Below, piece by piece: positions 1 to 42,030 of a stretch of DNA of 42,030 nt. Source of the stretch: a virus. Where the stretch lies: positions 1 to 42,030 of the IMG/VR virus record IMGVR_UViG_3300032293_002217. One strand, written 5' to 3'. A program made the position numbers and the translations under genes. Within the stretch, counting starts at the first letter, position 1, and every line of letters starts with the position of its first letter. The notes below the pieces were generated by a model that was given only the letters and a program-made list of their open reading frames with translations, was not told the DNA's origin and searched no databases.

Positions 1-2
1 AC

Positions 3-632
3 AATGAGCGTCCAGTTATGCTAGAGCTATGTTCGTATTGGGCGCACTATTCAATGTGGTTCTTGCAAAATAAGAAAGAAGGAGTTTCCTATCTTGTCGA
101 GCCAGACTCAGAAAACCTTCAATCTGGGATCTTTAACTTTAAAACAAATGGGTATAACGGTAACTTTATAAATAAGTCCGTAGGACCTATTGACCCATTG
201 CATAATAAAATAAATGATAAGCAGACAAATATTTTAGATTTTAGCGTAGATAATTTTTTTAACGAGTACAATATAGAAAAATTAACAATTCTACACTCTG
301 ACATTCAAGGAGCCGAGATTAACATGCTGCATGGAGCAAAAAAATCTTTGTCTTCGTATTCTATTGATTACGTATTTGTCTCAACTCACAGTCAGAGTAT
401 ACACAGCACCTGTGTAGATATGCTAAAAAGCTATGGGTACATTATAGAAGTTTCTTCTGACGTGGAGACTCACTCTACCTCTCTTGACGGATTTATTTTG
501 GCTACTTCTCCAAACGCAACAAAAATATTTAATAATTTTTTACCACTCGGGAGACTAGACATTTTAAAAACATCTCCAAAAAGTATATTAGACAATCTTG
601 TGTTAACCTATGAAGGAATAAACAATGATTAA
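3..632 (+). CDS. FkbM-family methyltransferase, 5' end missing
   Basis: The reading frame is open to the left edge, and the residues before the first ATG (position 18) read NERPV, which fits the family pattern, so the gene starts outside the window. A motif SDIQGAE (residues 94-100 counted from that ATG) followed by a Met-Leu-x-Gly-Ala stretch is typical of the C-terminal half of FkbM-type SAM-dependent O-methyltransferases, which methylate sugar hydroxyls; the segment VEPD near residue 28 fits the SAM-binding fold. Its stop overlaps the next start by 8 nt, so it is cotranscribed with the GDP-fucose synthase. A sugar substrate is inferred from context. The first (glycine-rich) motif cannot be seen because of the truncation. 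Confidence 0.75.
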   Translation, partial: NERPVMLELCSYWAHYSMWFLQNKKEGVSYLVEPDSENLQSGIFNFKTNGYNGNFINKSVGPIDPLHNKINDKQTNILDFSVDNFFNEYNIEKLTILHSDIQGAEINMLHGAKKSLSSYSIDYVFVSTHSQSIHSTCVDMLKSYGYIIEVSSDVETHSTSLDGFILATSPNATKIFNNFLPLGRLDILKTSPKSILDNLVLTYEGINND

Positions 633-1536
633 GTACTTGATTGCGGGGAGCACCGGGCTTGCAGGCTCTGCTCTATGCAGAAAGTTAGAAGATATAGGCG
701 AAGACTACGTAGGAATTTCTTCAAAAGACTTAGATCTTAAAGATTATAATCAAACGTTAGAAATATTAAAAAGGTACATGCCTCAAAATGTTGTTATTGC
801 TGCCGCAAAAGTAGGCGGAATTAAGGCAAACAACACGTATCCAGTAGAGTTTTTAAACGAAAACATACTAATTGGGATGAACTTAATTAACGCGTCATTT
901 GAATTAAAAATCCCCAATGTAGTATTTCTCGGATCTAGCTGCGTCTATCCAAAATTTGCGCAACAGCCGATGAAAGAACAGTCCTTAATGACCGGCCCTT
1001 TAGAAGAAACTAATTCTGCGTATGCTATCGCGAAGATCGCGTGCATTGAGCTAATAAAGTCGTATCGCAAACAATACGGTTTAAACTGGTTTTCTGTAAT
1101 GCCGACAAACCTATACGGTGAAAACGACAATTTTGATTTAGAAAATAGCCACGTCATGCCAGCAATTCTAAGAAAGGTGCATGAAGCAAAACTAAACAAA
1201 GATAAAAAAGTTCTAATGTGGGGTAGTGGTAATCCAAGAAGAGAGTTCATGAATTCAAACGATTTAGCTGACGCTATAGTATTCTTGATAGATAACAACA
1301 ATCAAAATGATGTTGTAAATGTAGGAGTAGGCTACGACATTACTATAAAAGAATTAGCAGAAAAAATTGCCAAGGAGGTCGAGTACGAAGGAGAGTTCGC
1401 CTGGGATCTGAATTCGTTAGATGGCCACCCTCAAAAACTACTTGACAGTTCTAATATTTTTAACATGGGATGGAAGCCAAAAATAGATATTAACAACGGA
1501 ATACGTGACTATTACGATTGGTATATAAAAAAATGA
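625..1536 (+). CDS. fcl: GDP-L-fucose synthase
   Basis: This short-chain dehydrogenase would convert GDP-4-keto-6-deoxymannose to GDP-L-fucose by 3,5-epimerisation and NADPH-dependent reduction in the cytoplasm. The Rossmann motif GSTGLAG is at residues 8-14, the family-typical AAKVGGIKAN at 60-69, the catalytic Ser in GSSCVYP near 104-105, and the YxxxK pair is Y133/K137. The length of 303 residues is normal for the family and all catalytic residues seem present. It lies between an FkbM methyltransferase (8-nt overlap) and a GT10 fucosyltransferase (ATGA overlap), which supports a fucose-transfer role. The preceding enzyme, GDP-mannose 4,6-dehydratase, is not in the window and could be upstream or supplied by the host. 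Codons are AT-rich compared with the rest of the window, which suggests recent acquisition. Confidence 0.9.
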   Translation: MIKYLIAGSTGLAGSALCRKLEDIGEDYVGISSKDLDLKDYNQTLEILKRYMPQNVVIAAAKVGGIKANNTYPVEFLNENILIGMNLINASFELKIPNVVFLGSSCVYPKFAQQPMKEQSLMTGPLEETNSAYAIAKIACIELIKSYRKQYGLNWFSVMPTNLYGENDNFDLENSHVMPAILRKVHEAKLNKDKKVLMWGSGNPRREFMNSNDLADAIVFLIDNNNQNDVVNVGVGYDITIKELAEKIAKEVEYEGEFAWDLNSLDGHPQKLLDSSNIFNMGWKPKIDINNGIRDYYDWYIKK

Positions 1537-2504
1537 AAAGACTATTACAAAAGGAAGTAGGGAATGACGCAGTGAAAAAAATATTCTTGATGCACGAAAA
1601 AAATGACGATGTCGCACTATTCTTATATAAAGTTATGGTAAATCTTTTTAATAAAGTAGAAGTTGTTAAAAATTATTCGGAGTGTGATATTTGCATAATT
1701 GGAACGCATCCAGATGACTTGTCTGCAAATAACTTTAATATGCTGAGCTCTGAAAAAATAAATTTTTTTGTAGTAGGAGAAAGTTCATTGTGGTTTAAGT
1801 ATTTTAGAAGAATTAGTTTCTATCAAAATAAAGATTTTTTAGATAAAGTCTATGTTGTTGGAGTGGCAGAGAATTTTTTACAGGGTAAAAAGTTTATTGA
1901 ATTGCCCTATTGGAAAATCCATATAGATTGGTTTGAAAATAGCAGCGATCTAATATCTTTAAATGAAATTAAAAATAATAAGTGGAGATCAAAAGATAAA
2001 GATATGTCTGCATCATTTGTTTCAAGCTATAAGTACTGGAATTTAAATAATGATTTTTCTAATCAATACGACATAAACCTTGAGCCAAAGCAAAGATATA
2101 GATATGTTGAAAATATTAAAAATAATTTTTTAAACGTTGAAGAGTCACTTTTAAAAAATATAAAACCTGGAGTCAAAGGTAAATTAGATTTTATTTCAAA
2201 TCATCTAATACACCTTCCATTTGAAAATTCAGTAAAGAGCGGATATGTAACAGAAAAACTTTTTCATGGACTTGTCGCCGGCTGCGTAAACTTGTACTAT
2301 GGAGATGAATCTTCTATAAAATATTTTAATAAAGATTCTTTTTTTATTTTCAACGATGAAGAAAGCTTATTTATTCAGATAGAAAAAATAAAGGATCTAT
2401 GTAGTTCAAGAAAAAAAATAAAAGAATTCTTAGAAATTGATCCATTTCTAGATAATCTAGAAATAGAAAATTTTATGAGTGAAATATATTTAATTGCAAA
2501 ATAG
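1533..2504 (+). CDS. Glycosyltransferase family 10 (fucosyltransferase-like)
   Basis: The C-terminal part carries the GT10 donor-binding signature: FENS at residues 230-233, YVTEK at 238-242, then an aliphatic stretch ending in YYGD. In characterised GT10 enzymes this region binds GDP-fucose. The N-terminal 200 residues are poorly conserved, as is usual for the acceptor-binding half. I start the gene at ATG 1533, which overlaps the previous stop as ATGA; an in-frame TTG at 1518 is less likely. Placement directly after GDP-L-fucose synthase gives a donor-synthesis and donor-transfer pair. The acceptor is unknown; a virion or host-surface glycan is inference. The gene is one of the most AT-rich in the window. 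Confidence 0.82.
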   Translation: MKRLLQKEVGNDAVKKIFLMHEKNDDVALFLYKVMVNLFNKVEVVKNYSECDICIIGTHPDDLSANNFNMLSSEKINFFVVGESSLWFKYFRRISFYQNKDFLDKVYVVGVAENFLQGKKFIELPYWKIHIDWFENSSDLISLNEIKNNKWRSKDKDMSASFVSSYKYWNLNNDFSNQYDINLEPKQRYRYVENIKNNFLNVEESLLKNIKPGVKGKLDFISNHLIHLPFENSVKSGYVTEKLFHGLVAGCVNLYYGDESSIKYFNKDSFFIFNDEESLFIQIEKIKDLCSSRKKIKEFLEIDPFLDNLEIENFMSEIYLIAK

Positions 2505-2528
2505 CAAGGCAAAGCAGACATAAAATAT

Positions 2529-2558
2529 TTAACACGCTATAGTGCTTAATCTTAAACT
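2529..2558 (+). promoter_or_regulatory. Candidate promoter before the second FkbM gene
   Basis: TTAACA (2529-2534) lies 18 nt before TAAACT (2553-2558), about 26 nt before the ATG. The ten bases TTAACACGCT recur on the minus strand upstream of the ribonucleotide reductase (18041-18050), also ahead of a -10-like box. The element is weak by consensus, so confidence is low. Confidence 0.35.
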
Positions 2559-2584
2559 ATTTATTCTACGAAAGGAAAAAATGT

Positions 2585-3271
2585 ATGATAATCGATCAGT
2601 TTAAAAGTTTTTGTAAAAGTAAAGAGTCTTACGCACAGTTAAATCAAGATCTTTTAGTCTTGTTCTTCCTAGGAGACCGTCCAGGATACTTTGTAGAATT
2701 CGGTGCCTGCGATGGAATTTATCTTTCCAATACTTTTTTGCTCGAGACATACTACAACTGGTCAGGAGTACTTGTAGAGCCGTCCCCCTACTACAGTAAG
2801 GTACTAAAAGAAAAAAGATTGTCAAAAATAGATACTCTTTGCGTGTCAGATAAAAGCGGAGACAGCGTTGATTTTGTAGAGGTTGACGGAACTAGGTGTC
2901 TATCTGGAATATATAACTATGCGTTTAATGATATGCACTCAGAAGCTAGAAGGTCTAAAGGAGTAACCTATAAGGTTGATACAATCTCCCTTAAAGATTT
3001 GCTCGATAAGCATGACGCTCCAAACGTAATAGACTATATTTCTATTGACACAGAAGGATCTGAGTATTCTATTCTTAAAGCATATGATTTTTCTAGAGTA
3101 TTTAAAGTAATCACTGTTGAGCACAATAATACGTATCAAAAACCAATGATTGATAGTCTTTTGACATCTCACGGGTACGTTAATGTTTTTCCAGCAGAGT
3201 CCCAGTGGGACGGCTGGTACGTATTATCAGACATATATGAAAGCGCTAAAGCGGCGGTGCAAGGCAAATAA
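2585..3271 (+). CDS. FkbM-family methyltransferase
   Basis: A complete FkbM-type SAM-dependent methyltransferase of 228 residues. The SAM motif VEFGACDG is at 37-44, the ribose-contacting acidic motif VEP near 64-66, and IDTEGSE at 154-160. It is clearly homologous along its whole length to the gene at 20179-20859 (shared GYFVEFGA, SNT, IDTEG and TVEH blocks) but is far more AT-rich. The start at 2585 follows a good ribosome-binding site, GAAAGG. It is the last gene of the fucose block and has its own 80-nt upstream gap with a possible promoter. O-methylation of a sugar such as fucose is inferred from family and neighbours. Confidence 0.82.
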   Translation: MIIDQFKSFCKSKESYAQLNQDLLVLFFLGDRPGYFVEFGACDGIYLSNTFLLETYYNWSGVLVEPSPYYSKVLKEKRLSKIDTLCVSDKSGDSVDFVEVDGTRCLSGIYNYAFNDMHSEARRSKGVTYKVDTISLKDLLDKHDAPNVIDYISIDTEGSEYSILKAYDFSRVFKVITVEHNNTYQKPMIDSLLTSHGYVNVFPAESQWDGWYVLSDIYESAKAAVQGK

Positions 3272-3348
3272 AAAAGAAGGGCTAGTAACTCGCAGGATAA
3301 TAGTATAGAATAGGCAATACCATAACTTAATAAAATAAGAGGACCCAA

Positions 3349-6300
3349 GTGCCCCGTAAAGCTATCCGTGGGGGAGAGCACGAGACACCGAAGCCAGACC
3401 TATCTAAGGCAGTACTCTACACGAGTCTCCTAGCAGGTTATATCTTTATGACTCCGTCTTCCGCGTACGCAGAAGATGTCGTAGTCACTCCCAATCCGGA
3501 CCCAAATCAAACAAGTCCGAATCCATCTCCGTCAACTGAGCCAGCGCCTTCAACACCACCAGCGCCAGCAACAGAGCAGCCACAAGACCCACAACCTTCT
3601 TCATCTACGAATCTTATACCCGCTCCTCCTGCCACGACTCCCGAGACTTCTTCACCTCCACCTCCTACAAACGCAGAGCTTGTAGCCCAGGCAACTCAAA
3701 CAGTTACCGCCGCGACCGCAGCTCTTGAAGAGGTTAAAACAGTATCCGAGGCGCAACCAACTCCTGCTCCTGAAACAACTACGACCGCAATAGAAACCGC
3801 CGAGACAACGCTCACTACCGCGACCACGGCAATTGCAACCGCGACTGCAGCAGTTGAAACAGCAGCCTCCACCCAGGCAGCGGCGGATACTGCCCAGGCA
3901 GCCGTCACAGCCGTTACCGAAACTCAACTCGCTCCTGCGCAGGAAACTCTCGTAACTAAGACTGCAGAGGTAGCCGTAGCTTCCGCGGCAGTTGATACTC
4001 AAGAGGTCGTCGTTGCTCAGGCAACTACCGAGGTAGCTCAAGCAGAGACAGTTCTCGCAACTGCGTCTGCTGCGGTTGATGCTCAACAAACAGTTGTAAC
4101 TCAGGTAACTGCTGAGGCAACCGTTGCTCAACAAGCGTCCGACGCGGCGAATACGTCTACATCTACCGTTACAACCGAGACATTTAATAACAATACAGTA
4201 TCCAGCGCGGTGTCAATTACTGTTAACGGTGCTCCAGTTTCAACTACATCTAATAATAACGTCTACCTTTCATCAGGTTGGAACACTGGAAACCCTAGTG
4301 TTGTCTCCGGTAGCGCACTTGTTTTGCAAAGCTCTTCAGCTCCCGTGCTAATTCAATTTGCCTCCACAAGCGTCTCCCAGGTAGAGTTTGGCGTCTACGC
4401 TAAGAACGGTGATAGCTCTGCTACCACTACGTTCTCTGACGGCACAGCATCTACCTTCACTATTGAAAACAACGTGTCTACTCAAAATGGACAACCTAAC
4501 GACACATTTACGCACGTAGAGACGATTGCAGCTCCCGACGGAAAAAACATCTCTTCTATCTCAATTGACGCCAACTGGGACTACTACATCATTGACAATA
4601 TAAAGGTAACGTCTACAACTACTACCTCGGACCCTGCTCTTCTAGCTACCGCCCAGCAAGCACAGGCAGTTGTCGTTGCAGAGACTCAAACGCTTACTAC
4701 GTTGCAAGTAGCAGAGACAGTAGCTGCAACTGATCTTTCAAATAAGCAAACAGTTCTTACCACTGAAACTCAAACGCTTAACCAACTAACAGTTGTTGAA
4801 GCTCAAAAGACCCAGGAAGTTCAACAAGCACAAACAGCGGTCACTGTAGCTCAAGCGGCGGTTGCTACCGCACAGGTTGAAGCTCAACAGACAGCAGAGG
4901 TTGCAGCCGTTGCACAAGTAGCAGCTACCAACGCAGTTGCAGACATGCAAGAGAAGGTTACCATTGCACAGGCAGCGGTTACGGTTGCAGATATCCACGT
5001 TGACGTAGATGTTGCTCAGACAGCAGTTAATGCACAGGCAGTCCAAGCAGTTGCAAATAATATTGTAGTTGAAGCAGCTCCTGCAATTGCTGCGGCTCAA
5101 ACAGCAGTCGATGACGCACGCTCAGTTGCGGTTGCAGCTTCACAGGCAGTCGATCTTGCGGTTTCCGCTAATACATCCGCTCCTGCGGTTGCAGTTGTTC
5201 AAGAGGTAATTGAAGATAAGACAGCGGTTGTTGCAGCAGCAACCACTGTAGTTGCAAATGAAACCCAACAAGCAGCCGACGCGCAGGCAGCGTTAGATGC
5301 AGCGCAGGCAATCGTTAACGCGCAAACAACTACAGGCATTGAAGCTAAGACATATAACAATGCAGGATACAACAACATGCCTCCCCTCCCTGGAGAAAAT
5401 CGTCTTCTTACCACAACCACAGTTAATAACATTGACTTCCAATGGGGCTCAGGACAAGTTCTTAACTCCGGACTTTCTGAAGACGTTGCGGTTAAGTTTA
5501 CGTCTCAGCTAACAGCTCCTGTCACCGGCACCATTTACTTCTTTGCTCCCGCGGATGATGGAACCATCCTCCAGCTCGATGGCAACACGGTCATTAACGA
5601 TTGGTATGACAAGGGCGGCGGAGGATCGGTTATGACCTATAACGTTGTCCAAGGTGATCCTATGGATATGACGTTTTGGTTCTATGAGAATGGTGGAGGT
5701 GCAGGTGTCACCCTCATGTGGAACCTTGGAAACGGCTGGGAGCCAATTCCTTCATCCGCGTTTACTCGCTCATCTGCAACACTTCAACAGGTTACCGCGT
5801 TAACTAATGCGCAAAGTATCTTGACTATTGAAACACAACAACTTGCGTCTGCAAATTCAACTTTGCAAACAGCGCAGACAAATCTTACCCAAGCGCAACA
5901 AAATCTTTTACTTGCGCAGCAAGCAGATGCAGCTGTTAGCTTAGCGTCTGCGTCTGTTACCGCCGCGATTAACGCAATCAACCAGGCAGAGATCGTTGTT
6001 AATAATATGCCTGCAGGTATTCACGCAAACCTAACACCTACGATTACATCGGTCGGTGTTGGAGATCGTGCGATTATTATCGAGCTGGTAGCGCCCGTCG
6101 GTGAAGTAGCAAACACTTGGTTTTATCAAGTAGTTGCGTTAGACCCTGACGCTGCAAATCCTTATGAAGGTCAAACATTAAATACAAACGGTGCGCCTGA
6201 TTCATTTACGATTACAGGATTAACAAACGGCGCGGACTATTTAATTCGTGTTGCGCACTGGAATGGATCTGTAAGCTCGTTCGTTGAAACAACTGTAACT

Positions 6301-7440
6301 CCTACAGACCCTTACGTCGCCCCTCCATCTGTAGTTGTAGTTCCAGAATCCCCTGCACCAGATCCAGCTCCCGCTCCTCAAGAACCAGAAGACCCAGCTC
6401 CAACTCCTGAAGAAGAAGCTCCAACTCCTGAAGAGGAGTCAACTACTCCTCCTGACGAAGAGGAGTCTGAGCCAGAACCTGAAGACCCTGAAGAGACTTC
6501 TCCAGAAGAAGAACAACCAACCGACCCAGATAACCCAGAGCAGCCAGAAGAAGAGCCAGCGCCAGAAGAGGAAGCCCCAGAACCAGAAGAACCAGAAGCC
6601 CCAGAAGAGCAAGAACCCGTCGAAGAAGAAGAATCACCTGAAGAACCTCCTGTAGAAGAAGAGCCAGAAACTGAGCCAGAGCCAGAAACTGAAACCGAAC
6701 CGGAGCCAGATCCTACACCATCTGCTAAGGAAACTACGACAGAAGCTCTTTCAGACGGTAAAGTTTCTGCTGCCGAGGCAAAGGCTGTTGGCGCATCACT
6801 TGCTGCTGACGGAAAAGTTTCTTCCGCAGAAATTCGTGACGTCGTAGCTCAAATCTCCGGCGGAGGAGAGCTTACCGCTTCTGAACGTGGTGCGGTTGCT
6901 GCGGTGTTAGTTGCTGCGTTTACAAATAACGGAGATCCAGTTCCTGCGTCGGCGATGGCCGCTGCTGGAATCGAGTATAAGGATCTTCCTCCTTCAACTC
7001 CGGTTGATGTTCGCACAGACGCAAATGGAAATGCAATTGTCATTGCCGCCGAGGTTGCGGCAGACATCGCACTCGTTACAGACCCAGGAGCTCTCGCGGC
7101 TGCACTCCTAACAGATCCGGGAGCAGCGCTTGCTGCTCTTGGAAGCTTAGGTGCGGACATGTCCGAGGAGGAACGTGAAGAGTCTGAAAAGGCTATCGTT
7201 GCAAGCGTTATTGCTGCAGGCGTTGCGGTGCAAGCAGCAGCCTCTGCAGCAGTTGCGGCGGCGACAACAACCTCTGCACCTAGCGCCCCTTCATCATCTA
7301 CTCCTCGCACAGGAGGAGATGGAGGAGCACCCGTTGCCCGTGAAAACGGTACAACACGTAGAAAAGCACCATCTAAAACAAAGAAGCCCGCTCAAAAATC
7401 GGGTAGAATACGTCGTATTCGTCTAAGGAGACTAAAATAA
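3349..7440 (+). CDS. Large exported multidomain protein with PA14 domain
   Basis: A 1363-residue protein starting at GTG after AGAGGA. Residues 21-41 are hydrophobic and end in AYA-ED, like a signal peptide or anchor. Two long Ala/Thr/Gln/Val-rich coiled-coil regions (about 103-270 and 425-660) flank a beta-rich domain (about 275-425) ending in DYYIIDNIKV, like carbohydrate-binding sandwiches. A PA14-like domain follows (about 661-802, with FFAPADDGT and LQLDG), then more coiled coil, an FnIII-like domain (about 893-985), a Pro/Glu-rich acidic spacer (987-1125), repeats of the type DGKVSxAE, an Ala-rich helix and a very basic C-terminus. PA14 and FnIII suggest glycan binding on a surface. It could be an exported host-surface protein or a virion adhesin; I cannot tell which. 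The following membrane protein overlaps by one base. Confidence 0.72.
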   Translation: MPRKAIRGGEHETPKPDLSKAVLYTSLLAGYIFMTPSSAYAEDVVVTPNPDPNQTSPNPSPSTEPAPSTPPAPATEQPQDPQPSSSTNLIPAPPATTPETSSPPPPTNAELVAQATQTVTAATAALEEVKTVSEAQPTPAPETTTTAIETAETTLTTATTAIATATAAVETAASTQAAADTAQAAVTAVTETQLAPAQETLVTKTAEVAVASAAVDTQEVVVAQATTEVAQAETVLATASAAVDAQQTVVTQVTAEATVAQQASDAANTSTSTVTTETFNNNTVSSAVSITVNGAPVSTTSNNNVYLSSGWNTGNPSVVSGSALVLQSSSAPVLIQFASTSVSQVEFGVYAKNGDSSATTTFSDGTASTFTIENNVSTQNGQPNDTFTHVETIAAPDGKNISSISIDANWDYYIIDNIKVTSTTTTSDPALLATAQQAQAVVVAETQTLTTLQVAETVAATDLSNKQTVLTTETQTLNQLTVVEAQKTQEVQQAQTAVTVAQAAVATAQVEAQQTAEVAAVAQVAATNAVADMQEKVTIAQAAVTVADIHVDVDVAQTAVNAQAVQAVANNIVVEAAPAIAAAQTAVDDARSVAVAASQAVDLAVSANTSAPAVAVVQEVIEDKTAVVAAATTVVANETQQAADAQAALDAAQAIVNAQTTTGIEAKTYNNAGYNNMPPLPGENRLLTTTTVNNIDFQWGSGQVLNSGLSEDVAVKFTSQLTAPVTGTIYFFAPADDGTILQLDGNTVINDWYDKGGGGSVMTYNVVQGDPMDMTFWFYENGGGAGVTLMWNLGNGWEPIPSSAFTRSSATLQQVTALTNAQSILTIETQQLASANSTLQTAQTNLTQAQQNLLLAQQADAAVSLASASVTAAINAINQAEIVVNNMPAGIHANLTPTITSVGVGDRAIIIELVAPVGEVANTWFYQVVALDPDAANPYEGQTLNTNGAPDSFTITGLTNGADYLIRVAHWNGSVSSFVETTVTPTDPYVAPPSVVVVPESPAPDPAPAPQEPEDPAPTPEEEAPTPEEESTTPPDEEESEPEPEDPEETSPEEEQPTDPDNPEQPEEEPAPEEEAPEPEEPEAPEEQEPVEEEESPEEPPVEEEPETEPEPETETEPEPDPTPSAKETTTEALSDGKVSAAEAKAVGASLAADGKVSSAEIRDVVAQISGGGELTASERGAVAAVLVAAFTNNGDPVPASAMAAAGIEYKDLPPSTPVDVRTDANGNAIVIAAEVAADIALVTDPGALAAALLTDPGAALAALGSLGADMSEEEREESEKAIVASVIAAGVAVQAAASAAVAAATTTSAPSAPSSSTPRTGGDGGAPVARENGTTRRKAPSKTKKPAQKSGRIRRIRLRRLK

Positions 7441-7619
7441 TGATGAACTTTATTCGCGACATGGTTGACCAAACATTTACCCTTTTGGGTATGTTCGTCG
7501 CATGGTTAGTCCTTGACGGATCTGCAAAGACTGTTACAGGTTACGCTATCATTCTCTGCACCATTTTTTGGGCTATTACCTACCCAATTCGTAACCCTAA
7601 GGATGATGAAGAAGAGTAA
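7440..7619 (+). CDS. Small membrane protein, 59 residues
   Basis: The start ATG shares a base with the stop of the large exported protein (TAATG), a classic coupling arrangement; a second ATG follows immediately. Residues about 13-27 and 35-50 are hydrophobic, giving one or two membrane helices, and the tail KDDEEE is acidic. I recognise no family. Coupled translation with the exported protein suggests a joint job such as anchoring or secretion; a holin-like role is possible but not supported by anything specific. Confidence 0.7.
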   Translation: MMNFIRDMVDQTFTLLGMFVAWLVLDGSAKTVTGYAIILCTIFWAITYPIRNPKDDEEE

Positions 7620-7643
7620 TATCTTCCTTCCTTTAATTTTATA

Positions 7644-7697
7644 ATACACGCAGTTCGTGTATATAATCAAACCCGTTAAGTAGTTCTACCCAACGGG
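7644..7697 (+). promoter_or_regulatory. Two hairpins, the second covering the next ribosome-binding site
   Basis: ATACACG (7644-7650) pairs with CGTGTAT (7656-7662) around a 5-nt loop. CCCGTT (7672-7677) pairs with AACGGG (7692-7697), and the GGG of that arm begins the ribosome-binding site GGGAGAG of the gene at 7709. The first may end the upstream transcript; the second could hide the ribosome-binding site and control translation. This is read directly from the sequence; function is inference. Confidence 0.4.
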
Positions 7698-7708
7698 AGA
7701 GATTGAAG

Positions 7709-8023
7709 ATGAAAAGACTTGTTGTATATGTCGTTAACGTTGACGAAGATGTAGCCGAAAAAGCATTTGATAATGCAATCGAGGCTACTTCTCTTTTGCC
7801 TTTTGTAGACATAAAGAAAAAGACAATTAGCGTTGAGCCACATGATGACTACCGTGGCATCATTGCGTCCTTTGACTACGACCTTACAATCCCAGATCCT
7901 GATAACGCCAACATAAAGAAGGCGTCCGTTGCGGTGCATGAAGCAATCCAAGCGATTATTAAGTCCAACCTGTGGAATGTATCTGCAGCTCGCGTAATGA
8001 CAGAATCAGGAAACCCACAATGA
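7709..8023 (+). CDS. Hypothetical protein
   Basis: A 104-residue soluble protein beginning MKRLVVYVVNVDED. I chose the ATG at 7709, seven bases after GGGAGAG, over an in-frame TTG six bases earlier. The chain has an alternating beta/alpha character with an acidic middle and no Cys pattern, membrane segment or motif I recognise. Its stop overlaps the next start as ATGA, so it heads a coupled string of small genes running to about 9.6 kb. Confidence 0.7.
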   Translation: MKRLVVYVVNVDEDVAEKAFDNAIEATSLLPFVDIKKKTISVEPHDDYRGIIASFDYDLTIPDPDNANIKKASVAVHEAIQAIIKSNLWNVSAARVMTESGNPQ

Positions 8024-8499
8024 AAAAAGACTTTGAAGAGATTACCGAAAAGTACGCGGCTAAAATTGCGCCTCACCTTGATCTTGCAAAGAAGGCTTAT
8101 GGCTTGCGCGGACAGGCTACCCCTGCGCATAAGGCAAGCACTAAGTACACCGAGCTTGTGAAAGAGTATTACGCAAAAGGTGGCTCCCTTGTTGCTCTCG
8201 CAGATAAGTTAGGTGTTGCTTATTCTGGCCTGCGGCGACGAGTTTTTACCTCGGCCATTCCCCCTGTAGCTCGTAAGAATCGCTCACGCGCATCCGAGGA
8301 GACCATCGCAAAGGCCATGGAGTCCATTCTTAAGGCACGAGATACGTCAACCGAGGATTACCATCAAGAGCTTCACAAAGCTTATCACGAAGGCATCTCC
8401 CTTGCTACCGTGTCTAAAGCTCTAGGTCTATCGTCATCTGCCCCTCTCTACTACGCCGTCCAGCGTCATGAGACGCGTCTGCAAGAAGCTAAGAAGTAA
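8020..8499 (+). CDS. Putative DNA-binding protein with two helix-turn-helix-like segments
   Basis: The protein of 159 residues begins at ATG 8020, overlapping the preceding stop by ATGA; an in-frame ATG 48 bases upstream would lie deep inside the previous gene and is less likely. Two segments resemble helix-turn-helix units: one around SLVALADKLGVAYSGLRRR and one around SLATVSKALGLSSS. Basic residues follow the first. Such duplicated small HTH proteins are common phage regulators. No specific family is recognised, so a regulatory role is inference. Confidence 0.65.
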   Translation: MKKDFEEITEKYAAKIAPHLDLAKKAYGLRGQATPAHKASTKYTELVKEYYAKGGSLVALADKLGVAYSGLRRRVFTSAIPPVARKNRSRASEETIAKAMESILKARDTSTEDYHQELHKAYHEGISLATVSKALGLSSSAPLYYAVQRHETRLQEAKK

Positions 8500-8503
8500 T
8501 TAA

Positions 8504-8809
8504 ATGAGCGCGGACAACTACTACATCATTCGTAAACATCCGCTAGGTGGGTTCACCTATGTTATGGGTTTTGCGTCTGACGTAGATGAAGATGACTTCG
8601 AGATTGTCCCAGACGCGACAGAGTCTGACCCTCGCTTTGATACGAAGGAAGAAGCAATGCAGGCTTCTCTTCTTGAGTATTCAGAGTACGGCAGTAACTA
8701 CCATCCCGAAACATGCGATAAGCATGACATACTCTATGTCTCCTGTGATACCTGCGGTGACATGGACGAATATTGCAAATCTTGCGACTACTCTAAAGGA
8801 CATATGTGA
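8504..8809 (+). CDS. Hypothetical acidic protein with C-terminal Cys cluster
   Basis: A 101-residue protein beginning MSADNYYIIRK. The C-terminal part holds six cysteines including a CDTCG motif and CKSC, a likely zinc-binding knuckle. The N-terminal half is acidic, with a beta-rich start. It starts 4 nt after the previous stop without a strong ribosome-binding site and overlaps the next gene by one base (TGATG), so it is translationally coupled on both sides. Family unknown. Confidence 0.65.
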   Translation: MSADNYYIIRKHPLGGFTYVMGFASDVDEDDFEIVPDATESDPRFDTKEEAMQASLLEYSEYGSNYHPETCDKHDILYVSCDTCGDMDEYCKSCDYSKGHM

Positions 8810-8982
8810 TGAAAAAGAATTATGTCTGTACTTGGTGTAACCAGCAAGTTGCTAAAGAAGATTTCGACTTACACAGCGCTGAGCACTATGTAAGACAAGC
8901 AGCGTTGATGAAAACCAATCCTTCAACTACAATGACTAGTATTTCCAGCGTTTCCTACGTTAGTGTAAAGGAGCAGGTATGA
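8809..8982 (+). CDS. Small C2H2-like zinc-finger protein, 57 residues
   Basis: The start ATG shares its first base with the previous stop (TGATG) and the stop overlaps the next start as ATGA, so the frame is well supported by coupling. Cys7, Cys10, His22 and His26 form a C-x2-C-x11-H-x3-H pattern, as in classical zinc fingers. The C-terminal half is Ser/Thr-rich. A nucleic-acid or protein-binding role is likely from the fold only. Confidence 0.68.
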   Translation: MKKNYVCTWCNQQVAKEDFDLHSAEHYVRQAALMKTNPSTTMTSISSVSYVSVKEQV

Positions 8983-9206
8983 CGCAGTATTGGTCCTGGC
9001 TTCTTGCTGCGGTAGGAGTAACAGGCATATACTTCGTCGGTCGCAAGACGATTTGGGGCTGGCTTGTTCTTCTTATCAACGAGTGTATTTGGATTGCCTA
9101 CGCGCTCGCGACTGATCAATACGGTTTTATCTTTATGGCAACCGCGTACGCCGCGGTCTATATTAAGTCCTATTTACTTTGGAGACGTGACGAGGCACAG
9201 ATATGA
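8979..9206 (+). CDS. Small integral membrane protein, three helices
   Basis: A 75-residue protein with three hydrophobic segments (about 5-20, 26-45 and 48-68) and a charged C-terminus RRDEAQI. Tryptophans in the first two helices and the short loops look like small phage membrane proteins of actinobacteriophages, but I cannot assign a function. ATGA overlaps tie it to the zinc-finger gene before it and to the gene after it. Confidence 0.65.
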   Translation: MTQYWSWLLAAVGVTGIYFVGRKTIWGWLVLLINECIWIAYALATDQYGFIFMATAYAAVYIKSYLLWRRDEAQI

Positions 9207-9460
9207 AAAAAATGAAAGAGCCTCCGCTAGGCTCGGTAGTTATTGGCAAAAACGGATCTGCCTGGCAAAAAGATCCAAAAGGCTGGGGCATGGTTGGCTC
9301 GGATGGATCTTGGAAATATAGCTGGGCAACTCTTGTAAAAGAGCTATATGAAGATATGTATTGTCCAACACAGGAATGGCAACCAGTTCTTGGAGACAAA
9401 AGACTTCCTTGCATTGTGTATGTTCCGCATGAAGAGTTGCTATGGGACGAGGAAGAATGA
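9203..9460 (+). CDS. Hypothetical protein, 85 residues
   Basis: A basic-to-acidic soluble protein beginning MKKMKEPPLG with a Trp/Gly-rich middle (SAWQKDPKGWG, DGSWKYSW). The Trp and Gly spacing suggests a small beta-barrel or SH3-like fold, which is inference. Starts and stops overlap the neighbours by ATGA on both sides. No family recognised. Confidence 0.62.
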   Translation: MKKMKEPPLGSVVIGKNGSAWQKDPKGWGMVGSDGSWKYSWATLVKELYEDMYCPTQEWQPVLGDKRLPCIVYVPHEELLWDEEE

Positions 9461-9597
9461 CAGTTCAGTTCACATTCTTTTGCCCAAACTGCAAGGGTAA
9501 AGCCTATGGGGTTGTATCCGACGCACTCGTCATCGAAGGTGATGATGAGTGCTATGATTGCAATTCTCCCTGGGAGAAGGTTATAGTCGATAGGTGA
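9457..9597 (+). CDS. Zinc-ribbon protein, 46 residues
   Basis: The start overlaps the preceding stop as ATGA. Two CxxC knuckles (CPNC at residues 9-12 and CYDC at 32-35) separated by about 20 residues form a compact zinc ribbon that occupies nearly the whole protein. It ends 13 nt before the cytidylyltransferase gene. Small zinc ribbons of this kind are frequent in phages; the target is unknown. Confidence 0.65.
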   Translation: MTVQFTFFCPNCKGKAYGVVSDALVIEGDDECYDCNSPWEKVIVDR

Positions 9598-9610
9598 TAC
9601 TATCGTCTAC

Positions 9611-10066
9611 ATGAAACAAAAGACAGTAGTAATTGTTAGTGGCGGATTTGACCCGATTCACTCCGGGCATATTGCGTACTTCAATGCCGCGAAAGCGCTA
9701 GGCGATATTCTTGTGGTCGGACTTAACTCTGACGCATGGCTACGTCGTAAGAAAGGTAAAGAGTTTTTACCTTTCCAAGAGCGCTCTGACATCATCTCCG
9801 AACTGCGCATGGTCAATATTGTAAGCGACTTCAACGATGACGATAACACTGCGTCAGATCTAATTCGTATAGTACTTAATATGTTTCCAGAGAATTATCA
9901 CGTCGTCTTTGCAAACGGCGGAGATCGCACTGCGGTCAATATTCCTGAGATGGACGCTGTTCAAGATCCTCGTCTAGAGTTTATGTTTGGTGTCGGTGGA
10001 GAAGATAAGAAGAACAGCTCTAGCTGGATTCTTAAGAACTGGGAAAAAGACTCTTCTGCGTCTTGA
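9611..10066 (+). CDS. Cytidylyltransferase-like nucleotidyltransferase
   Basis: The motif GGFDPIHSGH (11-20) is the HxGH nucleotide-binding signature of the cytidylyltransferase superfamily, which joins a nucleotide to a phosphorylated sugar or alcohol. At 151 residues it matches stand-alone glycerol-3-phosphate cytidylyltransferase or heptose-1-phosphate adenylyltransferase domains; the later NGGDR and the SSSW near the C-terminus fit the latter better. The start lacks a ribosome-binding site, but TACTAT lies 7 nt before the ATG, so the mRNA may be leaderless. It probably activates a sugar for the glycan pathway; the exact substrate is not visible. Confidence 0.82.
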   Translation: MKQKTVVIVSGGFDPIHSGHIAYFNAAKALGDILVVGLNSDAWLRRKKGKEFLPFQERSDIISELRMVNIVSDFNDDDNTASDLIRIVLNMFPENYHVVFANGGDRTAVNIPEMDAVQDPRLEFMFGVGGEDKKNSSSWILKNWEKDSSAS

Positions 10067-10078
10067 AGTGCGTTTACT

Positions 10079-10282
10079 ATGCCACTAACTTACGGACTTA
10101 TCGAGCCCTTAATCCCAAGTGACACCTGTGATCTCTGCCCGTCATTCGCTGCGGTGAAAGCTGAGATCCAAAACAAGATCATCTTTCTTTGTGACATTCA
10201 CGCATTTGTAAACAGCGACACAATTTGGGCCGCAGCCACGGCAGTCTATGACAGGTTAGATATTCTTCCGCCTAAGCCTTAA
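10079..10282 (+). CDS. DUF7455-like zinc-binding protein
   Basis: A 67-residue protein with CDLC (17-20) followed about 17 residues later by CDIH, giving a C-x2-C...C-x2-H site. The spacing and the segment before the second half (IIFLC) resemble the actinobacterial DUF7455 family. It is the last gene of the rightward run and is followed by a bidirectional terminator. Function is not known for the family. Confidence 0.6.
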   Translation: MPLTYGLIEPLIPSDTCDLCPSFAAVKAEIQNKIIFLCDIHAFVNSDTIWAAATAVYDRLDILPPKP

Positions 10283-10297
10283 GTCTACATAAGGAAA

Positions 10298-10321
10298 GCG
10301 GGCCCGATTTCTCGGACCCGC
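10298..10321. terminator. Bidirectional terminator between convergent genes
   Basis: GCGGGCCCGA and TCGGACCCGC form a ten-pair stem with one mismatch around TTTC. It lies midway between the convergent genes ending at 10282 (+) and 10347 (-), with CTTT on the plus-strand side and TTTCC on the minus-strand side. The U-tracts are short. Confidence 0.7.
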
Positions 10322-10346
10322 CCCTTTATCTGTATTAAGTTGTTAT

Positions 10347-11468
10347 TTACTTAATTGCAGCGAACTTGTACTTCTTTGCCATAGCGTTGTACTTGGCCTT
10401 CATCTTAGCCATGTCCTTCACTAGCTTATCAACTGTTACCATAAGGTCAGCGACTACCTTGTCTGCGGCAGCTAAAGCAGCAGCGCTAGATGTCTCTACC
10501 TTAACAAGTGCTGCCTCTGCAGCAGCTTTTGCGGCTGCAGCCTCTGCCTTTGCGGCAGCTGATGCAGTTGATGCAGCGGCGGCTGCAGCGTCAGCTGCTG
10601 CCTTATCTGCAGCGCGTCCAGCCTTCTCGGCAGCAAGCTCAGCCTTAAGCTTAGCAATCTCTGCTGCAAGATCGTTGATTGTTGTTGTAGCTGCTACTGT
10701 TGAAACAGGAGTAGCAAGACCTGCTACGGCTGCTGCAACTGTTGCTGTTGCTACAACCACGATTGATCCACCAGCAGGTGCAAGAACCTTAAGCTCTACG
10801 TTTCCAAGACCTACTGTTGAGGTCTCAACTGCTGTTGTTAGTGTTGCTGTGTTAAGGCCAGTTGTTGCAACTGTTGCACCTGCAACTGTAGCGTTAATCG
10901 CAAGGCCGGATACCTTGTTGCCGAAAACGTCTGCAGCCATAAATGTATATGTTGCTACTGTGCCAGAAGCTACAGCTGAAGGAGCTACTACAGAAACTGC
11001 GTTAGCAGCTCCCGCTGTGCCCTTCATGTAAATTGTGTTGGTAACGCCACCGTTAGAAACGGTAACTGTACCTGCAGCAACGCTTGTTGTGTAAGCAAAA
11101 ACAGTCGCAGTGTTACCTGTGCCTGTTGCTACAACAGTCGATGAAACTCCGTCAGTCGAGCGTACACGTACTGCCGCTGGATTGTCTAGAGCTGCAACGA
11201 GCTTGATAGCTCCTGTTGCTACGAATGATACGTTAGTTCCTGTGGCAACAGTTGCAACTAGGCGGACTGTGTCTGCCTCGTCGATTGTGTTGTCAGCTGG
11301 AACTGTTACTGCTGCAGGAACTGCAGCTGTTGTTGCGTTAGACGCAGCAACCCCAGCTCCTACCTTTACTGATAGCGTCATGTCCGATGCGCTTGCCGGG
11401 AGTGCTGAAAACACTCCAAAGCCTAGCGCGACGACAGAAGCCATCGCTACATTACGAATTAACTTCAT
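10347..11468 (-). CDS. Exported Ala/Val-rich protein with C-terminal coiled coil
   Basis: A 373-residue protein with a clear signal peptide (MKLIRN, hydrophobic core, cleavage after ASA near residue 27). Residues 30-250 are Ala/Thr/Val-rich with beta-sandwich character, including repeated TVxAA and NTxTV blocks like bacterial Ig-like exported proteins. Residues about 265-345 form an Ala/Lys/Glu coiled coil, and the C-terminus is Lys-rich (KAKYNAMAKKYKF). The ribosome-binding site AGGAGAA is well placed. Composition resembles the 1363-residue exported protein, so both may act outside the cell membrane. It could be a host-surface modifier or a decoy; no enzymatic motif is visible. Confidence 0.68.
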   Translation of the reverse strand: MKLIRNVAMASVVALGFGVFSALPASASDMTLSVKVGAGVAASNATTAAVPAAVTVPADNTIDEADTVRLVATVATGTNVSFVATGAIKLVAALDNPAAVRVRSTDGVSSTVVATGTGNTATVFAYTTSVAAGTVTVSNGGVTNTIYMKGTAGAANAVSVVAPSAVASGTVATYTFMAADVFGNKVSGLAINATVAGATVATTGLNTATLTTAVETSTVGLGNVELKVLAPAGGSIVVVATATVAAAVAGLATPVSTVAATTTINDLAAEIAKLKAELAAEKAGRAADKAAADAAAAAASTASAAAKAEAAAAKAAAEAALVKVETSSAAALAAADKVVADLMVTVDKLVKDMAKMKAKYNAMAKKYKFAAIK

Positions 11469-11645
11469 ATTTCTCCTATAGGTTTTTGACTACTTCTCCG
11501 TAGCCATATGTTTGTCCTCACAGTCTCTTGCTAGCATGGGGACAACGTATATTCTATCACAAATGGCACAAGTCCATTGAGACATACGTTGAGCGTCACT
11601 TATAAACCCGTAAGGGTTATTTAGCGTAGACACGGTTAGAACTGG

Positions 11646-11942
11646 TTATTCAGCTCGCTTATCAACCGAGTTGAATGCTTCGTTGATCTCATCAAGAGAT
11701 AGTGATCCATCATTGATAAATCCACGTGCAAGCTTTTCAACAACAGTAGCAACACCAAGTGCGCCTGCAAGAATTACTGCCTGTGCAACACCGATTCCAA
11801 CAAGTGAACCAGCGCCGATTACGCTTAGACCAGATGCAGCGAATACTGCAATGATGCGTAGAAGGATATTCTTTACTGCTGTTACAGGACCTGCACCTGT
11901 TGATACGTCTGCTTCAAGAGCTGAAGCCTTTTTCTTTGCCAT
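11646..11942 (-). CDS. Holin-like small membrane protein
   Basis: A 98-residue protein with a Lys-rich N-terminus, two hydrophobic segments (about 25-50 and 52-66) rich in Gly/Ala/Val, and an EF-hand-like tail (DGSLSLDEINEAF). Proteins of this make-up recur in phages of aquatic actinobacteria and are often called holins, but that role rests on topology alone. GGGAGAC precedes the start. The endolysin is far away (31.8 kb). A small hairpin (AACCC/GGGTT, about 11608-11621) follows the gene. Confidence 0.5.
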   Translation of the reverse strand: MAKKKASALEADVSTGAGPVTAVKNILLRIIAVFAASGLSVIGAGSLVGIGVAQAVILAGALGVATVVEKLARGFINDGSLSLDEINEAFNSVDKRAE

Positions 11943-12000
11943 TTAGTCTCCCTAGGGTAGAGGTTAGTAAGGGTTGCTTACCTCTCCCAAGAAAGCTTTA

Positions 12001-12297
12001 CTATTCTATCGCTTTTGACTCCAAGCGACTTTTGCGTGCTCTGCGGTGAACACGTCGCTCTTTCGCGGTAGTTCCACCCCAGATGCCCATTTCATCATGC
12101 TCGACTGCCCACGCAAGACACGGCTCTTTATAAGGACAGCCTGCACACATTCTGCGCGCTGCTCTAATGATATAGAGCGATTGGCCCTTAGCTCCTTTTT
12201 CTGGAAAGAAGATTTCCGGGTCTGTCGTCGCGCAGACAGGAGTTCCGTGATCTTTAAAGACTGGATAGTTTGTAGATATCTGTATGTCCAATGCCAT
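12001..12297 (-). CDS. WhiB-family transcriptional regulator (first of two)
   Basis: Four cysteines Cys22, Cys51, Cys54 and Cys60 would bind a 4Fe-4S cluster, and GIWGG (71-75) followed by a basic tail (RRVHRRARKSR) is the WhiB turn and DNA-contact region. WhiB proteins are restricted to actinobacteria and their phages and act with the main sigma factor. The -10-like TATAGG ends 8 nt before the ATG. In mycobacteriophage TM4 a WhiB protein represses a host whiB gene and affects superinfection; a similar role is possible here. Confidence 0.92.
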   Translation of the reverse strand: MALDIQISTNYPVFKDHGTPVCATTDPEIFFPEKGAKGQSLYIIRAARRMCAGCPYKEPCLAWAVEHDEMGIWGGTTAKERRVHRRARKSRLESKAIE

Positions 12298-12305
12298 GGA
12301 GGGAC

Positions 12306-12332
12306 CCTATACAAAACTTTTTTACTTGTAAA
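12306..12332 (-). promoter_or_regulatory. Promoter of the first WhiB gene
   Basis: On the minus strand TTTACA is followed after 15 nt by TATAGG, whose end lies 8 nt before the ATG. No purine-rich ribosome-binding site is present, so transcription probably starts at or next to the ATG. Confidence 0.45.
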
Positions 12333-12342
12333 CTATAAATAA

Positions 12343-13029
12343 TTAGTTCACGTTTCTTCTTTTTTCCCACTCGATTAAGTCGTTTGGAAAATCAAAATCT
12401 TCTGTCCAGTCGTCTATCTCAACGTAGTTATCATTGCTAAACATCTGCTCGTAGTTTTTATTTACGTTTGCGTTTCCACTTGTTAGGTAGCGGTAAAGCG
12501 ACCATCCGCCTGCAGCCATGGTTGTCGGCACAAGGACCTCCAGCGCTCGCTTAAACCTGTTGTGATGCTTTGGATCTAAAGAATACGCAAAGATCTCCTT
12601 ACACATCTTTCCCGTAATCTGCGACTCTTTAGTTCTGCAAAAGCACCTCCAGGAGCCTTCATGTGTCATTATTGTATGAACGGCCTCGTCGGTAAAATAA
12701 ACGTCTCCATAGACAAGTATGGTTCTTTTAGAGGTATCCCACAAGTGCACTGACGATAAAAACTTATCCATCTCACGCCACTCACGTGGAACGTAGTTTG
12801 GATGTACAAACTTCATCGGTCTATCAGGCACAAACAGCTGCGTCCCATCTATGCGATAGCGCTCGTCACTTCCTACTACAACTATGTCATCTGTGTACTT
12901 CTTATACTGAGATATGGTTCTATCAAGCAGTCTTTGTCCTTCAATTTCAACAAGGTGTTTTGGAGTCTCGCGATAATTTTTCCAGCGTGTCCCGTCACCT
13001 GCAGCAAGTACGACAACACGATAACCCAT
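12343..13029 (-). CDS. Sugar-phosphate nucleotidyltransferase
   Basis: The N-terminus LAAGDGTRW (8-16) and PKHL (23-26) form the pyrophosphorylase signature G-x-G-T-R...PK of enzymes that make NDP-sugars. YGDVYF near residue 120 provides the acidic metal-binding position. The length of 228 residues is that of short catalytic-domain-only members. The start overlaps the stop of the second WhiB gene by one base (TAATG), so the two are coupled. The nucleotide and sugar cannot be read from the sequence. It likely supplies an activated sugar to the glycosyltransferases. Confidence 0.82.
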   Translation of the reverse strand: MGYRVVVLAAGDGTRWKNYRETPKHLVEIEGQRLLDRTISQYKKYTDDIVVVGSDERYRIDGTQLFVPDRPMKFVHPNYVPREWREMDKFLSSVHLWDTSKRTILVYGDVYFTDEAVHTIMTHEGSWRCFCRTKESQITGKMCKEIFAYSLDPKHHNRFKRALEVLVPTTMAAGGWSLYRYLTSGNANVNKNYEQMFSNDNYVEIDDWTEDFDFPNDLIEWEKRRNVN

Positions 13030-13319
13030 TAAGAAAGTCTTTTTTCTAATATCTTAAGACGTTCATCTGCTGTCATTCCACCCCAGACACCAAAGTACTC
13101 TGGAGTTTTCATTGCGTGCCGTAAACACTCGTTTACTACTGGGCATCCTTTGCAGATCGCCTTTGCTTTTCTTTCCTTCTCTCGTTTTTGTTTTCCGCGA
13201 AGTAGTGGTTCAAGAAAGAATAAGTCAGAGTCAGCATCTTTACAATTAGACTGTTCCTGCCAAGCCCATTCATCATAGACGGGCCTCAGGTTGAGCATCT
13301 GCGGATTGTGTTTTGACAT
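13029..13319 (-). CDS. WhiB-family transcriptional regulator (second of two)
   Basis: Cys26, Cys56, Cys59 and Cys65 form the cluster-binding set, and GVWGG (77-81) is the family turn. A Lys/Arg/Glu-rich insert (40-54) sits between the first and second Cys. It shares limited identity with the other WhiB outside the motifs, so a very recent duplication is unlikely. The upstream TATACT ends 9 nt before the ATG without a ribosome-binding site. Its stop overlaps the nucleotidyltransferase start. Confidence 0.92.
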   Translation of the reverse strand: MSKHNPQMLNLRPVYDEWAWQEQSNCKDADSDLFFLEPLLRGKQKREKERKAKAICKGCPVVNECLRHAMKTPEYFGVWGGMTADERLKILEKRLS

Positions 13320-13328
13320 TGGCGAAAT

Positions 13329-13334
13329 AGTATA
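13329..13334 (-). promoter_or_regulatory. -10 box of the second WhiB gene (leaderless type)
   Basis: TATACT on the minus strand lies 9 nt upstream of the ATG. The intervening bases ATTTCGCCA contain no ribosome-binding site, which favours a transcript beginning at the start codon. Confidence 0.5.
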
Positions 13335-13354
13335 CTGAAATTGAGAAAAGCAAA

Positions 13355-13534
13355 CTACCCTCCCGTTGAATAAAAACCTCTACCCTTAAAGGTTATTGAA
13401 GGTGTATTCCAAACCCTCTTAAGACTCTCAGAGCATTCCGGTGCTGAGCAGGTTGGACTACCCTCGGGCTCGTTGATGCTGCGCTCTATGAGGTTGTAGT
13501 GACCCTTCTTGCAATGGTATTCGTATTGAGGCAT
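13355..13534 (-). CDS. FmdB-type zinc-ribbon protein
   Basis: The protein of 59 residues starts MPQYEYHCKKGH and ends with ITFKGRGFYSTGG, both hallmarks of the FmdB/CxxC_CXXC_SSSS family of putative regulators. The zinc ligands are Cys8 with His12 in the first half and a Cys pair (CSAPEC) in the second, so the first knuckle is CxxxH instead of CxxC. I chose ATG 13534, preceded by AAGGAAG; the longer frame to 13642 covers an AT-rich promoter-like stretch. FmdB proteins are common in actinobacteria and their phages. Confidence 0.85.
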   Translation of the reverse strand: MPQYEYHCKKGHYNLIERSINEPEGSPTCSAPECSESLKRVWNTPSITFKGRGFYSTGG

Positions 13535-13659
13535 TAGGTACACTTCCTTTTCGCAAGTATAGGCAATATATAAGTATAGTATAGTACAAATATACCTAGA
13601 ATTATATACTTTTTCTCTTAAGCATATAAGAGGTAGAATCACATATTCTTATGCAGGAA

Positions 13660-14613
13660 TCACGCGGCTTGGTATTCATCCGTAACCATTTTGATGCCCT
13701 CATCAAAAGAGATTTTTGGGTACCAGTCTAATATCTCCTGCGCCTTGCGTGTATCTGGACATCTCCTCAAAACAGAACCAAGGGGGGCAGCATGAACTAT
13801 TAACTCAAGGTCACCTCGTCCCATCACCTTAAGTATTCTGCGTGCAGCATTTTCTATCGTCATTTCATCATCTGTACCCAGGTGAAAAATTGGAACTTTA
13901 GAACTAGATTCACCAAGAGCAAGTATTGTTCCACTTACTGCATCGTCAATATGTAAAAAAGATCTTGTATTTTCTCCACCATGTATCTCGGCAACTCCGC
14001 CCATAACACGTCCAATAAAATCTGGAATGAAATGGTCACCTCCCATATCTTTACCATAAACATTATGATATCGCACTATGCTCCCTTGAAGTCCCAATTC
14101 TTTAGAAGCAGCCACCAATGCCATCTCGCCATGCATTTTTGCCATGGCGTATGACCATCGCGGATTATGAACATCTGTTATTGAAAGTATGACTTCTTCT
14201 TTAGTCGGAACCGCTGCCATTCCCGTATCAACAGAGCCTGCATAGACCTCACTTGAACTAGTGTAAAGAATTGGAGCTCGACCCGAATACTTCCGGATAA
14301 TCAGAAGTGTCGGCAGGGTGGAGGCTTCCAACACCGTCCAAGGATTTGAGTAAAACCGTGACGTCCCGTTTAGGGCTGCTAATGAAAATACAGCGGATAC
14401 TTCCTCGGGCAATAAATCAGCGCTTCTGGGGTCACACAAATCAAGCTCCAGTATCTTTACTTTAGGAAGTTTGGCAAGTTCTAAAAGCCTTTTACTAGAC
14501 TTGAGGTCTACAGCATAAATTATTTTAGTTTCAGGGTTTGTACTCAATTTTCTAACAAGATGACTCCCAATAAATCCACCAGCCCCGGTTACCAAAGGAG
14601 ACAACAGAGTCAT
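13660..14613 (-). CDS. NAD-dependent sugar epimerase/dehydratase
   Basis: An extended short-chain dehydrogenase of 317 residues. GAGGFIG (10-16) is the NAD-binding motif, TSSS (118-121) supplies the catalytic Ser and Y155/K159 the YxxxK pair. I start at ATG 14613, which overlaps the dehydrogenase stop as ATGA and follows a strong GGGGAGG site; an in-frame start at 14628 is possible. It lies directly after a UDP-sugar dehydrogenase, so UDP-glucuronate decarboxylation or 4-epimerisation is the most likely reaction, though other NDP-sugars cannot be excluded. Confidence 0.85.
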   Translation of the reverse strand: MTLLSPLVTGAGGFIGSHLVRKLSTNPETKIIYAVDLKSSKRLLELAKLPKVKILELDLCDPRSADLLPEEVSAVFSLAALNGTSRFYSNPWTVLEASTLPTLLIIRKYSGRAPILYTSSSEVYAGSVDTGMAAVPTKEEVILSITDVHNPRWSYAMAKMHGEMALVAASKELGLQGSIVRYHNVYGKDMGGDHFIPDFIGRVMGGVAEIHGGENTRSFLHIDDAVSGTILALGESSSKVPIFHLGTDDEMTIENAARRILKVMGRGDLELIVHAAPLGSVLRRCPDTRKAQEILDWYPKISFDEGIKMVTDEYQAA

Positions 14614-15932
14614 ATTGAACCTCCCCAAGAAAAAAGAGTCTGATGATTTCCGATAGATTCTTTAGAAACTACATCCCAGAAATCTACTATTACCAGATTT
14701 GGTTTTCCTAGTGTAGAAATAAGTTCGTTAACTCTTGCTAGCATTCCAGAATTAGTTAGAACAACTAGATAATCACATTCAGAAATTACAGACTCTGCTG
14801 ACTCTTGCTGAGATATAACATCCTCAAAACCTCTTACTAAGCCTGCTGGCTCATAGCCAAGAAACCTTACTCCATGGATTTCACGGGTAAAAAAATCCAC
14901 AACTTCGTACGCAGCGCTGCCGCGAGTGTCCTTCGTAGGTGGATTTCCTTTGAATGCCAAACCAAGAATTCCAACATTCCGAATTACCCCTACACTCGTA
15001 AGGCTTTTTCTTAAAAATTCTGAAATTATGCTCTCGTTCATTAAACGCGCAGATTGAGAAATAGCTAATTCTACTCCTGATAGTTTTGCACTTTGAATCA
15101 GAATCCATGGATCTTTTTCCAAACAAGGACCACCGCTTGGTCCAGGGCGGGCAATATTGGATCTAGTGTAATTACGGTTGGCAGCCTCAATTATCTGATT
15201 TGCGCTTATTCCAAGACTGTTAGCTAACATTGCTATTTCGTTACTGAAGCCAAACATCACATCACGGTAAGTATTATTCACCAGTTTAGTCAGCTCTGCG
15301 GCTTCTAAACTGTCAACTAGAATTACCTCACGACAAATCTTTGAAAATAATTTGTGCGCGGCTCGCGCACTTTCCTCGTTAAGAGCACCTATGATTTGCG
15401 GTAAGAATTCAATCTCTCGGAGTGCATCGCCCTCTATTGTTCTTTCAGGACACATTGCTAAATTGATATCCAATCCGGTTTCTTCAAGCAGTGCTAGTAC
15501 CAAACTCCTTGTCGCCCCAACCATTACAGTGGATCGGACAATTACTAAATCATTTGTCTTTAAATACGGCAAAATACCTTTAACCGCGTTCCTTAAAATC
15601 TCCATATCAACAGTCCGGTTTTGAATTGGAGTTCCCACAGTAAGAATAAAAACATTGCAGGATAAAATATCAGCTATGTCTTCTTCTGCTTGGTAGACAT
15701 TAAATAGCCCATCTCTAATTGCCTCGGTAAGAGACTCATCTAAGCCTGGTTCAAGAACTTCAGTAACTCCGTTATTCAGGTCTTCTACAAATTTAGAGTT
15801 CTTCTCTAAACCTCGGACTTTTATTCCTTTCTTTGTTAGAGCCATCGCCAGAGTAAGGCCAACAAAACCTACGCCTACTATGCAAACTTCCACAGGCTTG
15901 CTAATACTACGCTCTATTTCATATTCAGGCAT
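14610..15932 (-). CDS. UDP-glucose/UDP-HexNAc 6-dehydrogenase
   Basis: This enzyme would oxidise C6 of a UDP-sugar to a uronic acid in two NAD-dependent steps. The Rossmann motif GVGFVG is at 20-25, the family Lys and Asn in ELTKLVNN at 214-221, and the catalytic Cys270 in GPSGGPCLEKD. The C-terminal UDP-binding domain is complete (440 residues). The N-terminal sequence resembles both UDP-glucose and UDP-N-acetylmannosamine dehydrogenases, so the sugar is uncertain. The start overlaps the RNR stop by one base (TAATG) and the stop overlaps the epimerase (ATGA). Base composition is lower in GC than the RNR gene, suggesting a sugar cassette inserted behind the RNR. Confidence 0.88.
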   Translation of the reverse strand: MPEYEIERSISKPVEVCIVGVGFVGLTLAMALTKKGIKVRGLEKNSKFVEDLNNGVTEVLEPGLDESLTEAIRDGLFNVYQAEEDIADILSCNVFILTVGTPIQNRTVDMEILRNAVKGILPYLKTNDLVIVRSTVMVGATRSLVLALLEETGLDINLAMCPERTIEGDALREIEFLPQIIGALNEESARAAHKLFSKICREVILVDSLEAAELTKLVNNTYRDVMFGFSNEIAMLANSLGISANQIIEAANRNYTRSNIARPGPSGGPCLEKDPWILIQSAKLSGVELAISQSARLMNESIISEFLRKSLTSVGVIRNVGILGLAFKGNPPTKDTRGSAAYEVVDFFTREIHGVRFLGYEPAGLVRGFEDVISQQESAESVISECDYLVVLTNSGMLARVNELISTLGKPNLVIVDFWDVVSKESIGNHQTLFSWGGSI

Positions 15933-17971
15933 TATTTTAAGTTTTCCACGATGAGTCTAACCTCGCATGCATCTGTGGTGCAATACGCGTCTCCTATTGC
16001 GTCCGAAGCCATACCTGCATAAACACCTGTGAAGTCGATAGGGAACAACTTCATTGTTGCATCCTCGTACTCCTGTGCGGTGATCTGTGTGTATGGCATC
16101 TGAGGATACGTGAAGTTACCCATCGGCAAGAATGAAACTGTCTTTAACTGACCGTCATACATGTGAAGTACAGTTCCAACGTGCTGCGCTTCGTTTTCAG
16201 GATCAAACGATACGGTTACCGATACAGAATTATCTGACCAGTAACGTTGCGCGGTTGCGGCGATAGCTGTCTTTTCAAAGATTGATACTTCACGCTCTGC
16301 GCGCTTAGCTTTTGACTTAATAGGGAAGAACACAACGCTTGTAGAGTCTGGCGACTCTGACGCAGGCTCAACTCTATAGTTTGCCATCTTGAATAAAGGC
16401 AACATTGGATCCTCGTTAGAGAAACGAATTGCGCGGTTAAAGTACTCTCCGCCTGGTGTCCAGTGAACTCCTGGTGACTCGCCAGCTAAGATAGAAACTG
16501 TACCTGAAGGCTTAACGGTTGTCATCTTGATTGACTCGCGAATACCAAGCCACTCTGAATATGTGTTGTCGTATGCCTTGACAGTCTTGTAACCTTCGTC
16601 CATCCACTCGCGAAGAGTTGGAAGGCCAACGTTATCTGCAAAGTTTGCAACGCCTGACATCGAGGTTCCGATGCGGCGATTGCGTTGCATAATCGCGTTT
16701 GTTTCCTCCCAGTGTGTAGGCAGGAGGGTAACGGTCTTAGCGTATAGGTAAGCGAACTTCAACGTGCGCTTATAATCTTCTAGCGAATCGTGACGTCCTA
16801 AATATGTTTCAACAAGTGTGCAGCACTCGTATGATTCTAGTGACTGCTCTGCGCAAGGGTTATATCCCACAACGCGGTGATCTTTATTATTTGCTGGATC
16901 TGCTAGACGACCATACTTACGTGATACGTCCATCCAGACTACGCCAGGCTCGCCGTTACGGGCAATGCCTTCAACGATCTTGTCTAGATCTTGTCCTACG
17001 GTTGTTTCAATAGAGTTGTTTGACATCCAACCCCAGCCAGGCGCTGCTGGATCATAAGAGTTACGCTCAGGGAAACGCTCAGCGTTCTTTAGATTTAGAA
17101 ATTCGTCGTCGTCAAGGCGACCGATTAAGAGTTCAGCAGAGCGACGAACGTTGCCACTAACGACGCATACACCGATAAGATTACCGATATCAGCAATATC
17201 CACGCGAGTAACTTTTTCACCTTTACGTCCTTTGAATATGTTGCGAATGTAGTTGTGTAAACGTTCTAGCGGCTCATGCCCTGCGGCTGTGCCACCAAAT
17301 GTCTTAATTGGAACTCCCGCAGGTCGTACCTGTGAGTAATCAAACACCGGATTCTTTTGATCTGGCTTTAGGTACGCATTAAGAATGATTGAGAGTGATT
17401 CAACCCAGCCTTCTCGAGTGTCTGGGACTACGAATGTTTCATCGCCTTGCGGTGAATAAATTGTAAAATCCTTGTCTGCACCTTTATCGTCAAAGCCTAC
17501 ACCGACGCCAAGCATTGACGCCTCCATAAGAAACGCAAAAGGCTTAGCTGGATTTTGCTTTGTCATTTCAAGCGTTGAAACAAATGCGCAGTTTTGAAGC
17601 GCGGCAGAGTTCTTTTGTACGTTAACAAGGGGAGTACCCATAACCCATAGACCACGACCAGGCGGCGTCCACTTTAGGTTAAACAGTCTATCAAACCCGT
17701 CCTTTGCAGAGGCTTGTGCTTTTGCGTCGTTCCAAGGTAAGCGCTGACTCTTGCAGTGATCCTTTTGAATGGAGTACATGCCGTTGATGACACGCTCGCA
17801 GACCTCGGCCCAGTTTTCTTTTGTCCCGTCTTCTTTTAAGCGAGAGTACGTACGAAGAAAAGTAATTTCTCCTACAGAGTTTCCAGCTGCATCTGTATAA
17901 CCAAACGGAGCTTTCTTTTCTTTGTACCCTTGTACAAAATCATCGCTTAGTCGAAAAGAGAAAAAAGTCAC
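15932..17971 (-). CDS. nrdJ: Adenosylcobalamin-dependent ribonucleoside-triphosphate reductase (class II)
   Basis: It reduces NTPs to dNTPs for phage DNA synthesis using coenzyme B12. Visible landmarks are NCAFVS with an N-terminal active-site Cys (about residue 128), the pair of Cys blocks PCAEQ and ECCTLVE, TVKPSGTVS, and a C-terminal redox pair CTTDAC spaced as in the monomeric Lactobacillus-type enzyme. Length (about 680) fits that class. I start at one of two adjacent GTG codons (17971 or 17974) behind GGGGG; the longer frame begins with TTG at 18019, which lies at the probable transcription start. The thioredoxin two genes upstream is the natural reductant. Three copies of the GCGGTGA heptamer lie inside the gene in differing frames. 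Confidence 0.93.
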   Translation of the reverse strand: MTFFSFRLSDDFVQGYKEKKAPFGYTDAAGNSVGEITFLRTYSRLKEDGTKENWAEVCERVINGMYSIQKDHCKSQRLPWNDAKAQASAKDGFDRLFNLKWTPPGRGLWVMGTPLVNVQKNSAALQNCAFVSTLEMTKQNPAKPFAFLMEASMLGVGVGFDDKGADKDFTIYSPQGDETFVVPDTREGWVESLSIILNAYLKPDQKNPVFDYSQVRPAGVPIKTFGGTAAGHEPLERLHNYIRNIFKGRKGEKVTRVDIADIGNLIGVCVVSGNVRRSAELLIGRLDDDEFLNLKNAERFPERNSYDPAAPGWGWMSNNSIETTVGQDLDKIVEGIARNGEPGVVWMDVSRKYGRLADPANNKDHRVVGYNPCAEQSLESYECCTLVETYLGRHDSLEDYKRTLKFAYLYAKTVTLLPTHWEETNAIMQRNRRIGTSMSGVANFADNVGLPTLREWMDEGYKTVKAYDNTYSEWLGIRESIKMTTVKPSGTVSILAGESPGVHWTPGGEYFNRAIRFSNEDPMLPLFKMANYRVEPASESPDSTSVVFFPIKSKAKRAEREVSIFEKTAIAATAQRYWSDNSVSVTVSFDPENEAQHVGTVLHMYDGQLKTVSFLPMGNFTYPQMPYTQITAQEYEDATMKLFPIDFTGVYAGMASDAIGDAYCTTDACEVRLIVENLK

Positions 17972-18019
17972 CACAACCCCCAGAATATGTTTAATTTTTA
18001 ACGTAAAATTAGATGACAA

Positions 18020-18050
18020 ATTATACTGTCTTTTAACTAAAGCGTGTTAA
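18020..18050 (-). promoter_or_regulatory. Promoter of the RNR-sugar operon
   Basis: On the minus strand TTAACA (18045-18050) is followed after 19 nt by a consensus TATAAT (18020-18025). The predicted start of transcription lies about 40 nt before the GTG start codon. The ten bases TTAACACGCT match the region before the FkbM gene at 2529. Confidence 0.55.
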
Positions 18051-18274
18051 TTTCCTAGTGTTTCAATTATTTCTTTACATACCTTGCAGACAGGGAATTT
18101 CTTTCCATCCCTCGTTGGTACCCATATTTTCCCACATAATGCGACACAGGGTTTGCCTTCTACGAAGGCTTCCATCATCTCGTCGCGGTGAACATAATGC
18201 GAAAACTTGTCGTGATCTCCGTCACTCGTCCGAACATCTGCTTCAGTATCGACTTCTATTATTACGTCGCTCAT
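18047..18274 (-). CDS. DUF3039-family protein
   Basis: A 75-residue protein matching the actinobacterial DUF3039 pattern: a HYV-H-R segment, then VALCGKIW, PTRDGKKFPVC and KVCKEI. The Cys residues (one in LCG, two in VCKVC) look like a zinc site. I start at ATG 18274 rather than the upstream frame because TATAAT (18282-18287) ends 7 nt before it. It sits between thioredoxin and the RNR. The function of the family is unknown. Confidence 0.85.
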   Translation of the reverse strand: MSDVIIEVDTEADVRTSDGDHDKFSHYVHRDEMMEAFVEGKPCVALCGKIWVPTRDGKKFPVCKVCKEIIETLGN

Positions 18275-18282
18275 GTGTATAA

Positions 18283-18606
18283 TTATACTATATCTACGTG
18301 CTCGCTTAGCCACGCAACGATAGCAGGCTTAGGCTTAGCACCTGTCATCCTTGCTACCTCAATTCCACCCTTGAAAAGTATCATCGTCGGTATCGATCTA
18401 ACCCCATGCTTAAATGCAATGTCAGGATTCTCGTCGCTATTCAACTTTGCGGTGATAAAAACAGACTCGTACTCTAAGCTGATTTCTTCTAGTATAGGTG
18501 CAATCATCCGACACGGCCCACACCACTGCGCCCAGAAGTCTACAAGCACAGGTAGCTCATTGTCTAGCACTATCCCATCAAAGTTTGCAGTTGTTACTTC
18601 TATCAT
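18283..18606 (-). CDS. trxA: Thioredoxin
   Basis: A 107-residue thioredoxin with the active site WCGPC at 28-32, the DFWAQ strand before it, and the cis-proline motif SIPT in the C-terminal half. It would reduce the C-terminal cysteine pair of the class II RNR encoded downstream. The start overlaps the stop of a 45-residue gene as ATGA, and the DUF3039 gene starts 8 nt after its stop, so the three form one unit. Confidence 0.95.
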   Translation of the reverse strand: MIEVTTANFDGIVLDNELPVLVDFWAQWCGPCRMIAPILEEISLEYESVFITAKLNSDENPDIAFKHGVRSIPTMILFKGGIEVARMTGAKPKPAIVAWLSEHVDIV

Positions 18607-18740
18607 TTCTTATTTTTTCCTCTAATTATTTCTAACGCCATCGTTAGCGTGCCAAGGGCATTCATATACCCAGGCTTCTCAATTAAAGGTCTTAAGGCAT
18701 CTTCTACCTCTTTAGCGATATCTTCCCTTGATGATTCCAT
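18603..18740 (-). CDS. Small helical protein, 45 residues
   Basis: The frame MESSREDIAKEV... ends with KNKK and its TGA overlaps the thioredoxin ATG (ATGA). The minus-strand TAGAAT lies 5 nt before its ATG, and a shared element CTATCACCGCAGG sits in the -35 region, so this gene begins the thioredoxin operon as a probable leaderless message. The sequence predicts two amphipathic helices. No family is recognised. Confidence 0.6.
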   Translation of the reverse strand: MESSREDIAKEVEDALRPLIEKPGYMNALGTLTMALEIIRGKNKK

Positions 18741-18745
18741 GCTTA

Positions 18746-18774
18746 ATTCTATTAGGTTTAGCCTGCGGTGATAG
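18746..18774 (-). promoter_or_regulatory. Promoter of the thioredoxin operon
   Basis: Minus strand: CTATCACCGCAGG, then TAGAAT 13 nt after the TCACCGC core. The same block and the same 13-nt spacing occur before the gene at 22283 (22290-22318). Confidence 0.5.
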
Positions 18775-18817
18775 TTTTACTGCGCTCCCGCTATAGATCA
18801 ACGCCAACTTCTACCTT

Positions 18818-18829
18818 TATGATACAGTA
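18818..18829 (+). promoter_or_regulatory. -10 box of the glycosyltransferase operon
   Basis: TTTATGATACAGT is followed by the ATG with 11 nt between TATGAT and the start codon. The identical 13 bases with the identical 11-nt spacing precede the cupin gene on the minus strand (21744). Confidence 0.5.
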
Positions 18830-18834
18830 GACCC

Positions 18835-19518
18835 ATGAACAAATCCGTTATTCTCCTGCCTTCAAGAGGCAGATCCCACCGTATCGACGAGTGTCTTGAG
18901 TCACTTCTAGAAAACACCGTTGCGTCGGATATCATCGTTTGTCTTGATGAGGACGATGCTAATTCTTATAATCGCGTTGACGGTGTCGAGTATCACGTCG
19001 GACCTAAACCAACGCGCATCGGTTTGAATGAAAAGCTCAATAGAATGTTGCCTTTGATCGTAGATAAGTACGATTACATTATGTGGGCTGCAGACGATAC
19101 GGTTGCAAAGACCCATGGTTGGGACGCGCGTCTTGTCGCAGCAATCCAAAACATTCCGCTTGGTATCTCATACCCGAATGACTTATTGCAAGGCAAAAAT
19201 CTTCCAAGTAACGGTACATGCTTTGACAGTAGGATTCCAAGGGCACTAGGTTACCTAGCTCCACCAACGCTCTTTCATCTTTACATGGATAACTTCTGGA
19301 GGCTGTTAGGAACAGAGCTAGGTACCCTAGTGTACTGTGAAGACATTATCCTTGAGCACAATCACTTTGTAAATAAGAAAGCTCCGTTAGATACTACGTA
19401 TAAAACGATCAACAGTCAACAGATGTATTCACTAGACTCGTCTGCGTTTAACGATTACAGAGACAACACCCTTGCGCGAGATCTTGCTCGTCTTCGCGCG
19501 TCGCTGGAAACAGAGTGA
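18835..19518 (+). CDS. GT-A fold glycosyltransferase
   Basis: A 227-residue protein with the GT2-like start LLPSRGRSHRIDECL, an acidic CLDEDD after strand two, and an ADD motif at 86-88 that would bind the metal and nucleotide-sugar. Later CEDIILEHNH resembles the acceptor-side acidic motif. It starts a three-gene unit with a nucleotidyltransferase (GTG overlap) and an FkbM methyltransferase, so donor synthesis, transfer and methylation are encoded together. Donor and acceptor are unknown. Confidence 0.8.
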   Translation: MNKSVILLPSRGRSHRIDECLESLLENTVASDIIVCLDEDDANSYNRVDGVEYHVGPKPTRIGLNEKLNRMLPLIVDKYDYIMWAADDTVAKTHGWDARLVAAIQNIPLGISYPNDLLQGKNLPSNGTCFDSRIPRALGYLAPPTLFHLYMDNFWRLLGTELGTLVYCEDIILEHNHFVNKKAPLDTTYKTINSQQMYSLDSSAFNDYRDNTLARDLARLRASLETE

Positions 19519-20192
19519 CGCTAGGCTTACTTCCAGCTTCTGGAAGTGCATCACGTGTCAGCGGAATCCCTAAGTTTATTCTTCCTATTGAAGAAGGCTT
19601 CTCTCTTCTACAGTGGCACGTCGAGTTAATGAACCAGGCATGTGACTCTATACGTATTGCAACTCGTGAATGCTGGATGCCTCTCGTGTCGCCTCTCAAT
19701 CTTGGCGCAGATATATTCATGAAGGAACCGTCAACTATGTCCGATGCGGTCCTAGAGATGTCTCGTGACCGTAACGACGCGGTGATCATAGGAATGCCCG
19801 ATATTTACATTCACAACTCTGAAAACAACTTTTATAAGGACATGCTTGAATCAGATGGCGACATCGTTCTTGCAACATGGGATTACAAGTATAAGACAAT
19901 GAAAGGCAAGGTTGGCCAGGTTCTTGTTGATCGGTTCTCTAATGTCCTTGAGGTACTTGATAAGGATCCATCCTGCGAGTACGACCAGATGTGGGGAGCT
20001 ATTCTTTTTCGCAACGGGCTAGACAGAATTGATCCAAACGGCGGAAGTGTTCTTAAGGATCTTAATAAGTGGATTAAGGACGGAGTATCTGTCAAGGCTG
20101 TCGCGATGACAGGCGAGTACATTGACTCCGGAACGTTTGATGGCTTAACGTATCTCTATTCTAAGATCCGGGAGAAAAATGAATCTGCGTGA
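19515..20192 (+). CDS. Sugar-phosphate nucleotidyltransferase
   Basis: The protein of 225 residues begins with GTG overlapping the previous stop (GTGA). LLPASGSASR near residue 5 and PKF near 19 form a variant of the pyrophosphorylase signature, and GMPDIYI near 93 gives the metal-binding Asp. Later GEYIDSGTFDG is typical of RfbA/GlmU-type enzymes. It would make an NDP-sugar for the adjacent glycosyltransferase. It is not a close copy of the enzyme at 12343. Confidence 0.8.
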   Translation: MTLGLLPASGSASRVSGIPKFILPIEEGFSLLQWHVELMNQACDSIRIATRECWMPLVSPLNLGADIFMKEPSTMSDAVLEMSRDRNDAVIIGMPDIYIHNSENNFYKDMLESDGDIVLATWDYKYKTMKGKVGQVLVDRFSNVLEVLDKDPSCEYDQMWGAILFRNGLDRIDPNGGSVLKDLNKWIKDGVSVKAVAMTGEYIDSGTFDGLTYLYSKIREKNESA

Positions 20193-20859
20193 GTTTGTAA
20201 ATAAAGACCAGACGACATACTCACAGATCAAGCAAGATCTATTTGTTCTTTATTACTATCAAGATACTCCTGGATACTTCGTTGAGTTTGGCGCTCTTGA
20301 CGGAGTGGACACAAGCAACACATATCTGCTTGAGAAAGAGCACGGATGGAAAGGTATCCTAGCCGAGCCACTTCCACGCTTTAAGGAAGCTCTTGAAACT
20401 AATCGCACCGCGTCTCTTGACTTTCGTTGTGTCAGCTCCCTCTCCGGTGAAACTATTCAATTCGGTGAGGTCGAGGACTTCCCAGCATTATCAACTGCGG
20501 TGAAGCTTAAGGACCAGGATAGCGTCTGGAAGCAGCGTCGTCAAAATCCTAAGGTTCACGATGTCACGACTGTTACCCTTGACGATTTATTAGACGAGCA
20601 CAATGCGCCCGAGCAAATTGACTACCTATCAATTGATACGGAGGGCGCGGAGTACGAGATCCTTTCTCACTACTCCTTTAAGCGCAACTTCAACCTTATG
20701 ACCGTCGAGCACACAAACGCTGTCGAGGAGGAGAAGCTTAAGAAACTCCTGTTCGCGATGAACTACATGATCGTTCACAAGGACGTATCTACGTGGGAAA
20801 ACTGGTACGCGTATCGTCCTTGGTACGAAGCGTTGCCTAAAACAAACTCCTCTTATTAA
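20179..20859 (+). CDS. FkbM-family methyltransferase
   Basis: A complete 226-residue FkbM enzyme with VEFGALDG (35-42), AEP near 63, and IDTEGAE in the C-terminal half. It is homologous over its length to the AT-rich gene at 2585, but its codons match the core phage genes. The start follows GGGAG and overlaps the nucleotidyltransferase by 14 nt. It ends the glycan operon and presumably methylates the sugar added by the upstream glycosyltransferase. Confidence 0.83.
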   Translation: MNLREFVNKDQTTYSQIKQDLFVLYYYQDTPGYFVEFGALDGVDTSNTYLLEKEHGWKGILAEPLPRFKEALETNRTASLDFRCVSSLSGETIQFGEVEDFPALSTAVKLKDQDSVWKQRRQNPKVHDVTTVTLDDLLDEHNAPEQIDYLSIDTEGAEYEILSHYSFKRNFNLMTVEHTNAVEEEKLKKLLFAMNYMIVHKDVSTWENWYAYRPWYEALPKTNSSY

Positions 20860-20887
20860 CCTTTTCTAAATGCGTTAGAATCATCGC

Positions 20888-21133
20888 ATGAAGAAGCTTC
20901 TCCCACTTCTTGCGGTGACAGTTTTAGCCTTAACGCTTACTGGCTGCGGCAAGTACACCTTTGAGGACGTATACCGCTATCCTTGTCAGGATCCTGCAAA
21001 CTGGGAATCCCCTGACTGTCAACCACCTAACTGCGAAGCCTTTGGCATTTGCACTAAGGACGTTATGAAGGGAACACCTTTGTATGATGAAGAAGATGAA
21101 TATTACGGAGAGGCTATTACCCCAAATGAATAG
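20888..21133 (+). CDS. Putative lipoprotein
   Basis: An 81-residue protein with a lipoprotein signal: MKK, a Leu/Ala core and the lipobox LTGC with Cys20 as the lipidated residue. The mature part is short, acidic and rich in Cys, Pro and Asn (PCQDP, CQPPNCEAFGIC), likely disulfide-bonded. TAGAAT lies 6 nt before the ATG. The stop overlaps a membrane-protein start by 8 nt. Phage lipoproteins of this size often block superinfection, which is a possibility here. Confidence 0.75.
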   Translation: MKKLLPLLAVTVLALTLTGCGKYTFEDVYRYPCQDPANWESPDCQPPNCEAFGICTKDVMKGTPLYDEEDEYYGEAITPNE

Positions 21134-21395
21134 AAAGCGCTACACAACCGACGAGCTAAACGCGCGCCTACGTTTTTACGTTGGCATCATGCTTGCGCTT
21201 ACGGTCTTTGGCTCAACCATGGCAATCATCTACGCGGTGACGTTTGTAACCCAGCCTTTAGGTGAGGTGCAGTCAGAAAACGATAAGGCGTTCTTTACTC
21301 TGCTATCTACGACCGTATCATTTTTAGTTGGAGTCATCTCCGGCTTTATGCTGAACGGCACGTCAGCCGCTGGTAAGACAGAAGAAGAAGAATAG
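21126..21395 (+). CDS. Membrane protein with two helices
   Basis: An 89-residue protein starting MNRKRYTTDEL at ATG 21126, inside the end of the lipoprotein gene. Two hydrophobic helices (about 16-40 and 58-77) flank a short polar loop, and the tail is acidic (TEEEE). Overlap with the lipoprotein suggests that both work at the membrane. A holin-like function is possible but unproven. Confidence 0.68.
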   Translation: MNRKRYTTDELNARLRFYVGIMLALTVFGSTMAIIYAVTFVTQPLGEVQSENDKAFFTLLSTTVSFLVGVISGFMLNGTSAAGKTEEEE

Positions 21396-21396
21396 A

Positions 21397-21744
21397 CTAG
21401 ATTCGACCGAAGTCATCTTCGTATCGAATAATGTCATCTTCTCCAAGATAGTCACCTGTCTGAATCTCGATAAAGACTAGGTCCATATCGCCTTCAGCTC
21501 TTACGCGGTGAACTTCTCCAACTCCGATTGACACGTAGTCTCCTGGGCCAAGATGAAGTATCTGATCAAATAACTCTACCTCTGCGTAACCTTGTGTAAT
21601 GTACCAATGCTCCGCGCGGTGTTTGTGCGATTGTTTGCTGAGACGGCTTCCCGCCTCAACATGTATTCGCTTAACCTGCACCTTTTGCTCTGTGTGCAAA
21701 ATTACGTAGAAGCCCCAAGGGCGAACAAAGATCTCTGGTGTCAT
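21397..21744 (-). CDS. Stand-alone phosphomannose isomerase type II cupin
   Basis: A 115-residue single cupin equal to the C-terminal isomerase domain of ManC/AlgA enzymes: RPWGFY (8-13), VKRIHV, the metal-binding set H40, H42, E45/H46 within QSHKHRAEHW, H79, and the closing QTGDYLGEDDI motif. In the full enzymes this domain interconverts fructose-6-phosphate and mannose-6-phosphate, the entry to GDP-mannose and GDP-fucose. It thus links to the fucose genes at the left end. TATGAT lies 11 nt before the ATG. All metal ligands seem intact. Confidence 0.85.
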   Translation of the reverse strand: MTPEIFVRPWGFYVILHTEQKVQVKRIHVEAGSRLSKQSHKHRAEHWYITQGYAEVELFDQILHLGPGDYVSIGVGEVHRVRAEGDMDLVFIEIQTGDYLGEDDIIRYEDDFGRI

Positions 21745-21764
21745 GAATGAACTGTATCATAAAA

Positions 21765-21995
21765 ATAAAAAAGAATCGAGTCTAGCACTGGCAGCGCTTT
21801 GTATACTACCCTAAAGGTAGCCCGCTAATCGACTATCCACTCAATGTCTACCCAGCCAGTGCTAGACACTCAACTCTGAAGTTGGAGTGGATGACAGTTG
21901 TACGTCTTGTCCAGGACGATTCACAATGGCGGGCGTGGCTAGACTTCGCTTTCGTCGTGACAAGCTACTGGTAGCGGCACCAGGCCAGAGGTGAT
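21765..21995 (-). ncRNA. Candidate structured small RNA
   Basis: The gap between two leftward genes holds no coding frame but has dense base pairing. On the minus strand a consensus TATAAT (22002-22007) precedes the region. GTCTAGCACTGGC and its perfect 13-base complement (21780-21792 with 21855-21867) close a domain that contains CTACC/GGTAG (21806-21820). A second hairpin, CACTC-AACT with AGTT-GAGTG, spans 21867-21889. ATCCACTC (21835-21842) can also pair with GAGTGGAT (21885-21892), giving a pseudoknot or a switch. The 3' end after the long helix is U-rich (TTCTTTTTTATTTTT), as at intrinsic terminators. It matches no RNA family I know; it is not tRNA, tmRNA or RNase P by their signature sequences. 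Confidence 0.6.
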
Positions 21996-22016
21996 AGTTA
22001 AATTATAACAGGAAGG

Positions 22017-22283
22017 CTAGGCGTCTTTTAACGTATCTACCCAGCCGATAATGTCCTGAACAGATAGGTCCATAAGGGCGTCTTCACCTAGAAGCTCCTC
22101 CATACGAATCATTATGTCGTTGAGCTCGTCACGGTCTATGCTGCAGACCTGCACAATGTGAGCCTCCATTAAAAGCATCAGTTCACGCATGAATTCAATA
22201 GGAACTAGCGCAAGACCCTCTTCTTCGAGGTACTGCATAAGTACGTCGTCATCTTTACTAAAGTCTGGGTCAGGATAATCCAT
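22017..22283 (-). CDS. Hypothetical acidic protein
   Basis: An 88-residue, strongly acidic, Leu/Met-rich helical protein beginning MDYPDPDFSKDDD. There is no Cys pattern or membrane segment. TACTAT lies 6 nt before the ATG and the shared CTATCACCGCAGG element lies in its -35 region, so it is probably regulated like the thioredoxin operon. Its composition would suit a protein-protein inhibitor or DNA mimic, but that is a guess. Confidence 0.65.
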   Translation of the reverse strand: MDYPDPDFSKDDDVLMQYLEEEGLALVPIEFMRELMLLMEAHIVQVCSIDRDELNDIMIRMEELLGEDALMDLSVQDIIGWVDTLKDA

Positions 22284-22289
22284 TGTCTA

Positions 22290-22318
22290 ATAGTATCTCA
22301 AATAACCTGCGGTGATAG
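22290..22318 (-). promoter_or_regulatory. Promoter sharing a -35-region block with the thioredoxin operon
   Basis: Minus strand: CTATCACCGCAGG then TACTAT 13 nt after TCACCGC, with ATG 6 nt further. This repeats the arrangement at 18746-18774. Confidence 0.5.
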
Positions 22319-22349
22319 CTTTTGGGTAGTTGAATCTTAAATTATTTTA

Positions 22350-22390
22350 CTTCTTGTCAGGCCACCAAGAAGTCCTACTAAGAAGTAGCT
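22350..22390 (+). repeat. Hairpins in the leader of the tail operon
   Basis: CTTCTTG (22350-22356) pairs with CAAGAAG (22366-22372) around a 9-nt loop, followed by CTAC/GTAG (about 22375-22387). They lie 50-90 nt before the tail gene start. No U-tract follows, so these look like a leader structure rather than a terminator. Confidence 0.35.
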
Positions 22391-22436
22391 AGAACGTGAT
22401 AGATTAAGGCATAACTAGTTTTGAGGTAGGGGTAAT

Positions 22437-22796
22437 ATGTCTGCAGGAGTCCACCACATCAAGGTTGAAAAAGGCGCTACCTTTTCCCGTACCTTCACAT
22501 GGAAGATTGATTCTAACCTTGTCAACCTGACAGGCTACACCGCACGTATGAAGGTCCGCGACGTAAGTCGTCGTGCGCCTGGCAGCAACGAGATAGTTTC
22601 CTTAACCTCGGCAGCGGGAGGAGGGATCACCCTAGGAGGGGCAGCTGGTACAGTTGTTATCACGCTATCTGCTACAGCTACAGGAAGAACTGCGGCTGGC
22701 AAGTACACCTATGACCTAGAGCTTGAGTCAAGCTCAGGCGAAGTAACACGTCTTCTTAAAGGATCATTCACCGTCTATGACGAGGTTACATATTGA
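22437..22796 (+). CDS. Baseplate or tail-fibre accessory protein (BppU-like)
   Basis: A 119-residue beta-rich protein beginning [18 protein letters not shown], with the pattern [22 protein letters not shown] typical of small Ig-like domains at the N-terminus of phage baseplate upper proteins. GAGGTAGGGG precedes the ATG. Its stop overlaps the TTG start of the collagen-like fibre gene, so the two products are made together. Virion location is inferred. Confidence 0.65.
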
Positions 22797-24634
22797 CAGA
22801 TCCAAACAGTGTAGTCGAGACTAATACCCCTGTCACAAATGTAACGGTAGGGGCATCTTCTGATGTCACAATTGAGACTACCGAATCACTTACCGAGGTA
22901 ACGGTTCTTGACCAGACAAATGTTGTAGTAGAAACAACTACCTCGCCCGTATCTGTTGTAACTGTGTCTGAGCCTTTAGTCTCGGTAGAAACAACCACGA
23001 CAACTACTGAAGTTGTTATCTCTAATTTGCAAGGCCCACAAGGAGTAGCTGGGCCTACCGGCCCGACAGGCGCTGTTGGAGTTAACGGTGCAACTGGCGC
23101 AACTGGCGCCGGAGTAACTGGTGCAACAGGTAACACTGGCTCGACTGGTAACGATGGCAGCAACGGCTTAACAGGCGCAACTGGTGCAATAGGAGCGACA
23201 GGAGCTAATGGCTCAACAGGAATTACAGGACCAACTGGTCTAACCGGCTCACAAGGTAACGTAGGGCAAACAGGAGCCACTGGACAAACAGGCGTAACAG
23301 GAAGTGTGGGAGCAATAGGTGCTACAGGTCTTACAGGTAACGACGGCTCTACTGGCTCTACTGGGCCAACAGGTTCTACAGGCTCAAATGGAACGACAGG
23401 CGCTGATGGCGTTACTGGTGCAGTTGGTCCAACAGGAGCAACTGGCAACGAAGGAGCAGCAGGGCAAATTGGATCGACTGGTGCAACAGGCGCGACAGGC
23501 ACGACAGGTTTAGCAGGAGCTACAGGAAGCACGGGCGCAAATGGACAAACTGGATCTACAGGCAATACAGGAAGCACAGGCTCTACGGGAGCAACTGGAC
23601 AGACTGGATCTCAAGGAAATGTGGGAGCAACTGGACAAACTGGTCCCACCGGACTTACAGGAGTAACTGGTAGTACAGGCGTTACAGGGCCAGTCGGCGC
23701 TGGAGGAGCTAACGGCTATTACGGTTCTTTTTACGACACCTCTGATCAAGCACTTGTTTCAGTTGGAGCTGAGCAGATTGTTAGTATAAATAGCACTGCA
23801 GGCTCAAATGGTATAAGCGTACAAAATGGAACAAATGTAGTCATTGCAAACGCAGGAGTCTATAGCTTAACTTTTTCTGTTCAAATAACAAACCTTGCTA
23901 ACTCCGTTGAGAAAGCAGTGTTCTGGCTTAAGAACAACGGCACAACGTACCCAGACTCTGCAACTGAAATTGATCTTCAGCCAAGAAAAGACTCTAATAC
24001 TCCAAATAGACAAGTTCTTACAGTCAACTATGTAGACACTGCTATTGACAACAACGTAGTTCAGCTATTCTGGACTGGCACAAGTACACAGCTCAAGATT
24101 GAGACTTTGCCAGGTGAAGGCACGGCTCCAGATTCTCCTGCGATAATTCTTACAGTAGTGCCTGTAATCTATTCACAACTTGGTGCTACCGGAGCAGACG
24201 GATCAACAGGCGCACAAGGAAACACTGGTGTGACAGGCGCAACTGGCCCGACTGGTGCAACCGGTCTAACTGCTGTAGTAAGCGGTGTTGTTAATGCTGG
24301 CACGTTCGTGACTATGGATAACTTAAGGTTTACAGTCACGTCAAGCGGAAATCGCGGTCTTAGTGTTGCTACCGTCTCAGGTACGGCTGCACTATACACC
24401 TCAGGCTCGTATTCAGGAGCTACCGTAGGACATAGCGGAATAGCTAGCGGAGACACTGTTACCTACACAACAACACCAACTTCTTCTTTATACGCATGGA
24501 GCTTCCCTGTAGCGGGTGACTGGTCTCAATATGTCTTTATCGACCCAGTAAATGTTAAGATGTATCGGGTAAATCTTGTTATCGGGCCAAGTTATAACAA
24601 CAACTTTATCTCTGTTGAACGTGTAGTTGGCTAA
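22793..24634 (+). CDS. Collagen-like tail fibre with C1q/TNF-like domain
   Basis: A 613-residue protein starting at TTG that overlaps the previous stop (TTGA). Residues 1-80 are Val/Thr-rich beta repeats. Residues about 80-305 are uninterrupted Gly-x-y triplets, mostly with Thr in the third position, as in phage collagen-like fibres. Residues about 305-465 resemble a C1q/TNF-type trimerisation domain ([12 protein letters not shown]), followed by a short second collagen stretch and a beta-rich C-terminal domain. It is likely a trimeric fibre contacting the host. The Thr-rich triplets are possible O-glycosylation sites, which fits the sugar genes. Confidence 0.85.
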
Positions 24635-24734
24635 TCTCTAAACCCTCTCATACCGCGTGAAGACGCCTTAAAACTGTAAACCCTTTATTTTAACCGTTTA
24701 TAGCAGTTTATCTCTCTTGTTTGTTTATAAAAAT

Positions 24735-24779
24735 TGTACATTAGAACGGACAAAGTATTATATCTGTAATAAATGTACA
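24735..24779. repeat. Inverted TGTACA-type repeats before the recombinase
   Basis: TGTACATT (24735-24742) and AATGTACA (24772-24779) are inverted, and a partial copy (TATACATT) follows near 24790. They lie 45-90 nt before the recombinase start, where resolvase-type enzymes often bind their own site. Related TGTACG/CGTACA copies occur after the gene. Confidence 0.4.
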
Positions 24780-24824
24780 TGCAGTATTTTATACATTTCT
24801 AGCTATTTGTAGTATGGTATCTCA

Positions 24825-25490
24825 ATGGAACTTGACGACAAGATAGCCCTTCTCTACGCACGTGTGTCTACGTCTATGCAGGTTCAAGACGGCGTTTCTT
24901 TAGACGTTCAAGAGCGTACTTTACGCCAGGCGGCAGAGTTCGCAGGGTATAAAAATGTACAGTTAGTACGCGAGGAAGGACGCTCTGGGAAGTCCATTAA
25001 AGGCCGCCCAGCCCTGCGTGGAGCCCTTGCAGATCTAGAGTCGGGTAAAGCCCATGCTCTATTTGTTACCCGCTTAGATCGCCTATCTCGCTCAACTCAA
25101 GACTTCTTATCTATCATTGACCACTCTCAAAAATATGGTTGGCGTCTTGTTCTATTAGATCTTAACCTCGACACCTCCTCGTATCAATCGCGCTTTGTCG
25201 TCACAATTATGTCTGCCCTTGCGGAGATGGAAAGATCTATCATTTCCGAGCGCCAGAAGGACGTGCACTCCGATAGACGCTCGCAAGGCAAAGTCTGGGG
25301 AGTAGATCTAGGACCTAAGAAAAGACTTCCGCAAGAAGTATTAGATCGCATATACGCTGAAAAAGCGGCAGGCACGTCTATGAACGGAATAGCTAGAAAG
25401 CTAAACGCTGAAGGTATCCCTGCTGCCTACGGCGGCAAGTGGGCCGCAGGCAGTATTAAGTACGTGCTAGATCAAGAATTAGATATTTAA
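24825..25490 (+). CDS. Serine recombinase (resolvase/invertase domain with short tail)
   Basis: The catalytic domain is complete: ARVST with nucleophile Ser15, an EGRSGKS...RPAL segment, and R83/DRLSRS (85-90), followed by the long E-helix AEMERSIISER. After residue 150 there is only about 70 residues, including ARKLNAEGIPAAYGGKW, which matches the start of the Recombinase domain of large serine integrases. At 221 residues it is far shorter than an integrase. It could be an invertase, a resolvase or a cut-down integrase. It lies between two fibre or adhesin genes, a place typical of fibre-switching enzymes. TAGTAT ends 9 nt before the ATG. Confidence 0.88.
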   Translation: MELDDKIALLYARVSTSMQVQDGVSLDVQERTLRQAAEFAGYKNVQLVREEGRSGKSIKGRPALRGALADLESGKAHALFVTRLDRLSRSTQDFLSIIDHSQKYGWRLVLLDLNLDTSSYQSRFVVTIMSALAEMERSIISERQKDVHSDRRSQGKVWGVDLGPKKRLPQEVLDRIYAEKAAGTSMNGIARKLNAEGIPAAYGGKWAAGSIKYVLDQELDI

Positions 25491-25513
25491 AATAGGTTCA
25501 AGTATACGTTTTC

Positions 25514-25577
25514 TGTACGTAAATAGCAGCGTACAAAAGTAAAAAGCCGCCTAGTTTTTACTAGACGGCTTTGTACG
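25514..25577. repeat. TGTACG/CGTACA repeats after the recombinase
   Basis: TGTACG (25514-25519) is inverted to CGTACA (25530-25535), and a further TGTACG lies at 25572-25577. They flank and partly overlap the terminator and mirror the TGTACA-type repeats before the gene. Confidence 0.35.
25543..25572. terminator. Bidirectional terminator
   Basis: AAAGCCGCCTAG and CTAGACGGCTTT form a twelve-pair stem with one mismatch around a six-base T/A loop, with A-runs on one side and T-runs on the other. It separates the convergent recombinase (+) and hypothetical (-) genes. Confidence 0.85.
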
Positions 25578-25587
25578 TTGAAGTTGT

Positions 25588-25929
25588 TTAGTTCATTGAC
25601 TCGTAGATAGCTCGTAGAGCTGCCTGAGCTGTTTGACGTTCCTCAGGTGTTGTTGCTGCCTCTAGTGCAGCCTGCGCTGCCTCAATCTGAGCGCGTTGCT
25701 CAGCAGTTGGCTTAGCCTGTCCAGCCTCGCCGCGCACACTTGGTGCGTACGGTGCATCTTCATCTTCAATTGAAGCAATATATAGTTGTGCCCATGCCTC
25801 GGCCTCCGCGCGATTTGCCCAAGGTGTTTGATCTGGCCAATCAGGTTGAAATAGCGAGGGTACATCTGAGTCTGGGTAAAACACACGCACCGCGTTTGTT
25901 CCTTCTTCAATCTCGTATCTTAGTGCCAT
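25588..25929 (-). CDS. Hypothetical protein, possible tail-fibre partner
   Basis: A 113-residue protein beginning MALRYEIEEGTNAVRVF. The first 60 residues carry a beta-rich start and an aromatic patch (FQPDWPDQTPW) followed by an Ala/Glu helix with WAQLYIAS; the C-terminus is a Gln/Ala/Glu helix (EQRAQIEAAQAALEAA). Similar small proteins accompany fibre genes in marine and freshwater phages, but I cannot name a family. AAGGAG precedes the start. It is codirectional with the propeller adhesin upstream. Confidence 0.65.
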   Translation of the reverse strand: MALRYEIEEGTNAVRVFYPDSDVPSLFQPDWPDQTPWANRAEAEAWAQLYIASIEDEDAPYAPSVRGEAGQAKPTAEQRAQIEAAQAALEAATTPEERQTAQAALRAIYESMN

Positions 25930-26034
25930 GTTTGTTTCTCCTTGTTTATTACTTAGTTAGACTACTTATCTAATCTAATTCTATATCTTATTATGCATTA
26001 GTCTTTACACAGATACTGTAATACTTTAACTAAT

Positions 26035-28119
26035 TTAGTCTCCGTACACAATAGAGGTCCAGTCCCTAGATACAGGTAACGTTCTCTGCGTCCAGGTTAT
26101 GCCGTCAGTTGACGTTGCTGCAATTGCTGATGTGTAGCTAGAAACTGCTGCAAACACTCCGTTACCGTAAGCAGCTCTTGACCAGCTCGCACTTGCAGGT
26201 AGAGTTGTTTCTGTCCATGTTATACCGTCAGTAGATACTGCCCCAACTGTAGAGCCGGCGTAGGGACCGGAAAGTGCTACAAATACTCCTCCTCCGTGGG
26301 TAAGTACTTTCCAGCTCGCACTTGCAGGTAACGTTCTCTGCTCCCAGGTGATGCCGTCAGTTGACGAGGCGGCTGTCGATGAGTTGTAGCTAGAAACTGC
26401 TGCAAACACTCCGTTACCGTAAGCAGCTCTTGACCATCCCGTACTTACAGGTAAAGTCCTCTGTGTCCATGTTATACCGTCAGTTGATGAGGCGGCTTCG
26501 GTAGAGCCTGAAACAACCGCTACAAATACACCGTTACCGTAGGTAGTTCCTTGCAAGCCAGGTAGCGCAGTTCTTTGGGTCCAGGTAACTCCGTTAGTTG
26601 ACGTTGCGGCAATACTGCCACTTGAAAGATTCGCTACAAATAATCCGTTACCATACGCAACTGAGCCAAATCCCGGATTCGCAAGTGTCGTTCTCCGTAC
26701 CCAGGTGATGCCGTCTGTCGAAGTGGCGGCAGTGTTTGAGTAGCTGGTATACGCTACGAATACGCCTACCCGAGATTCAGTTCCAAATACCTTAACATCA
26801 ACTTGATCAACTGCTGAAGGGAAGACATAAATTGTGTCTCCTTCTGTCAGAGGGTTTGTGATACCTGAAGAAATTGTTTCTATAGAGTCTCCAAGCACCT
26901 GCTCGTCCCACTTAAGTGTATTAGCTTCAGTTAAGGTAACGCCAAAGTCAACTATTCCAAGGTCGTACGTTATAGCGTTTGGAGATAAGTTTTCTACTGT
27001 AATCTCAGAAATGTTTGCAGTTGTATATGGCGGCACGGTGTATACGGCGACCTGGCCAAGTGTCTCAACTAAGCCTCCATTACCTTGCCCACCAATTGAA
27101 GTTTGGACCTCGGTAATTACAGTTCCCATTCCGAATGTAGCGCTTTGCCAGTTATCGGCGGGAATCGCTCTTTGCGTCCAGGTAATGCCGTCAGTTGACG
27201 ACGCGGCAGTACCTGCTGCAGCTGAAGATCCGCTAACTGCAACAAATACACCGTTGCCGTATGTAACCGAGTACCAGAAGCTACCTGAAGGTAGAGTTGT
27301 TTCTGTCCATGTTATACCGTCAGTAGATACTGCCCCAACAGATGAGAAAAAAGCAATTGCAGCAAATACTCCTCCGCCGTAGACAACTGAGTACCAGTAC
27401 ACATTTGTAGGCAACGTTCCCGATGCCCAGCTAACGCCGTCTGTAGACACTGCGGAATCAGTTGAGTAGAAAGCAACAGCAACAAATACACCGTTGCCGT
27501 AGGTAACTGATTTCCAGGTCCGATATGCAGGTAGTGTTTCTTCTGTCCAGGTGATGCCGTCTGTAGATCTCAGGGCGCCATATGAGTAGCTAGAAACCAC
27601 TAAAAATGTTCCGTTACCGTAGGTAACTGACTCCCAATACCCACTTACAGGAAGTGTTCTTTCTGTCCAGGTTATGCCGTTTGTTGACGTTGCGGCGATA
27701 TCTGAGTTGTAAGCAAGTGTTGCAAACACGCCGCCACCGTTGGCAATTCCAGACTGCCAAAACCTATTTGAAGGCAACGTTCTTTGGGTCCAGGTAACTC
27801 CGTTAGTTGACGATGCAGCAACTGACGAGTTGCCGCGAGTTGCTACAAACAGTCCGTTACCATACGTAGCCTTCCAGGTCCCAAAAACAGGCATTGCCCC
27901 CTGTGTCCAGGTGATGCCGTTAGTTGACGACGCGAAGTTTGACGAGCCACCGACCACTACAAAAAGGTTAGTTGGAGTCTCAGTTGTTGTCGTGTAGTAC
28001 CCTGTTCCACCAGGCCCTGGAGTATATGTATACCCTAGAAGTTTAGATGCAAGTTGGACTACTTGATTTAGAAAGTTCTTGATATTAGCCGCGGCGGCCA
28101 CACCTAGCAATATAGGCAT
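26035..28119 (-). CDS. Asp-box beta-propeller adhesin (two propellers)
   Basis: A 694-residue protein of two repeat blocks. Each repeat is about 42 residues and contains S-T-D/N-G-x-T-W, the Asp-box (BNR) motif, after a YGNGxFVA strand. I count seven Asp-boxes in residues about 65-350 and six in about 450-694, separated by a non-repetitive beta-rich domain (about 350-445). This suggests two roughly seven-bladed propellers. The N-terminus has a hydrophobic helix and a Gly/Tyr/Thr linker. Perfect DNA repeats of 50-52 bp lie in frame. Surface attachment or glycan binding is likely. No sialidase catalytic arginine triad was recognised. Confidence 0.8.
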   Translation of the reverse strand: MPILLGVAAAANIKNFLNQVVQLASKLLGYTYTPGPGGTGYYTTTTETPTNLFVVVGGSSNFASSTNGITWTQGAMPVFGTWKATYGNGLFVATRGNSSVAASSTNGVTWTQRTLPSNRFWQSGIANGGGVFATLAYNSDIAATSTNGITWTERTLPVSGYWESVTYGNGTFLVVSSYSYGALRSTDGITWTEETLPAYRTWKSVTYGNGVFVAVAFYSTDSAVSTDGVSWASGTLPTNVYWYSVVYGGGVFAAIAFFSSVGAVSTDGITWTETTLPSGSFWYSVTYGNGVFVAVSGSSAAAGTAASSTDGITWTQRAIPADNWQSATFGMGTVITEVQTSIGGQGNGGLVETLGQVAVYTVPPYTTANISEITVENLSPNAITYDLGIVDFGVTLTEANTLKWDEQVLGDSIETISSGITNPLTEGDTIYVFPSAVDQVDVKVFGTESRVGVFVAYTSYSNTAATSTDGITWVRRTTLANPGFGSVAYGNGLFVANLSSGSIAATSTNGVTWTQRTALPGLQGTTYGNGVFVAVVSGSTEAASSTDGITWTQRTLPVSTGWSRAAYGNGVFAAVSSYNSSTAASSTDGITWEQRTLPASASWKVLTHGGGVFVALSGPYAGSTVGAVSTDGITWTETTLPASASWSRAAYGNGVFAAVSSYTSAIAATSTDGITWTQRTLPVSRDWTSIVYGD
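26133..27339. repeat. Perfect in-frame direct repeats inside the propeller gene
   Basis: A 52-bp sequence at 26133-26184 recurs at 26385-26436 (offset 252 bp), and a 50-bp sequence at 26198-26247 recurs at 27290-27339 (offset 1092 bp). Both offsets are multiples of three, so recombination between copies would delete or add whole blades without shifting the frame. Confidence 0.85.
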
Positions 28120-28240
28120 ACTTCGATCTCCGATACTTCTAATCTAATATACGCGCCACCAGGACTAGAGGCAAACTAGTTAGTTAGATTGGTAGACATA
28201 TTATCATATTCATTTATTTGCCACTATGTTAGAAGTTGCG

Positions 28241-28268
28241 TTGTAGACCTCCTGCTATCTATTATACT
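28241..28268 (+). promoter_or_regulatory. Sigma-70-like promoter of the sulfation cassette
   Basis: TTGTAG (28241-28246), a 16-nt spacer and TATACT (28263-28268). TTGTAGACCT recurs near 28324, closer to the gene, where TAATAT lies 6 nt before the ATG and could give a second, leaderless start. Confidence 0.6.
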
Positions 28269-28346
28269 AGTGACGCACTACCAAGAAAATAAGAACCACT
28301 CAAGAGACTAAGCGGTTTTTACTTGTAGACCTGTTAATATAGACAA

Positions 28347-29180
28347 ATGAACACACCGACAGATAAAAAGTTTTTCTTTATGGCGGGGCTACCTCGCTCT
28401 GGTGGAACCTTGATCTCATCAATTCTTAATCAAAACCCTGACGTCTACGTGTCACCGCAGTCAACTCTACCTAACACCTTAGGGGCTGCGTACAATCAGT
28501 ATCAAAGTAAAGAAAATAAGGACTCTGACCAATTCCAAAATATATTTAGCGTCATGGAGATGATTATTCCTACCTTCTACAGCGGCCGCCCCGAGAAGTA
28601 TATAGTTGATAAAAACTTTAGCTGGCTAGAGCCTCACCCGTACGTGATACTAGAGAATCACGTTAAAAACAGCATCAAAGTTATTTGCCCTGTCCGCAGC
28701 GTGCTAGAGATTCTTGCCTCTTGGAACCGCCTGTGCGAGAATGACCCTAAAAACGCGTATGACATCGAGATTAAAAGAACTGACAAAACTAAGCTTCCGA
28801 TGGCAGATAAGCGTGCAAACTACTTTATGCGCATCGGAACTGACGGAGATAATCCTGGAGGGATCTTAAATAGCATAGAAAACATGAAGAGAGTTCTGTA
28901 TCCACAGTTTAAGGACAACATTATGCTAGTCGACTACGAGGTTCTCATGCAGGATACCAAGTGGACGATTGACGCGATCTATGACTTTCTTGAGATTAAG
29001 CGTTACGATCACGATCTAGACAACCTATCCACGCCACATGCGTATAATGACACCTGGGGCATTAAAGGTCACCACGAAGTAAAGCCAAGTATCAAGCAAG
29101 AGCAGTACGACCTTGAAAAAATATTTTTACCGGAGACAATAAAAAGATACTCCGGACTAGAGTTTTGGAGAAATAAATAA
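28347..29180 (+). CDS. Sulfotransferase
   Basis: LPRSGGT (15-21) followed by LISSILNQNPD is the 5'-phosphosulfate-binding loop of PAPS-dependent sulfotransferases, which transfer sulfate to hydroxyl or amino groups. VICPVRSVLEILASW near residue 115 matches the 3'-phosphate-binding region (R-x7-S type). The length of 277 residues is normal. Its stop abuts the ATG of an APS kinase fusion, so donor and transferase are coupled. The acceptor could be a glycan from the neighbouring glycosyltransferases; that is inference. Confidence 0.87.
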   Translation: MNTPTDKKFFFMAGLPRSGGTLISSILNQNPDVYVSPQSTLPNTLGAAYNQYQSKENKDSDQFQNIFSVMEMIIPTFYSGRPEKYIVDKNFSWLEPHPYVILENHVKNSIKVICPVRSVLEILASWNRLCENDPKNAYDIEIKRTDKTKLPMADKRANYFMRIGTDGDNPGGILNSIENMKRVLYPQFKDNIMLVDYEVLMQDTKWTIDAIYDFLEIKRYDHDLDNLSTPHAYNDTWGIKGHHEVKPSIKQEQYDLEKIFLPETIKRYSGLEFWRNK

Positions 29181-29942
29181 ATGATTATCCAGATTATCGG
29201 CTTACCTGGCAGCGGCAAAACTGAGCTTGCTAAAGCGTTAAAGGAAAGAATCAACGCGATTCATCTTAACGCTGACGAGGTACGAGCAACAGTTAACTCT
29301 GATTTGGGGTTTACTCCAGAAGACCGTCTCGAGCAAGCACGCCGCATGGGCGAGATGGCGCGCCTAATTACTAAGCAAGGGGTTGCTCCAGTTATCGTTG
29401 ACTTTGTGTGCCCAACAGAGCTAACTCGTACTGCTTTTGGTAAGCCAGATATTCTAATCTTTATGGACACAATTCAAGAAGGCCGGTTTGAAGACACAAA
29501 CAAGATGTTCGAGCGTCCTTCTAATTTTGATCTTACCTATGATAGCCATGACCTAGATCAAGAACAAAAAGCAACAGACGTAATTCAAAAGTTTAAGCTA
29601 CACGATTGGTCTGCTCCAACAACTCTTATGCTTGGCCGCTATCAACCTTGGCACGAAGGTCACCATGCTTTGTATAAGGAAGCTGGCAAGCGCACAGACC
29701 AAGTTCTTCTTGGCGTACGCAATACGTACAATACAAGTGAAAAAGATCCTCTTAAGTTTGATCAGGTAAAAGAATATATTGCCAAGGATGAGTTTATGGA
29801 CGGGGCATTAGTGCTAAGACTGCCTAACATTACCAACATTGTCTATGGCCGTGATGTAGGATACAAGATCGAGCAAGTAGATTTGGGGGCAGACATTCAT
29901 GCTATTTCAGCTACTGAAAAACGCAAGCAAATGGGTCTTTAA
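29181..29942 (+). CDS. APS kinase fused to an HxGH nucleotidyltransferase
   Basis: Residues 1-140 are an APS kinase: P-loop GLPGSGKT (7-14), LNADEVR (29-35), and DFVCPT near 74. It would phosphorylate adenylylsulfate to PAPS. Residues 145-253 are a cytidylyltransferase-superfamily domain with GRYQPWHEGHH, where H158 and H161 form the HxGH site. This could be a reduced ATP sulfurylase or an NMN-adenylyltransferase-like domain; length argues for a minimal domain. If it is the former, the protein makes PAPS from sulfate in two steps. It lies between the sulfotransferase and a sulfur-anion transporter. The end holds a CTT TAA context discussed among the findings. Confidence 0.82.
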   Translation: MIIQIIGLPGSGKTELAKALKERINAIHLNADEVRATVNSDLGFTPEDRLEQARRMGEMARLITKQGVAPVIVDFVCPTELTRTAFGKPDILIFMDTIQEGRFEDTNKMFERPSNFDLTYDSHDLDQEQKATDVIQKFKLHDWSAPTTLMLGRYQPWHEGHHALYKEAGKRTDQVLLGVRNTYNTSEKDPLKFDQVKEYIAKDEFMDGALVLRLPNITNIVYGRDVGYKIEQVDLGADIHAISATEKRKQMGL

Positions 29943-30033
29943 TTATTTAGAAGAGTCTGGTCGCCTAATAAACGAAGCAGAAGAACGCATCATATTTAGG
30001 AATGCAGACGAGCGTAAGAAAGCAGTAGAATAA
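29899..30033 (+). CDS. Possible small ORF or frameshift extension after the APS kinase
   Basis: In the +1 frame relative to the APS kinase, an ATG at 29899 opens a 44-residue frame whose TAA directly abuts the GTG of the TauE gene. The part beyond the APS kinase stop (EESGRLINEAEERIIF...) is a highly charged helix. It may be a separate gene or a C-terminal extension reached by a +1 shift at CTT TAA. No ribosome-binding site is evident. Confidence 0.3.
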   Translation: MLFQLLKNASKWVFNYLEESGRLINEAEERIIFRNADERKKAVE

Positions 30034-30780
30034 GTGTCTTTTTGGATTTTTTCTATTGCTGCCGCTGTAGGCCAGCTAGTAGATGGCGCACTTGGAATGG
30101 GTTTTGGCGTAGTAACTTCTACGATGCTACTGACATTAGGCGCCTCGGCCGCGGCTGCCTCTGCTGCAGTTCATATGGCTGAAATTGCTACAACATTAGC
30201 GTCTGGGTCCTCGCATTGGTTTAGAGATAATATTGATAAAAATATGCTTAAAAAACTTGCAATTCCTGGTGGCATAGGCGCTTTTCTTGGAGCTAATTTT
30301 TTATCTAATATTGATTTAAGCAATAGCAAAACTTTTATAACAACAATTCTAATGATTCTTGGATTTGTACTTTTATATAGAAGTGTATTCAACGATTCTA
30401 TCAACGTTATAAATATATCTAATAAAAAATATTTTAGATTCTTAGGATTTACTGGTGGGTTTGTTGATGCTTCCGGTGGTGGCGGCTGGGGCCCAATCGT
30501 CACTCCAACGCTGCTGTCAACGACAAAACTTGAACCAAGAAAAGTTGTCGGAACTGTTAGTGCATCTGAATTTATTGTTGCCCTCTCTGCAAGTTTTGGA
30601 TTTTTGATTAACATAAATAAGATAGACTTAAACTGGTCAATCGTAGGCGGATTAGCGCTTGGTGGAGTACTGATGGCACCAGTTGCAGCAAAAATTGTCA
30701 CTACAATAAACAAAAAAGCATTAGGAATACTTATTGCATCTGCAATTATTTTAATTAACGGATATAAGCTGGTCGTGTAG
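30034..30780 (+). CDS. TauE/SafE-family sulfur-anion transporter
   Basis: A 248-residue membrane protein with about eight hydrophobic segments and the family repeats: GALGMGFGVVTST in the first half and GGFVDASGGGGWGPIVTP in the second. TauE/SafE proteins move sulfite, sulfate or sulfonates. The GTG start abuts the end of the preceding small frame (TAAGTG), and the stop overlaps the next gene. In this context it may import sulfate for PAPS synthesis or export sulfite. Codons are more AT-rich than those of the genes on either side. Confidence 0.87.
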   Translation: MSFWIFSIAAAVGQLVDGALGMGFGVVTSTMLLTLGASAAAASAAVHMAEIATTLASGSSHWFRDNIDKNMLKKLAIPGGIGAFLGANFLSNIDLSNSKTFITTILMILGFVLLYRSVFNDSINVINISNKKYFRFLGFTGGFVDASGGGGWGPIVTPTLLSTTKLEPRKVVGTVSASEFIVALSASFGFLININKIDLNWSIVGGLALGGVLMAPVAAKIVTTINKKALGILIASAIILINGYKLVV

Positions 30781-30983
30781 TGATAGTTTCTAAATCAAGA
30801 TCATTGGTAAAGTCACTGTCTTGGAGGGTAATTGCAATAATTACCACCTTTGTATCTATCTATATCATTACTGGCAGATTCGAGTTTGCGCTTCAAGGAA
30901 CTATACTGACCAATACTATTAACTTTATTCTATACTACGTACACGAGCGTGGATGGAATAAAATTAGCTGGGGGAGAAAATAG
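30780..30983 (+). CDS. DUF2061 membrane protein
   Basis: A 67-residue protein with SRSLVKSLSWRVIA near the N-terminus, two hydrophobic segments, and the closing YYVHERGWNKI, all diagnostic of DUF2061. In bacteria this family often lies next to sulfate-activation genes (cysC/cysN), as it does here. Start and stop each overlap the neighbours by one base. Its exact role is unknown. Confidence 0.85.
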   Translation: MIVSKSRSLVKSLSWRVIAIITTFVSIYIITGRFEFALQGTILTNTINFILYYVHERGWNKISWGRK

Positions 30984-31648
30984 TGGAACATTACGACGTA
31001 CTGATTGCGACACCAGGAGCGATGCTCGAAGCGCAATATGTAGACAGCCTTGTCGAGACGTTAGCAGATTGTGATAGACGCGGAATCACATATAAGTGGC
31101 TTAACGCCTACACGTCCTTGGTGCATCATGCAAGAGAGCTAACTGCGAGCGGCTCAAGAGATCTAAATCTTGATCCAACCCAGGTATCACCTGGAGGACA
31201 AGATATTACGTACAACAAAATATTTTGGATTGACTCCGATATATCTTGGACGACAGAGGACTTCTTTAAGATATATGACTCGGAGTATGATGTGACATCA
31301 GGTGCGTACTTACTTGCAGACGGAGTTACAACTACCGTGCACGCGTGGGGGGCGCCTGGTGGAATACCAGCCCATAAAATTCTTAGCATGAAAGAAACTA
31401 TAAAGGTGCAAAGTATTGGCTTTGGCTTTGTTGCAATGAAATGTGGAGTGTTTGAAAGTATTCAACGTCCGTGGTTTAATCATGAGCAGGTGCAGGTTGG
31501 AACAGATGCAGCTGGAAACGCAGTTATTGACACAGTAGGTGAAGACATATCCTGGTGTGTAAAAGCATACAGAGCTGGAATTGATATTTACTTTGATCCT
31601 ACGGTTCTAGTGACACACATGAAAAAAGTCCCGATCACCTGGAGATAG
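30983..31648 (+). CDS. GT-A fold glycosyltransferase
   Basis: A 221-residue protein with FWIDSD (81-86) as the DxD metal site, a GAYLLADG segment, and GEDISWCVKAYRAGIDIYFDP near the C-terminus, which is the acceptor-side acidic motif of GT2-like enzymes. The GTG start overlaps the DUF2061 stop (TAGTG). As the last gene of the cassette it could add the sugar that the sulfotransferase modifies. Donor not readable. Confidence 0.78.
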   Translation: MEHYDVLIATPGAMLEAQYVDSLVETLADCDRRGITYKWLNAYTSLVHHARELTASGSRDLNLDPTQVSPGGQDITYNKIFWIDSDISWTTEDFFKIYDSEYDVTSGAYLLADGVTTTVHAWGAPGGIPAHKILSMKETIKVQSIGFGFVAMKCGVFESIQRPWFNHEQVQVGTDAAGNAVIDTVGEDISWCVKAYRAGIDIYFDPTVLVTHMKKVPITWR

Positions 31649-31672
31649 CTGTAAATACACTCTTAAAAAGAT

Positions 31673-31709
31673 AGAGCCGGACGCGCGATTGCTCGCGCTA
31701 TCCGGCTCT
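31673..31709. terminator. Bidirectional terminator
   Basis: AGAGCCGGA and TCCGGCTCT make a perfect nine-pair stem with an inner CGCG/CGCG, flanked by A-rich sequence on the left and TTTA on the right. It separates the sulfation cassette (+) from the lysis genes (-). Confidence 0.85.
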
Positions 31710-31771
31710 TTACGTTTCAGGCGTTCTCTCCCGGGACACCAAAAACTAGTATTACTATATACCTAAAAGGC

Positions 31772-32548
31772 CTACTTAACAGGCAATCCTGTAATAGATT
31801 TCCAAGTTTTTGCATCAACGATGCCAGTTACAGGCAGCTTCTTAGCCTTCTGATGAGCCATGACAGCCTTCTTTGTGACTGGACCGAATTGACCATCGGC
31901 TGGCTTGATCTCAAGAGCTGTCTGAACAGTCTTAACGTGAATGCCAGACTCACCTGGATCAATTGTCTCGCCAGGATAAACCTTACCAGTTGTATCCTTT
32001 TCCTTTACTACCTTAGGAGCAACAGGCGCTGCTGTTGATCCTGTGTAGTCAGGACGGCCCCAACCGACAACTCCAACAACAAGTTTCTTCTTGTTGTTCT
32101 TTAGGTACGCGCGCTCCTTCTTGCAGGTTTCCCCGCCGTTGCGCTGGTCACCCTTAGCGTTGCCTGAGGTGTTGCCCTCTAGGCAAATCATTGTGCCGTC
32201 CTTGTTATCCTTTACGACAATTCCTACGTGCGAGATGCGGTTAACGCCATCGCCTGGGAAGTCAAAGTAAACGATGTCGCCAGGTTGTGGAGTATTTACT
32301 CCGTCGTTGTCGTACCAACGCTTTTGCTTCTTAAAAGCATCTGCGCCTGCAACTGTTGAAACGGTGTTAGGCACCTTAACTCCAGCTTGATTCGCACACC
32401 ACATTACGTATGATCCACACCATGGCAAGAAGTTTGCCTTCGTGAACGCACCGTACTTTGTTTCGTTATCCTTAGGACCCTCAATGGTTCCTACCTCAGC
32501 AAGTGCAACTTCAATAAGTCGCGCGGCTGTTCCTTGAGCTGCTGCCAT
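31772..32548 (-). CDS. Endolysin: CHAP amidase/peptidase plus peptidoglycan-binding domain
   Basis: Residues about 10-150 form a CHAP domain: PWCGSYVMWC with catalytic Cys44, and SHVGIVV with His107. Residues about 195-258 form a PG_binding_1 domain (GIHVKTVQTAL, DGQFGPVTKKAV, GIVDAKTW). A Pro/Val/Lys linker joins them. It would cut peptide bonds or amide links in the host cell wall at lysis. There is no signal peptide, so it needs a holin. It starts 2 nt after a 21-residue micropeptide gene. Confidence 0.93.
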   Translation of the reverse strand: MAAAQGTAARLIEVALAEVGTIEGPKDNETKYGAFTKANFLPWCGSYVMWCANQAGVKVPNTVSTVAGADAFKKQKRWYDNDGVNTPQPGDIVYFDFPGDGVNRISHVGIVVKDNKDGTMICLEGNTSGNAKGDQRNGGETCKKERAYLKNNKKKLVVGVVGWGRPDYTGSTAAPVAPKVVKEKDTTGKVYPGETIDPGESGIHVKTVQTALEIKPADGQFGPVTKKAVMAHQKAKKLPVTGIVDAKTWKSITGLPVK

Positions 32549-32550
32549 GT

Positions 32551-32616
32551 TTATCTGCCTCCCTTAGGCTTTGACGGCTTTGGCTTTGACTTCTTACATC
32601 CGCATGTTGCGCACAT
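32551..32616 (-). CDS. Cys-rich micropeptide, 21 residues
   Basis: The frame MCATCGCKK...GGR has three Cys in the first seven residues and a Lys/Pro-rich tail. AGAAGGA lies 7 nt before its ATG, and its stop lies 2 nt before the endolysin start, so it occupies the gap in a coupled layout. Such tiny Cys-rich frames are seen near lysis genes of aquatic phages, in my recollection; a metal-binding or regulatory role is a guess. Confidence 0.5.
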   Translation of the reverse strand: MCATCGCKKSKPKPSKPKGGR

Positions 32617-32639
32617 AGTTTTCCTTCTCTGCTAGTTTC

Positions 32640-33305
32640 TTATTTAACGATTACTACTGTAATTTTTGCCTTAGGGCATTTTGCGTTTGCATCCTTAATT
32701 GCCTTGAGCTCTTTGTCGTCAACTGTAAGTGACCAACGTAGTTTTACGTGAACCCAATTCTTAATGTATGCGCAAACGTCCTTTGCAGGAAGCCAGTCGG
32801 CTGGATCCTGATCTGACTTAGAGCGATTAGTCGCTGCGGTGACAGCAATCAACGCGTTAACGTCTCCCATGTCATTCGCGTACACCTCGCGCTTAGCCTT
32901 ATCCCACGCCTTAGCGCCTGAATCCCAAGCCTCGGCTAGAGGAACCATATGGTCAACGTCTAGTCCAGAAAAATTTGTAACTGTTAATCCGTCATACGCG
33001 GAGTACCACTTGCCTGTGTCCTTTACGATCTTGCAACCCTTATCAACCTTAGGCTTAACAAGAGCCTCCTGAATAATCACGTCGTTGCGTGTGCTGCAAC
33101 CGTTCTTATCAAGATCCGACCAGTGCTTAAATTGTGAGCGCGCGTAACCTTCACGAACATCAGGCGCAACCTTTAACGCTTTAATTCCGGCGTCTACTGT
33201 TGCAAACGTTGTAGGCTTATCTGCTGCAAACGCTCCCGTAGAGCTAGCAACGATAATAAAAAGTGTAAGAGGTAATGTTGTTTTAGTTGTGTTATGCTTG
33301 CGCAT
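32640..33305 (-). CDS. Exported HNH nuclease (DUF1524/GmrSD C-terminal type)
   Basis: A 221-residue protein with a signal peptide (MRKHNTTK, hydrophobic core, cleavage near AFA-AD at 27-28). The nuclease core is LDVDHMVPLAEAW with DVDH at 116-119, then DVNALIAV and NRSKSDQDP, the HNH pattern of secreted actinobacterial DUF1524 proteins. Four cysteines could form disulfides. It would act outside the membrane, for example on incoming or released DNA. It lies between the lysis genes and the primase-helicase. GGACC precedes the start. Confidence 0.85.
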   Translation of the reverse strand: MRKHNTTKTTLPLTLFIIVASSTGAFAADKPTTFATVDAGIKALKVAPDVREGYARSQFKHWSDLDKNGCSTRNDVIIQEALVKPKVDKGCKIVKDTGKWYSAYDGLTVTNFSGLDVDHMVPLAEAWDSGAKAWDKAKREVYANDMGDVNALIAVTAATNRSKSDQDPADWLPAKDVCAYIKNWVHVKLRWSLTVDDKELKAIKDANAKCPKAKITVVIVK

Positions 33306-33313
33306 AGTAGGTC

Positions 33314-35938
33314 CTAACCGCGAGAGTAGCGTGAAGCAAGACCCCAGTCGACCTCGCCCGTTTGTACAGCGCGTGGAACAAGCGAACGACCTTGAATTTC
33401 AGCTTTTGAACCAAGACCGATAACAGTCATTCCACGATCTGATATTTTACGCTGGAATGCGATCTGTGTCATTGGTCTTTCACCACGCTCTTCACTCCAA
33501 GCACGATAGACAGAGTACAAAGACTTAACAGGAACGACCGTTCCCTCTGACTCCTTTGTCTCTTCATTTAAGAAAATACCGATACGGTCTTCGTTCTTGC
33601 GATAGATCTCTGACGCCTCGGTTACAACCTTACAAGTTCCAAGCGCATCGCGTGCCGAAGATCCAAGTAGCTTAATCGCGCCCTCAACTGCCCAAGACAG
33701 AACTGCTGGAAGGGCTCCTTCAGGGTCGAAGATGTAGTGCTTTAGGTCTGGGTCTGGATTTTCAGGGACGTTTGTAAGAGGTACGGGACGAATACGACGC
33801 CACATTGCGTCATCGTTAATGATAGGTCGGTGGTTTGTCGTAACCCACAACTTAGCACGTGATGAGAACGTAAATGGTTTTTCACCAGGTGAACGCGCAG
33901 AGATTTCACTTGAACCAGTTAACTTCTTAACTGAGTTTTCCTTCAAGCGCTCAGACTCTGGTAATTCGTCAACCCATACAAGACGGCGACCACGTAACTC
34001 AGCCCAGTGATAAAGATCTGAGCCGTTTGCTTGCCCATCGCCTTGTGCAAGAATAGAAGAGTCTAAAGGCCAAGCGTATTGCTGTGTGCCCATGCACTTT
34101 ACTAAAGCTTCAACTAATGTGTTCTTACCTGAGCCGGCAGGACCGTAGATCAAAAACATTACGTCGTACGTGCGCAAGCCCGTTAACGAGTAGCCCGCTG
34201 CACGTTGCAGCCAGTCTTGTAGTTCTTTGTCGCCAGACGTTGCAAAGTCTAAGAACTGTTCCCACTTAACATTTCGCATTCCTGGAGTGTACGCGACAGG
34301 TGCGCGGCGAGTAATAAATAAATCTGGGCGACCCTTAAGAAGTTCACCCGTGCGAAGATCAATAACTCCGTTGGCAACACCAAGCAGTGTTTCGTCTGAG
34401 TCCCAGGCGTTAACCTCAACCTGTACGCGCGGATCTGACGTTGCGTTTTCAATACAACCTGCAATGCGTGAGTTTGACTTAGCCTGTAACGCCCACTTCA
34501 TTAACTCTGCTTGCTTGTCTGCGTCCTCGTAGTTAACAACCTCGGATGCAATAACTGGTGCAAGCTTCTTTGTTAGTTCCTGTAGTTCAAGATTCTCAAC
34601 GTCTGGCTTCCAGTATCCGCCGTCCCAGTGAAACCAACCAAGTCCCGGAGTGTAACGAATAGCAGGACCGAATGAATCTACAAGACGACGACCGTTTCCT
34701 GTATCTGTAAGCGTGCGCTTACCAGGTTCTCCACCGTCGTTCTCGTTAACTGCGTCAACATCCTTAGGCACATCCATCTTTAAAAGACTTGATGCCTCAG
34801 AAATTGAGTCACCATCTGAGATCGACTGCGTAATCGAACCTCCGATAGTTCCAGGCATTGTATGCATATCCTGCGGTGAATAATTTTCAGTTGTGCGTAT
34901 ATCCTGCGCTTTTCCTGTAGCCTTTGAACGTGTCTCATCTTGAGACTTGTTAGCCCACTCTTGTAATCCTGGCCACATGCGCTCAGACTTTGGATTGTCA
35001 ATAACAAACTGTATAGCGCGTCGTACGTGCATCAACAATCCGCCTTGGCCTTCAAGCTCAAGAGGCGGACGCACCTTTTCAGCGTTAAAGCGAATCATCA
35101 TTGTTTCAACTGCAAGCTTACCAGCTTCAGTGTTGACAGGGAACTTATTCGCTAAGGCGCACGTCATCGAGTAAATATCAACTGCGCGTGAGCCTTCTTC
35201 AATTCCTTCTTCGAGCAGACGCTCAACGTCAATACGCTCGCCTGCAAAATCTAAATCTTCTAAGAAACTCCAGTCGCCTTCACCAAGATTTGTGCCACCG
35301 CGACGACTATTCTTTTTACGAAGAGACTGTAGTAGCTCTTCAGGCGCGGTTGCCATTTCAATTTCCCACGGCGCATGTCCTGGTGCCCACTCGTAGCAGA
35401 CGCCAGAGAAGTGACGCGACGGAGTAATGAGAACGTAGCCGTTGTGTTTGATGTCAACGCCTGGCAGATTTGCTTTCTTAAGATTTCCAACAAGCTGCTC
35501 TGACTCTTCGCACTTATAAAATAAGTGACGACCTCGCATTACCTTTCCACCGGCGATTGTGTACTCGCCTGTGATTGCCTCAACTGTTGGAGGTAGGAAT
35601 CCTTCTACGAGAGCTTCAAACTTTTCAAATGAATCTGGTCCACCTGAGCGCGGGTCAATATCAATAACAAAAAATCCACTGGAGCGACACATAACACCGA
35701 TGTTCATGTTTGGATCGCGTTGCCACCATGAATCAACTGTAGCAGCGTCTGTGGTTGCGAACTTGTTCCACTCAGGGAGCGATGGGTGCTTGCCTACATC
35801 TTTTGGTTCAACGTGAGCGCCTCCGCAAGTGCAGCGGCCTCCGACGATTCCATAGCAAGGAAGTATTGACCAACCCTTATTAGCATACCAGCTTGCGGCA
35901 GGACCTAAACGTCCTTCTGCTGATTCCCAGTTGCTCAT
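33314..35938 (-). CDS. Primase-polymerase/SF3 helicase
   Basis: An 874-residue replication protein. Residues 1-200 are a bifunctional primase-polymerase (AEP) domain with FFVIDIDP (metal-binding Asp93 and Asp95), an insert with Cys residues (RCTCGGAH), and RGRHLFYK. A linker leads to a D5/P4-type superfamily 3 helicase with Walker A GPAGSGKNT near 597, Walker B VWVDELPE near 649, and the sensor VTTNHRP. It would prime and unwind at the phage origin. The start follows AAGG. The adjacent divergent gap has palindromes that could be the origin. Confidence 0.92.
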   Translation of the reverse strand: MSNWESAEGRLGPAASWYANKGWSILPCYGIVGGRCTCGGAHVEPKDVGKHPSLPEWNKFATTDAATVDSWWQRDPNMNIGVMCRSSGFFVIDIDPRSGGPDSFEKFEALVEGFLPPTVEAITGEYTIAGGKVMRGRHLFYKCEESEQLVGNLKKANLPGVDIKHNGYVLITPSRHFSGVCYEWAPGHAPWEIEMATAPEELLQSLRKKNSRRGGTNLGEGDWSFLEDLDFAGERIDVERLLEEGIEEGSRAVDIYSMTCALANKFPVNTEAGKLAVETMMIRFNAEKVRPPLELEGQGGLLMHVRRAIQFVIDNPKSERMWPGLQEWANKSQDETRSKATGKAQDIRTTENYSPQDMHTMPGTIGGSITQSISDGDSISEASSLLKMDVPKDVDAVNENDGGEPGKRTLTDTGNGRRLVDSFGPAIRYTPGLGWFHWDGGYWKPDVENLELQELTKKLAPVIASEVVNYEDADKQAELMKWALQAKSNSRIAGCIENATSDPRVQVEVNAWDSDETLLGVANGVIDLRTGELLKGRPDLFITRRAPVAYTPGMRNVKWEQFLDFATSGDKELQDWLQRAAGYSLTGLRTYDVMFLIYGPAGSGKNTLVEALVKCMGTQQYAWPLDSSILAQGDGQANGSDLYHWAELRGRRLVWVDELPESERLKENSVKKLTGSSEISARSPGEKPFTFSSRAKLWVTTNHRPIINDDAMWRRIRPVPLTNVPENPDPDLKHYIFDPEGALPAVLSWAVEGAIKLLGSSARDALGTCKVVTEASEIYRKNEDRIGIFLNEETKESEGTVVPVKSLYSVYRAWSEERGERPMTQIAFQRKISDRGMTVIGLGSKAEIQGRSLVPRAVQTGEVDWGLASRYSRG

Positions 35939-35993
35939 ATACGGTTACCTTGCTGTAGCATCTTTACGTCGTTAACTCCAATCAAATCCTATA

Positions 35994-36039
35994 AAAACAA
36001 TTGTTTTCTAGAGAAGAGCTATCATATCACTTTTCTAGA
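35994..36039. other. Palindromes in the divergent gap next to the primase (possible origin or operator)
   Basis: AAAACAATTGTTTT (35994-36007) is a perfect 14-bp palindrome. TCTAGAGAAG (36008-36017) and CTTTTCTAGA (about 36030-36039) are inverted with one mismatch. The surrounding 226-bp gap is AT-rich. An origin beside a primase-helicase gene is plausible; an operator is equally so. Confidence 0.35.
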
Positions 36040-36121
36040 TTCTTTGTTACTTGGCGACTATAAAGGGTACTTGCCCATATGTAAACAACTGAAACAGATA
36101 ATAAATATAAACCATATAAGT

Positions 36122-36127
36122 TATAAT
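36122..36127 (+). promoter_or_regulatory. -10 box of the membrane-protein operon
   Basis: A consensus TATAAT about 38 nt before the GTG start at 36165. No clear -35 box. One GCGGTGA copy (36142-36148) lies just downstream, in the expected leader. Confidence 0.45.
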
Positions 36128-36164
36128 TTGTATATCTTCTAGCGGTGACCGAAAGGTAGTTACA

Positions 36165-36539
36165 GTGCTAAATAGTCTATCTATGCAAATCGGCGCCGTG
36201 GCCGGAGCTTTCGCAGGAGCCCTCTTCTTGTTCGGGCTAGTCTACAAGATCTACAAAGTTATTCACCGCGTCGAGTCTGCCATCGGGGTAGATGATAATG
36301 GAAGAACAATGTCTGAGCGTATGGAACGCGTTGAATATCAACTCTGGGAAAATGGTGGCAACTCCATGAAGGACCAGATGAACGCCCAAGGAGCCTTGGC
36401 AAAGGAGACTGCGGTAGAGGTTCGATTTATAAAGGACGTGCTGCTTCAGCTACTATCGCTGCCTGATATGCACCAGGGTCCCGCGCCCGTTGAGCCAAAG
36501 ATGACAAAGGCTCGCAAGAAGAAGACTTCAGACATCTAA
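36165..36539 (+). CDS. Single-pass membrane protein with coiled coil
   Basis: A 124-residue protein starting at GTG after GAAAGG. Residues 7-30 form one hydrophobic helix (Ala/Gly/Leu-rich), followed by a charged helical region (MSERMERVEYQLWENGG...) and a Lys-rich end (KARKKK). Similar single-pass proteins of actinobacteriophages occur near lysis or tail genes. Function not known; a holin or spanin-like role would be speculative. Confidence 0.65.
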   Translation: MLNSLSMQIGAVAGAFAGALFLFGLVYKIYKVIHRVESAIGVDDNGRTMSERMERVEYQLWENGGNSMKDQMNAQGALAKETAVEVRFIKDVLLQLLSLPDMHQGPAPVEPKMTKARKKKTSDI

Positions 36540-36653
36540 AAGAAGCAGTTTGCTTTATCCCTAGTTTTACCTTCTTCTGTACTGTATTCCTGTGGCAAGT
36601 ACACTTATAAGCACAGTTAAGAAAACTTTTAATTTAACTTTTAATTGCCAAAT

Positions 36654-36743
36654 ATGCAGTACTTTTTCTTATTTCTTGTTACAATTTTCCTAACTGTTAG
36701 CCTGTGGCTTATGGTTCACTTAACTGGAGACGCCGTTAAGTAG
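36654..36743 (+). CDS. Possible 29-residue membrane peptide
   Basis: A short frame (MQYFF...DAVK) that is hydrophobic for about 20 residues and ends with a polar tail. It has no visible ribosome-binding site and lies in the 219-nt gap between two genes. The hydrophobic run could be chance in AT-rich DNA. Confidence 0.28.
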   Translation: MQYFFLFLVTIFLTVSLWLMVHLTGDAVK

Positions 36744-36770
36744 CGTGTAGACAATAACTTGGAGAGTAAC

Positions 36771-37049
36771 ATGTCGCTTGCGGAACGCTTATCTCAGTCC
36801 TCAGGAATCGGTGCAGGTCTACCGTGCAAGATAGGAAGCCTGTTAACAGGCGAACAACTTTCAAAAGAAGATAAGGCAAAGCTTGCCGAGGTGCTTGAAG
36901 TCCCTTACGGTGCTCCAGGACGTCTTCCCAATACCACCATCGCCGCCGCCCTCAGAGATGAAGGCTTAGACGTCGGCGACTCTGCGGTGACAAAACATCG
37001 CCGCGGCGGGTGTCGTTGCTTTGGCTCTAATCCTAAGATTAGTGCATAA
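36771..37049 (+). CDS. Small basic protein, possible helix-turn-helix
   Basis: A 92-residue protein. I chose ATG 36771, preceded by GGAGAG, over a TTG 12 bases upstream. Residues about 52-72 (RLPNTTIAAALRDEGL) look like a helix-turn-helix, followed by KHRRGGCRC. A similar small DNA-binding gene often precedes terminase or phosphoesterase genes in actinobacteriophages; here it overlaps a metallophosphoesterase start by one base (TAATG). Confidence 0.6.
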   Translation: MSLAERLSQSSGIGAGLPCKIGSLLTGEQLSKEDKAKLAEVLEVPYGAPGRLPNTTIAAALRDEGLDVGDSAVTKHRRGGCRCFGSNPKISA

Positions 37050-38242
37050 TGACGCTATTCGATAAGCTCTCAGTTCCAGGGCGTTCAGGCTCGGACTTCA
37101 AGACAAAGAACAGCGCTCCCGATGAGGCATGGCGTCCGCGCATGGACGTAGGAGATGAAGGTGGATACGTCGTCTCGATACCGCGTCCTATCTCCGAGAT
37201 CCCTGACGCAAGAGAGTTACTAATAGAATTTGACCTTAACCCAGAGCATTGGGCAATCACCTCGGTAAGAAAATCACGTTGGCAACGCTACGACGGTGAG
37301 CTTTTAGAATCACAAAGAATTAACATCGTCCCAATAGCATCTCAAACAGAGTTAGATCTAGACGTAAAAGATCTAATGAAGAGTATGCAAAATTGGAAGC
37401 CTGGCAAGAAGCCTCCTGTGACAACTGGAGACCTTGCTTTTATTTTTGCGCCCAGCGACCAGCAACTAGGTAAGAAAGCTAACGGTGAGGGCACCAAGGA
37501 GACAGTAGAGCGTATACAAACCGCCACTGAAGGCGCGGTTCATCGCCTACATGACCTTAGAAAAGTTGGAAGAGATATAGGAACGGTTGTTATCGCACTC
37601 CTAGGAGATCACGTTGAAGGAAACGTATCTCAGGGGGGAAGACTACAAAGTCACTCCGCTTCTGATATGGGTCTTACTGAACAGATACGCGTAGGCATAG
37701 GTCTTCTTATGGTTCAAATAAAGGCGTTTGCCCCGTTGGTAGACCGCGTAGTAGTTGCGGTAGTAAACGGCAACCACGATGAGGTAAGCCGCCAGGTTGT
37801 GCTTGACCCTTCTGAAGGTTGGAATACGCACATTGCAAACGTGGCGCAGTCAATTTGCGCGGAGAGTAGCGCCTTATCTCACGTAGAGTTTAGGTTCCCT
37901 GCGAAAGACCATCAGACACTTGCCGTAGAGGTATGCGGAACTATGATTGGACTATTCCACGGGCACCAAAGTGGAAGAGACGTTACTAAGTACCTGTCAG
38001 AGCAGGCCGCAGGGCAAACTGCTTTAGGCGGCTGTGATGTCTGGCTGTCTGGTCACTTCCACAACTTTAGATCTATGGACATCGGCGGAAGATTTTGGGC
38101 TCAATGTCCAACTGTTGACCCTGGTTCCGCGTGGTTTAGAGACCGCAGAGGTTTAGAGTCTAACCCTGGAATATTGACCATGGTCGTAGGTAAAGACCAC
38201 GACCCAAGGCTAGATGTTAGCGTGATTCCAGCTAATAAATAA
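37049..38242 (+). CDS. Metallophosphoesterase
   Basis: A 397-residue calcineurin-like phosphoesterase. The metal motifs occur in order: SDQQLG (136-141), where the usual D-x-H is D-x-Q; GDHVEGN (186-192), where the second Asp is Glu; GNHDE (241-245); GHQSG near 304; and GHFHN near 335. The first 125 residues lack motifs and are probably a separate N-terminal domain. It may hydrolyse phosphodiesters in DNA or nucleotides. Coupled to the small basic protein upstream. Confidence 0.82.
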   Translation: MTLFDKLSVPGRSGSDFKTKNSAPDEAWRPRMDVGDEGGYVVSIPRPISEIPDARELLIEFDLNPEHWAITSVRKSRWQRYDGELLESQRINIVPIASQTELDLDVKDLMKSMQNWKPGKKPPVTTGDLAFIFAPSDQQLGKKANGEGTKETVERIQTATEGAVHRLHDLRKVGRDIGTVVIALLGDHVEGNVSQGGRLQSHSASDMGLTEQIRVGIGLLMVQIKAFAPLVDRVVVAVVNGNHDEVSRQVVLDPSEGWNTHIANVAQSICAESSALSHVEFRFPAKDHQTLAVEVCGTMIGLFHGHQSGRDVTKYLSEQAAGQTALGGCDVWLSGHFHNFRSMDIGGRFWAQCPTVDPGSAWFRDRRGLESNPGILTMVVGKDHDPRLDVSVIPANK

Positions 38243-38354
38243 TAAAATATCCAAGTAAAGATTCTGGTTGTTTGGTAGTATTAACCTATCGCCTAATAAT
38301 GTCGTTTTGACGTTGCACGCATAGGTCCGATGGTTTTTAAGGAACGGAGCTTCT

Positions 38355-40592
38355 GTGCCAAGTTGGTCTGAGGACGTTGTAACACGTACCGTCATAGGCA
38401 CGTACATCACATCTCGCGGAATCGCGGGCGTTGGAACTATTTCCTTCACTCCTACTGCTACAATCTACGACCCAGATGACTCTGTCGTTCTCAGCGGCGC
38501 AACGGTCGTAACTTTAGACGGAACTGGCTCGTTCTCAGTCGAGCTCCCAACTACAGACAATCCTCTCGTAACTCCTTCTGGTTGGGCGTATGAAGTTGCA
38601 GTTCGAATTAACGGAGTTAAGTCTGTAAACGTACGAGTATTTTTACCACTTGGTGATAGATCAGACATCGACCTGTTCACGCAGATCTCTCGTCTAGTTC
38701 CTTCAGCAACTGCATCATATGTTTCATCAGCTTCAAGCACAACTGCACGTGGGCCTATCGGCCCTGCTGGCGCGACTGGCGCGACTGGCGCGACTGGCGC
38801 TGGCACAATTGGCGCAACCGGAGCGACAGGCCCTGCTGGTGCTCCAACAGGGGCAACAGGAGCTACAGGAGCAACTGGCGCTGGCACAATTGGCGCAACC
38901 GGAGCGACAGGCCCTGCTGGTGAAGGCTCTGTCATTAGTGTTACAGGTTCACTCAACTATGACACAGGCACTGGTCTTCTTTCTCTCGATGAAGGAGTTG
39001 CTGGAGGGCTCGCTACACTCAATGCTTCTGGTGTAGTACCTGATGAACAACTCCCTGACGATCTTGTTCGCACAGATGGTCTTGAAGGAGCACTTGGCGA
39101 TTACATCTTGTCTTCTGAAAAGGGAGCAACAGGCGGAGTTGCCGAGTTAGATATTACAGGCAAGGTTCCACTTGAGCAGCTGCCCGATGGATTTGGCACA
39201 ACAGGCGCTACAGGCGCGACAGGCGCTGTTGGGCCAACTGGTGCGCAAGGCGTAAACATTAACTTTGTTGGAAGCGTTGCAGACACTGGCTCACTTCCAG
39301 GTTCTGGCAATGATGTCAACGATGCATACATCGTAGATGCAGACGGCAACCTTTGGGTTTGGAACGGTTCAAGTTGGAGTGACGCTGGTCAGATTGTTGG
39401 GCCTCAAGGACTGCAAGGTTCTACAGGAGCAACGGGACCTACTGGTGTAGGCACTACAGGAGCTGATGGAGCGACAGGCGTCACCGGAGTTGCTGGCGAG
39501 AATGGCCCAACAGGAGCGGACGGCGCGACTGGACCTACTGGCGCTGATGGAGCAACTGGCTCAACAGGCGAAGCAGGAGCTACTGGAGCCGACGGTCCAA
39601 CTGGTCCGACTGGCGCAGATGCATTATGGAACTTTACTGGCGCTTACGGCGGAGGAACGTCTTACGCAGTCGGCGATGTAGCAACTTACCAAGGACAGAC
39701 TTGGTACCGCATCAATGCTAATGGCGGAAACGTTGGAGACACTCCTGCAGAAGGAACATACTGGACTCTTATTGCACAAAAGGGGTCTACAGGCGAAACA
39801 GGGCCGACAGGCGCCAACGGCAGTGCGGGAGCGACTGGAGCGACCGGTGACGCGTTTGGAATTTATTATTTAGGAAACTACAACCCATCATCTGGCTACG
39901 TGACAGACATTGCAGTAGTACGAGGTTCAGACGGGCAACTGTATCTTGCTAAGGCAAGTGGCCAATTAGGTGACCCAGTTGATTATTTAAGTAATGGCCA
40001 ATGGGAAATTTGGATACCTAAAGGTCCTACTGGTGCAGCAGGAACTACAGGAGCTAATGGCGTAACTGGTAATGATGGAGCGACTGGTGCACAAGGTGAG
40101 ACTGGCGCAGTTGGTGAAACTGGAGCACAAGGAGAAATTGGCTCTACAGGAGCAACTGGTGTAACTGGTGCACAAGGTGAGACTGGTGTAACAGGAAATG
40201 ACGGCGTCACAGGTGCGCAAGGTGAGACTGGAGACACAGGCCCAACCGGCCCAACAGGTGCGGACGGAATCTTCTCAACAAACGAAGGTACGCCTCCAAC
40301 AGGAGCCGAGACTGGCGACGCATGGTTTGACCCATCAAGCGGAACATTCTTTATCTACTATGATGGTTTTTGGTTGGAGGCTTCGAGCAGTGCGTATGGA
40401 GAAACTGGTCCTACTGGTGCAGACGGTGTTGGTCGTGTAGTTTCTGCTCCAGCTCACGAGTATGGAGTGGCTGGAAACTTAGCAGGTGATGTTGCATCTG
40501 ACGGAACGTATTTCTACTTCTGTATGCAAAACTACGTAGATAACTCGACAAAAATTTGGTATCGCATTTTGTGGACAGCCGGATCCTGGTAA
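38355..40592 (+). CDS. Collagen-like tail fibre with carbohydrate-binding module
   Basis: A 745-residue protein starting at GTG after AAGGAACGGAG. Residues 1-130 form a beta-rich N-terminal domain. Several Gly-x-y stretches, mostly Gly-Ala-Thr, are interrupted by folded segments. One of these (about residues 428-475, with YAVGDVATYQGQTWYR and GTYWTLIA) resembles the small CBM5/12 chitin-binding module. The C-terminal region ends with a compact beta domain. A host-contacting fibre is likely. Many short frames on the opposite strand are shadows of the repeats. Confidence 0.85.
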   Translation: MPSWSEDVVTRTVIGTYITSRGIAGVGTISFTPTATIYDPDDSVVLSGATVVTLDGTGSFSVELPTTDNPLVTPSGWAYEVAVRINGVKSVNVRVFLPLGDRSDIDLFTQISRLVPSATASYVSSASSTTARGPIGPAGATGATGATGAGTIGATGATGPAGAPTGATGATGATGAGTIGATGATGPAGEGSVISVTGSLNYDTGTGLLSLDEGVAGGLATLNASGVVPDEQLPDDLVRTDGLEGALGDYILSSEKGATGGVAELDITGKVPLEQLPDGFGTTGATGATGAVGPTGAQGVNINFVGSVADTGSLPGSGNDVNDAYIVDADGNLWVWNGSSWSDAGQIVGPQGLQGSTGATGPTGVGTTGADGATGVTGVAGENGPTGADGATGPTGADGATGSTGEAGATGADGPTGPTGADALWNFTGAYGGGTSYAVGDVATYQGQTWYRINANGGNVGDTPAEGTYWTLIAQKGSTGETGPTGANGSAGATGATGDAFGIYYLGNYNPSSGYVTDIAVVRGSDGQLYLAKASGQLGDPVDYLSNGQWEIWIPKGPTGAAGTTGANGVTGNDGATGAQGETGAVGETGAQGEIGSTGATGVTGAQGETGVTGNDGVTGAQGETGDTGPTGPTGADGIFSTNEGTPPTGAETGDAWFDPSSGTFFIYYDGFWLEASSSAYGETGPTGADGVGRVVSAPAHEYGVAGNLAGDVASDGTYFYFCMQNYVDNSTKIWYRILWTAGSW

Positions 40593-40650
40593 TCCCCTTC
40601 CCTAATCTCTAATTATCCTTAATCATATTTTTCATTAAAGGATAAAATAC

Positions 40651-40684
40651 CACTCGGGACGTTTTTGTTCCCAACACTCGAGTG
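40651..40684 (+). terminator. Nested hairpin between fibre genes
   Basis: CACTCG (40651-40656) pairs with CGAGTG (40679-40684) and inside it GGGAC pairs with GTTCCC with one bulged base. The T-run lies inside the loop, not after the stem, so it may be an operator or mRNA structure rather than a strict intrinsic terminator. Confidence 0.4.
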
Positions 40685-40690
40685 AAATGA

Positions 40691-42030
<1,340 letters not shown>

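Follow-up and report, generated by a model that had tools for sequence, protein, structure and literature searches.

Genes at the locus

The window, a stretch of viral DNA of 42,030 nucleotides, carries a run of five plus-strand genes between positions 28347 and 31648, next to a repeat-protein gene on the opposite strand:

26035..28119, minus strand: EPTP-like repeat protein, 694 aa (Pfam EPTP, 2.2e-8; synteny)
28347..29180, plus strand: predicted PAPS-dependent sulfotransferase (ST), 277 aa (Pfam, motifs, PDB profile matches)
29181..29942, plus strand: compact kinase-nucleotidyltransferase (NTase) fusion, 253 aa, proposed PAPS synthetase (Pfam, AlphaFold, Foldseek, context)
30034..30780, plus strand: TauE/SafE family membrane transporter, 248 aa (PF01925, 5.7e-36, 124.8 vs. 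32.6 bits)
30780..30983, plus strand: DUF2061 small membrane protein, 67 aa (PF09834, 1.3e-15, 58 vs. 23.1 bits)
30983..31648, plus strand: probable glycosyltransferase (GT), 221 aa, with the DxD-like motif FWIDSDISW (phrog_1574)

The five genes of the run are real, with open reading frames at the coordinates given by the original prediction, and Pfam models support its assignments of the ST, the kinase-NTase fusion, TauE/SafE and DUF2061. The GT label is less secure: the protein matches phrog_1574, a family of unknown function (3.1e-46), and weakly phrog_34859, annotated as a glycosyltransferase (1.6e-5), with no Pfam match and no PDB relative found. The predicted tight coupling was confirmed, as the ST stop codon abuts the fusion start codon and the ends of TauE/DUF2061 and of DUF2061/GT overlap; a gap of 91 nt separates the fusion from TauE. 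The promoter that the run was proposed to possess was not supported: ahead of 28347 the plus strand shows no sigma-70-like site, and the region holds six such sites vs. 8.6 in shuffles.

The first gene of the run encodes a predicted PAPS-dependent sulfotransferase that matches Sulfotransfer_1 (4.9e-11, 42.9 bits against a cut-off of 22) and Sulfotransfer_3 (4.1e-10) in Pfam, as well as the PDB profiles of TPST1 (5e-11) and a polyketide-synthase sulfotransferase (6.7e-11). Both PAPS-binding motifs, the 5'-PSB (GLPRSGGT, residues 14-21) and the 3'-PB (R117...S125), are kept, and GLPRSGxT and VR...S are invariant in an alignment of 11 sequences. Cyanophage and OM43 phage sulfotransferases belong to the same superfamily, the window ST matching those of S-SKS1 (27%) and S-SRM01; these enzymes were reported alone, with the function of sulfation in phages described as unclear (PMC10580990), whereas the window ST has a putative donor-making enzyme adjacent to it.

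The kinase-nucleotidyltransferase fusion

The fusion consists of an APS-kinase-like N-terminal half (approximately residues 1-138) and an HxGH NTase C-terminal half (approximately residues 142-253), and was modeled by AlphaFold with a pLDDT of 92 and a pTM of 0.84. Residues 2-85 match Pfam APS_kinase (3.4e-15), and the top 50 PDB matches to the model in Foldseek were all APS kinases or APS-kinase-containing enzymes; as modeled, the kinase half has an APS-kinase fold. Kinase signatures in the window fusion include the Walker A motif GLPGSGKT and LGFTPEDR, corresponding to the LGFxxEDR signature, in place of which many relatives carry DWDFSxEGR. The kinase half reached 60 of the 138.7 bits of the TIGR00455 equivalog cut-off, its DGD motif reads NAD, and the canonical APS-binding Asn of the kinase ENIRR motif is not retained. 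The fusion is under strong purifying selection, with a third-position identity to close relatives of approximately 0.52 and a protein identity of 91%; a recent transfer was rejected because of this third-position identity.

The NTase half (about 112 residues) is not a canonical ATP sulfurylase. PF01747 (Sat) gave no match in an hmmscan of the fusion, the ATP sulfurylase motif set (QxRNP, GRDHAG) is absent from the window fusion, and no ATP sulfurylase appeared among the 50 best Foldseek matches to the NTase half. The NTase model (pLDDT 91.9) lies nearest to NMNAT/PPAT folds (best Foldseek E 0.003), and residues 150-188 match CTP_transf_like (0.0015) at 19.1 bits, just below the 21-bit cut-off, which is passed in the relative L172 (22.3 bits). 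The HxGH motif (GRYQPWHEGH in the window) and the ISxTxxR motif are shared with NMNAT/PPAT-type HIGH nucleotidyltransferases, and H158, G160, H161, S243, T245 and R248 are invariant across 69 sequences. The NTase half differs from these enzymes in being shorter and in having sulfur rather than NAD or CoA contexts. Of the two identities weighed for this domain, neither is clearly favored: the fold is nearest to NMNAT/PPAT, whereas four genomic contexts described below (the Rhizobium triple fusion, the CysI-CysH operon, the genome G418 and the pyrophosphatase neighbor) point to a sulfate adenylyltransferase.

Relatives in phages

At least 596 viral stretches carry the fusion, which often has sulfotransferases as neighbors; laboratory phages with it include Stenotrophomonas phage DLP_6 and Xanthomonas phage AhaSv. 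The original prediction had expected such a module to be unusual, but among environmental phages it is common. No paper describing the fusion was found in the literature. An ST lies upstream of the fusion in L173 and is adjacent or close in many phages. Among 22 ST-bearing contigs, 15 had an ST no more than 10 kb away from the fusion vs. 8.9 expected (p=0.004), and in a matched control STs were carried by 2/2 fusion-positive vs. 4/25 fusion-negative contigs (p=0.043), both being small tests on contigs that are not fully independent. Of 45 virus records bearing the fusion, 16 had Sulfotransfer_2 genes over the cut-off (at most 11 matches each). In most of the 80 closest phage relatives, Pfam detects no sulfotransferase beside the fusion, although diverged ones exist. 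In one phage, the gene immediately preceding the fusion encodes an inorganic pyrophosphatase, and a GT and a weak Sulfotransfer_2-like gene lie downstream.

The ST, fusion and GT stay linked in related phages. The GT is conserved with the ST in L203-L208 and stands directly upstream of it in L206 and L207, and homologues of the EPTP-like protein adjoin both genes in L203-L206 and L208; this repeat protein is possibly an adhesin or tail component and a candidate target of sulfation. With the PAPS motifs of the ST kept and the genes linked, neither of the two outcomes that the original prediction had set against itself, an ST lacking its PAPS site or a scattering of the genes among related phages, was observed.

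Relatives in cells

Full-length relatives of the fusion are rare in cells, with only 9 in one scan of 84,980 bacterial and archaeal genomes. A 555-aa protein of Rhizobium joins Sulfotransfer_2, APS_kinase and CTP_transf_like in one chain (a Rosetta-stone fusion). In a marine alphaproteobacterial order, the two halves are separate genes within an invariant operon, CbiX-SUMT-CysI-CysH-DUF2061-kinase-NTase, in 5 of 6 genomes; CysD was above cut-off in none of the six and canonical Sat was present in only one, these genomes being partial. A single-contig genome of 1.2 Mb (G418) encodes the split pair together with two Sulfotransfer_1 proteins (1.1e-24 and 5.8e-23), and no Sat, CysH or CysI was found in it. 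G418 also encodes a second APS-kinase-like protein (114 bits, under the 127-bit cut-off), which spoils it as a clean case of a genome with no other APS kinase, and therefore only the missing Sat argues there. No sulfur genes were recognized near the cellular copies L344-L347 and L350.

In an unlikely alternative, only the kinase half acts on sulfate, converting host APS to PAPS, and the NTase half has a structural role or transfers adenylyl or cytidylyl groups in another reaction. The proximity of the NTase to NMNAT/PPAT by fold and profile and the missing sulfurylase motifs would agree with such a division, but in phages as in cells the kinase and NTase occur together, either in one protein or encoded by neighboring split genes, the NTase active-site motif is invariant, and genomes with CysH/CysI or sulfotransferases and without CysD/Sat still keep the NTase. 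Less likely again is an auxiliary role for the fusion, in which it would raise cysteine supply in the infected cell by boosting assimilatory sulfate reduction and the ST would be incidental. The CysI-CysH operon of the cellular split version fits this reading, as does the interpretation given to phage cysC in PMC8190135; against it stand the sulfotransferase fused to kinase-NTase in Rhizobium, the ST upstream of the fusion in L173 and adjacent or close to it in many phages, a cell having the pair without CysH/CysI, and the absence of CysH from the 25 commonest families of 109 phage-neighbor proteins. A NadR-like enzyme of NAD or nucleotide salvage (ribosylnicotinamide kinase plus NMNAT) could account for the GRYQPWHEGH motif and the profile matches to NMNAT, but is highly improbable, the kinase half matching APS kinases and not the NadR kinase and the contexts being those of sulfate and sulfotransferases, with no NAD genes noticed nearby.

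Proposed sulfation module

The cassette is probably a sulfation module, with the fusion serving as a compact PAPS synthetase that feeds sulfotransferases. The NTase half would adenylylate sulfate to APS, the APS-kinase half would phosphorylate APS to PAPS, a step well supported by fold and motifs, and the adjacent ST would take the sulfuryl group of PAPS and place it on an acceptor. The acceptor would probably be a virion protein or glycan belonging to the host-recognition region, because in related phages EPTP-like repeat proteins neighbor the ST and GT. Counting against this reading are the fold and Pfam score of the NTase half, the altered kinase motifs and TIGR00455 score, several cellular copies whose surroundings lack sulfate genes, and the many close phage relatives in which Pfam detects no neighboring sulfotransferase. 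The core of the original prediction, that PAPS is both made and used by phage genes, has good support from context and motifs; its whole interpretation is supported in part, sulfur-anion import and a glycan target being features that we infer for the cassette.

Comparison across hundreds of related viruses and a few bacteria suggests that the fusion includes a sulfate-activating domain that is small and of a type not described before. Somewhat more cautiously, we favor the view that the HxGH NTase of 112-120 aa adds a third and minimal class of sulfate adenylyltransferase to Sat and CysDN, with neither of which it shares sequence ancestry. Phages would be its main users, with the domain joined to APS kinase in a 253-aa PAPS synthetase feeding sulfotransferases; it would also serve some marine bacteria, where it would replace CysDN/Sat. 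The domain order (kinase, then adenylyltransferase) and the proposed overall reaction are those of the PAPS synthetases PAPSS1/2, and the kinase half matches the APS kinase of PAPSS1, whereas the NTase half has no ATP sulfurylase match by profile or fold and the fusion spans 253 aa vs. a 630-aa chain. The kinase-NTase pair likewise holds the place of CysDN/CysC and Sat in the operon with CysH and CysI in the marine alphaproteobacterial order, but has no CysD, CysN or Sat homology and no GTPase subunit. Phage cysC auxiliary genes also encode phage-borne APS kinases and were discussed as sulfur assimilation, with no fused NTase or sulfation unit described in the available text of those papers (PMC8190135, PMC8066274). 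If the proposed reading is correct, lake and sea phages produce activated sulfate themselves and use it to sulfate some acceptor, the first step of sulfate activation has a new and very small enzyme class, and it can be understood how some bacteria with CysH/CysI or sulfotransferases manage without a recognized ATP sulfurylase.

TauE does not belong to a conserved unit: it has no relative in the isolated phages or viral contigs searched and, among these viral sequences, occurs only in the window; therefore, no conserved role is assigned to it. Its GC3 is 0.27 vs. 0.39-0.51 for the fusion and ST. DUF2061 had been put forward as a known neighbor of bacterial sulfate-activation genes; loci from 30 Pseudomonadota genomes gave one clear case and one weak one, and it was dropped as a general sulfate gene. 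Speculatively, DUF2061, DUF6356 or TauE in the slot following the fusion might supply sulfate across the membrane. Of 80 close relatives, 78 carry DUF2061 downstream of the fusion (L009 and L072 do not), and in the sister phage L203 its slot is filled by DUF6356.

Organization of the probable sulfation cassette

The five plus-strand genes at 28347-31648 of the window, a virus record of 42,030 bases, are judged to form a real, linked sulfation cassette, the novelty of which likely lies in the small nucleotidyltransferase (NTase) half of its fusion protein:

28347-29180, +, sulfotransferase (ST)
29181-29942, +, 253-aa kinase-NTase fusion
30034-30780, +, TauE/SafE transporter (TauE)
30780-30983, +, DUF2061 protein
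30983-31648, +, probable glycosyltransferase (GT)

Phage cysC genes are on record (PMC8190135, PMC8066274), as are lone phage sulfotransferases, whose function was called unclear (PMC10580990); a search confined to open-licence literature found no paper on the present kinase-NTase fusion. Family models matched the ST, TauE/SafE and DUF2061 proteins, in agreement with the original prediction. Within the predicted fusion, the kinase part was supported (residues 1-85 match APS kinase), and the C-terminal part matched cytidylyltransferase-like proteins weakly. The fifth gene is present; its proposed glycosyltransferase identity is tentative, via a weak link of phrog_1574 to glycosyltransferases, and a search for a PDB relative found none. 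The genes abut or overlap as expected of a tightly coupled run, the sole exception being 91 nt ahead of TauE. This gap (29943-30033) holds a short open frame without a start codon, LEESGRLINEAEERIIFRNADERKKAVE, probably a chance occurrence or a relic. The suggested promoter of the cassette was not recovered: no sigma-70-like site was found on the plus strand upstream of 28347, and such sites in the cassette region showed no excess over shuffles. The GC content of the cassette is 0.419 vs. 0.457 for the window, with the lowest third-position GC in the cassette (0.27) in TauE.

The ST has retained its PAPS site, with both the loop GLPRSGxT and VR(x7)S conserved across 11 phage sequences. Against solved structures, the ST profile matched protein-tyrosine sulfotransferase 1 at 5e-11 and the sulfotransferase of a polyketide synthase at 6.7e-11.

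Linkage and distribution in phages

Loci of the closest ST relatives were compared. The sister phage (L203; ST 85% identical) carries, in order, a tail fibre, resolvase, EPTP-like repeat protein, ST, fusion, DUF6356 (65 aa), GT and CHAP lysin, without TauE or DUF2061. The order GT-ST-fusion-DUF2061 is common to L206 and L207, preceded by EPTP repeats in L206, and EPTP-GT-ST occurs without the fusion in L204, L205 and L208. Because the genes travel together in these relatives, a scattered, unlinked arrangement is rejected. TauE is private to the window, no relative having turned up in the isolated phages and viral contigs searched, and the slot for a small membrane protein can be filled by either DUF2061 or DUF6356.

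Many phages have the fusion, which is encoded in at least 596 viral stretches; among isolates it occurs in Stenotrophomonas phage DLP_6 and in members of Salvovirus. In the latter, such as Xanthomonas phage AhaSv, a weak Sulfotransfer_4 match (8.6e-4, under the cut-off) lies two genes upstream of the fusion. The best 80 of these at least 596 viral relatives share 85-92% protein identity. Third-position nucleotide agreement with six close relatives sampled was 0.52-0.56 (ungapped comparison; L203, a seventh, was out of register and excluded), indicating strong purifying selection on the fusion. Among these best 80 loci, DUF2061 lies within ~0.5 kb downstream in 78, and other neighbours are variable. 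A scan of 84,980 genomes with short peptide patterns, giving lower-bound counts, returned 13 loci, 9 with a full-length fusion relative; a profile search of 385 same-class genomes added a few more.

Sulfotransfer_2 exceeded the cut-off in 16 of 45 fusion-bearing virus records, one of which had as many as 11 matches, and Sulfotransfer_1 in 6 of 45. An ST lay within 10 kb of the fusion in 15 of 22 ST-bearing contigs, where random placement would give 8.9 (p=0.004), and within 5 kb in 10 vs. 5.5 (p=0.024); those contigs that came from related phages were not fully independent. Of 27 control contigs picked by a DnaB-like gene, two had the fusion and each of these carried many STs; of the 25 fusion-free contigs, 4 carried STs (p=0.043). 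Among the most frequent Pfam families in 109 dereplicated neighbour proteins were Sulfotransfer_2 (4) and Sulfotransfer_1 (3). Most of the best 80 phage loci (of at least 596) had no Pfam-detectable ST beside the fusion; diverged ST-like neighbours exist (e.g., F46 and F65). Three large phages (loci L126, L133 and L137; records G057, G062 and G066) each have ~9 to 11 Sulfotransfer_2 matches, some clustered close to the fusion.

Fold and genomic context of the fusion

The fusion was modelled confidently (pLDDT 92, pTM 0.84), and its best 50 PDB matches were all APS kinases or enzymes with that domain; by this model the kinase half is an APS-kinase homologue, and the fusion missed the APS-kinase equivalog cut-off. 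The NTase half modelled alone (pLDDT 91.9, also confident) bore no more than a resemblance to NMNAT and PPAT (E 0.003 at best), and ATP sulfurylase was absent among the best 50 structural matches; the NTase substrate was therefore judged from genomic context.

Several contexts point to sulfate activation, beginning with a triple fusion:

L172:5131-6798, Rhizobium sp. BK376, single 555-aa protein: residues 21-231 Sulfotransfer_2, 292-373 APS_kinase, 436-466 CTP_transf_like (HxGH NTase)

In the order of SAG AG-464-G09, the halves are separate overlapping genes in 5 of 6 genomes, within an invariant CbiX-SUMT-CysI-CysH-DUF2061-kinase-NTase operon (one copy ends within SUMT at a contig end); among these six incomplete genomes, CysD was above cut-off in none and Sat was present in one. 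Genome G418, covered in full as one contig of 1,199,990 bases, holds the split pair, two Sulfotransfer_1 proteins (1.1e-24, 5.8e-23) and another APS-kinase-like protein; tblastn across the contig found no Sat, CysH or CysI, and a CysN query gave weak matches only (22-29% identity), read as other translation-type GTPases. One large phage encodes an inorganic pyrophosphatase (NCBIfam 1.8e-43) just ahead of the fusion and, behind it, a GT and a gene weakly resembling Sulfotransfer_2; in L173 a Sulfotransfer_1 gene is immediately upstream of the fusion. A pyruvate-kinase-like gene precedes the SAR11 fusion, and the lone canonical Sat of G032 likewise has a pyruvate-kinase-like gene beside it, a hint that is suggestive only. 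Other cellular copies have flanking genes without a recognised sulfur role. Elsewhere in G418 from the split pair, a DUF2061 gene adjoins a convergent TauE/SafE gene (L392:998-2038), an adjacency also seen in the window.

Proposed pathway and host-recognition genes

In the proposed pathway, the NTase half would convert sulfate and ATP to APS, the kinase half, judging by fold and motifs, would convert APS and ATP to PAPS, and the ST, by its motifs, would transfer the sulfuryl group to a glycan or protein. Going by position alone, the most economical targets may be the EPTP-like repeat proteins encoded in the adhesin region. Nucleotide-sugar and glycan genes of the same phage are located outside the cassette:

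14610-15932 (-), 13660-14628 (-), 625-1536 (+), 12343-13029 (-) and 20179-20859 (+), as a set: UDP-glucose/GDP-mannose dehydrogenase, two epimerases, NTP_transf_3 protein and FkbM methyltransferase

The UDP-glucose dehydrogenase family enzyme and the epimerases fit a glycan substrate. In cyanophage S-SKS1 (L085:1663-4849), a sulfotransferase gene is flanked by two genes with YGYFGGG repeats, the tyrosine-rich products of which are possible sulfotransferase targets. A resolvase/invertase-type recombinase of the window (24825-25490), flanked by the genes for a collagen-like tail fibre and for the EPTP-like protein, might switch host-recognition genes. A GmrSD_C domain protein (32640-33305, minus strand; 3e-10) adjoins the CHAP lysin.
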